Positions 1 to 44,278 of a DNA stretch of 44,278 nucleotides are shown one piece after another (positions within the stretch are counted from its first letter, which is position 1; each line of letters opens with the position of its first letter). Below the pieces are notes generated by a model, which was not told the origin of the DNA, did no database searches, and was given only the letters and a program-made list of their open reading frames with translations. This DNA is from a virus: IMG/VR virus record IMGVR_UViG_3300024999_000179, positions 1 to 44,278 of that record; one strand, 5' to 3'. A program made the translations under genes and the position numbers.

Positions 1-236
1 GGTCCCGGAGGCGCCCCACCCGACTACATTTGGCAAAAAAAACGACTCTGCATTTATTAATACTTTTTAACGTTGTTAGGTTTTTTTGTTTGGAGACTAT
101 CTCGGACTGTAGCGTGGCGCCGGCGCGATCCTTTTGCCTGGTTTGAGATGGGTGAATTATTGATCGAGGTCGACTTGTTCTGGATCGGGGCGTGGTGGGT
201 TATACAGAAGGGGCGCGGCGGCGAGGGGGCCGGGGG
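1..236. other. No gene recognised left of integrase
   Basis: No convincing coding frame lies between the window edge and the integrase stop codon. The stretch mixes an AT-rich part (about 35-95) with a GC-rich part (about 195-235). If the genome is circular, this joins the leftward accessory genes of the right arm to the integrase gene. The window may be cut inside a longer intergenic region. Confidence 0.5.
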
Positions 237-1313
237 TTACTCTTGTTTTTCTATTCCCAGGTGGCCAATTTTGTCGATAACTTCTTTTTTATGGCCATCC
301 ATGACATGGGTATATCTCGCCACCATTGCCAGGGTCGTGTGACCGAGAATGTCGGCTATTATCCGGAAATCAACGCCATGTCTTAAGAGGTGCGATGCTG
401 CCGTATGGCGGAGATCGTGGATGGTGAAATGCGGGATATCGATTTCTCGAGCCTTTAAACGGCTCTTGAGGTGATTCAGGCACTCCTTGAATATACAACC
501 CGGGGTGAGCATTATACGGCTGCTGGCCAGGTGGGCTGGTTTGAGGAAAAAATAATCATCCGGATCAAGCCGCTGCAGGGCCTCTGCGGCGGCATCGGTC
601 AGCGGTATGATCCTTGGCCTTCCTGATTTCGTTTTTTTGATGGTAATTGTATGGGCCTTGAAGTCCACATCCTGCCGGCGCAACCTGGCGGCCTCTCCAG
701 ACCGCATCCCAGAGTGGAGAAGCAGGAGGATAAACGGAAAAAAACCAGGATTTCTGACTGTCTTGCTTTCCTCGACGACAATCTCAGCTTCTTTTTCGGT
801 CAGCATGCGCTCTCGGCCTGGCCCTGGCGGGATCCTCTCTACGTCATCGACCGGGTTTTCCACCGGCACTCCCCATTCTTTCCTGGCCTTGTTGTAGAGA
901 TGGGATAAAAGACAGAGCTCCTGTCTGATCGCTGAAGCTGATGCCCGTTCTTCAATCCTCGTTTCCTGATAACCGAAAACTGTTGGCGGCGTAATTTGAG
1001 GAAGAGGAGTGTCCTCTCCAAGCAACCGCAACAGGTGGGCCATGGTGTATTTTTCCCGGGCCCTGGTAGATGCTGCTTTCTTGGCAGAAACCTTCGCCGC
1101 GTATTTCTCGAGGGCTGCCCCCAGGGTAACCTTGTCAGCCAGGCGCGGATCCTTGTAGCGCTTGGCATAAATCAATGCTTCCTGCTCGGCGGCCCAGTGC
1201 CTCGCCTCCGCCTTGGAATTAAACGTCCGCTTGAACGCTCGATGGCCTTTTGTCCGGATGATTACCTGGTATCCTGTTCCTTTTTTTCTGGGTATAGGGA
1301 TGATGGTGGCCAT
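237..1313 (-). CDS. int: Tyrosine-family site-specific integrase
   Basis: This 358-residue protein should integrate and excise the phage by tyrosine recombination. The catalytic set is complete: Arg204 in SGMRSGEA, Lys229 in TKSGRPR, His299 and Arg302 in HDLRH, His325 in LGHTT and the nucleophile Tyr334 in ARYTHV. Residues 1-55 look like an AP2-type arm-binding domain, and about 60-160 form the SAM-like core-binding domain. The gene points away from the tRNA-Leu fragment at 1469-1527, its likely attachment core, with its start about 155 bp away. GGTACA-type repeats lie just upstream and could be arm sites. No excisionase is recognised beside it; the HTH protein at 5286-5666 is one candidate. 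The family assignment is secure, and target specificity is inferred from position. Confidence 0.96.
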   Translation of the reverse strand: MATIIPIPRKKGTGYQVIIRTKGHRAFKRTFNSKAEARHWAAEQEALIYAKRYKDPRLADKVTLGAALEKYAAKVSAKKAASTRAREKYTMAHLLRLLGEDTPLPQITPPTVFGYQETRIEERASASAIRQELCLLSHLYNKARKEWGVPVENPVDDVERIPPGPGRERMLTEKEAEIVVEESKTVRNPGFFPFILLLLHSGMRSGEAARLRRQDVDFKAHTITIKKTKSGRPRIIPLTDAAAEALQRLDPDDYFFLKPAHLASSRIMLTPGCIFKECLNHLKSRLKAREIDIPHFTIHDLRHTAASHLLRHGVDFRIIADILGHTTLAMVARYTHVMDGHKKEVIDKIGHLGIEKQE

Positions 1314-1315
1314 TC

Positions 1316-1355
1316 AGGTACACTCTTTTTTCTTCGGGTACAATTTCGGGTACAC
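1316..1355. repeat. GGTACA direct repeats, possible integrase arm sites
   Basis: Three same-orientation copies of (A/G)GGTACA(A/C) start at 1316, 1336 and 1348, directly upstream of int. A fourth, GGGTACAA, is at 1587-1594 on the other side of the tRNA fragment. The next part (1365-1412) has repeated CAAAATTTA blocks in AT-rich DNA. Tyrosine integrases bind short arm sites flanking the core, so attP arms are one reading and an int operator is another. No function is shown by the sequence alone. Confidence 0.4.
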
Positions 1356-1419
1356 TTGATTTTCAAAATTTACACAAATTAACCAAAATTTACCAAAATT
1401 TAAAATATAATTTCACTAA

Positions 1420-1460
1420 CAAAAAAGCCCCAAACCTCCATTTATATGGGATTTGGGGCT
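1420..1460 (-). terminator. Intrinsic terminator beside the att core
   Basis: On the minus strand AGCCCCAAA pairs with TTTGGGGCT (1426-1460) and is followed by six T. It lies 8 bp past the tRNA CCA end. It could be the host tRNA terminator captured in attP, or it could shield int from read-through from the repressor side. Confidence 0.8.
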
Positions 1461-1468
1461 GAATTTAC

Positions 1469-1527
1469 TGGTGCCGGAGGTCGGAATCGAACCGACATGA
1501 CCTTGCGGTCGCTGGATTTTGAGTCCA
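1469..1527 (-). other. attP core: 3' part of tRNA-Leu(CAA)
   Basis: The minus strand carries the 3' half of a leucine tRNA. It has the anticodon stem-loop with CTCAAAA (anticodon CAA), a long class II variable arm, the T arm with GGTTCGATTCC and an acceptor strand ending in CCTCCGGCACCA. No 5' half follows: there is no matching GCCGGAG, D arm or acceptor strand within 90 bases upstream. Phages that integrate into tRNA genes carry exactly this kind of 3' identity block so that the tRNA is restored. It sits between int and the repressor gene, which fits attP in a circular genome. A junction of two tandem elements is the alternative. Confidence 0.82.
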
Positions 1528-1628
1528 TGTTCGACATGTTGTAAATAATTGGTATTGCACTTGATAATTTGCACTTTTTTATTTTAGGGTACAAAACAGG
1601 GAACAAACTGTATTTTTGCTTGTGGTTG

Positions 1629-2168
1629 TTATTCAAAAATAGGGCCTTCTTTAATATTCCAACATTCATATCTGGTGTAGTCATCACACGGGGAGATGGC
1701 GTCGACGATGACCACCCATTTTGTCCTGATCATAGCTCCAAAACTATTTTGAGAATCAACCAAGCCAACAACAAAGTACCTGTTTTCTCCTATCCTCTTG
1801 GTCTGGATTGTTCCCAATGGAAAGTCTGCTGTTGCTGGTGCCTTAAGGTTTTGGAGAACAGTATTCATGGCAGGCCAATGAGCATATTCAAATTGGAGTT
1901 CTTCCGGTGTTTTTGATATTGGTTTTGGTTTTTGCTTTGGAGGATCGTGATTATCAAATAAAAAACCTGTTAAAAAAAGAAGAAAAAGTAAAAAAACAGC
2001 GCCATAGCCAATAATCTTATCTAAATTTAGAATATTCTTATAGCTTTCAGTAAAATTAGAAAATACAAGAAAGATGTTTTTATATTTTTCTCTTATCCAT
2101 AGGGAAAATTTATCATCTTCGTCCTTTTTAAACCTTTTGTGTTTTATATCACTGCCATCAATCCCCAT
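1629..2168 (-). CDS. Single-pass membrane protein, possible lysogenic conversion gene
   Basis: This 179-residue protein has a charged N-terminal part, one strong membrane segment near residues 54-72 and a proline/lysine-rich linker. The soluble C-terminal domain contains LKAPATADFP and VDSQNSFGAMIRT. I recall such phrases from bacterial proteins of unknown function, but I cannot name the family. A GGAGTGAG ribosome site precedes the ATG. It is transcribed with the repressor, about 95 bp downstream of it, and so is probably expressed in lysogens. Its place between repressor and attP is typical of cargo genes such as superinfection exclusion factors. That role is inference from position and topology only. 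Confidence 0.75.
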   Translation of the reverse strand: MGIDGSDIKHKRFKKDEDDKFSLWIREKYKNIFLVFSNFTESYKNILNLDKIIGYGAVFLLFLLFLTGFLFDNHDPPKQKPKPISKTPEELQFEYAHWPAMNTVLQNLKAPATADFPLGTIQTKRIGENRYFVVGLVDSQNSFGAMIRTKWVVIVDAISPCDDYTRYECWNIKEGPIFE

Positions 2169-2263
2169 CTGTTCTCACTCCTTCGATGACGTAGAATTTT
2201 TCATGTCCTTGCATAAAACTTCTACGAGGATTATCAGTTACAGTCACCCGTATCCCCAGCTTT

Positions 2264-2830
2264 TCAGCCCTCCTGCGCATCTCTTTTTTTGCCCGGCAGA
2301 TGTGCACCAAGAGATTCCAGCATCTGCATCATCATGTCCATCTTGTTCTGCATCTCGATCATCTGCTCGTCAACGCCAGCCATTTCTTCCTCCCTACGAA
2401 CCCCCTGATAAAATGCCCTGATATTCGATACCAAGGCCCCCCTATACACCGTATCAGACCGCAAGACATAGCGGGTTTGTTCGATTGCCTCGTCTTCATC
2501 GATAGCCTCTGTTTCCTGTCTAGCCTGTTGCGTCTCTGCTTTGACGCCTTTCTTTCTGGCTGATCCTGGTTCAATGGTTGCCAGGATCTTTTGCTCTTTA
2601 CCTATCGAATTATTCTTTTGACCTGTTTCCAGCATTTCTCCCTCGCCGGTATACAACCATCCGGGATTTAACTCCGGATTTTTGACTAATATCAAGCCGA
2701 CGTCAGTTATTTTTCCATATTTCTTCCATGAATAGACCCTGGTTGGGGAGATTCCAAGGTATTCCGCAAGCTCTTTATTATTCTTGAGTTTTAAATATCT
2801 ACAGAGCTCATCTAAAATTTTTTTAGTCAT
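2264..2830 (-). CDS. CI-type phage repressor without protease domain
   Basis: This 188-residue protein has an N-terminal helix-turn-helix of the phage CI repressor family. Residues 15-40 include NNKELAEYLGISPTRVYSWKK, followed by the family-typical PGWLYTGEG. The rest is polar. Near residues 145-180 there is a Met/Glu-rich segment likely to form a coiled coil and multimerise. No S24/LexA peptidase domain is present: there is no Ser/Lys pair and no Ala-Gly cleavage site. RecA-driven self-cleavage is therefore not expected. The gene is divergent from the Cro-like gene across about 51 bp and likely represses that early promoter to keep lysogeny. Confidence 0.85.
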   Translation of the reverse strand: MTKKILDELCRYLKLKNNKELAEYLGISPTRVYSWKKYGKITDVGLILVKNPELNPGWLYTGEGEMLETGQKNNSIGKEQKILATIEPGSARKKGVKAETQQARQETEAIDEDEAIEQTRYVLRSDTVYRGALVSNIRAFYQGVRREEEMAGVDEQMIEMQNKMDMMMQMLESLGAHLPGKKRDAQEG

Positions 2831-2892
2831 AAAGATCTTTTTACCTTTACATTGTTTCGATATTTGACTAATAATTAACTCATGACTAATAA
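2831..2892. promoter_or_regulatory. Divergent repressor/Cro control region
   Basis: The 51-bp gap between the two divergent regulator genes is AT-rich and must hold both promoters. TGACTAATAA occurs directly repeated at 2865-2874 and 2883-2892, the second over the Cro start codon. A related ATGACTAA lies inverted at the repressor start (2823-2830). These are candidate operators. The coding overlaps weaken the case. Confidence 0.55.
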
Positions 2893-3100
2893 ACGAGTTG
2901 ATATAAGGGCAGAGCTAAAAATAGCAGGAATCAGGCAGTCAAAAATTGCCAGAATCTTGAGCGTTTCGCCTGTCTCTGTCCATGACGTCATAACCGGCAA
3001 ACGGAAAACCCCCAGGATCCGCGAGGCCATAGCCCTGTTTATCGGCAAGCCGGTCTCCGAAATCTGGCCGGATACCACCAACCAGGAGAAAGCGGCATGA
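2882..3100 (+). CDS. Cro/Ner-like DNA-binding protein
   Basis: This 72-residue protein is nearly all one helix-turn-helix domain. It reads IRQSKIARILSVSPVSVHDV, then a basic GKRKTPR turn, and ends with the IGKPVSEIWP signature seen in Ner/Nlp-type phage regulators. It is the first rightward gene, divergent from the CI-type repressor, so it probably acts as Cro or Ner and represses the repressor promoter during lytic growth. Its stop overlaps the next start as ATGA, placing it at the head of the early operon. Confidence 0.85.
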   Translation: MTNKRVDIRAELKIAGIRQSKIARILSVSPVSVHDVITGKRKTPRIREAIALFIGKPVSEIWPDTTNQEKAA

Positions 3101-3354
3101 GCGGCGAACAGGCAACGGTCCCGGGTACCAGGTTCTGGCAGTGCTCGTGTTGCGAGAAGGCGAGCAACCTTTTCATGTCGATGCCGCCGCCGCGGCGGGC
3201 CGATCTGGTGGCGCTGTTGAGCGGCGACAAGATTGTCGTCAGCTGCATGCACTGCGGATCGCCTCACCACTTGAGCATTCACTGCTATCTGTTTCCGTCA
3301 ACCGCCAGCGAAACCATTGTGTATGCAAGCGAACCATTAACGAAGGACAAATAG
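3097..3354 (+). CDS. Small zinc-ribbon protein 1
   Basis: This 85-residue protein has two cysteine pairs, CSCC near residue 16 and CMHC near residue 50, separated by the segment LVALLSGDKIVVSC. This suggests a small zinc ribbon. The start overlaps the Cro stop by four bases, so translation is coupled. The same layout (Cys pair, Asn-x-Leu or Asn-Glu-Leu, a LLSGD-like segment, second Cys pair) recurs in the genes at 3741 and 3965, which look like paralogues. The molecular role is unknown. DNA, RNA or protein binding are all possible. Confidence 0.75.
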   Translation: MSGEQATVPGTRFWQCSCCEKASNLFMSMPPPRRADLVALLSGDKIVVSCMHCGSPHHLSIHCYLFPSTASETIVYASEPLTKDK

Positions 3355-3356
3355 GC

Positions 3357-3623
3357 ATGAACGAGACGGCAGCAGACATGATCCGCCTCTATGTCTCACG
3401 CAGGAATGGCGAGCTGCAGCCTGGTGACATGATCGAAATTGGATCGTGCATCACAAAGACAAGCGTCGTTTTTCCGGTTGAAGACCTGGAAATGCTCATA
3501 AGATCCCTCGAGAGGATTCGCTGTATGTCGTCAAAACCTGAAACAATTTGCCTCGATCCTTCTTCCGGAATTTGTGTGTCCGGTAGAAGTGCGTCGCGAC
3601 CTTCAACGCCTGATCATCGGTAA
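3357..3623 (+). CDS. Hypothetical early protein
   Basis: This 88-residue ORF starts two bases after the previous stop. The first 60 residues look protein-like (MIRLYVSRRNGELQPGDMIE, then EDLEMLIRSLERI). The last 28 are rich in Ser, Pro and Arg and lie over the opposite-strand gene at 3496-3708, so part of the tail may be accidental coding. No family is recognised. The position in the early operon suggests a control or takeover role, which is only inference. Confidence 0.5.
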   Translation: MNETAADMIRLYVSRRNGELQPGDMIEIGSCITKTSVVFPVEDLEMLIRSLERIRCMSSKPETICLDPSSGICVSGRSASRPSTPDHR

Positions 3624-3708
3624 GCTGGCAATATGAAACGATTTCAAAAATCAAACCACCAATCTCAAACCTTTTCGGATGAACGATATCCGGGAGTTTC
3701 GTGTGCAT
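3496..3708 (-). CDS. Small leftward protein inside the early operon
   Basis: This 70-residue protein is well composed: PKRFEIGGLIFEIVSYCQLT, then DDQALKVATHFYRTHKF and KKDRGKLFQVLT. It lies opposite the rightward early genes and overlaps the 3' end of the 3357 ORF by about 128 bases. The ATG at 3708 has GAGAGGT eight bases upstream, whereas the TTG at 3714 would be too close to that site. I have an impression of similar small proteins in deltaproteobacterial genomes but no function. Leftward transcription here would produce RNA antisense to the early message. Confidence 0.6.
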   Translation of the reverse strand: MHTKLPDIVHPKRFEIGGLIFEIVSYCQLTDDQALKVATHFYRTHKFRKKDRGKLFQVLTTYSESSRGIL

Positions 3709-3740
3709 TATCAATTACCTCTCAAAGAGGAGAAGGCAGC

Positions 3741-3968
3741 ATGAACCAGCAAGCCATTACCCACAAGTGCGACTGCAGCCAGTGCGGCCGGGCGAACGAG
3801 CTTTACCGGCAGGCGGATTTCCGTCAGCTTTGCCTTACCCTTCTGTCCGGCGATACCGGCGAGGTCCTCTGCGGCTGCGGCCGGACAGAGAAGATCGTCT
3901 GGCGGGATGGGCAGCTGCAGCAGTTTATCGGGCTTGAAGCAACCTCAACTATGGAGAAATCAGCATGA
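3741..3968 (+). CDS. Small zinc-ribbon protein 2
   Basis: This 75-residue protein has CDCSQC near residue 10, the segment LTLLSGDTGEV and CGC near residue 46, then a short C-terminal tail. It looks paralogous to the 3097 product. A strong GAGGAGAAG ribosome site lies seven bases before the ATG. Its stop overlaps the next start as ATGA. Function is unknown. The conserved spacing of the cysteine pairs around LLSGD points to a small metal-binding fold. Confidence 0.75.
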   Translation: MNQQAITHKCDCSQCGRANELYRQADFRQLCLTLLSGDTGEVLCGCGRTEKIVWRDGQLQQFIGLEATSTMEKSA

Positions 3969-4420
3969 AGACCACAAGCAAACCAAGATCCTGGATAGAT
4001 TTTCTTAACAGCCTCGACATTGACGAGCAAAAACTTGCCCGTTTCATGTATCCCCTTCTGTGTCAAGAACAGAAGGAGCTTCTCCGGGCGAATGCTGACA
4101 TAGCCATCAGACGCTTCACGGCCATGACCGCCGACCCGAAAGACTTCACCGATGCGGCGCGTTATCCGGACCAGGACGAAGCAGCTCAAGCGACCAAAGA
4201 GACGGTCGAAATTCCATTACCCAGGGACTGGCAGTGTCCGTCCTGCCAAGGAAACAACAATCTGTTCTATGGACCCTACAAACTGAAAAAAAAGATCAGG
4301 ATGAAAATGGTCCTCTGCGGCGAGCCGCTCTCGGTTACCTGCCGTTTCTGCGATAACGATCACATTGTCTATTTGTCGGGATCGTTATCAGTTTCAACCC
4401 TTAGCGACGAGTCGAGGTAG
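3965..4420 (+). CDS. Zinc-ribbon protein 3 with helical N-terminal extension
   Basis: The 151-residue product starts with about 80 residues of predicted helix. It then carries a zinc-ribbon module with CPSC near residue 89, NNNLFYGP, LCGEPLSVTC and CRFC near residue 127. The module matches the 3097 and 3741 proteins in layout, so this may be the full-length member of the family. Translation is coupled to the preceding gene by ATGA. The last 52 bases overlap the convergent gene at 4369-4692. Function is unknown. Confidence 0.75.
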   Translation: MKTTSKPRSWIDFLNSLDIDEQKLARFMYPLLCQEQKELLRANADIAIRRFTAMTADPKDFTDAARYPDQDEAAQATKETVEIPLPRDWQCPSCQGNNNLFYGPYKLKKKIRMKMVLCGEPLSVTCRFCDNDHIVYLSGSLSVSTLSDESR

Positions 4421-4692
4421 TCAATGGTTTTTTTGTCGGCATTGCCTCGCAAATACAGCTTGGGCACATTTTCAATACCCTTCGCGACCCATTCGCTTGC
4501 AAGAATGTCGTCCATTTTGCTTCTGAAGGCAAAAACCGCATCACAGGCCTTTTTGCAGACAGCCTTGCACCCAGATTCGAGGGGGTATGCCTTGCCAACC
4601 TCAGTGTGCATCTGGTTAAGCCTGCGGTTTATGATCTGCAGTTCCCTGCCGAGCTTATCGTGCTGTTCTTCGGTGAATCTTGGCTTTTTCAA
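4369..4692 (-). CDS. Leftward hypothetical protein, TTG start
   Basis: This 107-residue, mostly helical, basic protein begins at a TTG with GGAGG six bases upstream, giving KKPRFTEEQHDKLGRELQII. It contains CKAVCKKACDAVF, three clustered cysteines that could bind metal or form a helical hairpin. It is transcribed against the early operon and overlaps the 3965 gene tail to tail by 52 bases. The codon use and ribosome site make it credible. No family is recognised. Confidence 0.6.
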   Translation of the reverse strand: MKKPRFTEEQHDKLGRELQIINRRLNQMHTEVGKAYPLESGCKAVCKKACDAVFAFRSKMDDILASEWVAKGIENVPKLYLRGNADKKTIDYLDSSLRVETDNDPDK

Positions 4693-4764
4693 AATCACCC
4701 TCCTTCGAAAAAAAGGCCATAACACTTAACTGACGCATTGGAGAGATCACCGTACCACAAATAT

Positions 4765-4802
4765 TGTCAAAATTTGACATTAAAATTTTGAAAGGAAATT
4801 TT
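4765..4802 (+). promoter_or_regulatory. Operator-like palindrome and possible promoter
   Basis: TGTCAAA-A-TTTGACA (4765-4779) is a 7-bp-arm palindrome 25 bp before the CII-family start. Its right arm contains a consensus -35 TTGACA (4774-4779), and 17 bases later AATTTT (4797-4802) could be a weak -10. A repressor at the palindrome would block the -35 box. The weak -10 would fit a promoter needing an activator. Confidence 0.45.
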
Positions 4803-4803
4803 C

Positions 4804-5289
4804 ATGAGCAGGCAGACGCACAGGCAGATGCGGACGTTAAAGCAGGAGCTTTACAGGACAATCCATCGCGACGACTTGTCGGTGGAGGAGATCGCCGAGC
4901 GGATCGGCATGGCCCCCGGCTATCTCTATCGGGCGGTGCTGCCGGATCTCGAGGAGAGCGGCGAGAAGTCCTCGGGGGTGAACTTTCCACTGAAGCGGCT
5001 GATCTCGCTGATCCTGGTCACCAAGGACTTCCGGGTGCTCGACCATCTCGAGCAGGCGGTCGGGCGGGTGGGCATCCCGGTCAAGCAGGATGGCTGCGGC
5101 CGTGACCTCGAGGGGGTGTACCGCGAGGCCCTGGCCGCCACCGGCGAGTTCGGCGAGTTGATCGGCAGGGTGCACGCGGCGACCGCCGATGCGCATATCT
5201 CCCTGCAGGAAAAAGAGGCGATCGAGCGTGAAGGCTGGCAGGCGATCAGGGCGATCGTCAACGTCATCGAAAGCTGCCGGGCCTGGTGA
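4804..5289 (+). CDS. Phage regulatory protein, CII (CP76) family
   Basis: This 161-residue protein matches the pattern of phage CII regulators of the CP76 group. An N-terminal helix-turn-helix (LSVEEIAERIGMAPGYLYRA) is followed by NFPLKRLISLILVTKD and HLEQAVGR, then a helical C-terminal half. Such proteins activate lysogeny promoters or regulate early genes. It heads the replication-side operon, just after the palindrome at 4765-4779. Its stop overlaps the next start. Confidence 0.8.
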   Translation: MSRQTHRQMRTLKQELYRTIHRDDLSVEEIAERIGMAPGYLYRAVLPDLEESGEKSSGVNFPLKRLISLILVTKDFRVLDHLEQAVGRVGIPVKQDGCGRDLEGVYREALAATGEFGELIGRVHAATADAHISLQEKEAIEREGWQAIRAIVNVIESCRAW

Positions 5290-5666
5290 TCATGGTCGCC
5301 GCCAGATCTTCAGCCGCCGCCTCGATCCATACCGTCAGGATCCTGGCGATCCACGACGAGGCGGCCAGGGTCGAGGCCCTGGCCCTGCTCGCCGCCCTGG
5401 CCAGGGTGCCGGGGGTGATGGTGGACGGCCGCGAGGAGTCCGGCGAATACCTGACCCTGCGGCAGGGCGCGGAGTTCTGCGCGGTCAATTACCACACCTT
5501 CAGGAACTGGGTGGTGGTTAAGAAGCTGGTCCCCTGCAGCCGGCCGTCGGGCCGGGACAAGGGGGATCTCCGGGTGAAGCGCTCGGACCTGGTGCGGCTG
5601 ATGGACGGCCTGCGCAAGAAAAAGAAACCAGGCCGCAAGGGCCGGGAGGTGAACATCCTTGGATGA
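5286..5666 (+). CDS. Excisionase/MerR-like helix-turn-helix protein
   Basis: This product of 124-126 residues has a low-complexity Ala-rich N-terminal half. A winged-helix DNA-binding segment at residues 50-105 (EYLTLRQGAEFCAVNYHTFR, then a basic wing and LRVKRSDLVRLM) is typical of excisionase/HTH_17 proteins. The C-terminus is strongly basic. Translation starts at GTG 5286, overlapping the CII-family stop, or at ATG 5292. It could be the missing excisionase or a replication-region regulator. Its distance from int argues for the second. Confidence 0.7.
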   Translation: MIMVAARSSAAASIHTVRILAIHDEAARVEALALLAALARVPGVMVDGREESGEYLTLRQGAEFCAVNYHTFRNWVVVKKLVPCSRPSGRDKGDLRVKRSDLVRLMDGLRKKKKPGRKGREVNILG

Positions 5667-5985
5667 TCTATCGCGGCGCCCGGCGCCGGTCTACCCTTAT
5701 CGTATCGTGCGCGGCCGGCGGGTGGTGAACAACCCCGGCGGCCGCCTGTCGCTGGCCATCTGCCTGGTCTATATTTTCCTGGTGGTGCCAACGCTTTTTA
5801 CCTGCCTCACCCTGTTCCTCTCCCAAACTGCCGAGGTTGCGTCAGGCCCCGCTGCCCACCCGGCCCCTTCCACAGTCAGTCTCACCTTCTTTATCGATGC
5901 TGCCAGCAGTGCCCATGGGCCCGATAGACCTGCAAGCGGGGAGGCCCATGGTGTTTTGCTGGCGATGGAGGCTGCCGATGAATAG
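5659..5985 (+). CDS. Small membrane protein
   Basis: Translation probably begins at TTG 5659, with GGGAGGTG eight bases upstream, giving 108 residues. A basic N-terminal stretch precedes one long hydrophobic segment at about residues 31-55, followed by a low-complexity Ala/Ser/Pro tail. This suggests a single-pass inner-membrane protein. It overlaps its neighbours on both sides, as expected in a compact early operon. No family is recognised. Confidence 0.5.
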   Translation: MDDLSRRPAPVYPYRIVRGRRVVNNPGGRLSLAICLVYIFLVVPTLFTCLTLFLSQTAEVASGPAAHPAPSTVSLTFFIDAASSAHGPDRPASGEAHGVLLAMEAADE

Positions 5986-6175
5986 AAGCCTGGAATTGAT
6001 TGTCGAGGCCTTGCGAAAGCACGGGGCCGATGCGTGCACGATCGACGGTTGCCGAGCGGTTTTCGAGCTGGAAATGGAATTTTCCTTCAAGCGGGGGATG
6101 GTCTTGGGGATTCAGCAGGTCGAGGATGTGATCAACCAGGCACAGGCGGACATCAAGCAGGATGGTGGCCGCTGA
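5978..6175 (+). CDS. Small hypothetical protein before the primase
   Basis: This 65-residue ORF has GGAGG before its ATG and overlaps the upstream ORF by 8 bases. It reads as a compact alpha/beta protein (NRSLELIVEALRKHGADACT, then FELEMEFSFKRGMVLG and a helix). The stop codon overlaps the primase start as TGATG. Co-translation with the primase-helicase suggests a replication role, but the sequence shows no known domain. Confidence 0.6.
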   Translation: MNRSLELIVEALRKHGADACTIDGCRAVFELEMEFSFKRGMVLGIQQVEDVINQAQADIKQDGGR

Positions 6176-8613
6176 TGGGCTGGGCGAAAAAGCATCTGAG
6201 TGAGGAGGAAAGGCGGGGCATCGCCGCCGGCCTGTTTGCCGTCAAGGAGCTGTCCGGCAGCTGGCAGAACGGCCTCTGTCCGTTCCACGAGGACGCCAAC
6301 CCATCGTTTGGCTACAACGCGGTCGAGGATGTCTTTCACTGCCATGCCGCCTGCTGCAAGGACGGCGACCTGGTCGATCTGTTCTGCCAGGTCAACGGCC
6401 TGGGAAAACAGGGTGGTTTTCTCGAGTTTCGGAAACTGTACGGCAGCGAAGAGGACGGCCACCGGCCGCCGCCGACGCCGAGGCCGCCAAGGAAACCGGC
6501 GCCAGGGAACCCCGGCAAGGCGGCCCAGGACCAGGCGGAAAAGCCTAAGCCGAAAAAGGCCGACGAGGATCTGCCGCCGGTGGATCCGGCGCAGATGGCC
6601 GAGGCCTACGCGATGTTTCCGGCGCTGCCGGAGAAGTGGCAGGAGCGGTTGTTCGAGGTCTGCGGCTGGTCGCGGGAGATCATCGCTCGGCACGGCCTGA
6701 AGCTGCAGAGCCATTACCGCTGCCGTTACACGGGCGTCCTCAAGCCGGTGAACCAGGGGCACGGCCGCATCGTCATCCCGATCTACGACGAGGACAGCGG
6801 CGTGCTGGCCAATATGCGGCTGTACGACCCGAACGCCCGGGAGGCGAAGATCATCTCCTGGGGCAAGGGAGTCGGCGGCAACCGGCTCTACCCGGCGCCG
6901 GCGCGCGGCGGCTACGGCCTGGTGCTGCTCTGCGAGGGGGAAAAGGACACGCTCTGCGCCCGCTCGCTGGGTTACGAGGCCTATACCCAGACCTCGAAGC
7001 GCAAGAAGTGGCCGGAGGACCAGATCAGGCCGTTCCGCGGCCGGGATGTGGTGATCTGCTATGACGCCGACCTGCCGGGCCAGGATTACGCCCGGTCGGC
7101 GGCAGCCTCGCTGCTCGGCCAGGCCGGATCGGTGCGGCTGCTGCACTGGCCGGATTACATGCTGGCCGAGGACGGCGCGCTGCCGGAGAAGCACGGCGAA
7201 GACTTCGTCGACTTCGTGGTCAAGCACAAGAAGGGCCGGGCCGATTTCGAGGCGCTGCTGGCGGCGGCCACCGAGTACACCGACGAGGAGGCCGCCTGCC
7301 CGGCCCTGCAGTTCTTCGGCGAGACCCTGGGTGGTCGCTACAGCTTCCAGCCGCGGCTGCTGGCCGAGCGGCTGCGCAAGGATGTCGACCTGCTGCTGGA
7401 CCCGAAAACGGATCTGCTCTACCGCTGGAACGGCAAATACTTCGAGGAGTATCCCGAGAAGTATTTGAAAAAGCTGGCCATCGAATATCTCGGCAACGAG
7501 GCGGTGCAGGCCCGCTACAACGACGCGGTAAACCAGGCAATCCACCTGTCGACGATTCCCTACGGTCGCCAGGTCAATGACCGGGAAAACATCAGCTGCC
7601 TGAAAAACGGCATGTTCAACGTCGACAGCTTCGAGCTGCTGCCGCATCACAAGGAGTATTTCTCGACGATCCAGATCAACGTCGAATTCGACCCCACCAG
7701 CCCGCCGCCCTGCCCTCGCTGGATGCAGTTCTGCGAGGAGACCATCCAGAAGGTTGGACCGATCATGCAGTTCCAGGAGTTCTTCGGCTACTGCTTCACC
7801 CGGGACACCCGCTACGAAAAAGGCCTGTGGGCGCTCGGCGACGGGGCCAACGGCAAGAGTCTGGCGATGCGGATACTGCGGCACCTGGTCGGGCCGGAAA
7901 ACTGCACCTCGGTGAGTTTCGAGGGGCTCGAGGACCAGTTCCAGCGGGTCAGCCTGTTCGGCAAGCTGGTGAACATCTCCACCGAGGCCGGACACGGGGC
8001 GATCGATTCGCAGTATTACAAGAAGATCGTCAGCGGCGACGATATCAACGCCGCCTTCAAGCACAAGGATTCCTTCAATTTCACGCCATTCGCCAAACAG
8101 ATCTTTGCCCTCAACCAGATGCAGAAAATCAAGGACAACACCGACGGCTTCTACCGCAAGGTGCTGCCGATCATGTTCCGGCGGCAGTTCCTCGAAGACG
8201 ATCCGGATCGCGATCCGTTCCTCGAGAAAAAACTGCTGGCGGAGAGTCCGGGGATCTTCGGCTGGGCCATGGCCGGGCTGGTGCGGGTGCGCAAGCAGAA
8301 CGGCTTCACCCGCTGCGAGGAGACGGAACGGCTGATCGACGACTTCCGCCGGCAGAACAACCCGGTGCAGTGTTTTGTCGAGGATAAGTGCGTGATCGGT
8401 TTGAAAGAGGAAATTTTTACCGAAAAGCAGCTGCTCTACAACGCCTATCGGACCTACTGCGGCGAAAAGGGCTACGGCCCGGTGCACGAGCAGAATTTCT
8501 TCCGTGAACTCCGCATCGTCCTGAAAAACATGGAGAAACGGATTATCGAGTACCGCCGGCGCGAGGGCGATGAGCGGACCAGGTGTCTCAAGGGGATCGG
8601 GCTGAAGCTATGA
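6175..8613 (+). CDS. Primase-helicase, P4 alpha/D5 type
   Basis: This 812-residue replication protein has three modules. Residues 30-75 are a CHC2-like zinc finger (Cys35, His38, then Cys56/His57 and Cys60/61) that binds template. About 245-305 form a Toprim-type primase core with LLCEGEKDTLC and VVICYDADLPG. From about 440 onward is a D5_N plus superfamily 3 helicase module. There the Walker A motif GDGANGKS is near residue 555, NISTEAG is near 597, and the sensor-like ALNQMQKIKDNTDGF is near 645. A charged Pro-rich linker (110-145) separates finger and primase. Such proteins recognise the origin, unwind and prime. The repeat-rich region just downstream is the obvious candidate target. Confidence 0.93.
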   Translation: MGWAKKHLSEEERRGIAAGLFAVKELSGSWQNGLCPFHEDANPSFGYNAVEDVFHCHAACCKDGDLVDLFCQVNGLGKQGGFLEFRKLYGSEEDGHRPPPTPRPPRKPAPGNPGKAAQDQAEKPKPKKADEDLPPVDPAQMAEAYAMFPALPEKWQERLFEVCGWSREIIARHGLKLQSHYRCRYTGVLKPVNQGHGRIVIPIYDEDSGVLANMRLYDPNAREAKIISWGKGVGGNRLYPAPARGGYGLVLLCEGEKDTLCARSLGYEAYTQTSKRKKWPEDQIRPFRGRDVVICYDADLPGQDYARSAAASLLGQAGSVRLLHWPDYMLAEDGALPEKHGEDFVDFVVKHKKGRADFEALLAAATEYTDEEAACPALQFFGETLGGRYSFQPRLLAERLRKDVDLLLDPKTDLLYRWNGKYFEEYPEKYLKKLAIEYLGNEAVQARYNDAVNQAIHLSTIPYGRQVNDRENISCLKNGMFNVDSFELLPHHKEYFSTIQINVEFDPTSPPPCPRWMQFCEETIQKVGPIMQFQEFFGYCFTRDTRYEKGLWALGDGANGKSLAMRILRHLVGPENCTSVSFEGLEDQFQRVSLFGKLVNISTEAGHGAIDSQYYKKIVSGDDINAAFKHKDSFNFTPFAKQIFALNQMQKIKDNTDGFYRKVLPIMFRRQFLEDDPDRDPFLEKKLLAESPGIFGWAMAGLVRVRKQNGFTRCEETERLIDDFRRQNNPVQCFVEDKCVIGLKEEIFTEKQLLYNAYRTYCGEKGYGPVHEQNFFRELRIVLKNMEKRIIEYRRREGDERTRCLKGIGLKL

Positions 8614-8637
8614 AAACGAAGCCGAACAGCGTTAGGC

Positions 8638-8950
8638 GGTCCGGGGTTTTCGTTAATGTGATCAATGGTTTAGCCAATTTGGTCCACCCTAGGTCCGGGG
8701 TTGGTCCACCCTGCCCTGTCTCAGATCGTATGTATTTTCAAGGTGTTGCTTGTGGTGGTCCAGGTGGTCCGGGGTTTTCAAAAATAATACGTATATGCGC
8801 GCGCGCGTATGGAGCATTTTTTTCAACGAAAAGTTTTCTGCAAAATCCAGGCGACTTTTCCGGAAAACCCCGGACCACCCGGACCACCTTTGTCATTTCA
8901 ATAGCTTAGGATGTTTTTCAGGTGGACCACAGGGTGGACCACCCCGGACC
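8638..8950. repeat. Candidate replication origin with GGTCCGGGG repeats
   Basis: The gap after the primase gene holds repeated GGTCCGGGGT or GGTCCACCCT words. Forward copies start at 8638, 8681, 8692, 8703, 8757 and 8766. Inverted copies lie at about 8865-8887 and 8920-8949. The pair at about 8754-8779 and 8863-8888 forms a nearly perfect inverted repeat with arms of about 26 bp. Its 85-bp centre holds TACGTATA, an alternating GCGCGCGCG run and T-rich blocks. Directly repeated sites around an AT-rich segment next to a helicase gene fit an origin. ORFs crossing this stretch are short and repeat-driven. Confidence 0.55.
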
Positions 8951-8986
8951 ATTTTATTTAAACTCGTGTTTTTATTAAAAAAAACC

Positions 8987-9427
8987 ATGGACCAAAAAAA
9001 CAATCAAAGTCTGCAGGAAAGCATCCTCGCCGCCTACGGCGCCGCTTCCTTTTTGCCCGGAGCGGTTGCCGAGGTTGCCAGTCCCGGCCCTGGGCCTGAA
9101 AAAGAAAAAGAGACCCAGGCCCGGGAGGCGGCGGCCGGCGAGATGCCCTATGTCGAGAAGGGCCAGCTGGCCGGGCGGATCGCCCACCTCGACGGCCAGG
9201 CCCAGGCCGACATTGTGGAGATGAGCCGGATCATGGGCGGCCATCCGATCGTGGCCTATGTCTCGGCCGACGAGCGGGCGGCCGGGGTGCTCTGCAGCCG
9301 GGAGTGGATGCAGGAAAACTGGGAGATCTACTGCCGCTTCGCCGGCTGTTTCTTTCGCAGCCACGAGGCGATCTGCACCGAGTTCGGGGCGGAGCTGCGG
9401 CGGGTGGGGGTGAGTTATGGGAAATGA
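8987..9427 (+). CDS. Hypothetical protein
   Basis: The 146-residue product starts at an ATG without a clear ribosome site, just after the origin-like region. Its N-terminal 50 residues are low complexity (Ala, Gly, Pro, Glu). The remainder looks folded, with AGRIAHLDGQAQADIVEMSR, then SREWMQENWEIYCRFAGCFF. No family is recognised. It is the first gene of the accessory block between replication and packaging. Confidence 0.6.
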   Translation: MDQKNNQSLQESILAAYGAASFLPGAVAEVASPGPGPEKEKETQAREAAAGEMPYVEKGQLAGRIAHLDGQAQADIVEMSRIMGGHPIVAYVSADERAAGVLCSREWMQENWEIYCRFAGCFFRSHEAICTEFGAELRRVGVSYGK

Positions 9428-9436
9428 GGCGATGGC

Positions 9437-10279
9437 ATGATCCGAGTCTTTCCACGCCGGACAAAATGGACTCCCGTCGATAACCTGGCCTTTGTCGGTT
9501 TTCCGTCGATGTTCCTGCCTCCTGATCAGCCGGTGAAAATATCGTGCGTGTTCACCTGGGATATTCCCCTGGCTGAACGGTTACTCAAGGCATGGTCGAA
9601 ACATTATTCGGATGTGCAGATAGGCGGTCCGGCCTTTGGCGACCAAGGGGGGGATTTTGTACCGGGAAGGTTCATCAAGGCCGGGGTCACCATAACCTCT
9701 CGGGGCTGCAGTCGCCGCTGTCCGTGGTGTTTTGTACCTGGCAGAGAGGGGAAAATCAGGGAGATCGCCATTCAGCCAGGGTGGATAGTCCAGGATAACA
9801 ACCTGTTGGCCTGCAGCAGGGAGCATATCGTGGCGGTTTTCGCCATGCTCAAAGAGCAAAAGCGGGGCATAAACTTTTCCGGCGGACTGGATTGCCGCTT
9901 GTTGCAGCCGTGGCACCGGGACCTATTTGACCAGATAAAAATCGACGAACTGTGGTTTGCCTGTGATTCAAGCGAGCAGATCAGACACCTGGAGCGGGCT
10001 GCCGGTATCCTTGAAGGTATCAGCCCAAGAAAGCGGCGGTGTTACACGATGATCGGATTTGATGGCGAGAGGATCGAGGATGCAGAACGACGGCTGGAGC
10101 GGGTGTTCGAGCTCGGATTTTTCCCCTTCTGCCAGTTATTTCAAAGCGACGAAAAAAAAGACTATCCGCGGGAATGGAAAAACCTGCAACGAAAGTGGTC
10201 GAGGCCTGCGGCCTATGTGTCGAGCCACAAGGTTGCAAGCAGCGATCGTGTTGATGAAGCAGCATGGTTGGAGGCGTGA
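9437..10279 (+). CDS. Phage radical SAM protein
   Basis: This 280-residue protein carries the 4Fe-4S cluster motif CSRRCPWC, with the CxxxCxxC cysteines at 91, 95 and 98. It should therefore cleave S-adenosylmethionine to start radical chemistry. Residues 35-70 (CVFTWDIPLAERLLKAW, then IGGPAFG) look like a degenerate Rossmann segment similar to the cobalamin-binding part of B12-type radical SAM enzymes. After the cluster come NLLACSREHI and FSGGLDCRLL, which fit the barrel core. I recall similar proteins in phages and bacteria, but the substrate is unknown to me. Base or tRNA modification are possibilities. It lies in the accessory block before terminase. Confidence 0.85.
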   Translation: MIRVFPRRTKWTPVDNLAFVGFPSMFLPPDQPVKISCVFTWDIPLAERLLKAWSKHYSDVQIGGPAFGDQGGDFVPGRFIKAGVTITSRGCSRRCPWCFVPGREGKIREIAIQPGWIVQDNNLLACSREHIVAVFAMLKEQKRGINFSGGLDCRLLQPWHRDLFDQIKIDELWFACDSSEQIRHLERAAGILEGISPRKRRCYTMIGFDGERIEDAERRLERVFELGFFPFCQLFQSDEKKDYPREWKNLQRKWSRPAAYVSSHKVASSDRVDEAAWLEA

Positions 10280-10283
10280 GTAG

Positions 10284-10769
10284 ATGAGGACCAACATGGA
10301 AACCGAACAAATCGAATACCAGATCGACGGCCAATGGGTTGATGGCGAGCGGCCGGTGGTGCGAAACGAAAGGACCATCCGCAACACCTCGGGCATCATC
10401 CCCGGCGAGTATGCGGCGGTGCCGATGGTCGAGCTGCTCGATCGCGAACGCTGCTATCGCGAGTTGCTGCGGCGGCTGCACCCGGACGGCTTGGCCTGCG
10501 GCTGCGGCTGCCGGGAGGCGATCGGCCACGGCCGGACCAGGGCCGGCTTTCCGGTGAGCCGTTGCCGGGGTTGCGGCACGACCTATACCGTGTTGTCCGG
10601 CACGCCGTTCAACGGCACCAAGCTCGACGCGGTGCGGATCGTGCTGTTCATGCGGCTGTGGGCGGCCGGCGAGCCGGTCGAGCGGATCGGCCGGGAGATC
10701 GGACTGCACCGCAACTCGGTGCAGCTGATGATCACCCGGTTGACGGTGTACGGGAAATATCATGGATAA
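10284..10769 (+). CDS. Transposase-like zinc-ribbon/HTH protein
   Basis: This 161-residue protein has a zinc ribbon (CGCGC near residue 72 and CRGC near 95, with the GRTRAGFPVSRC pattern). SGTPFNGTKL and a helix-turn-helix (VERIGREIGLHRNSVQLMI) follow. This matches the N-terminal DNA-binding half of IS1595/InsA-type transposases, but no DDE nuclease domain is present. It is probably a phage DNA-binding regulator derived from that fold rather than part of a mobile element. GGAGG lies ten bases before the ATG. The position before terminase hints at late-gene control. Confidence 0.7.
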   Translation: MRTNMETEQIEYQIDGQWVDGERPVVRNERTIRNTSGIIPGEYAAVPMVELLDRERCYRELLRRLHPDGLACGCGCREAIGHGRTRAGFPVSRCRGCGTTYTVLSGTPFNGTKLDAVRIVLFMRLWAAGEPVERIGREIGLHRNSVQLMITRLTVYGKYHG

Positions 10770-10785
10770 CTCAAGGGGAGATTGT

Positions 10786-11028
10786 ATGGCCGAGCACCTC
10801 TATGAATATGTTTTTCTATGTAAAGGTGGATCTTTTGTGAGTGGCAGTGTCCCGGCCGAAAATAAAGACTCTGTAAAACAGATGATAGAGGATTGGTATG
10901 CTGACGACGACGAGTTATTTCAAATTAAAAAATGGTTAAGCATTAAGAAAGAATCAAAAAAACAAGAAAGAAAACGAGCAATACTCCATAAAAAATATCA
11001 AGAAAGCGGTTTTGAGGAACCGTTTTAA
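10786..11028 (+). CDS. Small charged hypothetical protein
   Basis: The ATG at 10786 has AGGGGAG five bases upstream and gives 80 residues. An in-frame ATG at 10762 is possible but has no such site. The N-terminal half looks like a small alpha/beta fold (YEYVFLCKGGSFVSGSV), and the C-terminal half is a Lys-rich helix. The gene is clearly more AT-rich than its neighbours, suggesting a recent insertion upstream of the terminase genes. Its stop overlaps the next start as TAATG. Function is unknown. Confidence 0.65.
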   Translation: MAEHLYEYVFLCKGGSFVSGSVPAENKDSVKQMIEDWYADDDELFQIKKWLSIKKESKKQERKRAILHKKYQESGFEEPF

Positions 11029-11687
11029 TGGGCAAAGTGGCGAAACAGGGTCTCGAGACCAGGAAGCAGGCCTACGAGCTGCTGGTGGCCAAGGTCCGGC
11101 AGGGCCGCAGCCTGACCCCGAGCGAGCTGTCGTCGATGGCGCGGCTCGAGGCCGAGCTGGTCGACAGCGGCCTGGACACCCCGGAGAGTTTCGCCTCGGT
11201 GAAGGAGGTGGCCGAGTTCAGCGGTTATTCGGTGCGCACGGTCTATGCCGCGGTGCAGGCCGGCGAGCTGCGGCGGCTGTCGGATGAGAGTTTCGATTTC
11301 ATCGACGTCTCCAGCTGGCTGGAGGGCAAAAAGCGGCGACCGGTCGCGGCCGCGGCGGCCGAGGACGCCGGGGTGGAGGAGTTGCCGGAGGGGGAATACC
11401 GCTCGAAGGACGAGGAGGCCAAATACCGGCACTTCCGGGCCAGGCGCGAGGAGATCATCGTCAGGAAGCTGCTGCACGAGCTGGTGCCGATCGCCGAGGT
11501 CAACCGCCAGAACGTGCGGCGGGTACACGAGTTCAAGACCTCGCTGCTGCTCTTGTCGCGGTCGATAGACTACAAGATCGCGGCGGCGGTCGGGGTGGAG
11601 TCGGCCCTGGTACGGGAGATCGTCGATGCCGAGGTCCTGGAGCTGCTCAGGTCGCTGTCCCGCAAGGTGGTGCTCGATGTCGATTGA
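11028..11687 (+). CDS. Terminase small subunit
   Basis: This 219-residue protein precedes and overlaps the large subunit gene, as lambda Nu1 precedes A. A winged helix-turn-helix at about residues 60-100 (SFASVKEVAEFSGYSVRTVY) should bind the packaging site. The C-terminal half is helical and charged (EEAKYRHFRARREEII), as in subunits that assemble and contact the large subunit. No other candidate lies nearby. The Nu1-like assignment rests on the HTH at this position and the gene order. Confidence 0.85.
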   Translation: MGKVAKQGLETRKQAYELLVAKVRQGRSLTPSELSSMARLEAELVDSGLDTPESFASVKEVAEFSGYSVRTVYAAVQAGELRRLSDESFDFIDVSSWLEGKKRRPVAAAAAEDAGVEELPEGEYRSKDEEAKYRHFRARREEIIVRKLLHELVPIAEVNRQNVRRVHEFKTSLLLLSRSIDYKIAAAVGVESALVREIVDAEVLELLRSLSRKVVLDVD

Positions 11688-13698
11688 GCTGGCCGCCGTC
11701 GCCATCGACGGCCTGGGCCAGGCGCCCTGGGGCTGGACGCCGGAGCTGGGTTATGACTGCCTGGACTTCGAGTGGTCCGAGGACGAGCTGCAGACCGCCG
11801 CGCCGCCGCCGGAGATCACCGTCTCGGAGTGGGCCGACGCCAACCGGGTGCTGCAAGCCGGGGTATCGCGAAACCCCGGGCGCTGGAGCACCAGCTACAC
11901 GCCCTATCTGCGCGAGGTGATGGACGCCTACTGCCTGCCACATCTCCGCCACCTGGTGTTCTGCGCCGGCACCCAGCTCGGCAAGACCGAGGCCCTGTAC
12001 AACATCCTCGGCTACTGCATCGATCACGATCCCTGGCCGACCCTGTTGATGTACCCGCGCGAGGACGACGCCAAGGGGGTCAGCCGGGTGCGGATTCAGC
12101 CGATGATCGATGACTGCGAGTGCCTGCGAAAACGCAAGCCGGAGAAGGCCGGGCTGTACCAGACCCTGGAGATGCACTTCCCCGGCATGCCGCTGTACCT
12201 GGTCGGGGCCAACTCGCTGGCGGCCCTGGCCCAGAAGCCCTGCCGCAACATCCTGCGCGACGAGGGCGACAAAAACCCGGATCGGCTCCGCGACGACGCC
12301 GACCCGGACTCGAAGAGCGAGGAACGGGCCAAATCGTACTGGGATATCCGCAAGGTGGTCGACGTCTCGTCGCCGACCTTCGAGCACAAGGGCATCCTGC
12401 GCAAACTGGCGAACTGCAACCAGGTCTACCGCATCCATCATCCCTGCCCGCACTGTGGCGAACTGCTGCGGCTGCGCTTCAAGCAGATCAAATGGGACGA
12501 TCGGCCGGGCCAGCCGGACCGGATCGTCATCGCCAAGCGGACCGCCTATTATGTCTGCCCGGAATGCGGCGGCCAGATCGACAACGGCCACCGGCCAAAG
12601 ATGATCGCCGAATACCGCTTCGTGGCGGAACGGCAGATCGATTACCTGCCGGAGTCGATCGGCTTCTGGGTGTCATCCCTGTCGTCGCCGATGCTGAGCT
12701 GGGGCGATATCGCCGAGGCCTTCCTGAAGGCGGAGCGGGAGCGGGACGAGACCGGCTCGACCACCGAGCTGCAGACCTTCGTCAACGACTGGCTGGCCGA
12801 GCCCTGGAAGATCAACGTCAAGCAGAGCAGTACCGAGCTGATCCTGGCCAGGCGCTGCAGCCTGCCGCCGCTGATCGTCCACCCCGAGGCGGTGGCCCTG
12901 ACCTGCGGCATCGACGTGCAGAAACACGGCTTCTGGTTCACGGTCTGGGCCTGGACCAGGCTCTGCCGCTCCTGGCTGATCCACTACGGCTACCTGGTGA
13001 GCTGGGACGATATCTGGCGGCTGGTGTTCGACACCCGCTTCCAGGTGCAGGACCAGGCGCAGCAGATGGGGATCTGGCGGGCCGGCATCGATATCGGCGG
13101 CGGCAAGGACTCGAAGTGGGGCGAGGACTGGACCAAGAGCGAGGAGATCATCACCTGGGTGCGGGAGAACGGCCAGGGGGTGGTCTGGGCGGTCAAGGGC
13201 ATGAGCGTGAACACCTCCGGCGCCAAGGTACGGCACTCGATCCTCGACAAGATGCCGGGGGCCAAGGGCGGCTTGATCCCCGGCGGCCTGACCCTGTGGC
13301 AGATCGACACCAACCAGATGAAGGACACCCTGTTCTGGCGCCTGGAAAACCTCGACAGCGACCCGCAGCCGCTGCACCTGCACCGCGATACCGGCGACGA
13401 CTTCGCCCTGCAGCTGCTGGCCGAGGAGAAGCAGCGGCAGAAGAACGGCAGCATGGTCTGGGTGCAGGTGAAAAAGGACAACCATCTGCTCGACGCCTCG
13501 GTCTACGCCCACGCCGCCGCCGACTTCCAGTGGATGGGCGGGGTGAACATCCTCTCCGGGCCGCAGTGCCTGAATATGGTGGAGCGGAACGGGGTGTGGC
13601 GGCAGGACAGGCAGGAGGGGGAACCGGTCGGCGGCGGCGGCCACGACCAGGTCCGCAACTTTAAACGGCCGGACTGGCTGACGCAGCGGAGGAGATAA
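11677..13698 (+). CDS. Terminase large subunit, lambda GpA family
   Basis: This 673-residue packaging motor is close in length to lambda A (641). The ATPase Walker A-like motif is AGTQLGKTE at residues 97-105, followed by the GpA-typical PTLLMYPREDDAK and ILRDEGDK. Two CxxC pairs (CPHCG and CPECGGQ) near residues 265-310 form a zinc knuckle within the domain. The nuclease half contains CGIDVQKHGFW and AGIDIGGGKDSKWG, with acidic residues for metal binding. The start at 11677 overlaps the small subunit by 11 bases. GpA-type terminases usually cut at cos sites. Confidence 0.96.
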   Translation: MSIELAAVAIDGLGQAPWGWTPELGYDCLDFEWSEDELQTAAPPPEITVSEWADANRVLQAGVSRNPGRWSTSYTPYLREVMDAYCLPHLRHLVFCAGTQLGKTEALYNILGYCIDHDPWPTLLMYPREDDAKGVSRVRIQPMIDDCECLRKRKPEKAGLYQTLEMHFPGMPLYLVGANSLAALAQKPCRNILRDEGDKNPDRLRDDADPDSKSEERAKSYWDIRKVVDVSSPTFEHKGILRKLANCNQVYRIHHPCPHCGELLRLRFKQIKWDDRPGQPDRIVIAKRTAYYVCPECGGQIDNGHRPKMIAEYRFVAERQIDYLPESIGFWVSSLSSPMLSWGDIAEAFLKAERERDETGSTTELQTFVNDWLAEPWKINVKQSSTELILARRCSLPPLIVHPEAVALTCGIDVQKHGFWFTVWAWTRLCRSWLIHYGYLVSWDDIWRLVFDTRFQVQDQAQQMGIWRAGIDIGGGKDSKWGEDWTKSEEIITWVRENGQGVVWAVKGMSVNTSGAKVRHSILDKMPGAKGGLIPGGLTLWQIDTNQMKDTLFWRLENLDSDPQPLHLHRDTGDDFALQLLAEEKQRQKNGSMVWVQVKKDNHLLDASVYAHAAADFQWMGGVNILSGPQCLNMVERNGVWRQDRQEGEPVGGGGHDQVRNFKRPDWLTQRRR

Positions 13699-13701
13699 GG
13701 G

Positions 13702-13875
13702 ATGGAGTTACGGGGCAAGAGGGAGATCTGCAGACACCTGAAGCGGTCCTGGAAGACGGTGATGGCGATGCGCGACCGGCAGGAGTTCCCGGTGGCCAAG
13801 ATCGGCGAGATCTGGGTCAGCGACAGCGAGGAGATCCGGGCATGGCGGGCGCAGCAGCTGCGCAGGCGGGGCTGA
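13702..13875 (+). CDS. Small HTH DNA-binding protein
   Basis: This 57-residue protein is a single AlpA/excisionase-like helix-turn-helix (KREICRHLKRSWKTVMAMRD, then FPVAKIGEIWVSDSEEI). A strong GGAGGAGA ribosome site lies upstream. It follows the terminase gene by three bases and is likely co-expressed late. It could regulate late transcription. No specific relative is recognised. Confidence 0.7.
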   Translation: MELRGKREICRHLKRSWKTVMAMRDRQEFPVAKIGEIWVSDSEEIRAWRAQQLRRRG

Positions 13876-13876
13876 G

Positions 13877-14323
13877 ATGTCCGAGGAACGGCAGAAACAG
13901 ACAACAATCTTGCTCCGTTTTCAGGGCAAGAAAACGGTGAAAATCGAGATGTTCCCCGCCGGCCAGTGGCGGCGGCTGTTCCGTTACGGCCAGAGAGAGC
14001 GGTGGTCGGAGGGCACGACCCTGGACCGCCGGTGGTGGCAGGGCCGGTACCGGCTGCGGGTCGACGGCCGCTGGATCAGCCGCGACGGCAGGAAGTACGG
14101 TTTCTTCCTGCCCGGCGAGGTGTGGGCGTTGGCGGGGGAGATGTTCGAGGCGGCGGTGGGTGGGACGGGGAAACGCAACAACGACAAGGGGGAAGGATAT
14201 GGCGATGAAAAAGGCAACGGGCGGGATGAGAATGAACGGCCGGTTACTGATCGGGGAAAACTGGCAAATAACTACGCAGGTCTGGCTCAGGATCACCGAC
14301 ACGCCGAGGGGTGTAATGCCTAA
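13877..14323 (+). CDS. Hypothetical protein with doubtful tail
   Basis: The 148-residue ORF begins one base after the previous stop. Residues 1-95 look like a basic, aromatic-rich fold (YRLRVDGRWISRDGRKYGFF, then PGEVWALAGEM). The rest is Gly/Asn/Asp-rich and overlaps the next gene in another frame by 125 bases, so the natural protein may once have ended near residue 100. No family is named. Confidence 0.55.
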   Translation: MSEERQKQTTILLRFQGKKTVKIEMFPAGQWRRLFRYGQRERWSEGTTLDRRWWQGRYRLRVDGRWISRDGRKYGFFLPGEVWALAGEMFEAAVGGTGKRNNDKGEGYGDEKGNGRDENERPVTDRGKLANNYAGLAQDHRHAEGCNA

Positions 14324-14513
14324 TTTTGACGTGCTGCCTGAAATGAACGCCGAGGTGATGGTCGTGGATGCCGAGCCAGACGACGTGGTTCTCGGCCGCT
14401 ACACCACCGACGAGGAGGGGGAGACGTGCTGGCGCGAGTCCTATACCGACAACCTGCTGGTCCGGCCGACCTGGTGGGCTGAGAAGCCGGTACCGGAAGA
14501 GATTGGGGTGTAG
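14199..14513 (+). CDS. Hypothetical protein
   Basis: The ATG at 14199 has GGAAGGAT just upstream and gives 104 residues. It looks like a beta-rich protein (WQITTQVWLRITDT, then AEVMVVDAEPDDVVLGRYTT and PTWWAEKPVPEE). It overlaps the end of the preceding ORF. No family is recognised. It belongs to the small-gene cargo between terminase and gpW. Confidence 0.6.
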   Translation: MAMKKATGGMRMNGRLLIGENWQITTQVWLRITDTPRGVMPNFDVLPEMNAEVMVVDAEPDDVVLGRYTTDEEGETCWRESYTDNLLVRPTWWAEKPVPEEIGV

Positions 14514-14516
14514 GCG

Positions 14517-15803
14517 ATGAGCGGGCAGCCGGTCAGAGGGGGATGGAAGCGCAAGCCGACGCGGCTGTTCGCCGGCCCCTGCCCGGTCGCCGGCGGCCGG
14601 CAGACGACGATGCTGCGGCGGACGTTCGTCAAGATGTGCATCCGGCAGCAGCTGGATTTCGACAGCTCATGCCGCAATATCTGCAAGGGGCGCTGGCCGC
14701 AGACCGGCCTGACGCTGATCGAGGATTGCGAGATCGAAGAGAAATTCACCCATATTGCCAAGGAGACAATCATGCCGAAGAAAGAAGGAATCTGCCCGCT
14801 CTGCAAAAAAGAAAAAAACCTCAACACCACCTACGAGCTGCAGACCTGTTCGACCTGCGGCTTCGTCGTCCGGGCCGTGAAACTGACCCCGCAGCTGGTC
14901 ATCGATGAGATGCAGCGGCAGTGGGGGGAGAAGTATTTCGGCGGCGGTACCTGCCAGGCGGATTACGATCAGGCCAGACGCCAGCTGCACGCGATGGAGA
15001 CGTTGATCAACGACGTGCGCGGCATTATCTGCCGCGATACCGGGGAGGAGACGATAATCGAGGCGGTCCTGCGGCTGGTCAAGGAGCGGGATTACCTCTA
15101 TGAGCAATCAAGGGACAACATCGCAGCAGCGCAAGATCTGTATAACAAAATTGCCGACCTGCTCGGTGTCGAACCTGCCGACGACCTGTTGGCAGTAATT
15201 AAAAATCGGATGCAGGAGCTGCACTCGCTGCAAACGCTCATCAATGACTACCGTAACCTGTTGGGGATTGGTCCGAACGGGTCGATCATCGAAGCAGTGC
15301 AGCAGCTGCAGGATGAGGTACAAAAGGAGATCGATGTCTGGTTCAAGACTGGCATAGCACTGGGGGTAGACACCCCCGTTGCGGAGCAGCTGCCGATCAG
15401 GGCCAGGGAGTTGATGCAGGAACTGCAGGATCTGAAGGACGGGGCTTGGGTATATCTTGATGAAAATGAGGACACCACCGAAAGCCGTGACCCAGGGTCA
15501 GGCGAATACCAATCCTTGCGGCGGGTCCTGGATCTGGCCCTCGACCAGGCCGCTAATGGCAAGGGCAAGGAGCGGCATGCCAACGAGGGAGAACCGTTCG
15601 AGAAGCAGAAGATCTGCGAGATTGCCCGGCGCGTCGGCCTCGCCTTCCCGATCGGCCAGGCGATCAAGAAGGCAGAGGAGTCAGTCCGTCTCGGCCTCGA
15701 TGCCGGGATCAGGGAAAATCTCGGGGCGATCAAGTACCTGGCCGCGGCGGTGATCGTCATGGAGGAAACCGCCGCCAGGTCGTCGTTGTATATTCCGGTG
15801 TGA
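14517..15803 (+). CDS. Zinc-ribbon and internal-repeat protein
   Basis: The open frame gives 428 residues. The first 85 form a basic, Cys-containing segment. A zinc ribbon (CPLC and CSTC) follows just after an internal ATG at 14772 that has its own AAGGAGA site, so the main product may be 343 residues. Between about residues 155 and 270 a 30-40-residue unit recurs about three times (METLINDVRGI with IIEAVLRLV, then LYNKIADLLGVEPADDLLAVI, then LQTLINDYRNLLG with IIEAVQQLQ). The C-terminal part is helical. This may be a fusion of a small protein with a repeat protein. Function is unknown. Confidence 0.65.
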   Translation: MSGQPVRGGWKRKPTRLFAGPCPVAGGRQTTMLRRTFVKMCIRQQLDFDSSCRNICKGRWPQTGLTLIEDCEIEEKFTHIAKETIMPKKEGICPLCKKEKNLNTTYELQTCSTCGFVVRAVKLTPQLVIDEMQRQWGEKYFGGGTCQADYDQARRQLHAMETLINDVRGIICRDTGEETIIEAVLRLVKERDYLYEQSRDNIAAAQDLYNKIADLLGVEPADDLLAVIKNRMQELHSLQTLINDYRNLLGIGPNGSIIEAVQQLQDEVQKEIDVWFKTGIALGVDTPVAEQLPIRARELMQELQDLKDGAWVYLDENEDTTESRDPGSGEYQSLRRVLDLALDQAANGKGKERHANEGEPFEKQKICEIARRVGLAFPIGQAIKKAEESVRLGLDAGIRENLGAIKYLAAAVIVMEETAARSSLYIPV

Positions 15804-15814
15804 GGGTGACGGCG

Positions 15815-16009
15815 ATGACCCAGCGAACCTATGACGAAGAGCACAAATGGGCCATCAAAAACCTGCCGCCGATGCCGGTCACCGACCTTGGCGGTAGGTT
15901 TGGCTGGGGCTGGCGGTGCGAATGCGGCCACGGCCATGTGGATGACGAGGCACAGGAGGGGGCTATCCTCACCTGTGATCAATGCGGAAAACAATATTGC
16001 TGCGAGTGA
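15815..16009 (+). CDS. Small zinc-ribbon protein
   Basis: This 64-residue protein contains WRCECGHGHVDDEA followed by CDQCGKQYCC, two cysteine clusters suited to one zinc ribbon. The ATG at 15815 lies after GAGGGTGA. A GTG at 15800 is also possible. Function is unknown. It is part of the run of Cys-rich small proteins in this cargo region. Confidence 0.65.
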   Translation: MTQRTYDEEHKWAIKNLPPMPVTDLGGRFGWGWRCECGHGHVDDEAQEGAILTCDQCGKQYCCE

Positions 16010-16025
16010 TACGGACGGTGATGAG

Positions 16026-16334
16026 ATGAAGCGAAACGAACTGCAGAAATGCGCCATGTGCGGCAAGGGTGTGATGCATGCGGGATTGCCTCTCTTCTGG
16101 ATGGTGACCATCGAACGATTCGGGGTCAATGCCAACGCGGTAAGGCGTTGTCACGGATTGGAGATGTTTTTCGGCGGCGGACCTTCCGGGGCGGCTTTGG
16201 CTGGGGCAATGGGGGTGGATGAAGATCTTGCCAGCCCGGTAATGGAAAAGAAGCGGGTGGCGATCTGCGAAGACTGCGCCATGAAGAATTATCCTTTGGC
16301 GGCAATGGCAGAACTAGAACCGGTGCGGGCGTGA
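16026..16334 (+). CDS. Cys-rich hypothetical phage protein
   Basis: This 102-residue protein starts with KCAMCGKGVMHAGLPLFWMV and ends with a second pair, CEDCAM, near residue 86. A metal-binding module is therefore likely split around a Gly/Ala-rich centre (GLEMFFGGGPSGAALAGAMG). I recall similar proteins from Gram-negative phages, always without a function. It ends ten bases before the chimeric methyltransferase ORF and is probably in the same operon. Confidence 0.7.
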   Translation: MKRNELQKCAMCGKGVMHAGLPLFWMVTIERFGVNANAVRRCHGLEMFFGGGPSGAALAGAMGVDEDLASPVMEKKRVAICEDCAMKNYPLAAMAELEPVRA

Positions 16335-16344
16335 AGGTGATGCC

Positions 16345-17382
16345 ATGACCAGGGCAATCCAGCCATCCTTTTTCGACGAGTTGATCATCGACAACTTCGC
16401 CGGCGGCGGCGGGGCCAGCACCGGGATCGAGCTTGCGCTCGGCCGGGCGGTCGACATCGCCATCAATCACGATGCCGAGGCGGTGCTGATGCACACGGCA
16501 AACCATCCCTATACGACCCACTACTGCGAGGACGTCTGGTCGATCGATCCCGCTGCGGCCTGCCAGGGCCGGTCGGTCGGCCTGGCATGGTTTTCCCCTG
16601 ACTGCAAGCATTTCAGCAAGGCCAAGGGCGGCCAGCCGGTTTCCCGGCACATCCGCGGCCTGGCCTGGGTGGTGATACGCTGGGCCCAGAAGGTCCGACT
16701 CGGGCTGATCCATGTCGTCTCCACCAGGCCTGAGCCCCTGTGCGCGATCACGAAAAAGGAGTGCGTCCGGGAGGGTTTTCCCGAAATGGAGCCGGCTGAT
16801 TTTGTCGCGATGCTGTGCCGGCATTACCGGTGCGATCCGGGTAAGACGATCAATAGGATTGAGTTTGTTTACCTATACCATGTCGTCTCCACCAGGCCTG
16901 AGCCCCTGTGCGCGATCACGAAAAAGGAGTGCGTCCGGGAGGGTTTTCCCGAAATGGAGCCGGCTGATTTTGTCGCGATGCTGTGCCGGCATTACCGGTG
17001 CGATCCGGGTAAGACGATCAATAGGATTGAGTTTGTTTACCTATACCATGTCGTCTCCACCAGGCCTGAGCCCCTGTGCGCGATCACGAAAAAGGAGTGC
17101 GTCCGGGAGGGTTTTCCCGAAATGGAGCCGGCTGATTTTGTCGCGATGCTGTGCCGGCATTACCGGTGCGATCCGGGTAAGACGATCAATAGGATTGAGT
17201 TTGTTTACCTATACCATGTCGTCTCCACCAGGCCTGAGCCCCTGTGCGCGATCACGAAAAAGGAGTGCGTCCGGGAGGGTTTTCCCGAAATGGAGCCGGC
17301 TGATTTTGTCGCGATGCTGTGCCGGCATTACCGGTGCGATCCGGGTAAGACGATCAATAGGATTGAGTTTGTTTACCTATAG
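16345..17382 (+). pseudogene. Truncated C5 cytosine methyltransferase fused to repeated ASCH-like ends
   Basis: Residues 1-118 are the N-terminal part of a phage DNA cytosine-5 methyltransferase. Motif I is DNFAGGGGASTG and the catalytic loop region is FSPDCKHFSKAKGG, then the frame stops being methyltransferase at AQKVR. The ENV motif, QxRxR motif and target-recognition domain are all missing. It continues in frame into LGLIHVVSTRPEPL and a segment ending NRIEFVYL. This resembles the C-terminal half of ASCH-like phage proteins, and the 56-residue unit is present four times, identical. The frame is open to a TAG, so a 345-residue protein could be made, but it cannot be an active methyltransferase. 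It probably arose by deletion between two neighbouring genes followed by tandem duplication. An assembly error is possible. Confidence 0.8.
16711..17381 (+). repeat. 168-bp perfect tandem repeat, four copies
   Basis: Copies start at 16711, 16879, 17047 and 17215 with an exact 168-bp period (56 codons), so the reading frame is kept. All copies look identical except that the last ends CTATAG instead of CTATAC, which gives the stop codon. The join shares CCATGTC with the sequence before copy 1, a microhomology suited to slippage. Perfect identity means either very recent amplification or an assembly artefact. Confidence 0.95.
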
Positions 17383-17399
17383 AGTAATTGAGGGAAGAT

Positions 17400-17597
17400 A
17401 TGCAGAAAGCAGCGATTGTTATAGATGTATGGAAGTTACCTGTTTTTGAACGTCATTTGGCAGCCGCTGGGTACGAATTTGAGCAACGTCCGGGCCTAAC
17501 CGGAAAAACCTTGACGCTGACGCTGACCGTGACAGGAAGTGGACGGACCAGAACGGCGAGGAGAAGTACACCACCGAGATCATTGCCCGGGAGATGA
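17400..17597 (+). CDS. Small protein with frame lost at an SSB junction
   Basis: The ATG at 17400 has GAGGGAAG upstream. Residues 1-40 read as a real small protein (AIVIDVWKLPVFERHLAAAG, then YEFEQRPGLTGKTLTL) of a type I recall from phages without a function. From about 17515 the DNA is a short-period GACGCTGACGCTGACCGTGAC run. After it the same frame reads Arg/Pro/Ser nonsense while another frame reads as SSB. The 65-residue ORF is thus likely a fusion product of a deletion that removed its own 3' end and the SSB 5' end. Confidence 0.5.
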   Translation: MQKAAIVIDVWKLPVFERHLAAAGYEFEQRPGLTGKTLTLTLTVTGSGRTRTARRSTPPRSLPGR

Positions 17598-17704
17598 AGA
17601 TGCTCTCCGCCCGGTCCGGCGCCGGCTAGGATCACGGCCCCGATGGCCCACCGCCGGAACCGCCTGGCGGCTATGTCGGCACTGGCCCGGATGTGCCGTT
17701 CTGA
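17531..17704 (+). pseudogene. ssb: C-terminal remnant of single-stranded DNA-binding protein
   Basis: One frame reads DRKWTDQNGEEKYTTEIIAR, then EMKMLSAR, which is the end of an SSB OB-fold. After an in-frame TAG (17627-17629) comes DHGPDGPPPEPPGGYVG and a terminal DVPF before TGA. The Gly/Pro-rich tail ending in an acidic-Pro-Phe tip is the SSB signature that recruits partner proteins. The 5' two thirds are missing and no start is available. This is a relic joined to the preceding gene at short GACGCTGAC repeats. Confidence 0.82.
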
Positions 17705-17730
17705 TTCATTTAATGAGATAGGGAGAAGAG

Positions 17731-18018
17731 ATGGACAAAAAAATATATCTCGATATAAGCTCTGCAGATGTTAATTTCTGGAGAGAAGGTGATCCTGTCT
17801 TACTGCCACTGGTGAAGGGAAAAGCGGCAGGAGTATATAATATCGTAAACGATCAACTTCCCGATGAATTTGTCGAAAGAATGTACAACTGTTGTTTCGA
17901 GGTGGCTGGACTAGACAAGTATGTATGGGTAGATGATGCCATCAATCGTCCTATTGCCGTCCGTGAAAAAACGGCAAAGAAACACGGCGCAAAAATTATT
18001 TCTCGCCGGAGCTTGTAA
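17731..18018 (+). CDS. Hypothetical protein
   Basis: This 95-residue product is more AT-rich than its neighbours and has GGGAGAAG before its ATG. It appears alpha/beta (KKIYLDISSADVNFWREGDP, then GKAAGVYNIVNDQLPDEFVE) with a basic end. No family is recognised. The base composition suggests it entered separately from the high-GC structural block. Confidence 0.6.
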   Translation: MDKKIYLDISSADVNFWREGDPVLLPLVKGKAAGVYNIVNDQLPDEFVERMYNCCFEVAGLDKYVWVDDAINRPIAVREKTAKKHGAKIISRRSL

Positions 18019-18043
18019 GGAGGATTAAGGGGGTGGAGAATTT

Positions 18044-18361
18044 ATGATTTTTTTGGGAGAAGGAACGGTAAAGATAAAGCTGCAGGATGGCTTTGACCAA
18101 TGGCATAGTCTTGGTTCTGGTCTGGTGACGCTTGAACCTGCGTTTAAAGGAGCAGCTGCGGCGGCCAGGGCTTTCTCCAACATCACAGAGATAGTCTGTG
18201 ATGTTGGCCTTGTCGAATGGTCTGCTGAGACATATCTCCAGGAGCATCGCCGGTTGCCTGGCAGTCTCAAGACCAGGCGGTTGCGGAAAAAGCGGAGGTC
18301 GGTGGTCGGTCGGTTTGTTTTAAAAAGACTTTTCCAGACAATGAGGAAGAAACCCAGATGA
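18044..18361 (+). CDS. Basic hypothetical protein
   Basis: This 105-residue protein has GGTGGAG before the ATG. It contains LEPAFKGAAAAARAFSNI, then WSAETYLQEHRRLPGSLK and a strongly basic C-terminus (TRRLRKKRR), which could bind nucleic acid. It shares an ATGA overlap with the next gene. I recognise it only as a phage-cargo type protein. Confidence 0.6.
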   Translation: MIFLGEGTVKIKLQDGFDQWHSLGSGLVTLEPAFKGAAAAARAFSNITEIVCDVGLVEWSAETYLQEHRRLPGSLKTRRLRKKRRSVVGRFVLKRLFQTMRKKPR

Positions 18362-18567
18362 AAATTTCTGAACTGGTTAAGAGATTGGAAAAGATCAAAG
18401 ATGATATTGGTGATGTTGATGTGTGCACAACAGGATTTTACGCTACCTTGGAGGTCGAGGAAATCAAGGTAACGACATGGGGGGAGGAAGGGTGGTATCT
18501 GGATGAAGGTTACAATAATCCAGATCCGACAAAACTGGTCGTTTTTCTTCCTGGAAATTTTCCTTGA
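18358..18567 (+). CDS. Small conserved-looking phage protein
   Basis: This 69-residue protein opens with MKISELVKRLEKIKDDIGDV and continues with a two-strand part ending in VVFLPG. That opening is common in small phage and bacterial proteins of unknown role. It is translationally coupled to the upstream gene through ATGA. Confidence 0.65.
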   Translation: MKISELVKRLEKIKDDIGDVDVCTTGFYATLEVEEIKVTTWGEEGWYLDEGYNNPDPTKLVVFLPGNFP

Positions 18568-18608
18568 TTAACAATGAATAGCCAAACAAGCCAATGACTG
18601 GAGATAAG

Positions 18609-18890
18609 ATGAGAGGATTTAAAGATGTAGATGGTAAGATTCCGTGTGAAGATGGAGACGGTGTGGCGTGTTATAAGCCTGGAGGATTTCCGGAATCTGG
18701 AGATAAGATGACGCCGGAAGAAGCAGTGAAAAGACTCAGCGAAATGGGCGTGACTGACAGCGAAAACTATGAGGATCTGCATGTCGAGGCGGACGAGATC
18801 CTGTTGAAATGCCTTGCCAGCTTTGGCCATGAGAGTGTTGTTGAGGCATATAAAAAAGCAAGGGAGCGTATCGGCTTTTTTTACGCATAA
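18609..18890 (+). CDS. Small helical hypothetical protein
   Basis: The frame gives 93 residues from ATG 18609. TGGAGATAAGATG occurs twice, ending at 18611 and at an in-frame ATG 18708, each with the same ribosome site. The shorter form (60 residues, TPEEAVKRLSEMGVTDSENY, then a helical end) looks like the conserved core. The doubled leader suggests a small internal duplication. Function is unknown. Confidence 0.6.
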   Translation: MRGFKDVDGKIPCEDGDGVACYKPGGFPESGDKMTPEEAVKRLSEMGVTDSENYEDLHVEADEILLKCLASFGHESVVEAYKKARERIGFFYA

Positions 18891-18909
18891 CAAAGAGTTA
18901 CCCCACCGC

Positions 18910-18931
18910 CAGGGGCCGGTCCCGGCCCCTG
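18910..18931 (+). terminator. Strong hairpin ending the cargo block
   Basis: CAGGGGCCGG pairs perfectly with CCGGCCCCTG around a TC loop, 20 bases after the last small gene. It is followed by T-rich but interrupted sequence. It probably terminates or attenuates transcription before the head genes. Confidence 0.65.
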
Positions 18932-18994
18932 CCCTGTTTGTCATGGGTTTTTGCCGTTTTTAACCCTGTCAAGTATTTTTTTCACTTTTTTTAT

Positions 18995-19054
18995 GGGTTC
19001 CAGTGGGCTCCACCGGGTTCCACCGGGTTCCACCGGGATTGAGCGGGCGCTCAG
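18995..19054. repeat. Six GGG blocks in exact 10-bp register
   Basis: Six successive 10-mers each begin with GGG: GGGTTCCAGT, GGGCTCCACC, GGGTTCCACC twice, GGGATTGAGC and GGGCGCTCAG. The period equals about one helical turn, so any bound protein would line up on one DNA face. The array lies between the hairpin at 18910-18931 and the gpW gene. A packaging, promoter-control or replication site is possible. Confidence 0.6.
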
Positions 19055-19134
19055 TATGCCCGTTTTGACCTCATGGGTAAAACCCGGGTGTATGCTTTGT
19101 GAAAATAGCAGGCCTAAATTTTCACGGAGCCCCT

Positions 19135-19365
19135 ATGTACCGCACCCTCGAAGAAAATACCGCCGCCCTCGCCTCGGTCAGGGCCGCCATCACGGCGGCT
19201 GAGACCGCCCAGGACTACACCACGGCGCTCGGCCAGCGCAAGGCCATGGCCGCCCTGCAGGTTCTTTATGCCCGGGAAACCCAGCTGCTCGTCGAACGGG
19301 CCGCCTTGTCGAGCACCGGCAGCGGCGGCGGCCTGGTGGTCAACCAGGGGATACCGGCGCGATGA
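19135..19365 (+). CDS. gpW-like head-tail joining protein
   Basis: This 76-residue protein sits between terminase and portal as lambda W does (68 residues). It is helical with the RAAITAAETAQDYTTALGQR and AMAALQVLYARETQLL pattern of the family, followed by a Ser/Gly tail. gpW stabilises packaged heads and prepares the connector for tail attachment. The ATG follows ACGGAG, and its stop overlaps the portal start. Confidence 0.75.
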   Translation: MYRTLEENTAALASVRAAITAAETAQDYTTALGQRKAMAALQVLYARETQLLVERAALSSTGSGGGLVVNQGIPAR

Positions 19366-20939
19366 GCAGGCTTTCCTCTCCCAAACAACTTGCCAAAATC
19401 CATAAGCGCCTGCAGAAGGCCGTCCGGTCCCAGCAGCTCGCCCGCTCGGCGGTGATGGCGGCGGCCGCCACCTCCGGCATTGCCGCCGGGGCGCCGCAGA
19501 CCATCGAGCGGCGTTCGGCCGGCCAGACCGGCACCCTGCAGAACTGGAACCCGCGCCGGGTCGACCAACTCAAGGCCAGCCGGGAACGCGAGGCGATCGT
19601 CAAGCGGGCGCTTGATCTCGAGGCCAACGATCCGCACGTCTCCGGGCTGATCGAGTCGATGAACATCAACACCATCGGCATCGGCTTCACGCCGCAATCG
19701 CGGATGCGCCAGGACCAGCTGCCGATCGACGCCGAGGCGGTCAAGGCCCTGCAGCGCCAGGCGGAATGGAACTTCGCCCTGTGGTCGAAGGAATGCGACC
19801 TGCAGGGCACCAAGCACTTCACGGATATCTGCCTGGTCGGCGACCGCTCGATGCTGGTGCGCGGCGAGTACCTGATTCTGCCGCGAATGGTCAAGGGCCT
19901 CGGCCGCTTCCAGCTCAAGCTGCAGGTGGTCGACCCGCTCCGGCTGTCGACGCCGATCGACAAGGTGCGCAGCGACCGGATCATCGACGGCGTGGAGGTC
20001 GACGGGGCAGGCCGCAAGACCCACCTGTGGATCCACAACAACCCCAGCCTGCCGCACCAGCGCAATTCCGCCAACTACACCCGGATCCGGATCAGGGTCG
20101 GGCACCGCCTGCAGGCCCTGCACGGCTTCATCGAGAAGGAGCCGGACCAGTACCGCGGCCAGGTGTTTTTTTCGCCGGCGATGAAATTCTTCCGCGACCT
20201 CTCCGACCATCTCGACGCCGAGCTGGTGGCCAACATCGTCACCTCGGCGGTGGCCCTGTTTATTTCCAACCCGCACCCCGACGCGGCCGCCCTCGCCGCC
20301 GCCGGCGGCATCAACAACCTCAGGCAGACCCTGCCTGGCGGCCAGCGCATCCAGGAAGTGGTGCCTGGCGGCATCTATTACGGAGAACCCGGCCAGAAGC
20401 CGGAGACCCTGGAGCACAACCGGCCGGGCGACAACTTCGCACCGTTCGTCGAAGTGATCCTGCGGGCCGCCTCGAGCTGCGCCGGCATCCCCTACGAGGT
20501 CGCCGCCAAGAAGTACGGCGAGATGAACTACAGCTCGGCCCGGGCGGCACTGCTCGAGGCCTGGCGGGTGTTCGGCCACCGGCAGGACTGGCTCGGCCGG
20601 CATCTCTGCCAGCCCTGCTGGGACATGGTGCAGGAGGAGGCCTACCTGCTCGACATGTTTGACCCCCCGCAGTTCTACCTGCATCGCGAGGCCTACTTCC
20701 AGGCGGCGTGGGTGCCCCAGGGCCGCGGCCAGATCGATCCGGTCAAAGAGGCCCAGGCCAACATCCTCAAGCTGAAATACAACATGACCACCCAGACCGC
20801 CATCGCCGCCGAAGACGGCAAGGACTGGGAAGGCGACATCGCCGAGGTGCGGTTGAAGGAACGGGAGATCGAGACGGCATGCGGCCTGGTCTACCCCGAT
20901 GCGCAAAAGACAGGAGCCGGAAAAGAAAATGCCAAATAG
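19362..20939 (+). CDS. Portal protein, lambda B family
   Basis: This 525-residue protein compares with 533 in lambda B. Typical parts are DPHVSGLIESMNINTIGIGF near residue 90, LQVVDPLRLSTP near 188 and the C-terminal AASSCAGIPYEVAAKKYGEM with NYSSARAALLEAWRVF. It forms the dodecameric vertex through which DNA enters and to which gpW and the tail attach. The start overlaps gpW by four bases and the end overlaps the protease gene by 41. Confidence 0.95.
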   Translation: MSRLSSPKQLAKIHKRLQKAVRSQQLARSAVMAAAATSGIAAGAPQTIERRSAGQTGTLQNWNPRRVDQLKASREREAIVKRALDLEANDPHVSGLIESMNINTIGIGFTPQSRMRQDQLPIDAEAVKALQRQAEWNFALWSKECDLQGTKHFTDICLVGDRSMLVRGEYLILPRMVKGLGRFQLKLQVVDPLRLSTPIDKVRSDRIIDGVEVDGAGRKTHLWIHNNPSLPHQRNSANYTRIRIRVGHRLQALHGFIEKEPDQYRGQVFFSPAMKFFRDLSDHLDAELVANIVTSAVALFISNPHPDAAALAAAGGINNLRQTLPGGQRIQEVVPGGIYYGEPGQKPETLEHNRPGDNFAPFVEVILRAASSCAGIPYEVAAKKYGEMNYSSARAALLEAWRVFGHRQDWLGRHLCQPCWDMVQEEAYLLDMFDPPQFYLHREAYFQAAWVPQGRGQIDPVKEAQANILKLKYNMTTQTAIAAEDGKDWEGDIAEVRLKEREIETACGLVYPDAQKTGAGKENAK

Positions 20940-22302
20940 ATTTCTCACCACCACCGCCTGGGTTCTGGAGCGAAAGACCCTGGAGATTGTCGACCAGGTC
21001 ATCACCGCCAGGTTGAGCGGCGAGGTCCGCGATCTCTCGGAATTTGAGTTTGCCGCCCAGGACCGCGCCAAGAATCTCCAGGACGAAAAACCCTACCAGG
21101 TGATCGACGGCGTGGCGGTGATCAGCATGATCGGGCTGATCGGCAAGCGCTTCAACCTGTTTTCCGAGTGGTCCGGCGGCGTCTCCACCGAGCGGATGCA
21201 GGTCCTGCTGGAGGATGCCCTGACCGACCCGAGCATTGCCGCCATCGTCGTCAAGGTCGATTCTCCCGGCGGCACGGTGGACGGGACCTTCGAGCTGTGC
21301 GACTGGATGCTGGCCAACCGGGGCGTCAAGCCGGTCAATGTCTACATCGACGGCCAGTGCTGTTCCGGGGCCTACGCCTTCGCCGCCTGCTGCGACCGGA
21401 TTTACGGTTTTCGCACGGCGCAGGTCGGTTCGGTGTCCGCCGTCTGCTGCCATTACGATCGTTCCGGCGCCGATGCCAAGGCCGGCGTCAAGCGCACCTT
21501 TATCGTCTCCGGCGAATACAAGCGGATGGCCAGTGACGCCGCGCCGCTCGACGAGAAGGGAGAGGAATACCTGCAGGGTTTTATCCAGCGCTACCACAAC
21601 ATGTTTGTCGAGCTGGCGGCCGACGGCCGGAGAACAACCCCGGAGGAGGTGCAGGCCAAGTTCGGCAACGGCCGGGTCCACCTGGCCGCCGAGGCCCTGG
21701 CCATCGGCATGATCGACGAGATCATGACTTTACCCGAAACAATTGACGCCGCCAGAAACGCGGCAATGGAGGAAGAAGCGATGACGAAAGAGGAATTCAA
21801 GACCAAACATCCCGAGTTGCACGCCGAATTGACCGCGGAGGCCAAGGCCGAGGCGGCCGGCGATCTCGAAAAGGTCCTCGCCGAGCGGACCACCGTCGTG
21901 GTGGGCGCGGAGACGGAGCGGCTGTTCGGCCTCTATGCCCGGCTGCACGGCGACGAGGCGGGCGCGAGCTTCCAGAAGCTGGCAGTCTCCGGCATGACCG
22001 CCGAGCAGATGGACGCCCTGGCCGCCTGCGGCTTTGCCGCCAAGGGTGAGACGGCCGCTGATCTTGGCTCAGCCGCCGAGGCCGCCGAGAAGAAACGGCT
22101 GCTCGAGGCAATCGAGCAGACCGGCCAGGACGATCTCAAGGCCGGCGGCACGGGTGGCGGACCGGCCGATTTCATGGCGGCGGTCGAGGCCCATATCCAG
22201 GCCTCCGGCGGCAAGCTGAGCAAGGGGCAGGCCGTGCAGGCGATGGCCAAGCAGCACCCGGATCTGCACAAGGAATACCTGGCGAAGGCCAACACAAAAT
22301 AG
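20899..22302 (+). CDS. S49 capsid protease, lambda C family, with scaffold tail
   Basis: This 467-residue protein (lambda C is 439) is an SppA-like serine protease. KVDSPGGTVDGTFEL precedes the nucleophile Ser156 in CCSGAYAFA. Lys208 in SGEYKRM follows 52 residues later, the spacing I remember for the lambda C dyad. Residues beyond about 295 are charged and helical and would serve as the scaffold. The start could also be ATG 20929. It matures the procapsid and cleaves scaffold. Confidence 0.93.
   Translation: MRKRQEPEKKMPNRFLTTTAWVLERKTLEIVDQVITARLSGEVRDLSEFEFAAQDRAKNLQDEKPYQVIDGVAVISMIGLIGKRFNLFSEWSGGVSTERMQVLLEDALTDPSIAAIVVKVDSPGGTVDGTFELCDWMLANRGVKPVNVYIDGQCCSGAYAFAACCDRIYGFRTAQVGSVSAVCCHYDRSGADAKAGVKRTFIVSGEYKRMASDAAPLDEKGEEYLQGFIQRYHNMFVELAADGRRTTPEEVQAKFGNGRVHLAAEALAIGMIDEIMTLPETIDAARNAAMEEEAMTKEEFKTKHPELHAELTAEAKAEAAGDLEKVLAERTTVVVGAETERLFGLYARLHGDEAGASFQKLAVSGMTAEQMDALAACGFAAKGETAADLGSAAEAAEKKRLLEAIEQTGQDDLKAGGTGGGPADFMAAVEAHIQASGGKLSKGQAVQAMAKQHPDLHKEYLAKANTK
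21781..22302 (+). CDS. Nested scaffold protein (Nu3-like) from an internal start
   Basis: In the same frame as the protease, ATG 21781 lies seven bases after GGAGGA and would yield the 173-residue C-terminal part alone. It is Glu/Ala/Lys-rich and helical (TKEEFKTKHPELHAELTAEA, then long helices and a Gly hinge). This is the arrangement of lambda C and Nu3. Separate expression is inferred from the ribosome site and the lambda precedent. Confidence 0.7.
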   Translation: MTKEEFKTKHPELHAELTAEAKAEAAGDLEKVLAERTTVVVGAETERLFGLYARLHGDEAGASFQKLAVSGMTAEQMDALAACGFAAKGETAADLGSAAEAAEKKRLLEAIEQTGQDDLKAGGTGGGPADFMAAVEAHIQASGGKLSKGQAVQAMAKQHPDLHKEYLAKANTK

Positions 22303-22374
22303 CGAAACAGCCGAGGGACAGATCTTCACCGGCGAAGAGAAACAACACTATCCACCACTACAGAGAGGTAGATC

Positions 22375-23040
22375 ATGGGATGGAATGAAGGAATCAAGGC
22401 GTTTACCACCTCGGCCGCAGTCCTGGCCAGGCGCCTGGTAAAGATGGCATCGACCGGGCTGGTCGCTCATTGCACCGCCGCCGCTGCCGATATCGCGATC
22501 GGGGTCAGTGAATACGCGGTGGCCTCCGGGGCTGTCTGCTCGGTCAAGCTGCTGAACTGCGGCGGCACCTTCGAGATGACCGCCGCCGGGGCGATCACCG
22601 CCGGCGCCGAGGTCTACCAGGCCGCCGACGGCAAGGTCTCGGCGACCGTGGTGCCGGGCGGCAAGATCGGCATCGCCATCGAGGCGGCCACCGCCGACGG
22701 CGATATCATCGAGGTCCTGCCGGTGCTGAGCAGCAGCGAGAGCGCGGTCGAGGCGGTGCAGAACGCCCTCGCCGCCGATGCGGCCATCACCCCCGGGGCG
22801 GTGACCTATCTCAACCCGGCCGCAGGGGCGATCACCGCCACCCTGGCCGACGACACGGTGCCCGGCCGGCTGACCACCATCATCATGCAGACCACCGCCA
22901 CCTCCTCGACGGTGTCGATTGCCCACCACGTCACCAGCGATCCGGAAGTGGCGACCTTCGACGCGATCGACGAGACCCTGGTGCTGATCTGGACCGGCAC
23001 CGAGTACGCGACCATTTACGCCTCGGCGACCTTCGTCTAA
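22375..23040 (+). CDS. Capsid decoration/cement-type protein
   Basis: This 221-residue, Ala/Thr-rich beta protein lies between protease/scaffold and capsid genes, the place of lambda D. The N-terminal half (VAHCTAAAADIAIGVSEYAV, then GAITAGAEVYQAADGKVS) resembles DUF2190-type head fibre or cement proteins. The C-terminal half looks like an extra beta domain. It likely binds the capsid surface. Confidence 0.72.
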   Translation: MGWNEGIKAFTTSAAVLARRLVKMASTGLVAHCTAAAADIAIGVSEYAVASGAVCSVKLLNCGGTFEMTAAGAITAGAEVYQAADGKVSATVVPGGKIGIAIEAATADGDIIEVLPVLSSSESAVEAVQNALAADAAITPGAVTYLNPAAGAITATLADDTVPGRLTTIIMQTTATSSTVSIAHHVTSDPEVATFDAIDETLVLIWTGTEYATIYASATFV

Positions 23041-23108
23041 ACGGCGCAACATCACACTGACGCGGCATTCGCGGGTGCAGATAAACCAACAGTATAAGGA
23101 GCTTGATC

Positions 23109-24110
23109 ATGCCTTTTCCGAAATCAAATACCAGCATCGCCCGACCTGACCTCGGCTTCGCGGTCCAGGAGTATATCGAGGCGGCCCCCGGCATGGGTTT
23201 TATCGGCCTGGAAGTGCTGCCCATCTTCGAGACCCCCTACCAGGCCACCACCTTCCCGGTGATCCCGAAAGAGGCCCTGCTGTCGATCGGCGACACCAAG
23301 CGGGCGATGCGCGGCTACTACAACCGCGGCGACTGGGAGTTCGAGCAGGGGAAATACGCGACCTCCGAGCATGGCTGGGAAGAGCCGGTCGACGATCGCG
23401 AGCGCAACCTCTACAAGGCCTCGATCGACGCCGACGTGATCGCCGTCAAGCGGGCCACCAACATGGTCCTGCGGGCGCAGGAGCAGCGAGTGGCCAACAA
23501 GATCTTCAACGCCACCAACTTCACCGCCCACGGCATCACCCACGAGTGGGACGACGCCACTAACGCGGTGCCGCTCGACGATCTCGAGACGGCCAAGCTG
23601 GCGGTGCGGGCGGCCTGCGGCATGATGCCGAACACCCTGATCATCACCTATTCGACCTTCCTCAACCTGCGCCGCAACGCCCAGCTGAAGGCCCAGTTCG
23701 GCGGCAACTTCGCCGGCCAGGACGCCAACAACATGACCGTCGAACAGCTGGCCCATCTGCTCGACATCCAGAAGCTGCTGGTCGGCGGGGCGGTCTACAA
23801 TTCGGCCAAGAAGGGCCAGGACGCCAGCATCGCCAGCCTGTGGAACAACGAGTACGCGATGCTGACCATCACCTCGGCCGCCGCCGACATCTCCGAGCCG
23901 TGCCTCGGCCGGACCTTCCTGTGGACCGAGGAGTCGGCCGACAATACCGTGGTCGAGCAGTACCGGGCGGAGAGCAACCGCAGCGATATCTTCCGGGTCC
24001 GGCACGACACCGACGAGCGGCTGCTGAAGAGCGTCGACGACGATGACGCGACGGTCTCCGACATCGCCGCCGCCTGTTCCTACCTGTTCAGCAACATCAC
24101 CACCATCTAG
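23109..24110 (+). CDS. Major capsid protein, lambda E family
   Basis: The product is 333 residues (lambda E has 341). Family signs are IFETPYQATTFPVIPKEALL near residue 41, YYNRGDWEF with DDRERNLYKASIDADVIAVK near 70-115, and MMPNTLIITYSTFLNLRRN near 175. AAGGAG precedes the ATG. It forms the HK97-fold shell. A TTG six bases upstream is the less likely start. Confidence 0.93.
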   Translation: MPFPKSNTSIARPDLGFAVQEYIEAAPGMGFIGLEVLPIFETPYQATTFPVIPKEALLSIGDTKRAMRGYYNRGDWEFEQGKYATSEHGWEEPVDDRERNLYKASIDADVIAVKRATNMVLRAQEQRVANKIFNATNFTAHGITHEWDDATNAVPLDDLETAKLAVRAACGMMPNTLIITYSTFLNLRRNAQLKAQFGGNFAGQDANNMTVEQLAHLLDIQKLLVGGAVYNSAKKGQDASIASLWNNEYAMLTITSAAADISEPCLGRTFLWTEESADNTVVEQYRAESNRSDIFRVRHDTDERLLKSVDDDDATVSDIAAACSYLFSNITTI

Positions 24111-24120
24111 GGGTGATCTG

Positions 24121-24468
24121 ATGGGACTGAAGGAGCAGATGGCGATCGACGCCCGGACGGTGTTTCTCAACCCCGGCGATTTCGGGGTTGAGGCGACCTA
24201 CACCGCCAAGGGCGGGCAGCCGGTGCCGGTGACGATCAACTTCAGGCGCGGGGCGACGCTGCTCGGCGCCGGCGGGGCGATGATCGAGACCGAGGCCTCC
24301 TGCGTGATCGCGCGCAGCGAGGTGGCCGAGCCGGGATCCGGCGACGTGCTGCGGCTGGCGGACGGCGAGACCTGGTTCATCGATGCCGACGCGCTGCGCG
24401 GCGGCGACGAGAACAGCCGGCACGTGGCCCTGCGCAAGGAACCCCTGCCGACCTTCAGGAGGTCCTGA
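24121..24468 (+). CDS. Head-tail joining protein
   Basis: This 115-residue beta-rich protein follows the capsid gene. ARTVFLNPGDFGVEATYTAK, then GAMIETEASCVIARSE and a C-terminal VALRKEPLPTF fit the lambda FII/Gifsy-2-type joiner group. It would add to the portal-gpW complex to accept the tail. The stop overlaps the next start as TGATG. Confidence 0.75.
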   Translation: MGLKEQMAIDARTVFLNPGDFGVEATYTAKGGQPVPVTINFRRGATLLGAGGAMIETEASCVIARSEVAEPGSGDVLRLADGETWFIDADALRGGDENSRHVALRKEPLPTFRRS

Positions 24469-25109
24469 TGCTCGAGGTCAAGCTGCAGCACAGCGGGCTC
24501 GACGAGATGACCCGATCGGTAATGGGTCTCGGCGGCCTCTTTGCCCGGGCGCGCCGGTCGGCGATGGGCTCGGTCGGCTGGTTCGTCCAGCAGACCCTGC
24601 GCAACCATCTGGAATACGGTCCGCCGGAATGGCAGGACCTGCACGACCTGACGGAGCTGTTCAAGAAAAAAGGCGGTACCGAGGTCTGGGCCCTGCGGTC
24701 TAACCGGCCGCGCTCGCCGGCGGTGTGGCTGGGCAAGTTCTCACGCTACCGGGTGAGCAGCGATGGCGGCCTGGTACAGATCGATTTCGGCAAGTCGAAG
24801 AAGGGCAAGCCGGGCAGTTTCGATCCGCAGATCGCCCCGATCGCCCGGCGCATCGACCAGGGCGAGACGGTCCAGGTCACCGACAAGATGCGGCGGAAGA
24901 TGGCGGCGACCAAGAAGGCGACCCGCGGCGAGCACGTCGTCGGCATCAACTTCTTCCCGCTGCGCAAGGACACCGACAGCCTCGATATCCCGGCCCGGCC
25001 GATCTTCGACCCGGTATTCAGGAAGATCGAGGATGAGGTCACGCCGCTGTTCGCCCGGAAGTTCTGGGCCTCGTTCGACCGCTATCAATTCGGAGGAAAA
25101 AAGGCATGA
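24468..25109 (+). CDS. Minor tail protein (gpZ-like/tail completion)
   Basis: This 213-residue protein begins with a helical segment (LHSLGL-like; SGLDEMTRSVMGLGGLFARA) and ends with DIPARPIFDPVFRKIEDEV. The latter is close to the RPFL-type signature of tail completion proteins such as lambda Z and P2 S. Position after the joiner fits a neck or tail-end component. It overlaps the next gene by four bases. Confidence 0.68.
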   Translation: MLEVKLQHSGLDEMTRSVMGLGGLFARARRSAMGSVGWFVQQTLRNHLEYGPPEWQDLHDLTELFKKKGGTEVWALRSNRPRSPAVWLGKFSRYRVSSDGGLVQIDFGKSKKGKPGSFDPQIAPIARRIDQGETVQVTDKMRRKMAATKKATRGEHVVGINFFPLRKDTDSLDIPARPIFDPVFRKIEDEVTPLFARKFWASFDRYQFGGKKA

Positions 25110-25564
25110 CCGCGCACGAACTGACCCTGCTGGTGGCCGAGCACCTGGCTGCCGATACCGGCCTGCAGGCCTGGTGCACCGAGACCTTCGGGCAAGGCCT
25201 GTGCGTTTTTGTCGGGATCGACGAGCGTAACCCGCCGCCGGATGAATACTGGCCGCTGGTGGCCGTGGTGCACATCTCGGAGTTGAAGGGCGACGACGAG
25301 AAGTACCAGCGCTTCGGCATGGATCTCGGCTCGGGGGTGCTCAGCGATGCCATCGCGGTCAGCGGCCTGCGCCATATCTATACCGGCATGCTGCAGGCCG
25401 AGGAACTGCGGACCAGGGTTGAGGCGGTGCTGTTCAAGTCAAACCTCACCCAGCAGGTCAGGGTGGTCGGCGACTCGTATCAGCAACCAAGCCATCCTCA
25501 TTACATCAGTTATTCGGCTGTCAGTTTCAGCCTTCTCAAATCGAGCCGCCATCCTGTGCGGTAA
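25106..25564 (+). CDS. Tail terminator (gpU-like)
   Basis: This 152-residue protein lies just before the tail tube gene, where lambda U sits. It has an alpha/beta layout (LLVAEHLAADTGLQAWCTE, then YWPLVAVVHISELKG, then a helix LRTRVEAVLF and a closing strand YSAVSFSLLK). It should cap the tube at its set length. Assignment is mainly by position and size. Confidence 0.68.
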   Translation: MTAHELTLLVAEHLAADTGLQAWCTETFGQGLCVFVGIDERNPPPDEYWPLVAVVHISELKGDDEKYQRFGMDLGSGVLSDAIAVSGLRHIYTGMLQAEELRTRVEAVLFKSNLTQQVRVVGDSYQQPSHPHYISYSAVSFSLLKSSRHPVR

Positions 25565-25576
25565 GGAGGATTTTTT

Positions 25577-26554
25577 ATGCCTATTGCAAGCAACGCAGAC
25601 AATATCCGCATCAACGGCACCGGCAGGCTCTACGTCGCCGCCGTCGGCGCGGCCGGGGTCGGCATGGAGATCGGCGAGATGGACGGCCTGTCCGACTCGG
25701 TGTCGGTCTCCACCGAGAAGATCAAATCGAACCGCACCGCCGCCCGGGCGACCATCAAGGAGGTCGAGACCGAGCGCGAGGCATCCGTCAAGTTCGGTAT
25801 GCGCGAGTCGTCGATCGAGAACCTGGAGCTCTATCTCTCCGCCAACGCCGCCAGCGTCACCAGCCAGGCCGCCGGCACATTGTCGGCGGTGGAAGTGACG
25901 ATGACCGAGAAGGAATACGCCGACGTCGGCAAGGTCAACTGCTTTCTCACCAAGGTCGGGCACGGCGCCGTCACCGGCGGGCCGTTCGACCTCGGCGAGA
26001 CGATCACCGGTGGCACCTCGTCCGCCACCGGCGTGGTCGGCTGGGTGGGTTCGGGCTTTGTCGAGCTGGTTGACGTTTCCGGAACCTTCTCCTCCGGAGA
26101 GACGTTGACCGGTTCGATATCCCTGGCCACCGCCGCCGCCACCTCGATCGAGACCCTGGCCGACATGGTGGTCTGCGACGCCGCCACCGCCACCGTCCGC
26201 TACACGCTCGAGGACGATTACCGGATCGATGCCGACTACGGCTACATCATGAAGATGCCGGGCAGCGACATCGGGGCCACCTGCTTCATCTGGTGCGACC
26301 ACCTGGCGGCCGCGATCAACACCGTGCACGCCCTGTCGGCCCAGGCGATCGAGCGCAAGCTGACCTTCGTCTCGGACGCCGACGACCTCGGGCCGCGCCA
26401 GCGCATCACCTACCACAAGGTCAAGCTGATCATGGACGGCGACCGGCCGCAGATCGGCGACGGCGAGTCGGTCTTGTCGATGGTCGGCACCGTCCTGCTC
26501 GACTCGACCAAGCCCACCGGCCAGCAGTTCATGAAGACCGAGATCATCAGCTAA
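25577..26554 (+). CDS. Major tail tube protein with inserted domain
   Basis: The 325-residue protein starts after TAAGGAGG. The N-terminal part (NADNIRINGTGRLYVAAVG, then a tube-like sheet) and the C-terminal KVKLIMDGDRPQIGDGE, then SMVGTVLLDS look like a siphophage tube subunit. Residues about 118-190 hold a separate beta module with repeated GETITGGTSSATG and GETLTGSISLAT patterns, likely exposed on the tail surface. A strong hairpin follows the gene. Confidence 0.85.
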   Translation: MPIASNADNIRINGTGRLYVAAVGAAGVGMEIGEMDGLSDSVSVSTEKIKSNRTAARATIKEVETEREASVKFGMRESSIENLELYLSANAASVTSQAAGTLSAVEVTMTEKEYADVGKVNCFLTKVGHGAVTGGPFDLGETITGGTSSATGVVGWVGSGFVELVDVSGTFSSGETLTGSISLATAAATSIETLADMVVCDAATATVRYTLEDDYRIDADYGYIMKMPGSDIGATCFIWCDHLAAAINTVHALSAQAIERKLTFVSDADDLGPRQRITYHKVKLIMDGDRPQIGDGESVLSMVGTVLLDSTKPTGQQFMKTEIIS

Positions 26555-26559
26555 CCCCC

Positions 26560-26594
26560 GACCGCTCCGGGCCTTGATTCTGCCCGGGGCGGTC
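26560..26594 (+). terminator. Hairpin after the tail tube gene
   Basis: GACCGCTCCGGGC pairs with GCCCGGGGCGGTC with one mismatch around a 9-base loop. No T-run follows. It probably reduces read-through, so tube protein is made in excess over chaperone and tape measure. Confidence 0.7.
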
Positions 26595-26613
26595 ACCCCA
26601 ACTGGAGAAGACC

Positions 26614-27096
26614 ATGTTGAACAGCAAGAAAATCACGGTCGGCGGCAGGGATGTCACGGTCACCGAGGTCAGGGTCAGGCGGGTCCTACAGCTGCTGCCG
26701 ATGTTCGAGCAGAAGCCGCAGGCGGCCGGGCCCGCGCCGGGGCTGGACGGCGAAGCGGCGGTGCCGAGCGCCGAGGATGGGTTCATGGCGCAGCTGGAGA
26801 TCCTGCTGCAGGAGAGCTGCGGCCTGACCATCGACAACCTGCAGGACCTCCACTCCTCGGAGCTGGAGCAGCTCTGGCAGGCCTTCTATGAGGTGAACAG
26901 TTTTTTTTTCCGGACGGCGGTCCGCTTCGGTCTGGAAGAAAAGGTAGCGGTTCTGCTCGGTACAGTGCTGCAGGGCTTTGGCGGCTTGTTTGCCGGCTTC
27001 TTTGCCGAGGCCATGGAGAGTGTCTCGACTACGGATTCTCCTGGTTTGTCGCCGCCGTTGCCAACGACGAGCGAGAACAGCGGGACGAACGCATAG
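26614..27096 (+). CDS. Tail assembly chaperone, G part
   Basis: This 160-residue protein lies between tube and tape-measure genes like lambda G. It starts KKITVGGRDVTVTEVRVRRV, has helical segments (FMAQLEILLQESCGLTIDNL) and then a hydrophobic segment, VLQGFGGLFAGFFAEAMES. After about residue 135 this frame turns into Ser/Thr/Pro-rich sequence while the -1 frame begins to look coding. A TTTTTTTTTC run at 26901-26910 contains a T-TTT-TTC slippery heptamer in frame. It should coat the tape measure during tail assembly. Confidence 0.8.
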   Translation: MLNSKKITVGGRDVTVTEVRVRRVLQLLPMFEQKPQAAGPAPGLDGEAAVPSAEDGFMAQLEILLQESCGLTIDNLQDLHSSELEQLWQAFYEVNSFFFRTAVRFGLEEKVAVLLGTVLQGFGGLFAGFFAEAMESVSTTDSPGLSPPLPTTSENSGTNA

Positions 27097-27176
27097 AGAT
27101 GGCGATCGCGGTCCGGGCCGGGGCCTGGGCCGACGAGAAAACCTGGAAAGAGATGAACAGGGATTATGGCAAATAA
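26892..27176 (+). CDS. T-type extension of the chaperone by -1 frameshift
   Basis: The -1 frame is open from 26892, just after a TGA, to TAA 27174-27176 and has no start codon before 27099. From about 27018 it reads as real protein: CLDYGFSWFVAAVANDEREQ, then IAVRAGAWADEKTWKEMNRD. That fits the T domain of a G-T fusion. The 26904-26910 heptamer lies at the very start of the open frame. The better-looking coding switch is near 27010, so the exact shift site is uncertain. The stop overlaps the tape-measure start by 11 bases. Confidence 0.62.
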   Translation, partial: GEQFFFPDGGPLRSGRKGSGSARYSAAGLWRLVCRLLCRGHGECLDYGFSWFVAAVANDEREQRDERIEMAIAVRAGAWADEKTWKEMNRDYGK

Positions 27177-29784
27177 CCGGGTAGACATCCAGATCAGGGC
27201 GGTTGACAAGGGGGTCAAGAATGTTTTCGACCTCGTCGCCCAGAAGCTCAAGACCGGCCGGGTGGCCCTCGAGGCCTACAATCAGGCCCTGGGCAAGACC
27301 CGTGATGTCGCCGCCGGGCTGTCGAATAGCCTGAAGGCGGCCTTCGCCGGGGTCGGCGCCGGGGTGGTGGTGCAGTCGCTGTTCCAGGCCGGGGTCCAGG
27401 CCCAGAACCTTGACCGGGCCTTTACCGCCATCCTCGGCTCGAGCGCTGCCGCCAAGGATGAGTTGGCCTTCATCCGGGCGGAAGCGGATCGGCTCGGCCT
27501 GAGCTTCTGGGAGACGGCCGATGCCTACAAGGGCATCTCCGCCGCCGCCGCCCCGACCGAGCTGGCCGGCGAGGGGGTGCGCAAGATCTTCATCGGCGTG
27601 GCCTCGGCGGCCTCGGCCCTGGGCATGTCGGTGGACGATACCAGTGGCTCGCTGCGAGCGATCGGCCAGATGATCAGCAAGGACAAGATCCAGGCCGAGG
27701 AACTCCGGGCCCAGTTGGGCGACCGGCTGTTCGGCGCCTTCCAGCTGATGGCCGAGGCGGCCGGAGTGACCACCGCCGAACTCGACAAAATGCTGGTCAG
27801 CGGCGAGGTGAGCATCGATCTGCTGTCCAAGTTTGCCGACATCCTCACCGAGAAGTACGGCCCGGCCGCCGAGAAGGCCTCCAGGGAGGCGGTCGGCACC
27901 CTGGCGAAGTGGCGGACGGCCTGGATGGACCTGAAGGTCACCCTGGCTAATTCCGGATTCCTGGAAAACTCCACCAGCTATCTGACCACCCTCACCGCCA
28001 CCCTGAAGGATCCGGCGGTGCAGAAGGCGATCGGGGTCTGGGCCAAGCGCTTCTTCGAGGTGGCCGACGCGATCATCCGCACGGTCTGGGAGCACAAAGG
28101 TTTTATCGCCGCCGTCATGGGGACTGTTGTGGTCGGCAAGACCCTTGATACCCTGGCGCGGACGATCCTCGGTATTAACGCCGCCTTCAAGGTGATGATG
28201 GGCCTGAGCATCGCCGGCTGGGCCGGTTCGACCATCGCCCTGCTCAAATCGATCAACCTGGCCGCCCTTTCGGTTACCGGCGCGCTCGGGGCCGCGGCCG
28301 GGGCTACCCTGGCTCTGGCCGGCGGATACGCCCTCGGCGCGAAAATCGCCGAGTGGGAGTATCTGCGCTCGGTGGTCGGGGCGAACAAGCAGGCCCTGGC
28401 GGAGATCCCGGCCAGGTTCCAGGCCATCTCCGAGGCGACCGGGGTGACGATCAAATCGTTCAAGGACCTGGAAAAGGCCGAAAAGGACGGCCTGATCAAG
28501 TTCGACAGCGTTACCGGCGAGTGGGTGAAAGGGGCCGGCAAGATGGCCGCCGCCGTCAAGAACTCGGCGGCGGAACAGAAGCAGGCTACCGCCGCCGCGC
28601 TCGACGAGATGAAGAAGAAGTACCAGGCCTATGCCGACGAGGTCAAGCGCCTGCAGGACGATATCGCCGGCCGCGAACGGTCGCTGGCCGATCAGCTGCG
28701 GGAGATGTCCCGGAGCGGCATGACGGATATCGGGGCCTGGAAGGACCGCAAGGCCCAGGCCGAGGAATACGCCGCGGCCGCCAAGAAGGCCGCCGAGGAA
28801 TCGCGCAAGGCCTTTGCCGCCGGCAATGCCGATGTCGGCAAGACCAAGGCGGAAGAGGCGGTCGGGCTCTTCGACAAGGCCAGGGAAGCGGCCGCCGAGC
28901 TGAACCGCGAGACCAAAAACGGCGAACAGGTTATCGCCACCCAGCAGGAGAACCTGAAGACCGCCCTGTCCATGGTCGAGGAATACGGCAAGGGGGCAGT
29001 GACGGTGCAGCAGGAGCTGCAGAAATCGATCGCCCAGACCGCCCAGGAGCTCGACAAGCAGAGCGGCGGCCAGCTCTCCAAGGAGCTGCCGGACATCGCC
29101 AAGCAGTTCGGCGAGATCAGCGTCCAGGCAAAAGACCTGGCGGAGTCCGCCTCGGAATTCAACAAGGCCTGGAGCAACGCCTGGGACCGCGCCACCCTCG
29201 GCGGCAAGGAGGCCATTGCCCAGCTCGAGAAGGAGCTGAAGGAACTGACCAAGGACCGCCACATCAAGGTCTATGTCGAGGAGGTGGTCAAGAAGGCGGC
29301 CGGCGGCGCGATCCAGAAGCTGGCCACCGGCGGCCAGGTCCTGCGCAACATGCTGCGCGGCGGCTTTTTCCCCGGCTTCGGCGGCGGCGACCGGCGGCAC
29401 GTGGTCATGGAAGACGGCGAATATGCCCTTGATAAGTATCGGGTGCGGGACGCCGGGCTGCGGACGGTGCGGGCCTTCCATGCCGGCCGCTACGACATCG
29501 TCATCGCCGAGCTGCTGAAGAAGGTCGGCTTCAACGCCTTTGACCTGATCGGTCGGCAGATGGGCGGGATCATCAACGCCCTGCCGGCCATGCCCGCCGT
29601 CTCCTCGCCTTTCATGCAGGCCGGCGGGATGGTGGCGGCGCCTGCTGCGGCCGCCGGCGGCGACCGGGAAACCATCAATATCACCTTAAATTACAGCGGT
29701 GCCGGCTCGGCGGTCGATGCCGGAAAGATGGCCGACATGGTCATGACTGAAATACAACGGCGAAGCCGGAGGGCGTCACGATGA
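27166..29784 (+). CDS. Tape-measure protein
   Basis: This 872-residue protein sets tail length and is expelled on infection. The N-terminal VDIQIRAVDKGVKNVFDLVA and residues 75-230 (AFTAILGSSAAAKDELAFIR, then ALGMSVDDTSGSLRAIGQMI and QLGDRLFGAFQLMAE) are the typical tape-measure N-terminal domain. Hydrophobic segments near 310-395 could enter the host membrane. About 460-680 is a long Lys/Glu/Ala coiled coil. The C-terminal GGAIQKLATGGQV is a common tape-measure end motif. At 872 residues it is about as long as lambda H, implying a tail of similar length. Confidence 0.93.
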   Translation: MANNRVDIQIRAVDKGVKNVFDLVAQKLKTGRVALEAYNQALGKTRDVAAGLSNSLKAAFAGVGAGVVVQSLFQAGVQAQNLDRAFTAILGSSAAAKDELAFIRAEADRLGLSFWETADAYKGISAAAAPTELAGEGVRKIFIGVASAASALGMSVDDTSGSLRAIGQMISKDKIQAEELRAQLGDRLFGAFQLMAEAAGVTTAELDKMLVSGEVSIDLLSKFADILTEKYGPAAEKASREAVGTLAKWRTAWMDLKVTLANSGFLENSTSYLTTLTATLKDPAVQKAIGVWAKRFFEVADAIIRTVWEHKGFIAAVMGTVVVGKTLDTLARTILGINAAFKVMMGLSIAGWAGSTIALLKSINLAALSVTGALGAAAGATLALAGGYALGAKIAEWEYLRSVVGANKQALAEIPARFQAISEATGVTIKSFKDLEKAEKDGLIKFDSVTGEWVKGAGKMAAAVKNSAAEQKQATAAALDEMKKKYQAYADEVKRLQDDIAGRERSLADQLREMSRSGMTDIGAWKDRKAQAEEYAAAAKKAAEESRKAFAAGNADVGKTKAEEAVGLFDKAREAAAELNRETKNGEQVIATQQENLKTALSMVEEYGKGAVTVQQELQKSIAQTAQELDKQSGGQLSKELPDIAKQFGEISVQAKDLAESASEFNKAWSNAWDRATLGGKEAIAQLEKELKELTKDRHIKVYVEEVVKKAAGGAIQKLATGGQVLRNMLRGGFFPGFGGGDRRHVVMEDGEYALDKYRVRDAGLRTVRAFHAGRYDIVIAELLKKVGFNAFDLIGRQMGGIINALPAMPAVSSPFMQAGGMVAAPAAAAGGDRETINITLNYSGAGSAVDAGKMADMVMTEIQRRSRRASR

Positions 29785-30158
29785 CCGTATCCATCGGCGG
29801 CATTACGCTGTCGGACGATCTCCGGCTGAGCGGCATCAAGAACCAGTCTCTGGCCCTGATGTCTGTCCGGCGAACCATGGGCGGCCGGGTGGTTATCCAG
29901 ACGCTGCGAATGGAGGCGGGCAGACCGTTGACACTGGAGGCCTTCCGGGACGGAAACGCCGTCTATGGCCATTTCACCGGCAGCCAGATCGACCAGATCT
30001 GTGCGCTGCGCGATGCCTCCACCGAGGTGACGCTGGTCCACCACCTGGGGACCTTCCAGGTCATTGTCACCGCCGTCGATGTCGAAGATATCAAGGGTGT
30101 CGCGGATCCGGCGAGCACGGACGAGTATTCCGGCACCATCACCCTAATCGAGGTATGA
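29781..30158 (+). CDS. Minor tail protein
   Basis: This 125-residue beta protein (VSIGGITLSDDLRLSGIKNQ, then GGRVVIQTLRMEAGRPLTL and a final YSGTITLIEV) follows the tape measure with a four-base overlap. By place it corresponds to the lambda M/L zone at the distal tail. No exact family is recognised. Confidence 0.7.
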   Translation: MTVSIGGITLSDDLRLSGIKNQSLALMSVRRTMGGRVVIQTLRMEAGRPLTLEAFRDGNAVYGHFTGSQIDQICALRDASTEVTLVHHLGTFQVIVTAVDVEDIKGVADPASTDEYSGTITLIEV

Positions 30159-30161
30159 CCC

Positions 30162-31184
30162 ATGCTAGACGCAGATTTCAAGCCCTATTACCCGGTAAAC
30201 GTCACCGCCACCGCGGCCCATGGCGGGCGGATGAGCAACAACATGATCGTCAGCGGCGAGGAGGAGAATGTCTTCCGCAACAAGTCGAGCGACGACAGGC
30301 TGAACGGCTGCATCGAGTACGAGAAGGTCTACGCCAAGGCGGCCGACGATGCCGACGCCGTGCTGGTCGTCACCAAGGCATGGCTGGACAAGCCGTGCGA
30401 GGGCGACGACTGGGGCACCATTTTCCTGGGCACCCAGACCGATGTGCTGGGCGATATCATCGGTTGGGAGACCGGCGCCGACTCGAAGACCAAATACGGC
30501 ACGGCCTGGGTCACCACCGACGTGGTCGCCTCCACCAAGACCATCAAGGTGACGGTCGATAACGCGGTGCTGCTGGCCGCCGGCGTCGACCGGATATTCC
30601 GGGTCGGCGAGAAGTGCAAGCTGGGCGACGGCACCAACAGCGAAGAGATCGAAATCGCCGCCCTGGCCGAGGCAGGCCTGGAGATCACGGTGACCACCGT
30701 CGCCGACATCACCCGCAACTACTCGGCCGGGATCGCCGGCGCGCGGGTATCCCGGCTGTCGTCGATCCTGGAGATCGGCACGGTCCAGACCTCGTCGGTC
30801 GCGGTCGGCCACACCGGCGGGGCAGATTACAACCACACCGGCTATGCGCCGCTACTGGACAATATCGGCACGCTCGAGGTCCAGGTCGTGTTTACCTTCG
30901 GGGACGCGACCAACTTCACTGCCGTCTGCGATGCCTTCGGCTACAGCGGCAGCGGCACGGTAGGCGCCGATTTCGTGCTCACCAACACTGACCTGTCCAA
31001 GCCTTTGGCGACCTTCTACGCGGCCGGCTGGTCCGGCTTGATCATCGCCGGCGGCGACACCTTCACCTGCCTGCTGCACCCGGCCGCCGCGCCGATCTGG
31101 GAGAAACGCCAGACCCCGGCCGGGGCCGCCTCGCTCTCTTACAGCAACATCAATCTCGTGGTCACCGGCGAGGTCTCGAGCTGA
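30162..31184 (+). CDS. Distal tail structural protein
   Basis: This 340-residue protein is rich in Thr, Gly, Ala and Asp with an alternating beta pattern. Its start (DADFKPYYPVNVTATAAHGG) and end (SYSNINLVVTGEVSS) look virion-like. About residues 130-175 (VLLAAGVDRIFRVGEKCKLG) resemble a small inserted beta domain. Its stop shares one base with the next start. It is probably a distal-tail or hub component. The family is unknown to me. Confidence 0.65.
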   Translation: MLDADFKPYYPVNVTATAAHGGRMSNNMIVSGEEENVFRNKSSDDRLNGCIEYEKVYAKAADDADAVLVVTKAWLDKPCEGDDWGTIFLGTQTDVLGDIIGWETGADSKTKYGTAWVTTDVVASTKTIKVTVDNAVLLAAGVDRIFRVGEKCKLGDGTNSEEIEIAALAEAGLEITVTTVADITRNYSAGIAGARVSRLSSILEIGTVQTSSVAVGHTGGADYNHTGYAPLLDNIGTLEVQVVFTFGDATNFTAVCDAFGYSGSGTVGADFVLTNTDLSKPLATFYAAGWSGLIIAGGDTFTCLLHPAAAPIWEKRQTPAGAASLSYSNINLVVTGEVSS

Positions 31185-31939
31185 TGCCGACCGCCAGCGC
31201 CATAACCGCCTTTGTCCGCCGGCCGCGGCCGGTGAACAGGGGCCTGATCCTGGAGCAGGCGCCCTGGCCGAAGGGCACCGGCCGGGTCAGCCGGCTGCAG
31301 ATCATCCTGGCGGCCGCAGCCCGGCTGTTCGGTCTCGAGCCTCCGGAGATCGACTGCGGGGTGGACGGCGACGGCCTGCATACCGCCGTCTATGTCTATC
31401 CCTATGATCCCGATCTGGCCTACGGTTTCGGCGTCACTCACGGCACCTTGTCCCGGCCGATCCGCGCCTATGTGACCCAGCGCGAGCTGGTTTCCTTTTC
31501 GCTCACCTCCGAGGAGTCGGTCGAGTATCCGCTGCAGGAGCTGGTCTCGGTCGACTGGCCGGATGAGGTCTGGTCGGAGGAGGGGGCGGTGATCACCGGG
31601 CCGGCCCTCAGCGTCGACGGCGAGACGGTGCGCAGCGCGGCGCCGATCTACGGCACCGCCGAGGTGATCTATAAAACCTTGCGCATCACCCACGGTCTGC
31701 AGATCCCCGCCCGCGATGATGCGGTGGAAAACGTTTACCAGTCGGCGTTCTGGGCCAACTGGGCCGGCGGCGTCAAGCTCCTGCCGATCAAGCCGCCGGA
31801 GGGCGCGGAGGAGGACTACGCATTCCGGATCGAGTGCACCGGCGGCAGTATCCTGCAGTTTCCCCCAGAAGACGATCCGCCGCCGGCGCCGTCGAAGGAC
31901 CGCACCATTACCCTCGACTACTGCGAGGATTTCAAGTAG
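31184..31939 (+). CDS. Tail-tip protein with shared MPTASAIT N-terminus (1)
   Basis: This 251-residue protein opens with MPTASAITAFVRRPRPV, a leader shared by the next two genes. The body is beta-rich (LHTAVYVYPYDPDLAYGFGV, then VYKTLRITHGLQIPA-like strands) and ends in an acidic Pro-rich segment. The three genes are likely one structural set at the tail tip, where the common leader may dock them to the same partner. No named family is recognised. Confidence 0.65.
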   Translation: MPTASAITAFVRRPRPVNRGLILEQAPWPKGTGRVSRLQIILAAAARLFGLEPPEIDCGVDGDGLHTAVYVYPYDPDLAYGFGVTHGTLSRPIRAYVTQRELVSFSLTSEESVEYPLQELVSVDWPDEVWSEEGAVITGPALSVDGETVRSAAPIYGTAEVIYKTLRITHGLQIPARDDAVENVYQSAFWANWAGGVKLLPIKPPEGAEEDYAFRIECTGGSILQFPPEDDPPPAPSKDRTITLDYCEDFK

Positions 31940-31941
31940 CC

Positions 31942-32805
31942 ATGCCGACCGCCAGCGCCATCACCTCCATCGTCAAGCAGCCGCTCTCGGATGCCGCCGT
32001 CGACATCTGGGCCAGGCTGACCCAGGAGCCGATCCCGTCCTCGGCCGACGAGGCCAATATCAAGGACCTGCACCAGATGATCGCCGCCGCCATGGCCGGC
32101 GAGTCGGCCTTCGAGTATGTCTACGACTCCTGCCCCTATGTGGTGATTATCGACGGCGTGGTCCGGATCACCCTGCCGTTTTTTGTCTGGCCTTCCGACC
32201 TCGGCCTGGCCTACGACCTGACCGCCTCGCTCGGCACGATCTCGCCGGGCGTCGCGTATGAGGAATTCCGGTCGTTTGATGCCGTGTTCGACCATACCGA
32301 CAGCTATGATTACGAGGCTATCTTCGTCGGCGAGCTGACCCCGGAGATGCCGTTTTTCCGGGACGACGGCACGGAGATCAAGGTGCAACCGTCGGAGATC
32401 GTCACAACCGGCTCCCTGGTCACCTTGCCGGAGCCGCTCACCACCGTGCTGCGGGCGGAGGGCAAGGCCTACGGTTTCCGGCACGAGCTGGTGATCGAGG
32501 TGGTCAAGGCCGCGCCCGCTGCGGAGCCTGCGGCCGAAGAGGAGGGAGAGGCCGCAGGCCCCGCGCTCTATACGGCGCAGGACCTCGAGGCGGCGATCAC
32601 CGTCGCCTGGCTCGATGAAAACGGCGAGACCCAGAGCGACATCCTCGACATGAAGATCCCCGGCTGCGTCCTCGACCTGCTCGAGACCTGCGAGGACGGC
32701 ACGCCGAAGGGCGACCCGCGGCGGCCGCCGGGCGAGCTGTTCTACCTCTACCATTCGACCTGCAACGGCGAGGTCCTGCTCGGTCGCTGGGAGGATGGCA
32801 AATGA
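31942..32805 (+). CDS. Tail-tip protein with shared MPTASAIT N-terminus (2)
   Basis: This 287-residue protein begins MPTASAITSIVKQPLSD and starts two bases after the previous stop. It shares features with the preceding protein (PSDLGLAYDLTASLGTISPG versus YDPDLAYGFGVTHGTLSRPI), which indicates duplication and divergence. A Glu/Ala-rich linker near residues 190-210 precedes a C-terminal domain with CVLDLLETCEDG. It is probably structural. It overlaps the next gene by four bases. Confidence 0.65.
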   Translation: MPTASAITSIVKQPLSDAAVDIWARLTQEPIPSSADEANIKDLHQMIAAAMAGESAFEYVYDSCPYVVIIDGVVRITLPFFVWPSDLGLAYDLTASLGTISPGVAYEEFRSFDAVFDHTDSYDYEAIFVGELTPEMPFFRDDGTEIKVQPSEIVTTGSLVTLPEPLTTVLRAEGKAYGFRHELVIEVVKAAPAAEPAAEEEGEAAGPALYTAQDLEAAITVAWLDENGETQSDILDMKIPGCVLDLLETCEDGTPKGDPRRPPGELFYLYHSTCNGEVLLGRWEDGK

Positions 32806-34766
32806 CCACCGCCTCTGTCATCGGCTCGTTCGTCAAACCCGGCTCGATTGTGGGCGCGGGCTATTGGCTGCATATCGAGCAGGTCCTGCCGGAGGACGAC
32901 ACAGCCAGCCTCGGCGAGGTGGCCGAGCTGGTCGATGAGATCTGGGGCACCGATCCCTGCAACCAGACCGAAGAGCCGGCCGCCGAGCAGACGACCGAGA
33001 CCGGGGAGGCAAAGCCGCCGGTCAGCGAAGAAAAATTCGCCGAGATCGTCAGGACCCAGTTCCGCGCCGGCCTCTGCGGCATGAACATCAACGGCGACTA
33101 CGCCACCCAGATCAAGGTCGCCGTATCCCACCCGGGCGAGCGCTACACCCTGCGGCTGACCAATGGCCGGATCGGCAAGACGGTAACGGTCGAGGAGCCG
33201 CTCGAGCTGACCATCGTGGTCAAGGACGCCGCCAGCGTCGATCTCGATTTCCCGGTGGTCTCGGGCGGCACCTTCACCTGGCGGGGCTCGGTCTACGGCA
33301 AGTCCGGCAACATGACCGGGCCGCCGATCAGCCTGTCCGGCCGCGCCCTCTCCTGGGGCCAGCCGCTGACCGGCTCGATTGCCGTCTCCGGCCGGACCCG
33401 CTACGACCTGGTCGATGTCACCGTCCTCGGCGACGAGGAAGGCGAGCCGGGCGAGTGCCGGGCGATCTGCTTTTTCCATGGCCTGATCGACGAGATCGAC
33501 CTGCAGCCGCCGGATGTCGACAACGACGACGGCTGGGAGATCTACCGGCAGCCGTTCTGCGGCCACGGCATCCTGGTGGGGGGCGACCCGAATGACGACG
33601 AGGTGACCTGCTACGAGGACATCTCCTATGTCTACCGCTGCCAGTGCTCGGGCGAGGAGGCCTACCAGCATACCGAGTACCAGGTCGTGGTGCCCTGCCC
33701 ACCGGGGATCAGGTGCCAGTTCGGCCTGGACAAATGCTGGTCATTCATGGGCCACCGCACCGTTCTCGGCGGCTATGTCGACTGCGGCGAGACCTCCGGC
33801 GGCCTCGATGACCCGGACTTCCGCGGCAAGGTCTGCTGCGACCAGGCCGCCAGCCTGCCGAAATGCCAGACGACCTATGCGAAAAACCCCGGCGGCGTGC
33901 CGCTCGATCCGGAAATAGAGAAGGAATACCGGCGCATTTACAAGGACAAGCTCCGGATCGTCGCCGTCTCCCCTGACGACGGCGACTGCGGGGTGACGAA
34001 GACCGTCGTCGCCGTCAGGCCGAAGAACTGCTGCGCCGAGGCTGAGCCGATCGCATGGGATTTCGAGAATTCCATCGAGGTGCTGGCTGATTCTTCGTCG
34101 GGCATGGTCTATGTCACCGGCGGGGTGCCCCCGTATTACTGGTCGGTACGGGGCCAGGGCTTTACGTTTGACGACTACAACATGCGCGATGCCGTCACTG
34201 ATGTCCCTCGCATCAGGGTCTTCGCCAACGAGTATGCCTGCGGCTATGCCGCGATCGAGGTGACCGATGGCTGCAGTGTTGTAGTCGGAGGGGTGAGGTC
34301 GACGGTCGGAGTGTGGGCGTTGTTGATTTCTAGCGGCAGTGGAGGCCCCCCTCAGTGCTATATCACCGGGGCCTGCAGTATGGATCATGTTGGCAGCGGG
34401 GCTACGAGTTTTGAGGCTATTCGCGGTAAATACAAAATTTCCATATCAAAAGCATATGAAACGGTAACGAATGCGCCAGCATTCTCAACATTGACTGCCG
34501 CCCAAGAGGGGTGCTCTCAATTCCGTGCAGAAAAAATTTCCTGGGTGGACACCAATGTCTGCCCCAACAATAACCAGTGCACCGAGTGCATGGACGGTGA
34601 TGGGTACATCCCTTGCGAGCTGCTGGCGACTGTCGATGATCAATATTTCATAAATCACTGTGATCAGAATGTCTTTTCATACATTCAACAGTTGTCCGGC
34701 TGGTATTACACATGGTCGCGGTATGCATATACAGCTGGATATTCCGTGCGTGAATGGAGGTGTTGA
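32802..34766 (+). CDS. Large cysteine-rich tail-tip protein
   Basis: This 654-residue protein opens with MTTASVIGSFVKPGSIV, the third copy of the shared leader. It is cysteine-rich throughout (CQCSG, CPPGIRCQFGLDKCW, KVCCDQ, then CPNNNQCTECMDGDGYIPC), suggesting metal clusters or disulfides in a protruding fibre or tip. Middle segments such as VVSGGTFTWRGSVYGKSGN are beta-rich. From about 34.3 kb the coding DNA becomes more AT-rich, so the last 140 residues may be a swapped receptor-facing end. Function is inferred from location. Confidence 0.65.
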   Translation: MTTASVIGSFVKPGSIVGAGYWLHIEQVLPEDDTASLGEVAELVDEIWGTDPCNQTEEPAAEQTTETGEAKPPVSEEKFAEIVRTQFRAGLCGMNINGDYATQIKVAVSHPGERYTLRLTNGRIGKTVTVEEPLELTIVVKDAASVDLDFPVVSGGTFTWRGSVYGKSGNMTGPPISLSGRALSWGQPLTGSIAVSGRTRYDLVDVTVLGDEEGEPGECRAICFFHGLIDEIDLQPPDVDNDDGWEIYRQPFCGHGILVGGDPNDDEVTCYEDISYVYRCQCSGEEAYQHTEYQVVVPCPPGIRCQFGLDKCWSFMGHRTVLGGYVDCGETSGGLDDPDFRGKVCCDQAASLPKCQTTYAKNPGGVPLDPEIEKEYRRIYKDKLRIVAVSPDDGDCGVTKTVVAVRPKNCCAEAEPIAWDFENSIEVLADSSSGMVYVTGGVPPYYWSVRGQGFTFDDYNMRDAVTDVPRIRVFANEYACGYAAIEVTDGCSVVVGGVRSTVGVWALLISSGSGGPPQCYITGACSMDHVGSGATSFEAIRGKYKISISKAYETVTNAPAFSTLTAAQEGCSQFRAEKISWVDTNVCPNNNQCTECMDGDGYIPCELLATVDDQYFINHCDQNVFSYIQQLSGWYYTWSRYAYTAGYSVREWRC

Positions 34767-35161
34767 TGCTTTTTGAATCATATAATCTCGGTACATTACA
34801 GGCGTTGGCTGGATTGTTGCTGAAAGCCAAACGCGAGGGAATGTCCATCGACACCATGATATACGAGCTCAACGATCACATTGATAAACGATCTGCCGCA
34901 GCGACGGAGTCAAGGGAAGCATCACCGAGGCAGCCGGGCAAATACCGGCCAGACAACATGGTCCATTGTTCTGTATGCGGTCTCATGGCCTTAATTGTGC
35001 CTCTCAATATCAATCCAGCAACGAAAGTGCCAGGCGGTTACACCCATGCCGTTCAATGTCAGAATCGGCCTGCCACTGACCAGCCATGGCAGGACAAACA
35101 TTGCGGACATACTGAGTATATTGTCAGGGGGGGCGATAATGGCATTGTGGACCCCAGCTGA
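34766..35161 (+). CDS. Zinc-ribbon protein in the tail region
   Basis: This 131-residue protein has GGAGG before its ATG and overlaps both neighbours. A helical N-terminal part (FESYNLGTLQALAGLLLKAK) leads to a ribbon with HCSVCG near residue 74, VQCQN near 100 and KHCGHTEY near 115. It is AT-rich like the flanking receptor-type sequence, so it probably travelled with it. It may assist assembly of the next protein. The role is unknown. Confidence 0.6.
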   Translation: MLFESYNLGTLQALAGLLLKAKREGMSIDTMIYELNDHIDKRSAAATESREASPRQPGKYRPDNMVHCSVCGLMALIVPLNINPATKVPGGYTHAVQCQNRPATDQPWQDKHCGHTEYIVRGGDNGIVDPS

Positions 35162-37334
35162 ACTGACCACATTGCTGTGGCTCGACGCGGACGATGCGGC
35201 GACCATTACAATCGATACCGGGGTCGGTCAATGGGCAGACAAATCCGGCAATAACCGCCATGCGGTACAGACTACGGATGCCAATCAACCAGTTATTACC
35301 GCAGGAGGATTGAACGGCAAAAATATAGTTACGTTCGACGGGTCAAGCGATTTTCTAGAAATTGCAGGCAGTATCGGCACCAATGTCTCGATTTTTTATG
35401 TGCAGATAACTGCCGATACTCCGTACATCGTTTTAAACGAGAATTCATTAACTACGGATTTTGGCGCGTGTGCACAAAGCGGCTCAGCGGCCGCAGTAAG
35501 CACAAATTTTGGTACGCCGACATATTATAAAAACGGGGCCAGTCAAACGTGGGCAAATCGTGGCCAGGTTTATACCGCTCTCCATAATGCCCCGCATATT
35601 GTCGGCGCAGTCAACGCCAATTTAACATCATGGACATCCGCGAGGATCTCTGGATATACAGCATCCTCAACGTTTTTGCTGGCCGGCTCGATTGCCGAGA
35701 TGATTATCATCTCAGGATCGATTTCGACGGATGATCGGCAATTAATTGAAGGTTATTTGGCCTGGAAGTGGGGGCTGGAAGGCAGTCTGGCGGCTGATCA
35801 TCCCTATAAAGATGCGGCGCCGACGATCGCAGCGCAACTGGTAACTCTCTCCCTCAATCAACCGATATCGCTGGCTCAGCTGGTCACCCTCTCCCTCGAC
35901 CAGCCCATCGCCCTGCGCAAACTCCTGACCCTCTCCCTCGATCAGTCCAGCGGCATGGAGCTGTCCATGTCGCTGATCCAGCGCTGCCGGGCGATGCCGC
36001 AGGTGACCATGTCGCTCAACCAGTGGGTGCGCAGCCTCCGCCAGATAACCCTGCGCCTCGACCAGCATGTCGGCGTCTGCCCGCTGGTACGGCTGTCGCT
36101 CGACCAGCACGTCAAAATGCCGGGCCGGGTGACCCTGTCGCTCGACCAGTCGGTGGTCATCGCCGGGCAGCTGCTGGCCATGTCGCTCGATCAGCCGGTC
36201 AATATGGCCAACAACGGCCGGGTGACCATGAGCCTGGCCCAGCCCTGCGCGATCGCCAGCGGCGAGGCGATCCGCCAGGGGATCTCGCTGTCTGTCACCG
36301 TCGGCGGCAGGCTGGTAGAGCCGGATTATGTTTCGATTAAGGCCGACGACTCGGACGGCTTCCTCTCGGCCACCATCCGTTTCCCCGATCCGGCCCAGTA
36401 TGCCCTTTGCCGGGTCGGCGAGACGGTGGTCATCACCGAGCTGCTCGATGAGCTGCCGGCGGAGATCACCGTCCTGCGGGTCCAGACCCTGGCAAACCCG
36501 GAGGAGCCCGGCGCCGCCGACCATATCCTCACCGCCGTCTCGCCGACCATTGCCCTTGACGAAGAGCCGCTGACCGACGATCTCGGCCCGGGCGTGGCTG
36601 CTGCCCTGATGACCGCTCTGGCTGCCGGCTACGGCATCACCCTGGACTGGCAGGGCGTGGAAGGCTGGCCGTTTCTCGCCGGCGAGCTGATGGCCGAGGA
36701 CGAGACCGCCTATCAGGTCCTGGTCCGGCTGGCGGCGGCGAGCGGGGCTTTTGTCCAGTCGATGCCGGACGGGGAGACCATCCGCCTGCGGCCCGAATAC
36801 GCGGTGAATGTCGGCACCTGGCCGACCGCCGCGACCGATCTCGAGATCAATGATCAGGACCATATCTTCTCGATCGACGAGCAGCCGGACGAGCGCGATG
36901 GCTTCAACGCCTTCATGGTCGGCGGCCAATCGTCGGCGGCCGGTAACCATCACCTCGATGACAAACCCCTGACCGCCACCACCAAGGACGTCAAATTTTA
37001 TCATTGGCCATGGAACGCGGCCAAGGCGATCGTCCTCGGCCACACCGGCGGCGACTGGGTGTCGATCGATTACCTGGGCGTGCACGAGGAGATAGTCACC
37101 GACGAGAATGTAGTGGTCACCGCCGGCATCGGCCGGCTGCAGCTGCCGTGCTACGGCCTGGTGTCGTACCAGTATAAGGAGGACGGTCTCGGCGCCGTGA
37201 CGTTCGAGGAGGACGGCAGCATCGCCACCGCCGTGCTCGGCGACGCCCTGCTCGATGTGACCTACAAGACCAAATACCGCAGATGGCTGCTGACGGACCC
37301 GCGGGCCGAACATCTGCTGATCTATGTTGATTGA
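35139..37334 (+). CDS. Chimeric tail-tip protein: LamG-like domain, SLDQ repeats, hub domain
   Basis: This 731-residue protein has three parts. Residues 1-230 look like a concanavalin/LamG-type sandwich (LWLDADDAATITIDTGVGQW, WADKSGNNRHAV, TFDGSSDFLEI, EGYLAWKWGLEGSL), a fold used by phages to bind sugars. Residues about 233-372 hold ten copies of a 13-16-residue unit around (L/V)TLSLDQP. From 375 the sequence resembles a tail hub (SVTVGGRLVEPDYVSIKADD, then ATIRFPDPAQYALCRVGE). The first part is AT-rich, the hub GC-rich, implying a domain swap. It is the best receptor-binding candidate. Confidence 0.7.
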   Translation: MALWTPAELTTLLWLDADDAATITIDTGVGQWADKSGNNRHAVQTTDANQPVITAGGLNGKNIVTFDGSSDFLEIAGSIGTNVSIFYVQITADTPYIVLNENSLTTDFGACAQSGSAAAVSTNFGTPTYYKNGASQTWANRGQVYTALHNAPHIVGAVNANLTSWTSARISGYTASSTFLLAGSIAEMIIISGSISTDDRQLIEGYLAWKWGLEGSLAADHPYKDAAPTIAAQLVTLSLNQPISLAQLVTLSLDQPIALRKLLTLSLDQSSGMELSMSLIQRCRAMPQVTMSLNQWVRSLRQITLRLDQHVGVCPLVRLSLDQHVKMPGRVTLSLDQSVVIAGQLLAMSLDQPVNMANNGRVTMSLAQPCAIASGEAIRQGISLSVTVGGRLVEPDYVSIKADDSDGFLSATIRFPDPAQYALCRVGETVVITELLDELPAEITVLRVQTLANPEEPGAADHILTAVSPTIALDEEPLTDDLGPGVAAALMTALAAGYGITLDWQGVEGWPFLAGELMAEDETAYQVLVRLAAASGAFVQSMPDGETIRLRPEYAVNVGTWPTAATDLEINDQDHIFSIDEQPDERDGFNAFMVGGQSSAAGNHHLDDKPLTATTKDVKFYHWPWNAAKAIVLGHTGGDWVSIDYLGVHEEIVTDENVVVTAGIGRLQLPCYGLVSYQYKEDGLGAVTFEEDGSIATAVLGDALLDVTYKTKYRRWLLTDPRAEHLLIYVD
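35836..36252 (+). repeat. Ten degenerate repeats coding for the SLDQ motif
   Basis: The DNA word close to ACCCTCTCCCTCGACCAG recurs every 39-48 bases with drift, coding the protein unit x-(L/V)-T-(L/M)-S-L-(D/N)-Q. The copies differ, so this is an old array under selection at protein level. A short alternating unit of this length could build a beta-solenoid stalk. Confidence 0.8.
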
Positions 37335-37343
37335 GATGATTCT

Positions 37344-37859
37344 ATGTCGTTGATAAACAAGGTGGTGATTTTCGGCGATGAGGCCGACTCCGGAGAATCC
37401 GGCATTCAGGTATTCTGGGACGATGTCGCCAACGTCGACGCGGCCGGCAAGCCGATCAGCGCCTACTATTCCGGCGACAGCCGCTATCTGCTGGTTATCG
37501 TCCCGACCGGGCTGCGGCTGCTCTCAGTCAAGCCGACGATGGATAATACGCTCGCGGCGGTCGGCCAGGTGAGCAGGGACCAGGTCGACCGGCTGCTCTT
37601 CGATCTGCCCGATAAGCTGCTCGGCTTGTCGCAGCTGCCGGCCGGCGAGATTTCCCCGACCTGGTACGGCCGGACGGCGGTGCTGACTGTCGAGGGTGAT
37701 CAGGTCAAGGCCAACTCGGCCCCTTGTCTTGCCGACATCGCCTACAGCTACACCGCAATGCAGTACAAGCTGACCGCCCCGACCGGGCTGGCCATCGGCC
37801 CGGATGACGATGACGACTGGCCGATCGGCGTGGTGGTCTACGCGGAGGTGATCCCATGA
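37344..37859 (+). CDS. Tail-tip accessory protein
   Basis: This 171-residue beta-rich protein (LINKVVIFGDEADSGESGIQ, then SAYYSGDSRYLLVIVPTGLR) follows the tip protein by nine bases. An acidic DDDDDWP near the C-terminus precedes a final strand. It may be a short fibre or tip cap. No family is recognised. Confidence 0.6.
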   Translation: MSLINKVVIFGDEADSGESGIQVFWDDVANVDAAGKPISAYYSGDSRYLLVIVPTGLRLLSVKPTMDNTLAAVGQVSRDQVDRLLFDLPDKLLGLSQLPAGEISPTWYGRTAVLTVEGDQVKANSAPCLADIAYSYTAMQYKLTAPTGLAIGPDDDDDWPIGVVVYAEVIP

Positions 37860-38170
37860 TCGAGATCCTGGTCAGCCGCTTCCCCGGCGACAAGCGCGGG
37901 CCGAGGATCTCCGACCCGCTGATCACCTCGGTGCCGGTGGCCCTGGCCAGAGGTGCGGCGGAGATCAACCGGAGATGCTCCAACCGCAAAGACCTGGGGA
38001 TCTCGACTGCGCTGATGCCGTTCGTCATGCCCGGCGGCCTGGTCGGGGTGACGACCTCCAAGGGCAGGCGCGTCGGCAAGCTGCGCAGCATGGAGAAGAC
38101 CTATCAGATCAGCGGCAGCGAGTTCACCGCCGATTGCCGGCTGAACGTGGAGGTAGTCGATGACAAATGA
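37856..38170 (+). CDS. Hypothetical tail-region protein
   Basis: This 104-residue protein starts MIEILVSRFPGDKRGPRISD and contains a basic middle (INRRCSNRKDL) and a Gly-rich loop (FVMPGGLVGVTTSKGRR). It is coupled to the previous gene by ATGA. It is probably structural by position. No family is known. Confidence 0.6.
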   Translation: MIEILVSRFPGDKRGPRISDPLITSVPVALARGAAEINRRCSNRKDLGISTALMPFVMPGGLVGVTTSKGRRVGKLRSMEKTYQISGSEFTADCRLNVEVVDDK

Positions 38171-38396
38171 GATCGTCAAAAAGATTTTCCGGCCCGACTC
38201 GACCGTGCCGGTCGACGGCCTGGTCATCAGCCGCAAGGCCGCCGGCCTCTGGCTGGTCCGCGATCGCCTGGGCAAGGTCATCACGGCCAGAAGCGACGCC
38301 ACCTGGCGGCCCATGGTCGACTGGGTGACCGTGCAGAGCGGCCGTATTGTCGCCAGGGCGCAACGCCGTGGCGAAATCCAAACTTATGAGGTGTGA
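38160..38396 (+). CDS. Hypothetical tail-region protein
   Basis: This 78-residue protein overlaps the previous gene by 11 bases. It is a basic beta-type protein (STVPVDGLVISRKAAGLWLV, then DWVTVQSGRIVARAQRRGE). It closes the tail operon, two bases before the lipoprotein start codon. Function is unknown. Confidence 0.6.
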   Translation: MTNEIVKKIFRPDSTVPVDGLVISRKAAGLWLVRDRLGKVITARSDATWRPMVDWVTVQSGRIVARAQRRGEIQTYEV

Positions 38397-38397
38397 G

Positions 38398-38814
38398 ATG
38401 AGAGAGCTTACAGAGTGCATGCGCCCGACCCGTTACCTTCTTGCTGCCTGGATCTGTTTTGTCCTGGCCATGCTGGTGCTGTCGTTGTTAACCAGCTGCG
38501 CCCAGCAGAGAACCATTACCGAGTTCAATCCAACGGCTCAGAGTTACGGCCGCAACGTGTTTATCATTGCGCCGATCGGCAGCTCGCTGACCACCGATAA
38601 AAATCTCAAAGCAGACAGCAAGATAGACGCCGTCTGGGAGGGTTTTAAGGAGGCCATCAAAGAGGCCATCCCGCTGATCGGCGGCAAGGATAAAGTTGCC
38701 GAGAAGGCCGTGGAGGCCGCCAAGGAGGTAGTCGAGAAAGAAGAGGTGAAAGCAGAGGTCTCGGAGCCAGTGAAGGAAGAGCCGGGCCAGGGCAACGTCA
38801 AGGAGGAGGACTGA
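38398..38814 (+). CDS. Predicted lipoprotein
   Basis: This 138-residue protein has a basic N-terminus, a hydrophobic segment (about residues 13-32) and a lipobox LLTSC. Signal peptidase II would therefore cleave before the Cys and lipid would anchor the protein. The mature part ends in a Lys/Glu-rich helix (residues about 95-138). Just upstream of the holin region it might be an outer-membrane lysis factor, a host-surface modifier or an exclusion lipoprotein. No Rz1 features such as a Pro-rich mature chain are seen. Confidence 0.7.
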   Translation: MRELTECMRPTRYLLAAWICFVLAMLVLSLLTSCAQQRTITEFNPTAQSYGRNVFIIAPIGSSLTTDKNLKADSKIDAVWEGFKEAIKEAIPLIGGKDKVAEKAVEAAKEVVEKEEVKAEVSEPVKEEPGQGNVKEED

Positions 38815-38815
38815 C

Positions 38816-39538
38816 ATGGCGCCCTGGATGCGGCTTGTCTGGATGTTGATCGCCCTCCTTGCGGCCGCGCCGGCGGGGGCGTCCGTCTCGGCGTTTTCCC
38901 TGGATGAATGCCTGCAGGAATGCGCCGCCGCGTTCCCGGCTAAACCGCCGGCCGCCAACGCCGTGTTTCCGCACGAGATCACCTTCGAGCGGGACTCCGA
39001 TCAGGGCCACGGCAACGCCGCGGTGCTGTTCCGGACCCTGCAGGCCGGCTCGGTGACCTACGTCTCGGTGAACGGCGAGGTGGCGCGCCTGGGCATCCCG
39101 TACAAGGGCTGCCCGGTCTTCATCATGGGCAAGCCTGGCGGGCAATATAGCCGCCCGCTCAAGTTTGTGGTCAAGACCTCGGACGGCAAGACCTACGTCG
39201 CGACGAGCGGCACCGCGGCGCCGACAACGCCGACCGCCGGGCTCGACGAGAGCAGTACCTATACCAGCTACGGGGTGCGCAACGGCGGCCGCCAGGCCTG
39301 GAGGATCCCCAAAAAGGGCCCGGCCTTCGGCAGCAGGATCAAGGTGGTCTTTTCCGACGGACATACCGTCATCGTCAACGACACCTCGCACAACTACCGG
39401 GAGAGCGATGGCTTTGTCTTCAAGCCCGGCCTCGGCCCGAACGGCGAGGGAGAGGCCAATACCGGCACCGCCCACGGCGGCGTCTACCTGCATGCCCCAT
39501 ACGGCAACAAGAGCAAACAGGTCACGTTTTATTATTGA
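38816..39538 (+). CDS. Exported protein of unknown function
   Basis: This 240-residue protein begins with a clear Sec signal (LVWMLIALLAAAPAGASVSA), so the mature chain is periplasmic. It has an early Cys pair (CLQECAAAF) and a beta-rich body ending ANTGTAHGGVYLHAPYGNKS. The start lies one base after the lipoprotein stop, so the two are probably produced together. Late expression fits a virion-surface, periplasmic or lysis-assist role. No catalytic motif is visible. Confidence 0.65.
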   Translation: MAPWMRLVWMLIALLAAAPAGASVSAFSLDECLQECAAAFPAKPPAANAVFPHEITFERDSDQGHGNAAVLFRTLQAGSVTYVSVNGEVARLGIPYKGCPVFIMGKPGGQYSRPLKFVVKTSDGKTYVATSGTAAPTTPTAGLDESSTYTSYGVRNGGRQAWRIPKKGPAFGSRIKVVFSDGHTVIVNDTSHNYRESDGFVFKPGLGPNGEGEANTGTAHGGVYLHAPYGNKSKQVTFYY

Positions 39539-39549
39539 CGAGGTGAAGC

Positions 39550-39837
39550 ATGGAAGAGCGACGGACGTATAAAGAGACCTATTTCTGGATGTTCATTCTC
39601 TGCGTGATCGTCACCATGATCTCCGATCACTACGGAATCGAGCTGCAGCAGGTCACCGGCTATGTGGACGGATTGCTGAAAAAGGCCTTCGCCGGCGCGC
39701 ATACCCTGATGATCTGGGTTGTCCCAGTGGCGATCATGGTCAAGAAAGAGATCGCCGCCTGGCGAACATCGATGCACGCCCGCGATGTCGAGGTGGCCAA
39801 GATCGAGAAGCTCGCCACGTTGAGGCAGGGGCGATGA
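39550..39837 (+). CDS. Holin candidate with two membrane segments
   Basis: This 95-residue protein has hydrophobic segments near residues 12-27 and 50-66, a basic C-terminus and polar ends, the usual layout of class II-type holins. GAGGTGAAGC precedes the ATG. Location within the lysis block supports a role in membrane permeabilisation for the endolysin at 41089. The exact family is not recognised. Confidence 0.65.
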   Translation: MEERRTYKETYFWMFILCVIVTMISDHYGIELQQVTGYVDGLLKKAFAGAHTLMIWVVPVAIMVKKEIAAWRTSMHARDVEVAKIEKLATLRQGR

Positions 39838-40472
39838 GCGCGGCAATCATCCCCCGACCGATCTATCGGCGGGTGGCATATGACCTGCGCGGGCTCTCCT
39901 GGTGGCGGCAGCTTGTCGAGGTGGCCCGCAATCCGCCCAGGATGGAGCTGATGGAGGACTGGATCGTCACCCTGCCGGGTGGTCTGCGCATCATTGTGCC
40001 GCGAGGATTCATCACCGACGGGGCCTCGATACCGCGGCTGCTCTGGTGGCTGATCTCGCCGTTCGGGCCGCTTCTCGAGGGCGCGATACTCCACGATTTC
40101 GGCTATCAGTACGGCTATCTGCTGTCTCCCTACACTACCCTGCAGGCCTACAATGTCCGCTCGCACGAGCTGAGGCAGGAGTTTGCCGACATCTACGGCC
40201 GGAATATCCCGGTCTATGTCGGGCGGCCGCAGCTCTTTTTCGATCGCCTGCTGAAGCTGGTCACCATTGAGGCAAACGGCGCCAGCCTGCAGGCCTGGGC
40301 CGCGTTTTCGGCCCTGCGGGTCTTCGGGGACCTGGCCTGGTCCCGCTACCGGGCGGAGGGCCCGGCAGCCTATACCCGCAACTCGCTCTATCTGCCCGGC
40401 GTCGACTCCAGCGGCCGGGCGATTGAACGTCCGGGCGGCGAGGCGGCCATGCCGGAGGCGGTCTGGCCATGA
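39834..40472 (+). CDS. DUF1353 family protein
   Basis: This 212-residue protein contains the DUF1353 core: VPRGFITDGASIPRLLWWLI, then ILHDFGYQYG with the conserved His-Asp. Such proteins are common beside phage lysis genes. The conserved polar residues suggest an enzyme, but none has been established to my knowledge. It overlaps the holin candidate by four bases and the 27-residue zinc protein by ATGA. Confidence 0.8.
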   Translation: MSAAIIPRPIYRRVAYDLRGLSWWRQLVEVARNPPRMELMEDWIVTLPGGLRIIVPRGFITDGASIPRLLWWLISPFGPLLEGAILHDFGYQYGYLLSPYTTLQAYNVRSHELRQEFADIYGRNIPVYVGRPQLFFDRLLKLVTIEANGASLQAWAAFSALRVFGDLAWSRYRAEGPAAYTRNSLYLPGVDSSGRAIERPGGEAAMPEAVWP

Positions 40473-40552
40473 TCTGCCCCGACTGCGGCGCCGTCCTGGC
40501 GCGCGATTGGATATGTGACGTCTGTGGCTGGATCGCCGCCGGCGACTGCTAA
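40469..40552 (+). CDS. 27-residue zinc-knuckle micro-protein
   Basis: An ATGA overlap with the DUF1353 gene starts a 27-residue frame reading ICPDCGAVLARDWICDVCGW, then IAAGDC. Two CxxC pairs twelve residues apart are the minimum for a zinc knuckle. Coupled translation and the non-random composition argue that it is real. Function is unknown. Confidence 0.6.
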   Translation: MICPDCGAVLARDWICDVCGWIAAGDC

Positions 40553-40593
40553 GGATATTTACCCGGCCTGGATGGCCGGAAAGGTTAGCTGAA

Positions 40594-40929
40594 ATGCCCG
40601 AGACGGAGAGAAAACCGGAACAATACAGGACCCGGCGAAACAGTCTGACCAATGAGGACCTCGACGCAATTTCCGCCATTGTCGAGGCTACTTATAAAAA
40701 ACGGCAGCATGGCGCGGAAGATTGTCGTTTTGGCGATATCACCCCCGAAGACCTGAAGGATATGGTCGACGTCTTCAAAGAGTTCAAGGCCGCCATGTCC
40801 GACTCCAAGAAAATTGTCCGGCGGTTTCTCGTGATGCTCATCCTTACCAGTATCACCGGGGCCGCCATCTATGGCTGGTGGGCGAAGGTCTCCGATGCCG
40901 CCAAACAGGCCATCCTGCCGGGAAAATGA
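40594..40929 (+). CDS. C-terminally anchored membrane protein
   Basis: This 111-residue protein has a polar helical N-terminal region (NEDLDAISAIVEATYKKRQH) and one membrane segment near residues 80-96, ending in AKQAILPGK. This tail-anchored shape is seen in phage lysis modules as antiholins or secondary holins. No direct relative is recognised. Confidence 0.6.
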   Translation: MPETERKPEQYRTRRNSLTNEDLDAISAIVEATYKKRQHGAEDCRFGDITPEDLKDMVDVFKEFKAAMSDSKKIVRRFLVMLILTSITGAAIYGWWAKVSDAAKQAILPGK

Positions 40930-40931
40930 CC

Positions 40932-41102
40932 ATGAGTACAGTACAACGAATCGAAGAATTGCTGTCAGCCGCCGTCAAGGTGCCGATCAGGGATGCCGCC
41001 GGCATAATCACCCCTGCCGGAATCGACGCGGCGGCCAAGGTCAAGGCCATTGGCGAATGTCTGAAGAGCGCCAAAGAAGAGGAGCACAATGAGACAACCT
41101 GA
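40932..41102 (+). CDS. Small lysis-module protein
   Basis: This 56-residue ORF (RIEELLSAAVKVPIRDAAG, then IITPAGIDAAAKVKAIGECL) starts two bases after the previous stop and overlaps the endolysin start by 14 bases. It looks like a small helical cytoplasmic protein. Function is unknown. Translational coupling with the endolysin is likely. Confidence 0.55.
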   Translation: MSTVQRIEELLSAAVKVPIRDAAGIITPAGIDAAAKVKAIGECLKSAKEEEHNETT

Positions 41103-41616
41103 TCGTGAGAAAATAAAAAAATGGCTCGTCAGGATCAATGGCCACGAGGGCGGATATTCCAACAGGTCGCCGAAAGCAGACCCTGGTGGAGAAACCAAGT
41201 GGGGTATATCCAAGCGCTCCTATCCGCATCTGGATATCAAGAACCTGACGCTCGACCAGGCAGCAGAGATCTACCTGCTGGAATTTATCGCTCCCATCTC
41301 CTCGAGGCAGCTGCCTGATGCCATAACCTACCAGCTAATAGATTTTTCCGTGCATAGTGGTATCAGGAGGGCGGTAAAAGAGCTGCAGCGATGGATGAAC
41401 ATCGTCATCGACGGGCAACGAGTGGAGCCGGACGGAGTGATCGGGCCATACACCCGGGCAAAAATCCTGTCGTTTTCCGATTCGGACCTGGTGATGATCA
41501 TCATCGCCGCCCGGCTGAAATTTTTAAAGGATTTGAACAACTGGCACGATAACAGTCGCGGCTGGGCGGATAGAATGGCAAACAACCTGATCTATGGGGT
41601 AGAAGACACTGACTAG
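41089..41616 (+). CDS. Endolysin, GH108-type muramidase
   Basis: This 175-residue enzyme should cut peptidoglycan glycan strands. HEGGY puts the catalytic Glu at residue 20, followed by DPGGETKWGIS (residues 32-42), the family signature. The C-terminal 100 residues (LIDFSVHSGIRRAVKELQRW, then DGVIGPYTRAKI) match the PG_binding_3 domain usually linked to it. No signal peptide is seen, so export needs a holin. A 23-bp repeat array begins inside its stop codon. Confidence 0.92.
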   Translation: MRQPDREKIKKWLVRINGHEGGYSNRSPKADPGGETKWGISKRSYPHLDIKNLTLDQAAEIYLLEFIAPISSRQLPDAITYQLIDFSVHSGIRRAVKELQRWMNIVIDGQRVEPDGVIGPYTRAKILSFSDSDLVMIIIAARLKFLKDLNNWHDNSRGWADRMANNLIYGVEDTD

Positions 41617-41866
41617 ATCTGCTCCGGGGTTTTCAGATCTGCTCCGTCTGGGTTTTCAGATCTGCTCCGTCTGGGTTTTCAGATCTGCTCCGTCTGGGTT
41701 TTCAGATCTGCTCCGTCTGGGTTTTCAGATCTGCTCCGTCTGGGTTTTCAGATCTGCTCCGTCTGGGTTTTCAGATCTGCTCCGTCTGGGTTTTCAGATC
41801 TGCTCCGTCTGGGTTTTCAGATCTGCTCCGTCTGGGTTTTCAGATCTGCTCCGTCTGGGTTTCACC
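41615..41866. repeat. 23-bp tandem repeat array (iteron-like)
   Basis: The unit AGATCTGCTCCGTCTGGGTTTTC runs head to tail. Unit starts are every 23 bp from 41635 to 41842 (nine exact copies and a last one lacking a T), after one 20-bp degenerate copy at 41615. Each boundary contains the palindrome CAGATCTG. The array starts at the endolysin stop and runs into the 3' end of the leftward gene for a ribbon-helix-helix protein. Two diverged units with a 23-bp offset lie upstream of that gene (42133-42175). This suits a binding array. The sequence is given as 20 bases or fewer per motif: core CTCCGTCTGGGTTT. Confidence 0.93.
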
Positions 41867-42069
41867 ACAACGGGGCGGCGCCAGCCGTGCGCAAGGCACA
41901 GCGCCGCCTCGATCTCTTTTGCCCGGCTCTTCGGCAGGCTGTCCAGCTTTTTAATCAGCCAGTCCGGCAACGTCAGGCCGACCTGCCGTTTTTTTAGATA
42001 GGGATCTTTTTTCGGGGCGCCGGATCCTTCCCGGGCGCCGCCCCATTCCCCCTTCTCGGTTTTGCTCAT
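41794..42069 (-). CDS. Ribbon-helix-helix DNA-binding protein
   Basis: The ATG at 42069 follows GGAGAG and gives 91 residues. An N-terminal GGAREGSGAPKK segment (GG-R-G-GRP type, DNA-minor-groove-like) leads to a ribbon-helix-helix: strand RQVGLTLP, helix DWLIKKLDSLP, then KSRAKEIEAALCLAHG. Such proteins bind short tandem DNA repeats as dimers of dimers. The last about 24 codons are encoded by the 23-bp repeats, whose three-frame cycle supplies the stop, so the true C-terminus may have been replaced. A repressor or partition-type role is inferred. Confidence 0.75.
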   Translation of the reverse strand: MSKTEKGEWGGAREGSGAPKKDPYLKKRQVGLTLPDWLIKKLDSLPKSRAKEIEAALCLAHGWRRPVVVKPRRSRSENPDGADLKTQTEQI

Positions 42070-42120
42070 AGGCTCTCCATTTTTGCCTGAGAGTATATAT
42101 ATATTTTTCAAAAGGCAAGC

Positions 42121-42153
42121 AAAAACCCGGGGGATTACTCCGCCCGGGTTTTT
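42121..42153 (-). terminator. Bidirectional intrinsic terminator
   Basis: AAAAACCCGGG (42121-42131) pairs with CCCGGGTTTTT (42143-42153), giving a GC stem with T-runs on either strand. It separates the 42202-42602 genes from the ribbon-helix-helix gene. Its right arm overlaps a diverged copy of the 23-bp repeat core. Confidence 0.85.
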
Positions 42154-42175
42154 GGTCTTGCTCCGTCCAGGTTTA
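42133..42175. promoter_or_regulatory. Two diverged 23-bp repeat units upstream of the ribbon-helix-helix gene
   Basis: Two units share CTCCG(C/T)C(C/T)(G/A)GGTTT with the array at 41615-41866. Their CTCCG cores are at 42138 and 42161, exactly 23 bp apart. They lie 64-106 bp upstream of the ATG, where an autoregulatory operator could sit. The overlap with the terminator stem is a caution. Confidence 0.5.
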
Positions 42176-42201
42176 AGGGATCATTTTTCTGCGGTGTTTG
42201 T

Positions 42202-42582
42202 CTACCGGTAGGGCCGATCGTATTGGCCGATGTTGATGTCCACGTACCAGCCGACATCAAAATAGTCCGTCATGGTGTCGGATCGGTCGTGGTTGCCCTT
42301 CATCATCGCCCGGTAGGCCCTTTTTAAAAATGTGAGGGCCTGGCCGCTGTAGTTTTTATCGATGTGGTATTCGTTTACTCGGATGTGGGTTGCCGGGGTA
42401 AAATCACCGTAGCCGTTGTCTCTCCATGCGGCCTCGGCCCTGGCGTTGTAGTCGGTCAAAAAATCGATTGACCCGGCCTGGATGTTGAGTACGAGCGTAG
42501 AGTGATGCCGTACGGCCAGGCTGGCCTTCATGCCAAATTCCCTGCATATCTCCATGATTTCCGGAGCCATTTTCTTTTTCAT
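42202..42582 (-). CDS. Accessory-region hypothetical protein
   Basis: This 126-residue protein has an N-terminal helix and strand (EIMEICREFGMKASLAVRHH), HIRVNEYHID and a C-terminal RAYRAMMKGNHDRSDTMTDY, then FDVGWYVDINIGQYDRPY. I recall this C-terminal pattern in small proteins of plasmids and phages, possibly related to large polyvalent protein domains. The family name is uncertain. A 7-codon ORF with its own ribosome site overlaps the start. Confidence 0.65.
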   Translation of the reverse strand: MKKKMAPEIMEICREFGMKASLAVRHHSTLVLNIQAGSIDFLTDYNARAEAAWRDNGYGDFTPATHIRVNEYHIDKNYSGQALTFLKRAYRAMMKGNHDRSDTMTDYFDVGWYVDINIGQYDRPYR

Positions 42583-42602
42583 CTCTGCGATACGTATGCC
42601 AT
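42579..42602 (-). CDS. Possible 7-residue leader peptide
   Basis: GGAGAAAATC precedes ATG 42602, which opens MAYVSQR and ends TGA overlapping the next ATG (ATGA, 42579-42582). The downstream gene lacks its own clear ribosome site, so this tiny frame may deliver ribosomes by coupling. Confidence 0.35.
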   Translation of the reverse strand: MAYVSQR

Positions 42603-42630
42603 GATTTTCTCCTATTAATAGAGATTCAAA

Positions 42631-42759
42631 TTACTCAAAAAAAACAGTGGTAGTGATGGGTTCAAGCCAGGCCAGAAAATCGAGATCTGAAATATTCGGG
42701 TTACCGTCGATGATGATCTGCAGGGCCTCAACCGCTCCAATGTCGTTGTGTTTTTCCAT
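42631..42759 (-). CDS. 42-residue acidic protein
   Basis: GGAGAAAATACC lies before ATG 42759. The product (EKHNDIGAVEALQIIIDGNP, then DLDFLAWLEP) is acidic and helical, with composition unlike chance. A longer ORF in another frame here (42615-42833) is not supported. It lies just downstream of a good promoter candidate, so it is the first gene of a leftward unit. Function is unknown. Confidence 0.55.
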   Translation of the reverse strand: MEKHNDIGAVEALQIIIDGNPNISDLDFLAWLEPITTTVFFE

Positions 42760-42804
42760 GGTATTTTCTCCTGTTTGATATTTAATCTATATATGTTATT
42801 CAAG

Positions 42805-42833
42805 ATATAATTTCTTCTACCATGGATTTTCAA
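42805..42833 (-). promoter_or_regulatory. Sigma-70-like promoter, leftward
   Basis: On the minus strand TTGAAA (42828-42833) is followed after 17 bases by TTATAT (42805-42810), in AT-rich DNA 46 bp upstream of the 42759 start codon. It should drive the short leftward unit 42759-42202. Confidence 0.5.
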
Positions 42834-42873
42834 CTGGTGTCAAGAAATATCTATATATAAAAATCAAGGAGGG

Positions 42874-42912
42874 AAAAATAAAGGCCGGTCCGGGGATAAT
42901 CCCGATCCGGCC
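42874..42912 (-). terminator. Intrinsic terminator after the 42940 gene
   Basis: GGCCGGATCGGGA pairs with TCCCCGGACCGGCC (42883-42912, minus strand, small bulge) and is followed by TTTATTTTT. This is a textbook terminator for the leftward gene ending at 42940. Confidence 0.88.
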
Positions 42913-42939
42913 TGGCTTGTTGTTGTCGCTCGCTGTCGG

Positions 42940-43389
42940 TTATTTTTTGGCCAACCTCGCCACATAGGCCTCGATATCGCGCTCGTCACGATCAGAGCCG
43001 CCGCCGTACCAGAAACCGTTGGCCCACCACTCCAGGCAGGCGATATCGTAAGCCGGCAGGGTGGACAGCCGGGTGATCAGGTCCGGGCCGTCGATCTGCC
43101 ACTTCTCGGCCAGGCCCTCCAGGTCCATGGCGTCGCCGAGGGAGAGTGGCAGCTCGCTGCCGGCGGTAAATGAGTTGAGCGCGTGGGCGTTCATCACGTC
43201 GATCATCGCCATCAGCTCGCCGCGGCTAAACTTGTTTTTCAGGTCGTCGAGGGTGCGGGAGTAAAGCACCCGGCTGGCCTCGAGGACAAACTCTGCCCCC
43301 CAGGTGGCCGACTGGAAGGTATCGGCCAGCCAGTCGCGGGTTTTTTCAGATATTCTCGGGGTGATGTTCTTTTTTGTTGGTGCTGCCAT
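42940..43389 (-). CDS. Hypothetical accessory protein
   Basis: This 149-residue protein has AAGGAGA before its ATG and is helical: KKNITPRISEKTRDWLADTF, then LDDLKNKFSRGELMAMIDVM and LPAYDIACLEWWANGFWYGG. The N-terminal basic PTKKNITPRIS segment is often found in small DNA-associated proteins, but that is weak evidence. It lies between two terminator-like structures and is probably expressed from the 43964-43992 promoter. No family is recognised. Confidence 0.65.
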   Translation of the reverse strand: MAAPTKKNITPRISEKTRDWLADTFQSATWGAEFVLEASRVLYSRTLDDLKNKFSRGELMAMIDVMNAHALNSFTAGSELPLSLGDAMDLEGLAEKWQIDGPDLITRLSTLPAYDIACLEWWANGFWYGGGSDRDERDIEAYVARLAKK

Positions 43390-43440
43390 GGGGGTCTCCT
43401 TGGGTTGAGTTGTGGGCGGGTTGCCTCGCCCGGTTGTTTG

Positions 43441-43875
43441 TCAAATTCTGAAATATTTCCTGTTATCTCCTGACCCGAAGGCTCCGTAACGATCAGATCT
43501 GCCGCCCGTCCTCAGCCTGATTATATGGGCACAGGACCCACAGCCGATATAAAAATCCTCTCTATATCCACCCCGAATTACCCTGGAGTCAGCCCTGTTG
43601 TGGGCCTCAATTGTTCGCTCATATCGATCAACGGCCCTCTCGTTTAAAGGATCTGAGAAAATGTGCCACCTGTCTATTTTTTCCACCGGCACGCGGACCC
43701 CGTGTTTTCGGTGAAATCGAGCAGCCATGGCATGTTCTCTGCCCCTAGAGCATGTATACAAATACGCCCGTGGCTCACTACCGCCCATCTCGTGAATTTT
43801 CCGGTATGCTCCACGAATACCGCCAACAACTGCCAGCTCTGCCAATTTTACAGATTTTCTGTTATTCTTACTCAT
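43441..43875 (-). CDS. Hypothetical accessory protein, Arg-rich
   Basis: The ATG at 43875 has GGAGGA upstream and gives 144 residues. An in-frame ATG at 44004 would be upstream of the promoter found here and is rejected. The protein has LAELAVVGGIRGAYRKIHEM, SRGREHAMAARFHRKHGVRV and a C-terminal GCGSCAHII, and is rich in Arg and Gly. It could bind nucleic acid. No known domain is seen. It is the first gene of a leftward unit. Confidence 0.65.
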   Translation of the reverse strand: MSKNNRKSVKLAELAVVGGIRGAYRKIHEMGGSEPRAYLYTCSRGREHAMAARFHRKHGVRVPVEKIDRWHIFSDPLNERAVDRYERTIEAHNRADSRVIRGGYREDFYIGCGSCAHIIRLRTGGRSDRYGAFGSGDNRKYFRI

Positions 43876-43906
43876 GGTCAAATCCTCCGTTTCAGGGTTT
43901 GGTCTA

Positions 43907-43938
43907 GGCCCCGTTCCTGTTGCTGCAGGTCCGGGGCC
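43907..43938 (-). promoter_or_regulatory. Strong 5' leader hairpin
   Basis: Between the promoter at 43964-43992 and the 43875 start codon, GGCCCCG pairs with CGGGGCC and an inner CCTG pairs with CAGG. The stem would form in the leader RNA about 30 bases before the start codon. It lacks a T-run, so attenuation or RNA stability is more likely than plain termination. Confidence 0.5.
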
Positions 43939-43963
43939 GCTTCGTTTCGCTCTCGTATGATTA

Positions 43964-43992
43964 TTTATAGCATCGTTAAAAATAGATTGCAA
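43964..43992 (-). promoter_or_regulatory. Sigma-70-like promoter, leftward
   Basis: Minus-strand TTGCAA (43987-43992), then a 17-base spacer and TATAAA (43964-43969) followed by T. This is the best promoter match in the window and reads toward the 43875 gene. Confidence 0.72.
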
Positions 43993-44053
43993 GTAAAAAT
44001 ACAAGCGTTTTTACAATGGATGTATTTTTATTTCTCCCCGTTTGTTTTTTCTC

Positions 44054-44278
44054 TCCACCAGGCCGCAGGCCTGCATATCCTATCTCCTGCTATGGTGATC
44101 CACCGAGCAGCTGCAGGGGCAACCCCCTGCCCCCTGGTGGCTGTGCTGTAGTCCACCAGGCCGCAGGCCTGCATATCCTATCTCCTGCTATGGTGATCCA
44201 CCGAGCAGCTGCAGGGGCAACCCCCTGCCCCCTGGTGGCTGTGCTGTAGTCCACCAGGCCGCAGGCCTGCATATCCTA
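44054..44278. repeat. 98-bp tandem repeat reaching the window end
   Basis: Copies start at 44054, 44152 and 44250 (the last cut off after 29 bases) with an exact 98-bp period and no seen differences. Each has a 10-bp palindrome GCAGGCCTGC, a GGGCAACCCCCTGCCCC hairpin and complementary ends (CCACCAGG with CCCTGGTGG), so the whole unit can fold. No gene is seen. Perfect repeats at an end can mark where an assembly stopped. Confidence 0.9.

Follow-up and report, generated by a model that had tools for sequence, protein, structure and literature searches.

A repeat array that touches the gene of a DNA-binding protein invites a regulatory story. The question raised by the present locus is whether its 23 bp tandem repeats are acted upon by the small protein encoded next to them or are the product of repeat expansion. 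Comparison shows that the array is absent from relatives and that it gives the small protein what looks like an accidental tail. We consider it likely, with a probability of about two in three, that the array is a recently expanded intergenic minisatellite that grew from a spacer and is silent for both neighbouring proteins. Were the protein shown to bind the repeats, the locus would add a new regulatory array of phages and a ribbon-helix-helix (RHH) family with hardly any known members.

The array and its surroundings

The window, i.e. the whole 44,278 nt stretch of IMG/VR record IMGVR_UViG_3300024999_000179, is an integrating, temperate lambda-like phage that is GC-rich and tailed. It encodes an integrase, CI-like and Ner-like regulators, a CII-like protein and a primase-helicase, together with the structural and lysis genes for a gpA-type terminase, portal, protease, major head and tail proteins and an endolysin. 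A radical-SAM-like protein (phrog_9298) is encoded at 9437-10279, between the replication and packaging genes. Beside the integrase, the 3' fragment of a tRNA-Leu gene can be read from the sequence at 1469-1530 and is a probable attP; no whole tRNA was detected by ARAGORN. The array is situated where the rightward late block, of which the endolysin gene is the last, meets the leftward accessory genes. The features of this region are as follows.

41089..41616, + strand: GH108-type endolysin gene (PF05838, E = 7.8e-17; phrog_315 endolysin, 1.1e-38)
41615..41862, no strand assigned: 23 bp tandem array, 10.9 copies, consensus AGATCTGCTCCGTCTGGGTTTTC, between the endolysin gene and the small gene
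41794..42069, - strand: 91-codon gene for a predicted RHH protein (the small gene), core residues 1-69 at 41863-42069
42115..42161, no strand assigned: near-perfect inverted repeat that would fold into a terminator-like hairpin of about -32 kcal/mol in either direction
42138..42174, + strand: probable diverged copy of 1.6 array units (28/37 identities) that keeps the 23 bp register
42202..42582, - strand: gene of the phrog_10415 family, widespread in phages (E = 2.3e-32), upstream of the hairpin and the small gene

The 11-copy array of the preliminary description is confirmed by TRF (period 23, 10.9 copies, 98% matches, score 475), and with head-to-tail units within the range of about 10-60 bp and high identity it has the form of a minisatellite. 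Nine units, starting at 41641 to 41825, are all identical. The first unit is 20 bp long and is devoid of TCT, and the last is partial and trails off in GGGTTTCACC. Together they occupy the whole gap between the convergent endolysin gene (+) and small gene (-). As had been described, the array abuts the endolysin stop codon and supplies the 3' end of the small gene: its left edge is the AG of the endolysin stop TAG (41614-41616), which thus overlaps the first array bases, and its right edge enters the minus-strand gene 42069..41794, of which residues 70-91 and the stop TGA are array sequence. Copies of this array aside, the 1.33 Mb of fetched loci contain no other array with at least four copies, a period of at least 12 and at least 90% identity.

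The array is real, since it is also carried by a separate contig, IMGVR_UViG_3300025154_000375, which is 99.94% identical to the window over the 5.1 kb compared; the two assemblies are possibly not fully independent. This contig is broken within the array and is the sole other copy known, no further virus of viral_contigs carrying it. The copy number is uncertain, 11 being the count resolved by one assembly.

Two diverged units with the same 23 bp spacing had been noted upstream of the small gene, and this anatomy is borne out by the 1.6-unit copy at 42138-42174. Of 113 random genome segments none attained 28 identities, the best score being 27 of 37. Because the match beats random segments and adjoins the same small gene, we accept it as a true diverged copy of the array, probably but not overwhelmingly so. 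It keeps GCTCCGTC and GGTTT of the array unit. Its left half sits within the right arm of the hairpin at 42115-42161, which looks like a two-way terminator.

Relatives of the flanking genes

The small protein probably binds DNA as a regulator, and its assignment to the RHH class is plausible but not proven. In Pfam, no match was obtained for the full-length protein at E ≤ 1 or for the core at E ≤ 10. A weak NCBIfam match points to the BrnA antitoxin (E = 0.019) and a weak PHROG match to a repressor (E = 0.19); BrnA antitoxins are of the RHH type. AlphaFold (AF2) models, calculated from a single sequence and from two sequences, predict a short strand and helices 36-44 and 47-61, with a pLDDT of about 75-90 in these elements, low values elsewhere and low overall confidence. 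Fold searches with the model returned no meaningful PDB match, and neither the small gene nor the genes next to it were recognised by PADLOC. The small RHH-like gene stands as first described, while the RHH identity itself is a prediction.

A single good homologue, L157 (60 amino acids, 61% identity over 57 residues), was the real match in a search of genome_contigs. It is encoded on a contig of a Methylococcaceae MAG with a phage-like gene order as read from the ORFs. L157 ends with HGWKKPSF and a stop, equivalent to HGWRRPVV at the point where the array of the window starts. The L157 gene has a hairpin and T-run of its own downstream, and no array is found nearby. The 201 genomes of the same order yielded no further relatives, and tblastn searches returned none from phages, noise only from plasmids and only the same virus from viral_contigs. 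Matches to L004, L005 and L160 in viral_contigs were rejected as chance matches on motifs, as was L158 in genome_contigs, a chance frame opposite a chaperonin-like gene.

Relatives of the endolysin in the viral collection, which range from 86% to about 50% identity, have neither the array nor the small gene, so these are not its constant companion. The closest of them retain the same EDTD-stop end. On the other side of the hairpin, the phrog_10415 gene has many viral relatives. The phage contig L162 has the accessory gene at 42940-43389 in common with the window (66%) and carries its own unrelated intergenic repeat of 20 bp × 3.2 (L162:1391-1455).

Probable expansion of the spacer and competing explanations

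In the reading that we prefer, the short spacer between the convergent endolysin and RHH-like accessory genes would have been duplicated head to tail into about 11 near-identical 23 bp units, presumably through unequal recombination or slippage during replication. The expansion was probably seeded by a copy of the sequence that also overlaps the terminator hairpin on the upstream side of the small gene, and this gene may have come as a cassette between two such copies. Phage moron or cassette genes carry their own terminators; the small gene resembles them in layout, lying between the late genes and the integrase side, on the strand opposite to the former, with a hairpin upstream. Expansion would then have overrun the last codons of the small gene, resulting in a tail of about 20 residues. 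Since the unit length of 23 bp is not divisible by 3, none of the minus-strand frames of the array runs beyond about 23 codons before a stop is reached. Because of these stops, and because the endolysin ends at the array edge, a change in copy number would leave both proteins unaltered and may well be neutral.

Tandem expansion of a spacer accounts for the identical units, the partial end units and the abutment on both gene ends, and also for the extra tail relative to L157 and the occurrence of two further exact tandem repeats in this genome. It is further supported by the array-free endolysin relatives and by L157, which ends where the array begins. On the other hand, the upstream copy in the 23 bp register would also fit an old functional array, and arrays so regular are rare in the comparison loci. 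Moreover, expansion is not seen directly, as no intermediate copy number was encountered in any related phage.

A functional link between the small protein and the array is possible but unsupported. The RHH-like protein could bind the repeats, making the array an operator or decoy and the upstream units part of an autoregulatory or looping site. Related repeats that share one register do lie on both sides of the small gene, the unit contains a single palindrome, the 8 bp CAGATCTG, and the predicted topology of the protein is RHH-like. However, this palindrome is lost in the diverged upstream copy, which sits some 70 bp ahead of the start codon and partly inside the hairpin, not over the likely promoter. 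The homologue L157 does without an array and the RHH assignment is weak, which makes binding of this kind unlikely. A more elaborate version, in which the protein would be a regulator from a new RHH family and the 23 bp direct repeats on either side of its gene would serve it as an array for titration or looping between late and lysogeny-side transcription, is quite improbable.

It is also unlikely that the array separates the convergent late and accessory transcripts, either by blocking transcription or by forming a structure at the mRNA 3' end, a role akin to the insulator between lysis and accessory genes of the preliminary description. Its location between convergent genes agrees with such a role, and CAGAUCUG of adjacent units can pair, with a folding z of -3.35 on the minus strand but only -1.7 on the + strand. 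The array itself has no terminator signature, a U-tract is missing directly after the paired stems, and a terminator-like hairpin separate from the array is already provided at 42115-42161. A search against Rfam gave no match, and a promoter and terminator scan gave no excess over chance.

Assemblies often miscount tandem repeats (PMC9879509), but the contig 3300025154_000375 begins with nearly five units at its very edge and has the same shortened first unit, and we consider an assembly artefact or inflated repeat count very improbable.

Iterons of a replication origin are expected beside the replication initiator, and the array is 33 kb from the primase-helicase gene and the origin-like cluster after it. 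The primase-helicase gene (6034-8613) is followed by an origin-like cluster at 8570-8995 with eleven TGGTCC boxes in both orientations and a 26 nt inverted repeat (96%) around an AT-rich stretch, and the replication origin is probably located here, at about 8.57-9.0 kb. The 13-mer TCCGGGGTTTTCA, common to the first array unit and the origin-like region, was dropped as a link, as roughly one in four segments drawn at random from the genome has an exact match of at least 13.

The first suggestion, that the locus serves a plasmid-like phage as a partition centromere or as iterons for copy control, can practically be dismissed, as the probable origin is 33 kb away, an integrase and an attP-like tRNA-Leu fragment are present, the plasmids and phages searched gave no match of note and, as already observed, no partner NTPase (ParA, ParM or TubZ) is seen among the proteins scanned with Pfam and PHROGs, a set that includes part of the small ORFs. 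RHH centromere proteins do use repeat arrays: in the Omega (ParB)/parS system of pSM19035, the RHH ParB needs contiguous 7 bp boxes that lie over promoters, and ParA is its partner (PMC9499535). The likeness consists of a small, here predicted, RHH-type protein near a repeat array. In contrast, the units of the phage are spaced by 23 bp and lie at a gene 3' end, not at the promoter of an operon. Since the motor (among the scanned proteins), the contiguous boxes and the promoter location are all missing, partition is unlikely, and the loss of the palindrome upstream and an array-free sole homologue argue further against a phage centromere.

Other repeats of the phage

For the proposed process of spacer expansion, an analogue may be found in Borg elements, which contain perfect intergenic tandem repeats that sometimes start in the end of an ORF, have partial flanking units and terminate contigs (PMC9879509). 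The phage shares with them near-perfect units, about 20 bp long and arranged head to tail between genes, partial flanking units and contigs that end within repeats, as well as an in-ORF repeat with a length that is a multiple of 3, here 168 bp (PMC9879509). The likeness would be one of process and not of membership: in contrast to a Borg, this is a GC-rich tailed phage with only three arrays, the units of which are not A-rich.

The 168 bp (56-amino-acid) repeat is present as four exact in-frame copies at 16710-17381, followed by the stop codon, in a cytosine-methyltransferase-like gene (16345-17382). The other end of contig 3300025154_000375 falls inside this repeat, at 16.7-17.4 kb. A third repeat, exact and of 98 bp in 2.3 copies, occupies 44054-44278 at the end of the contig, which is probably where the assembly stopped.
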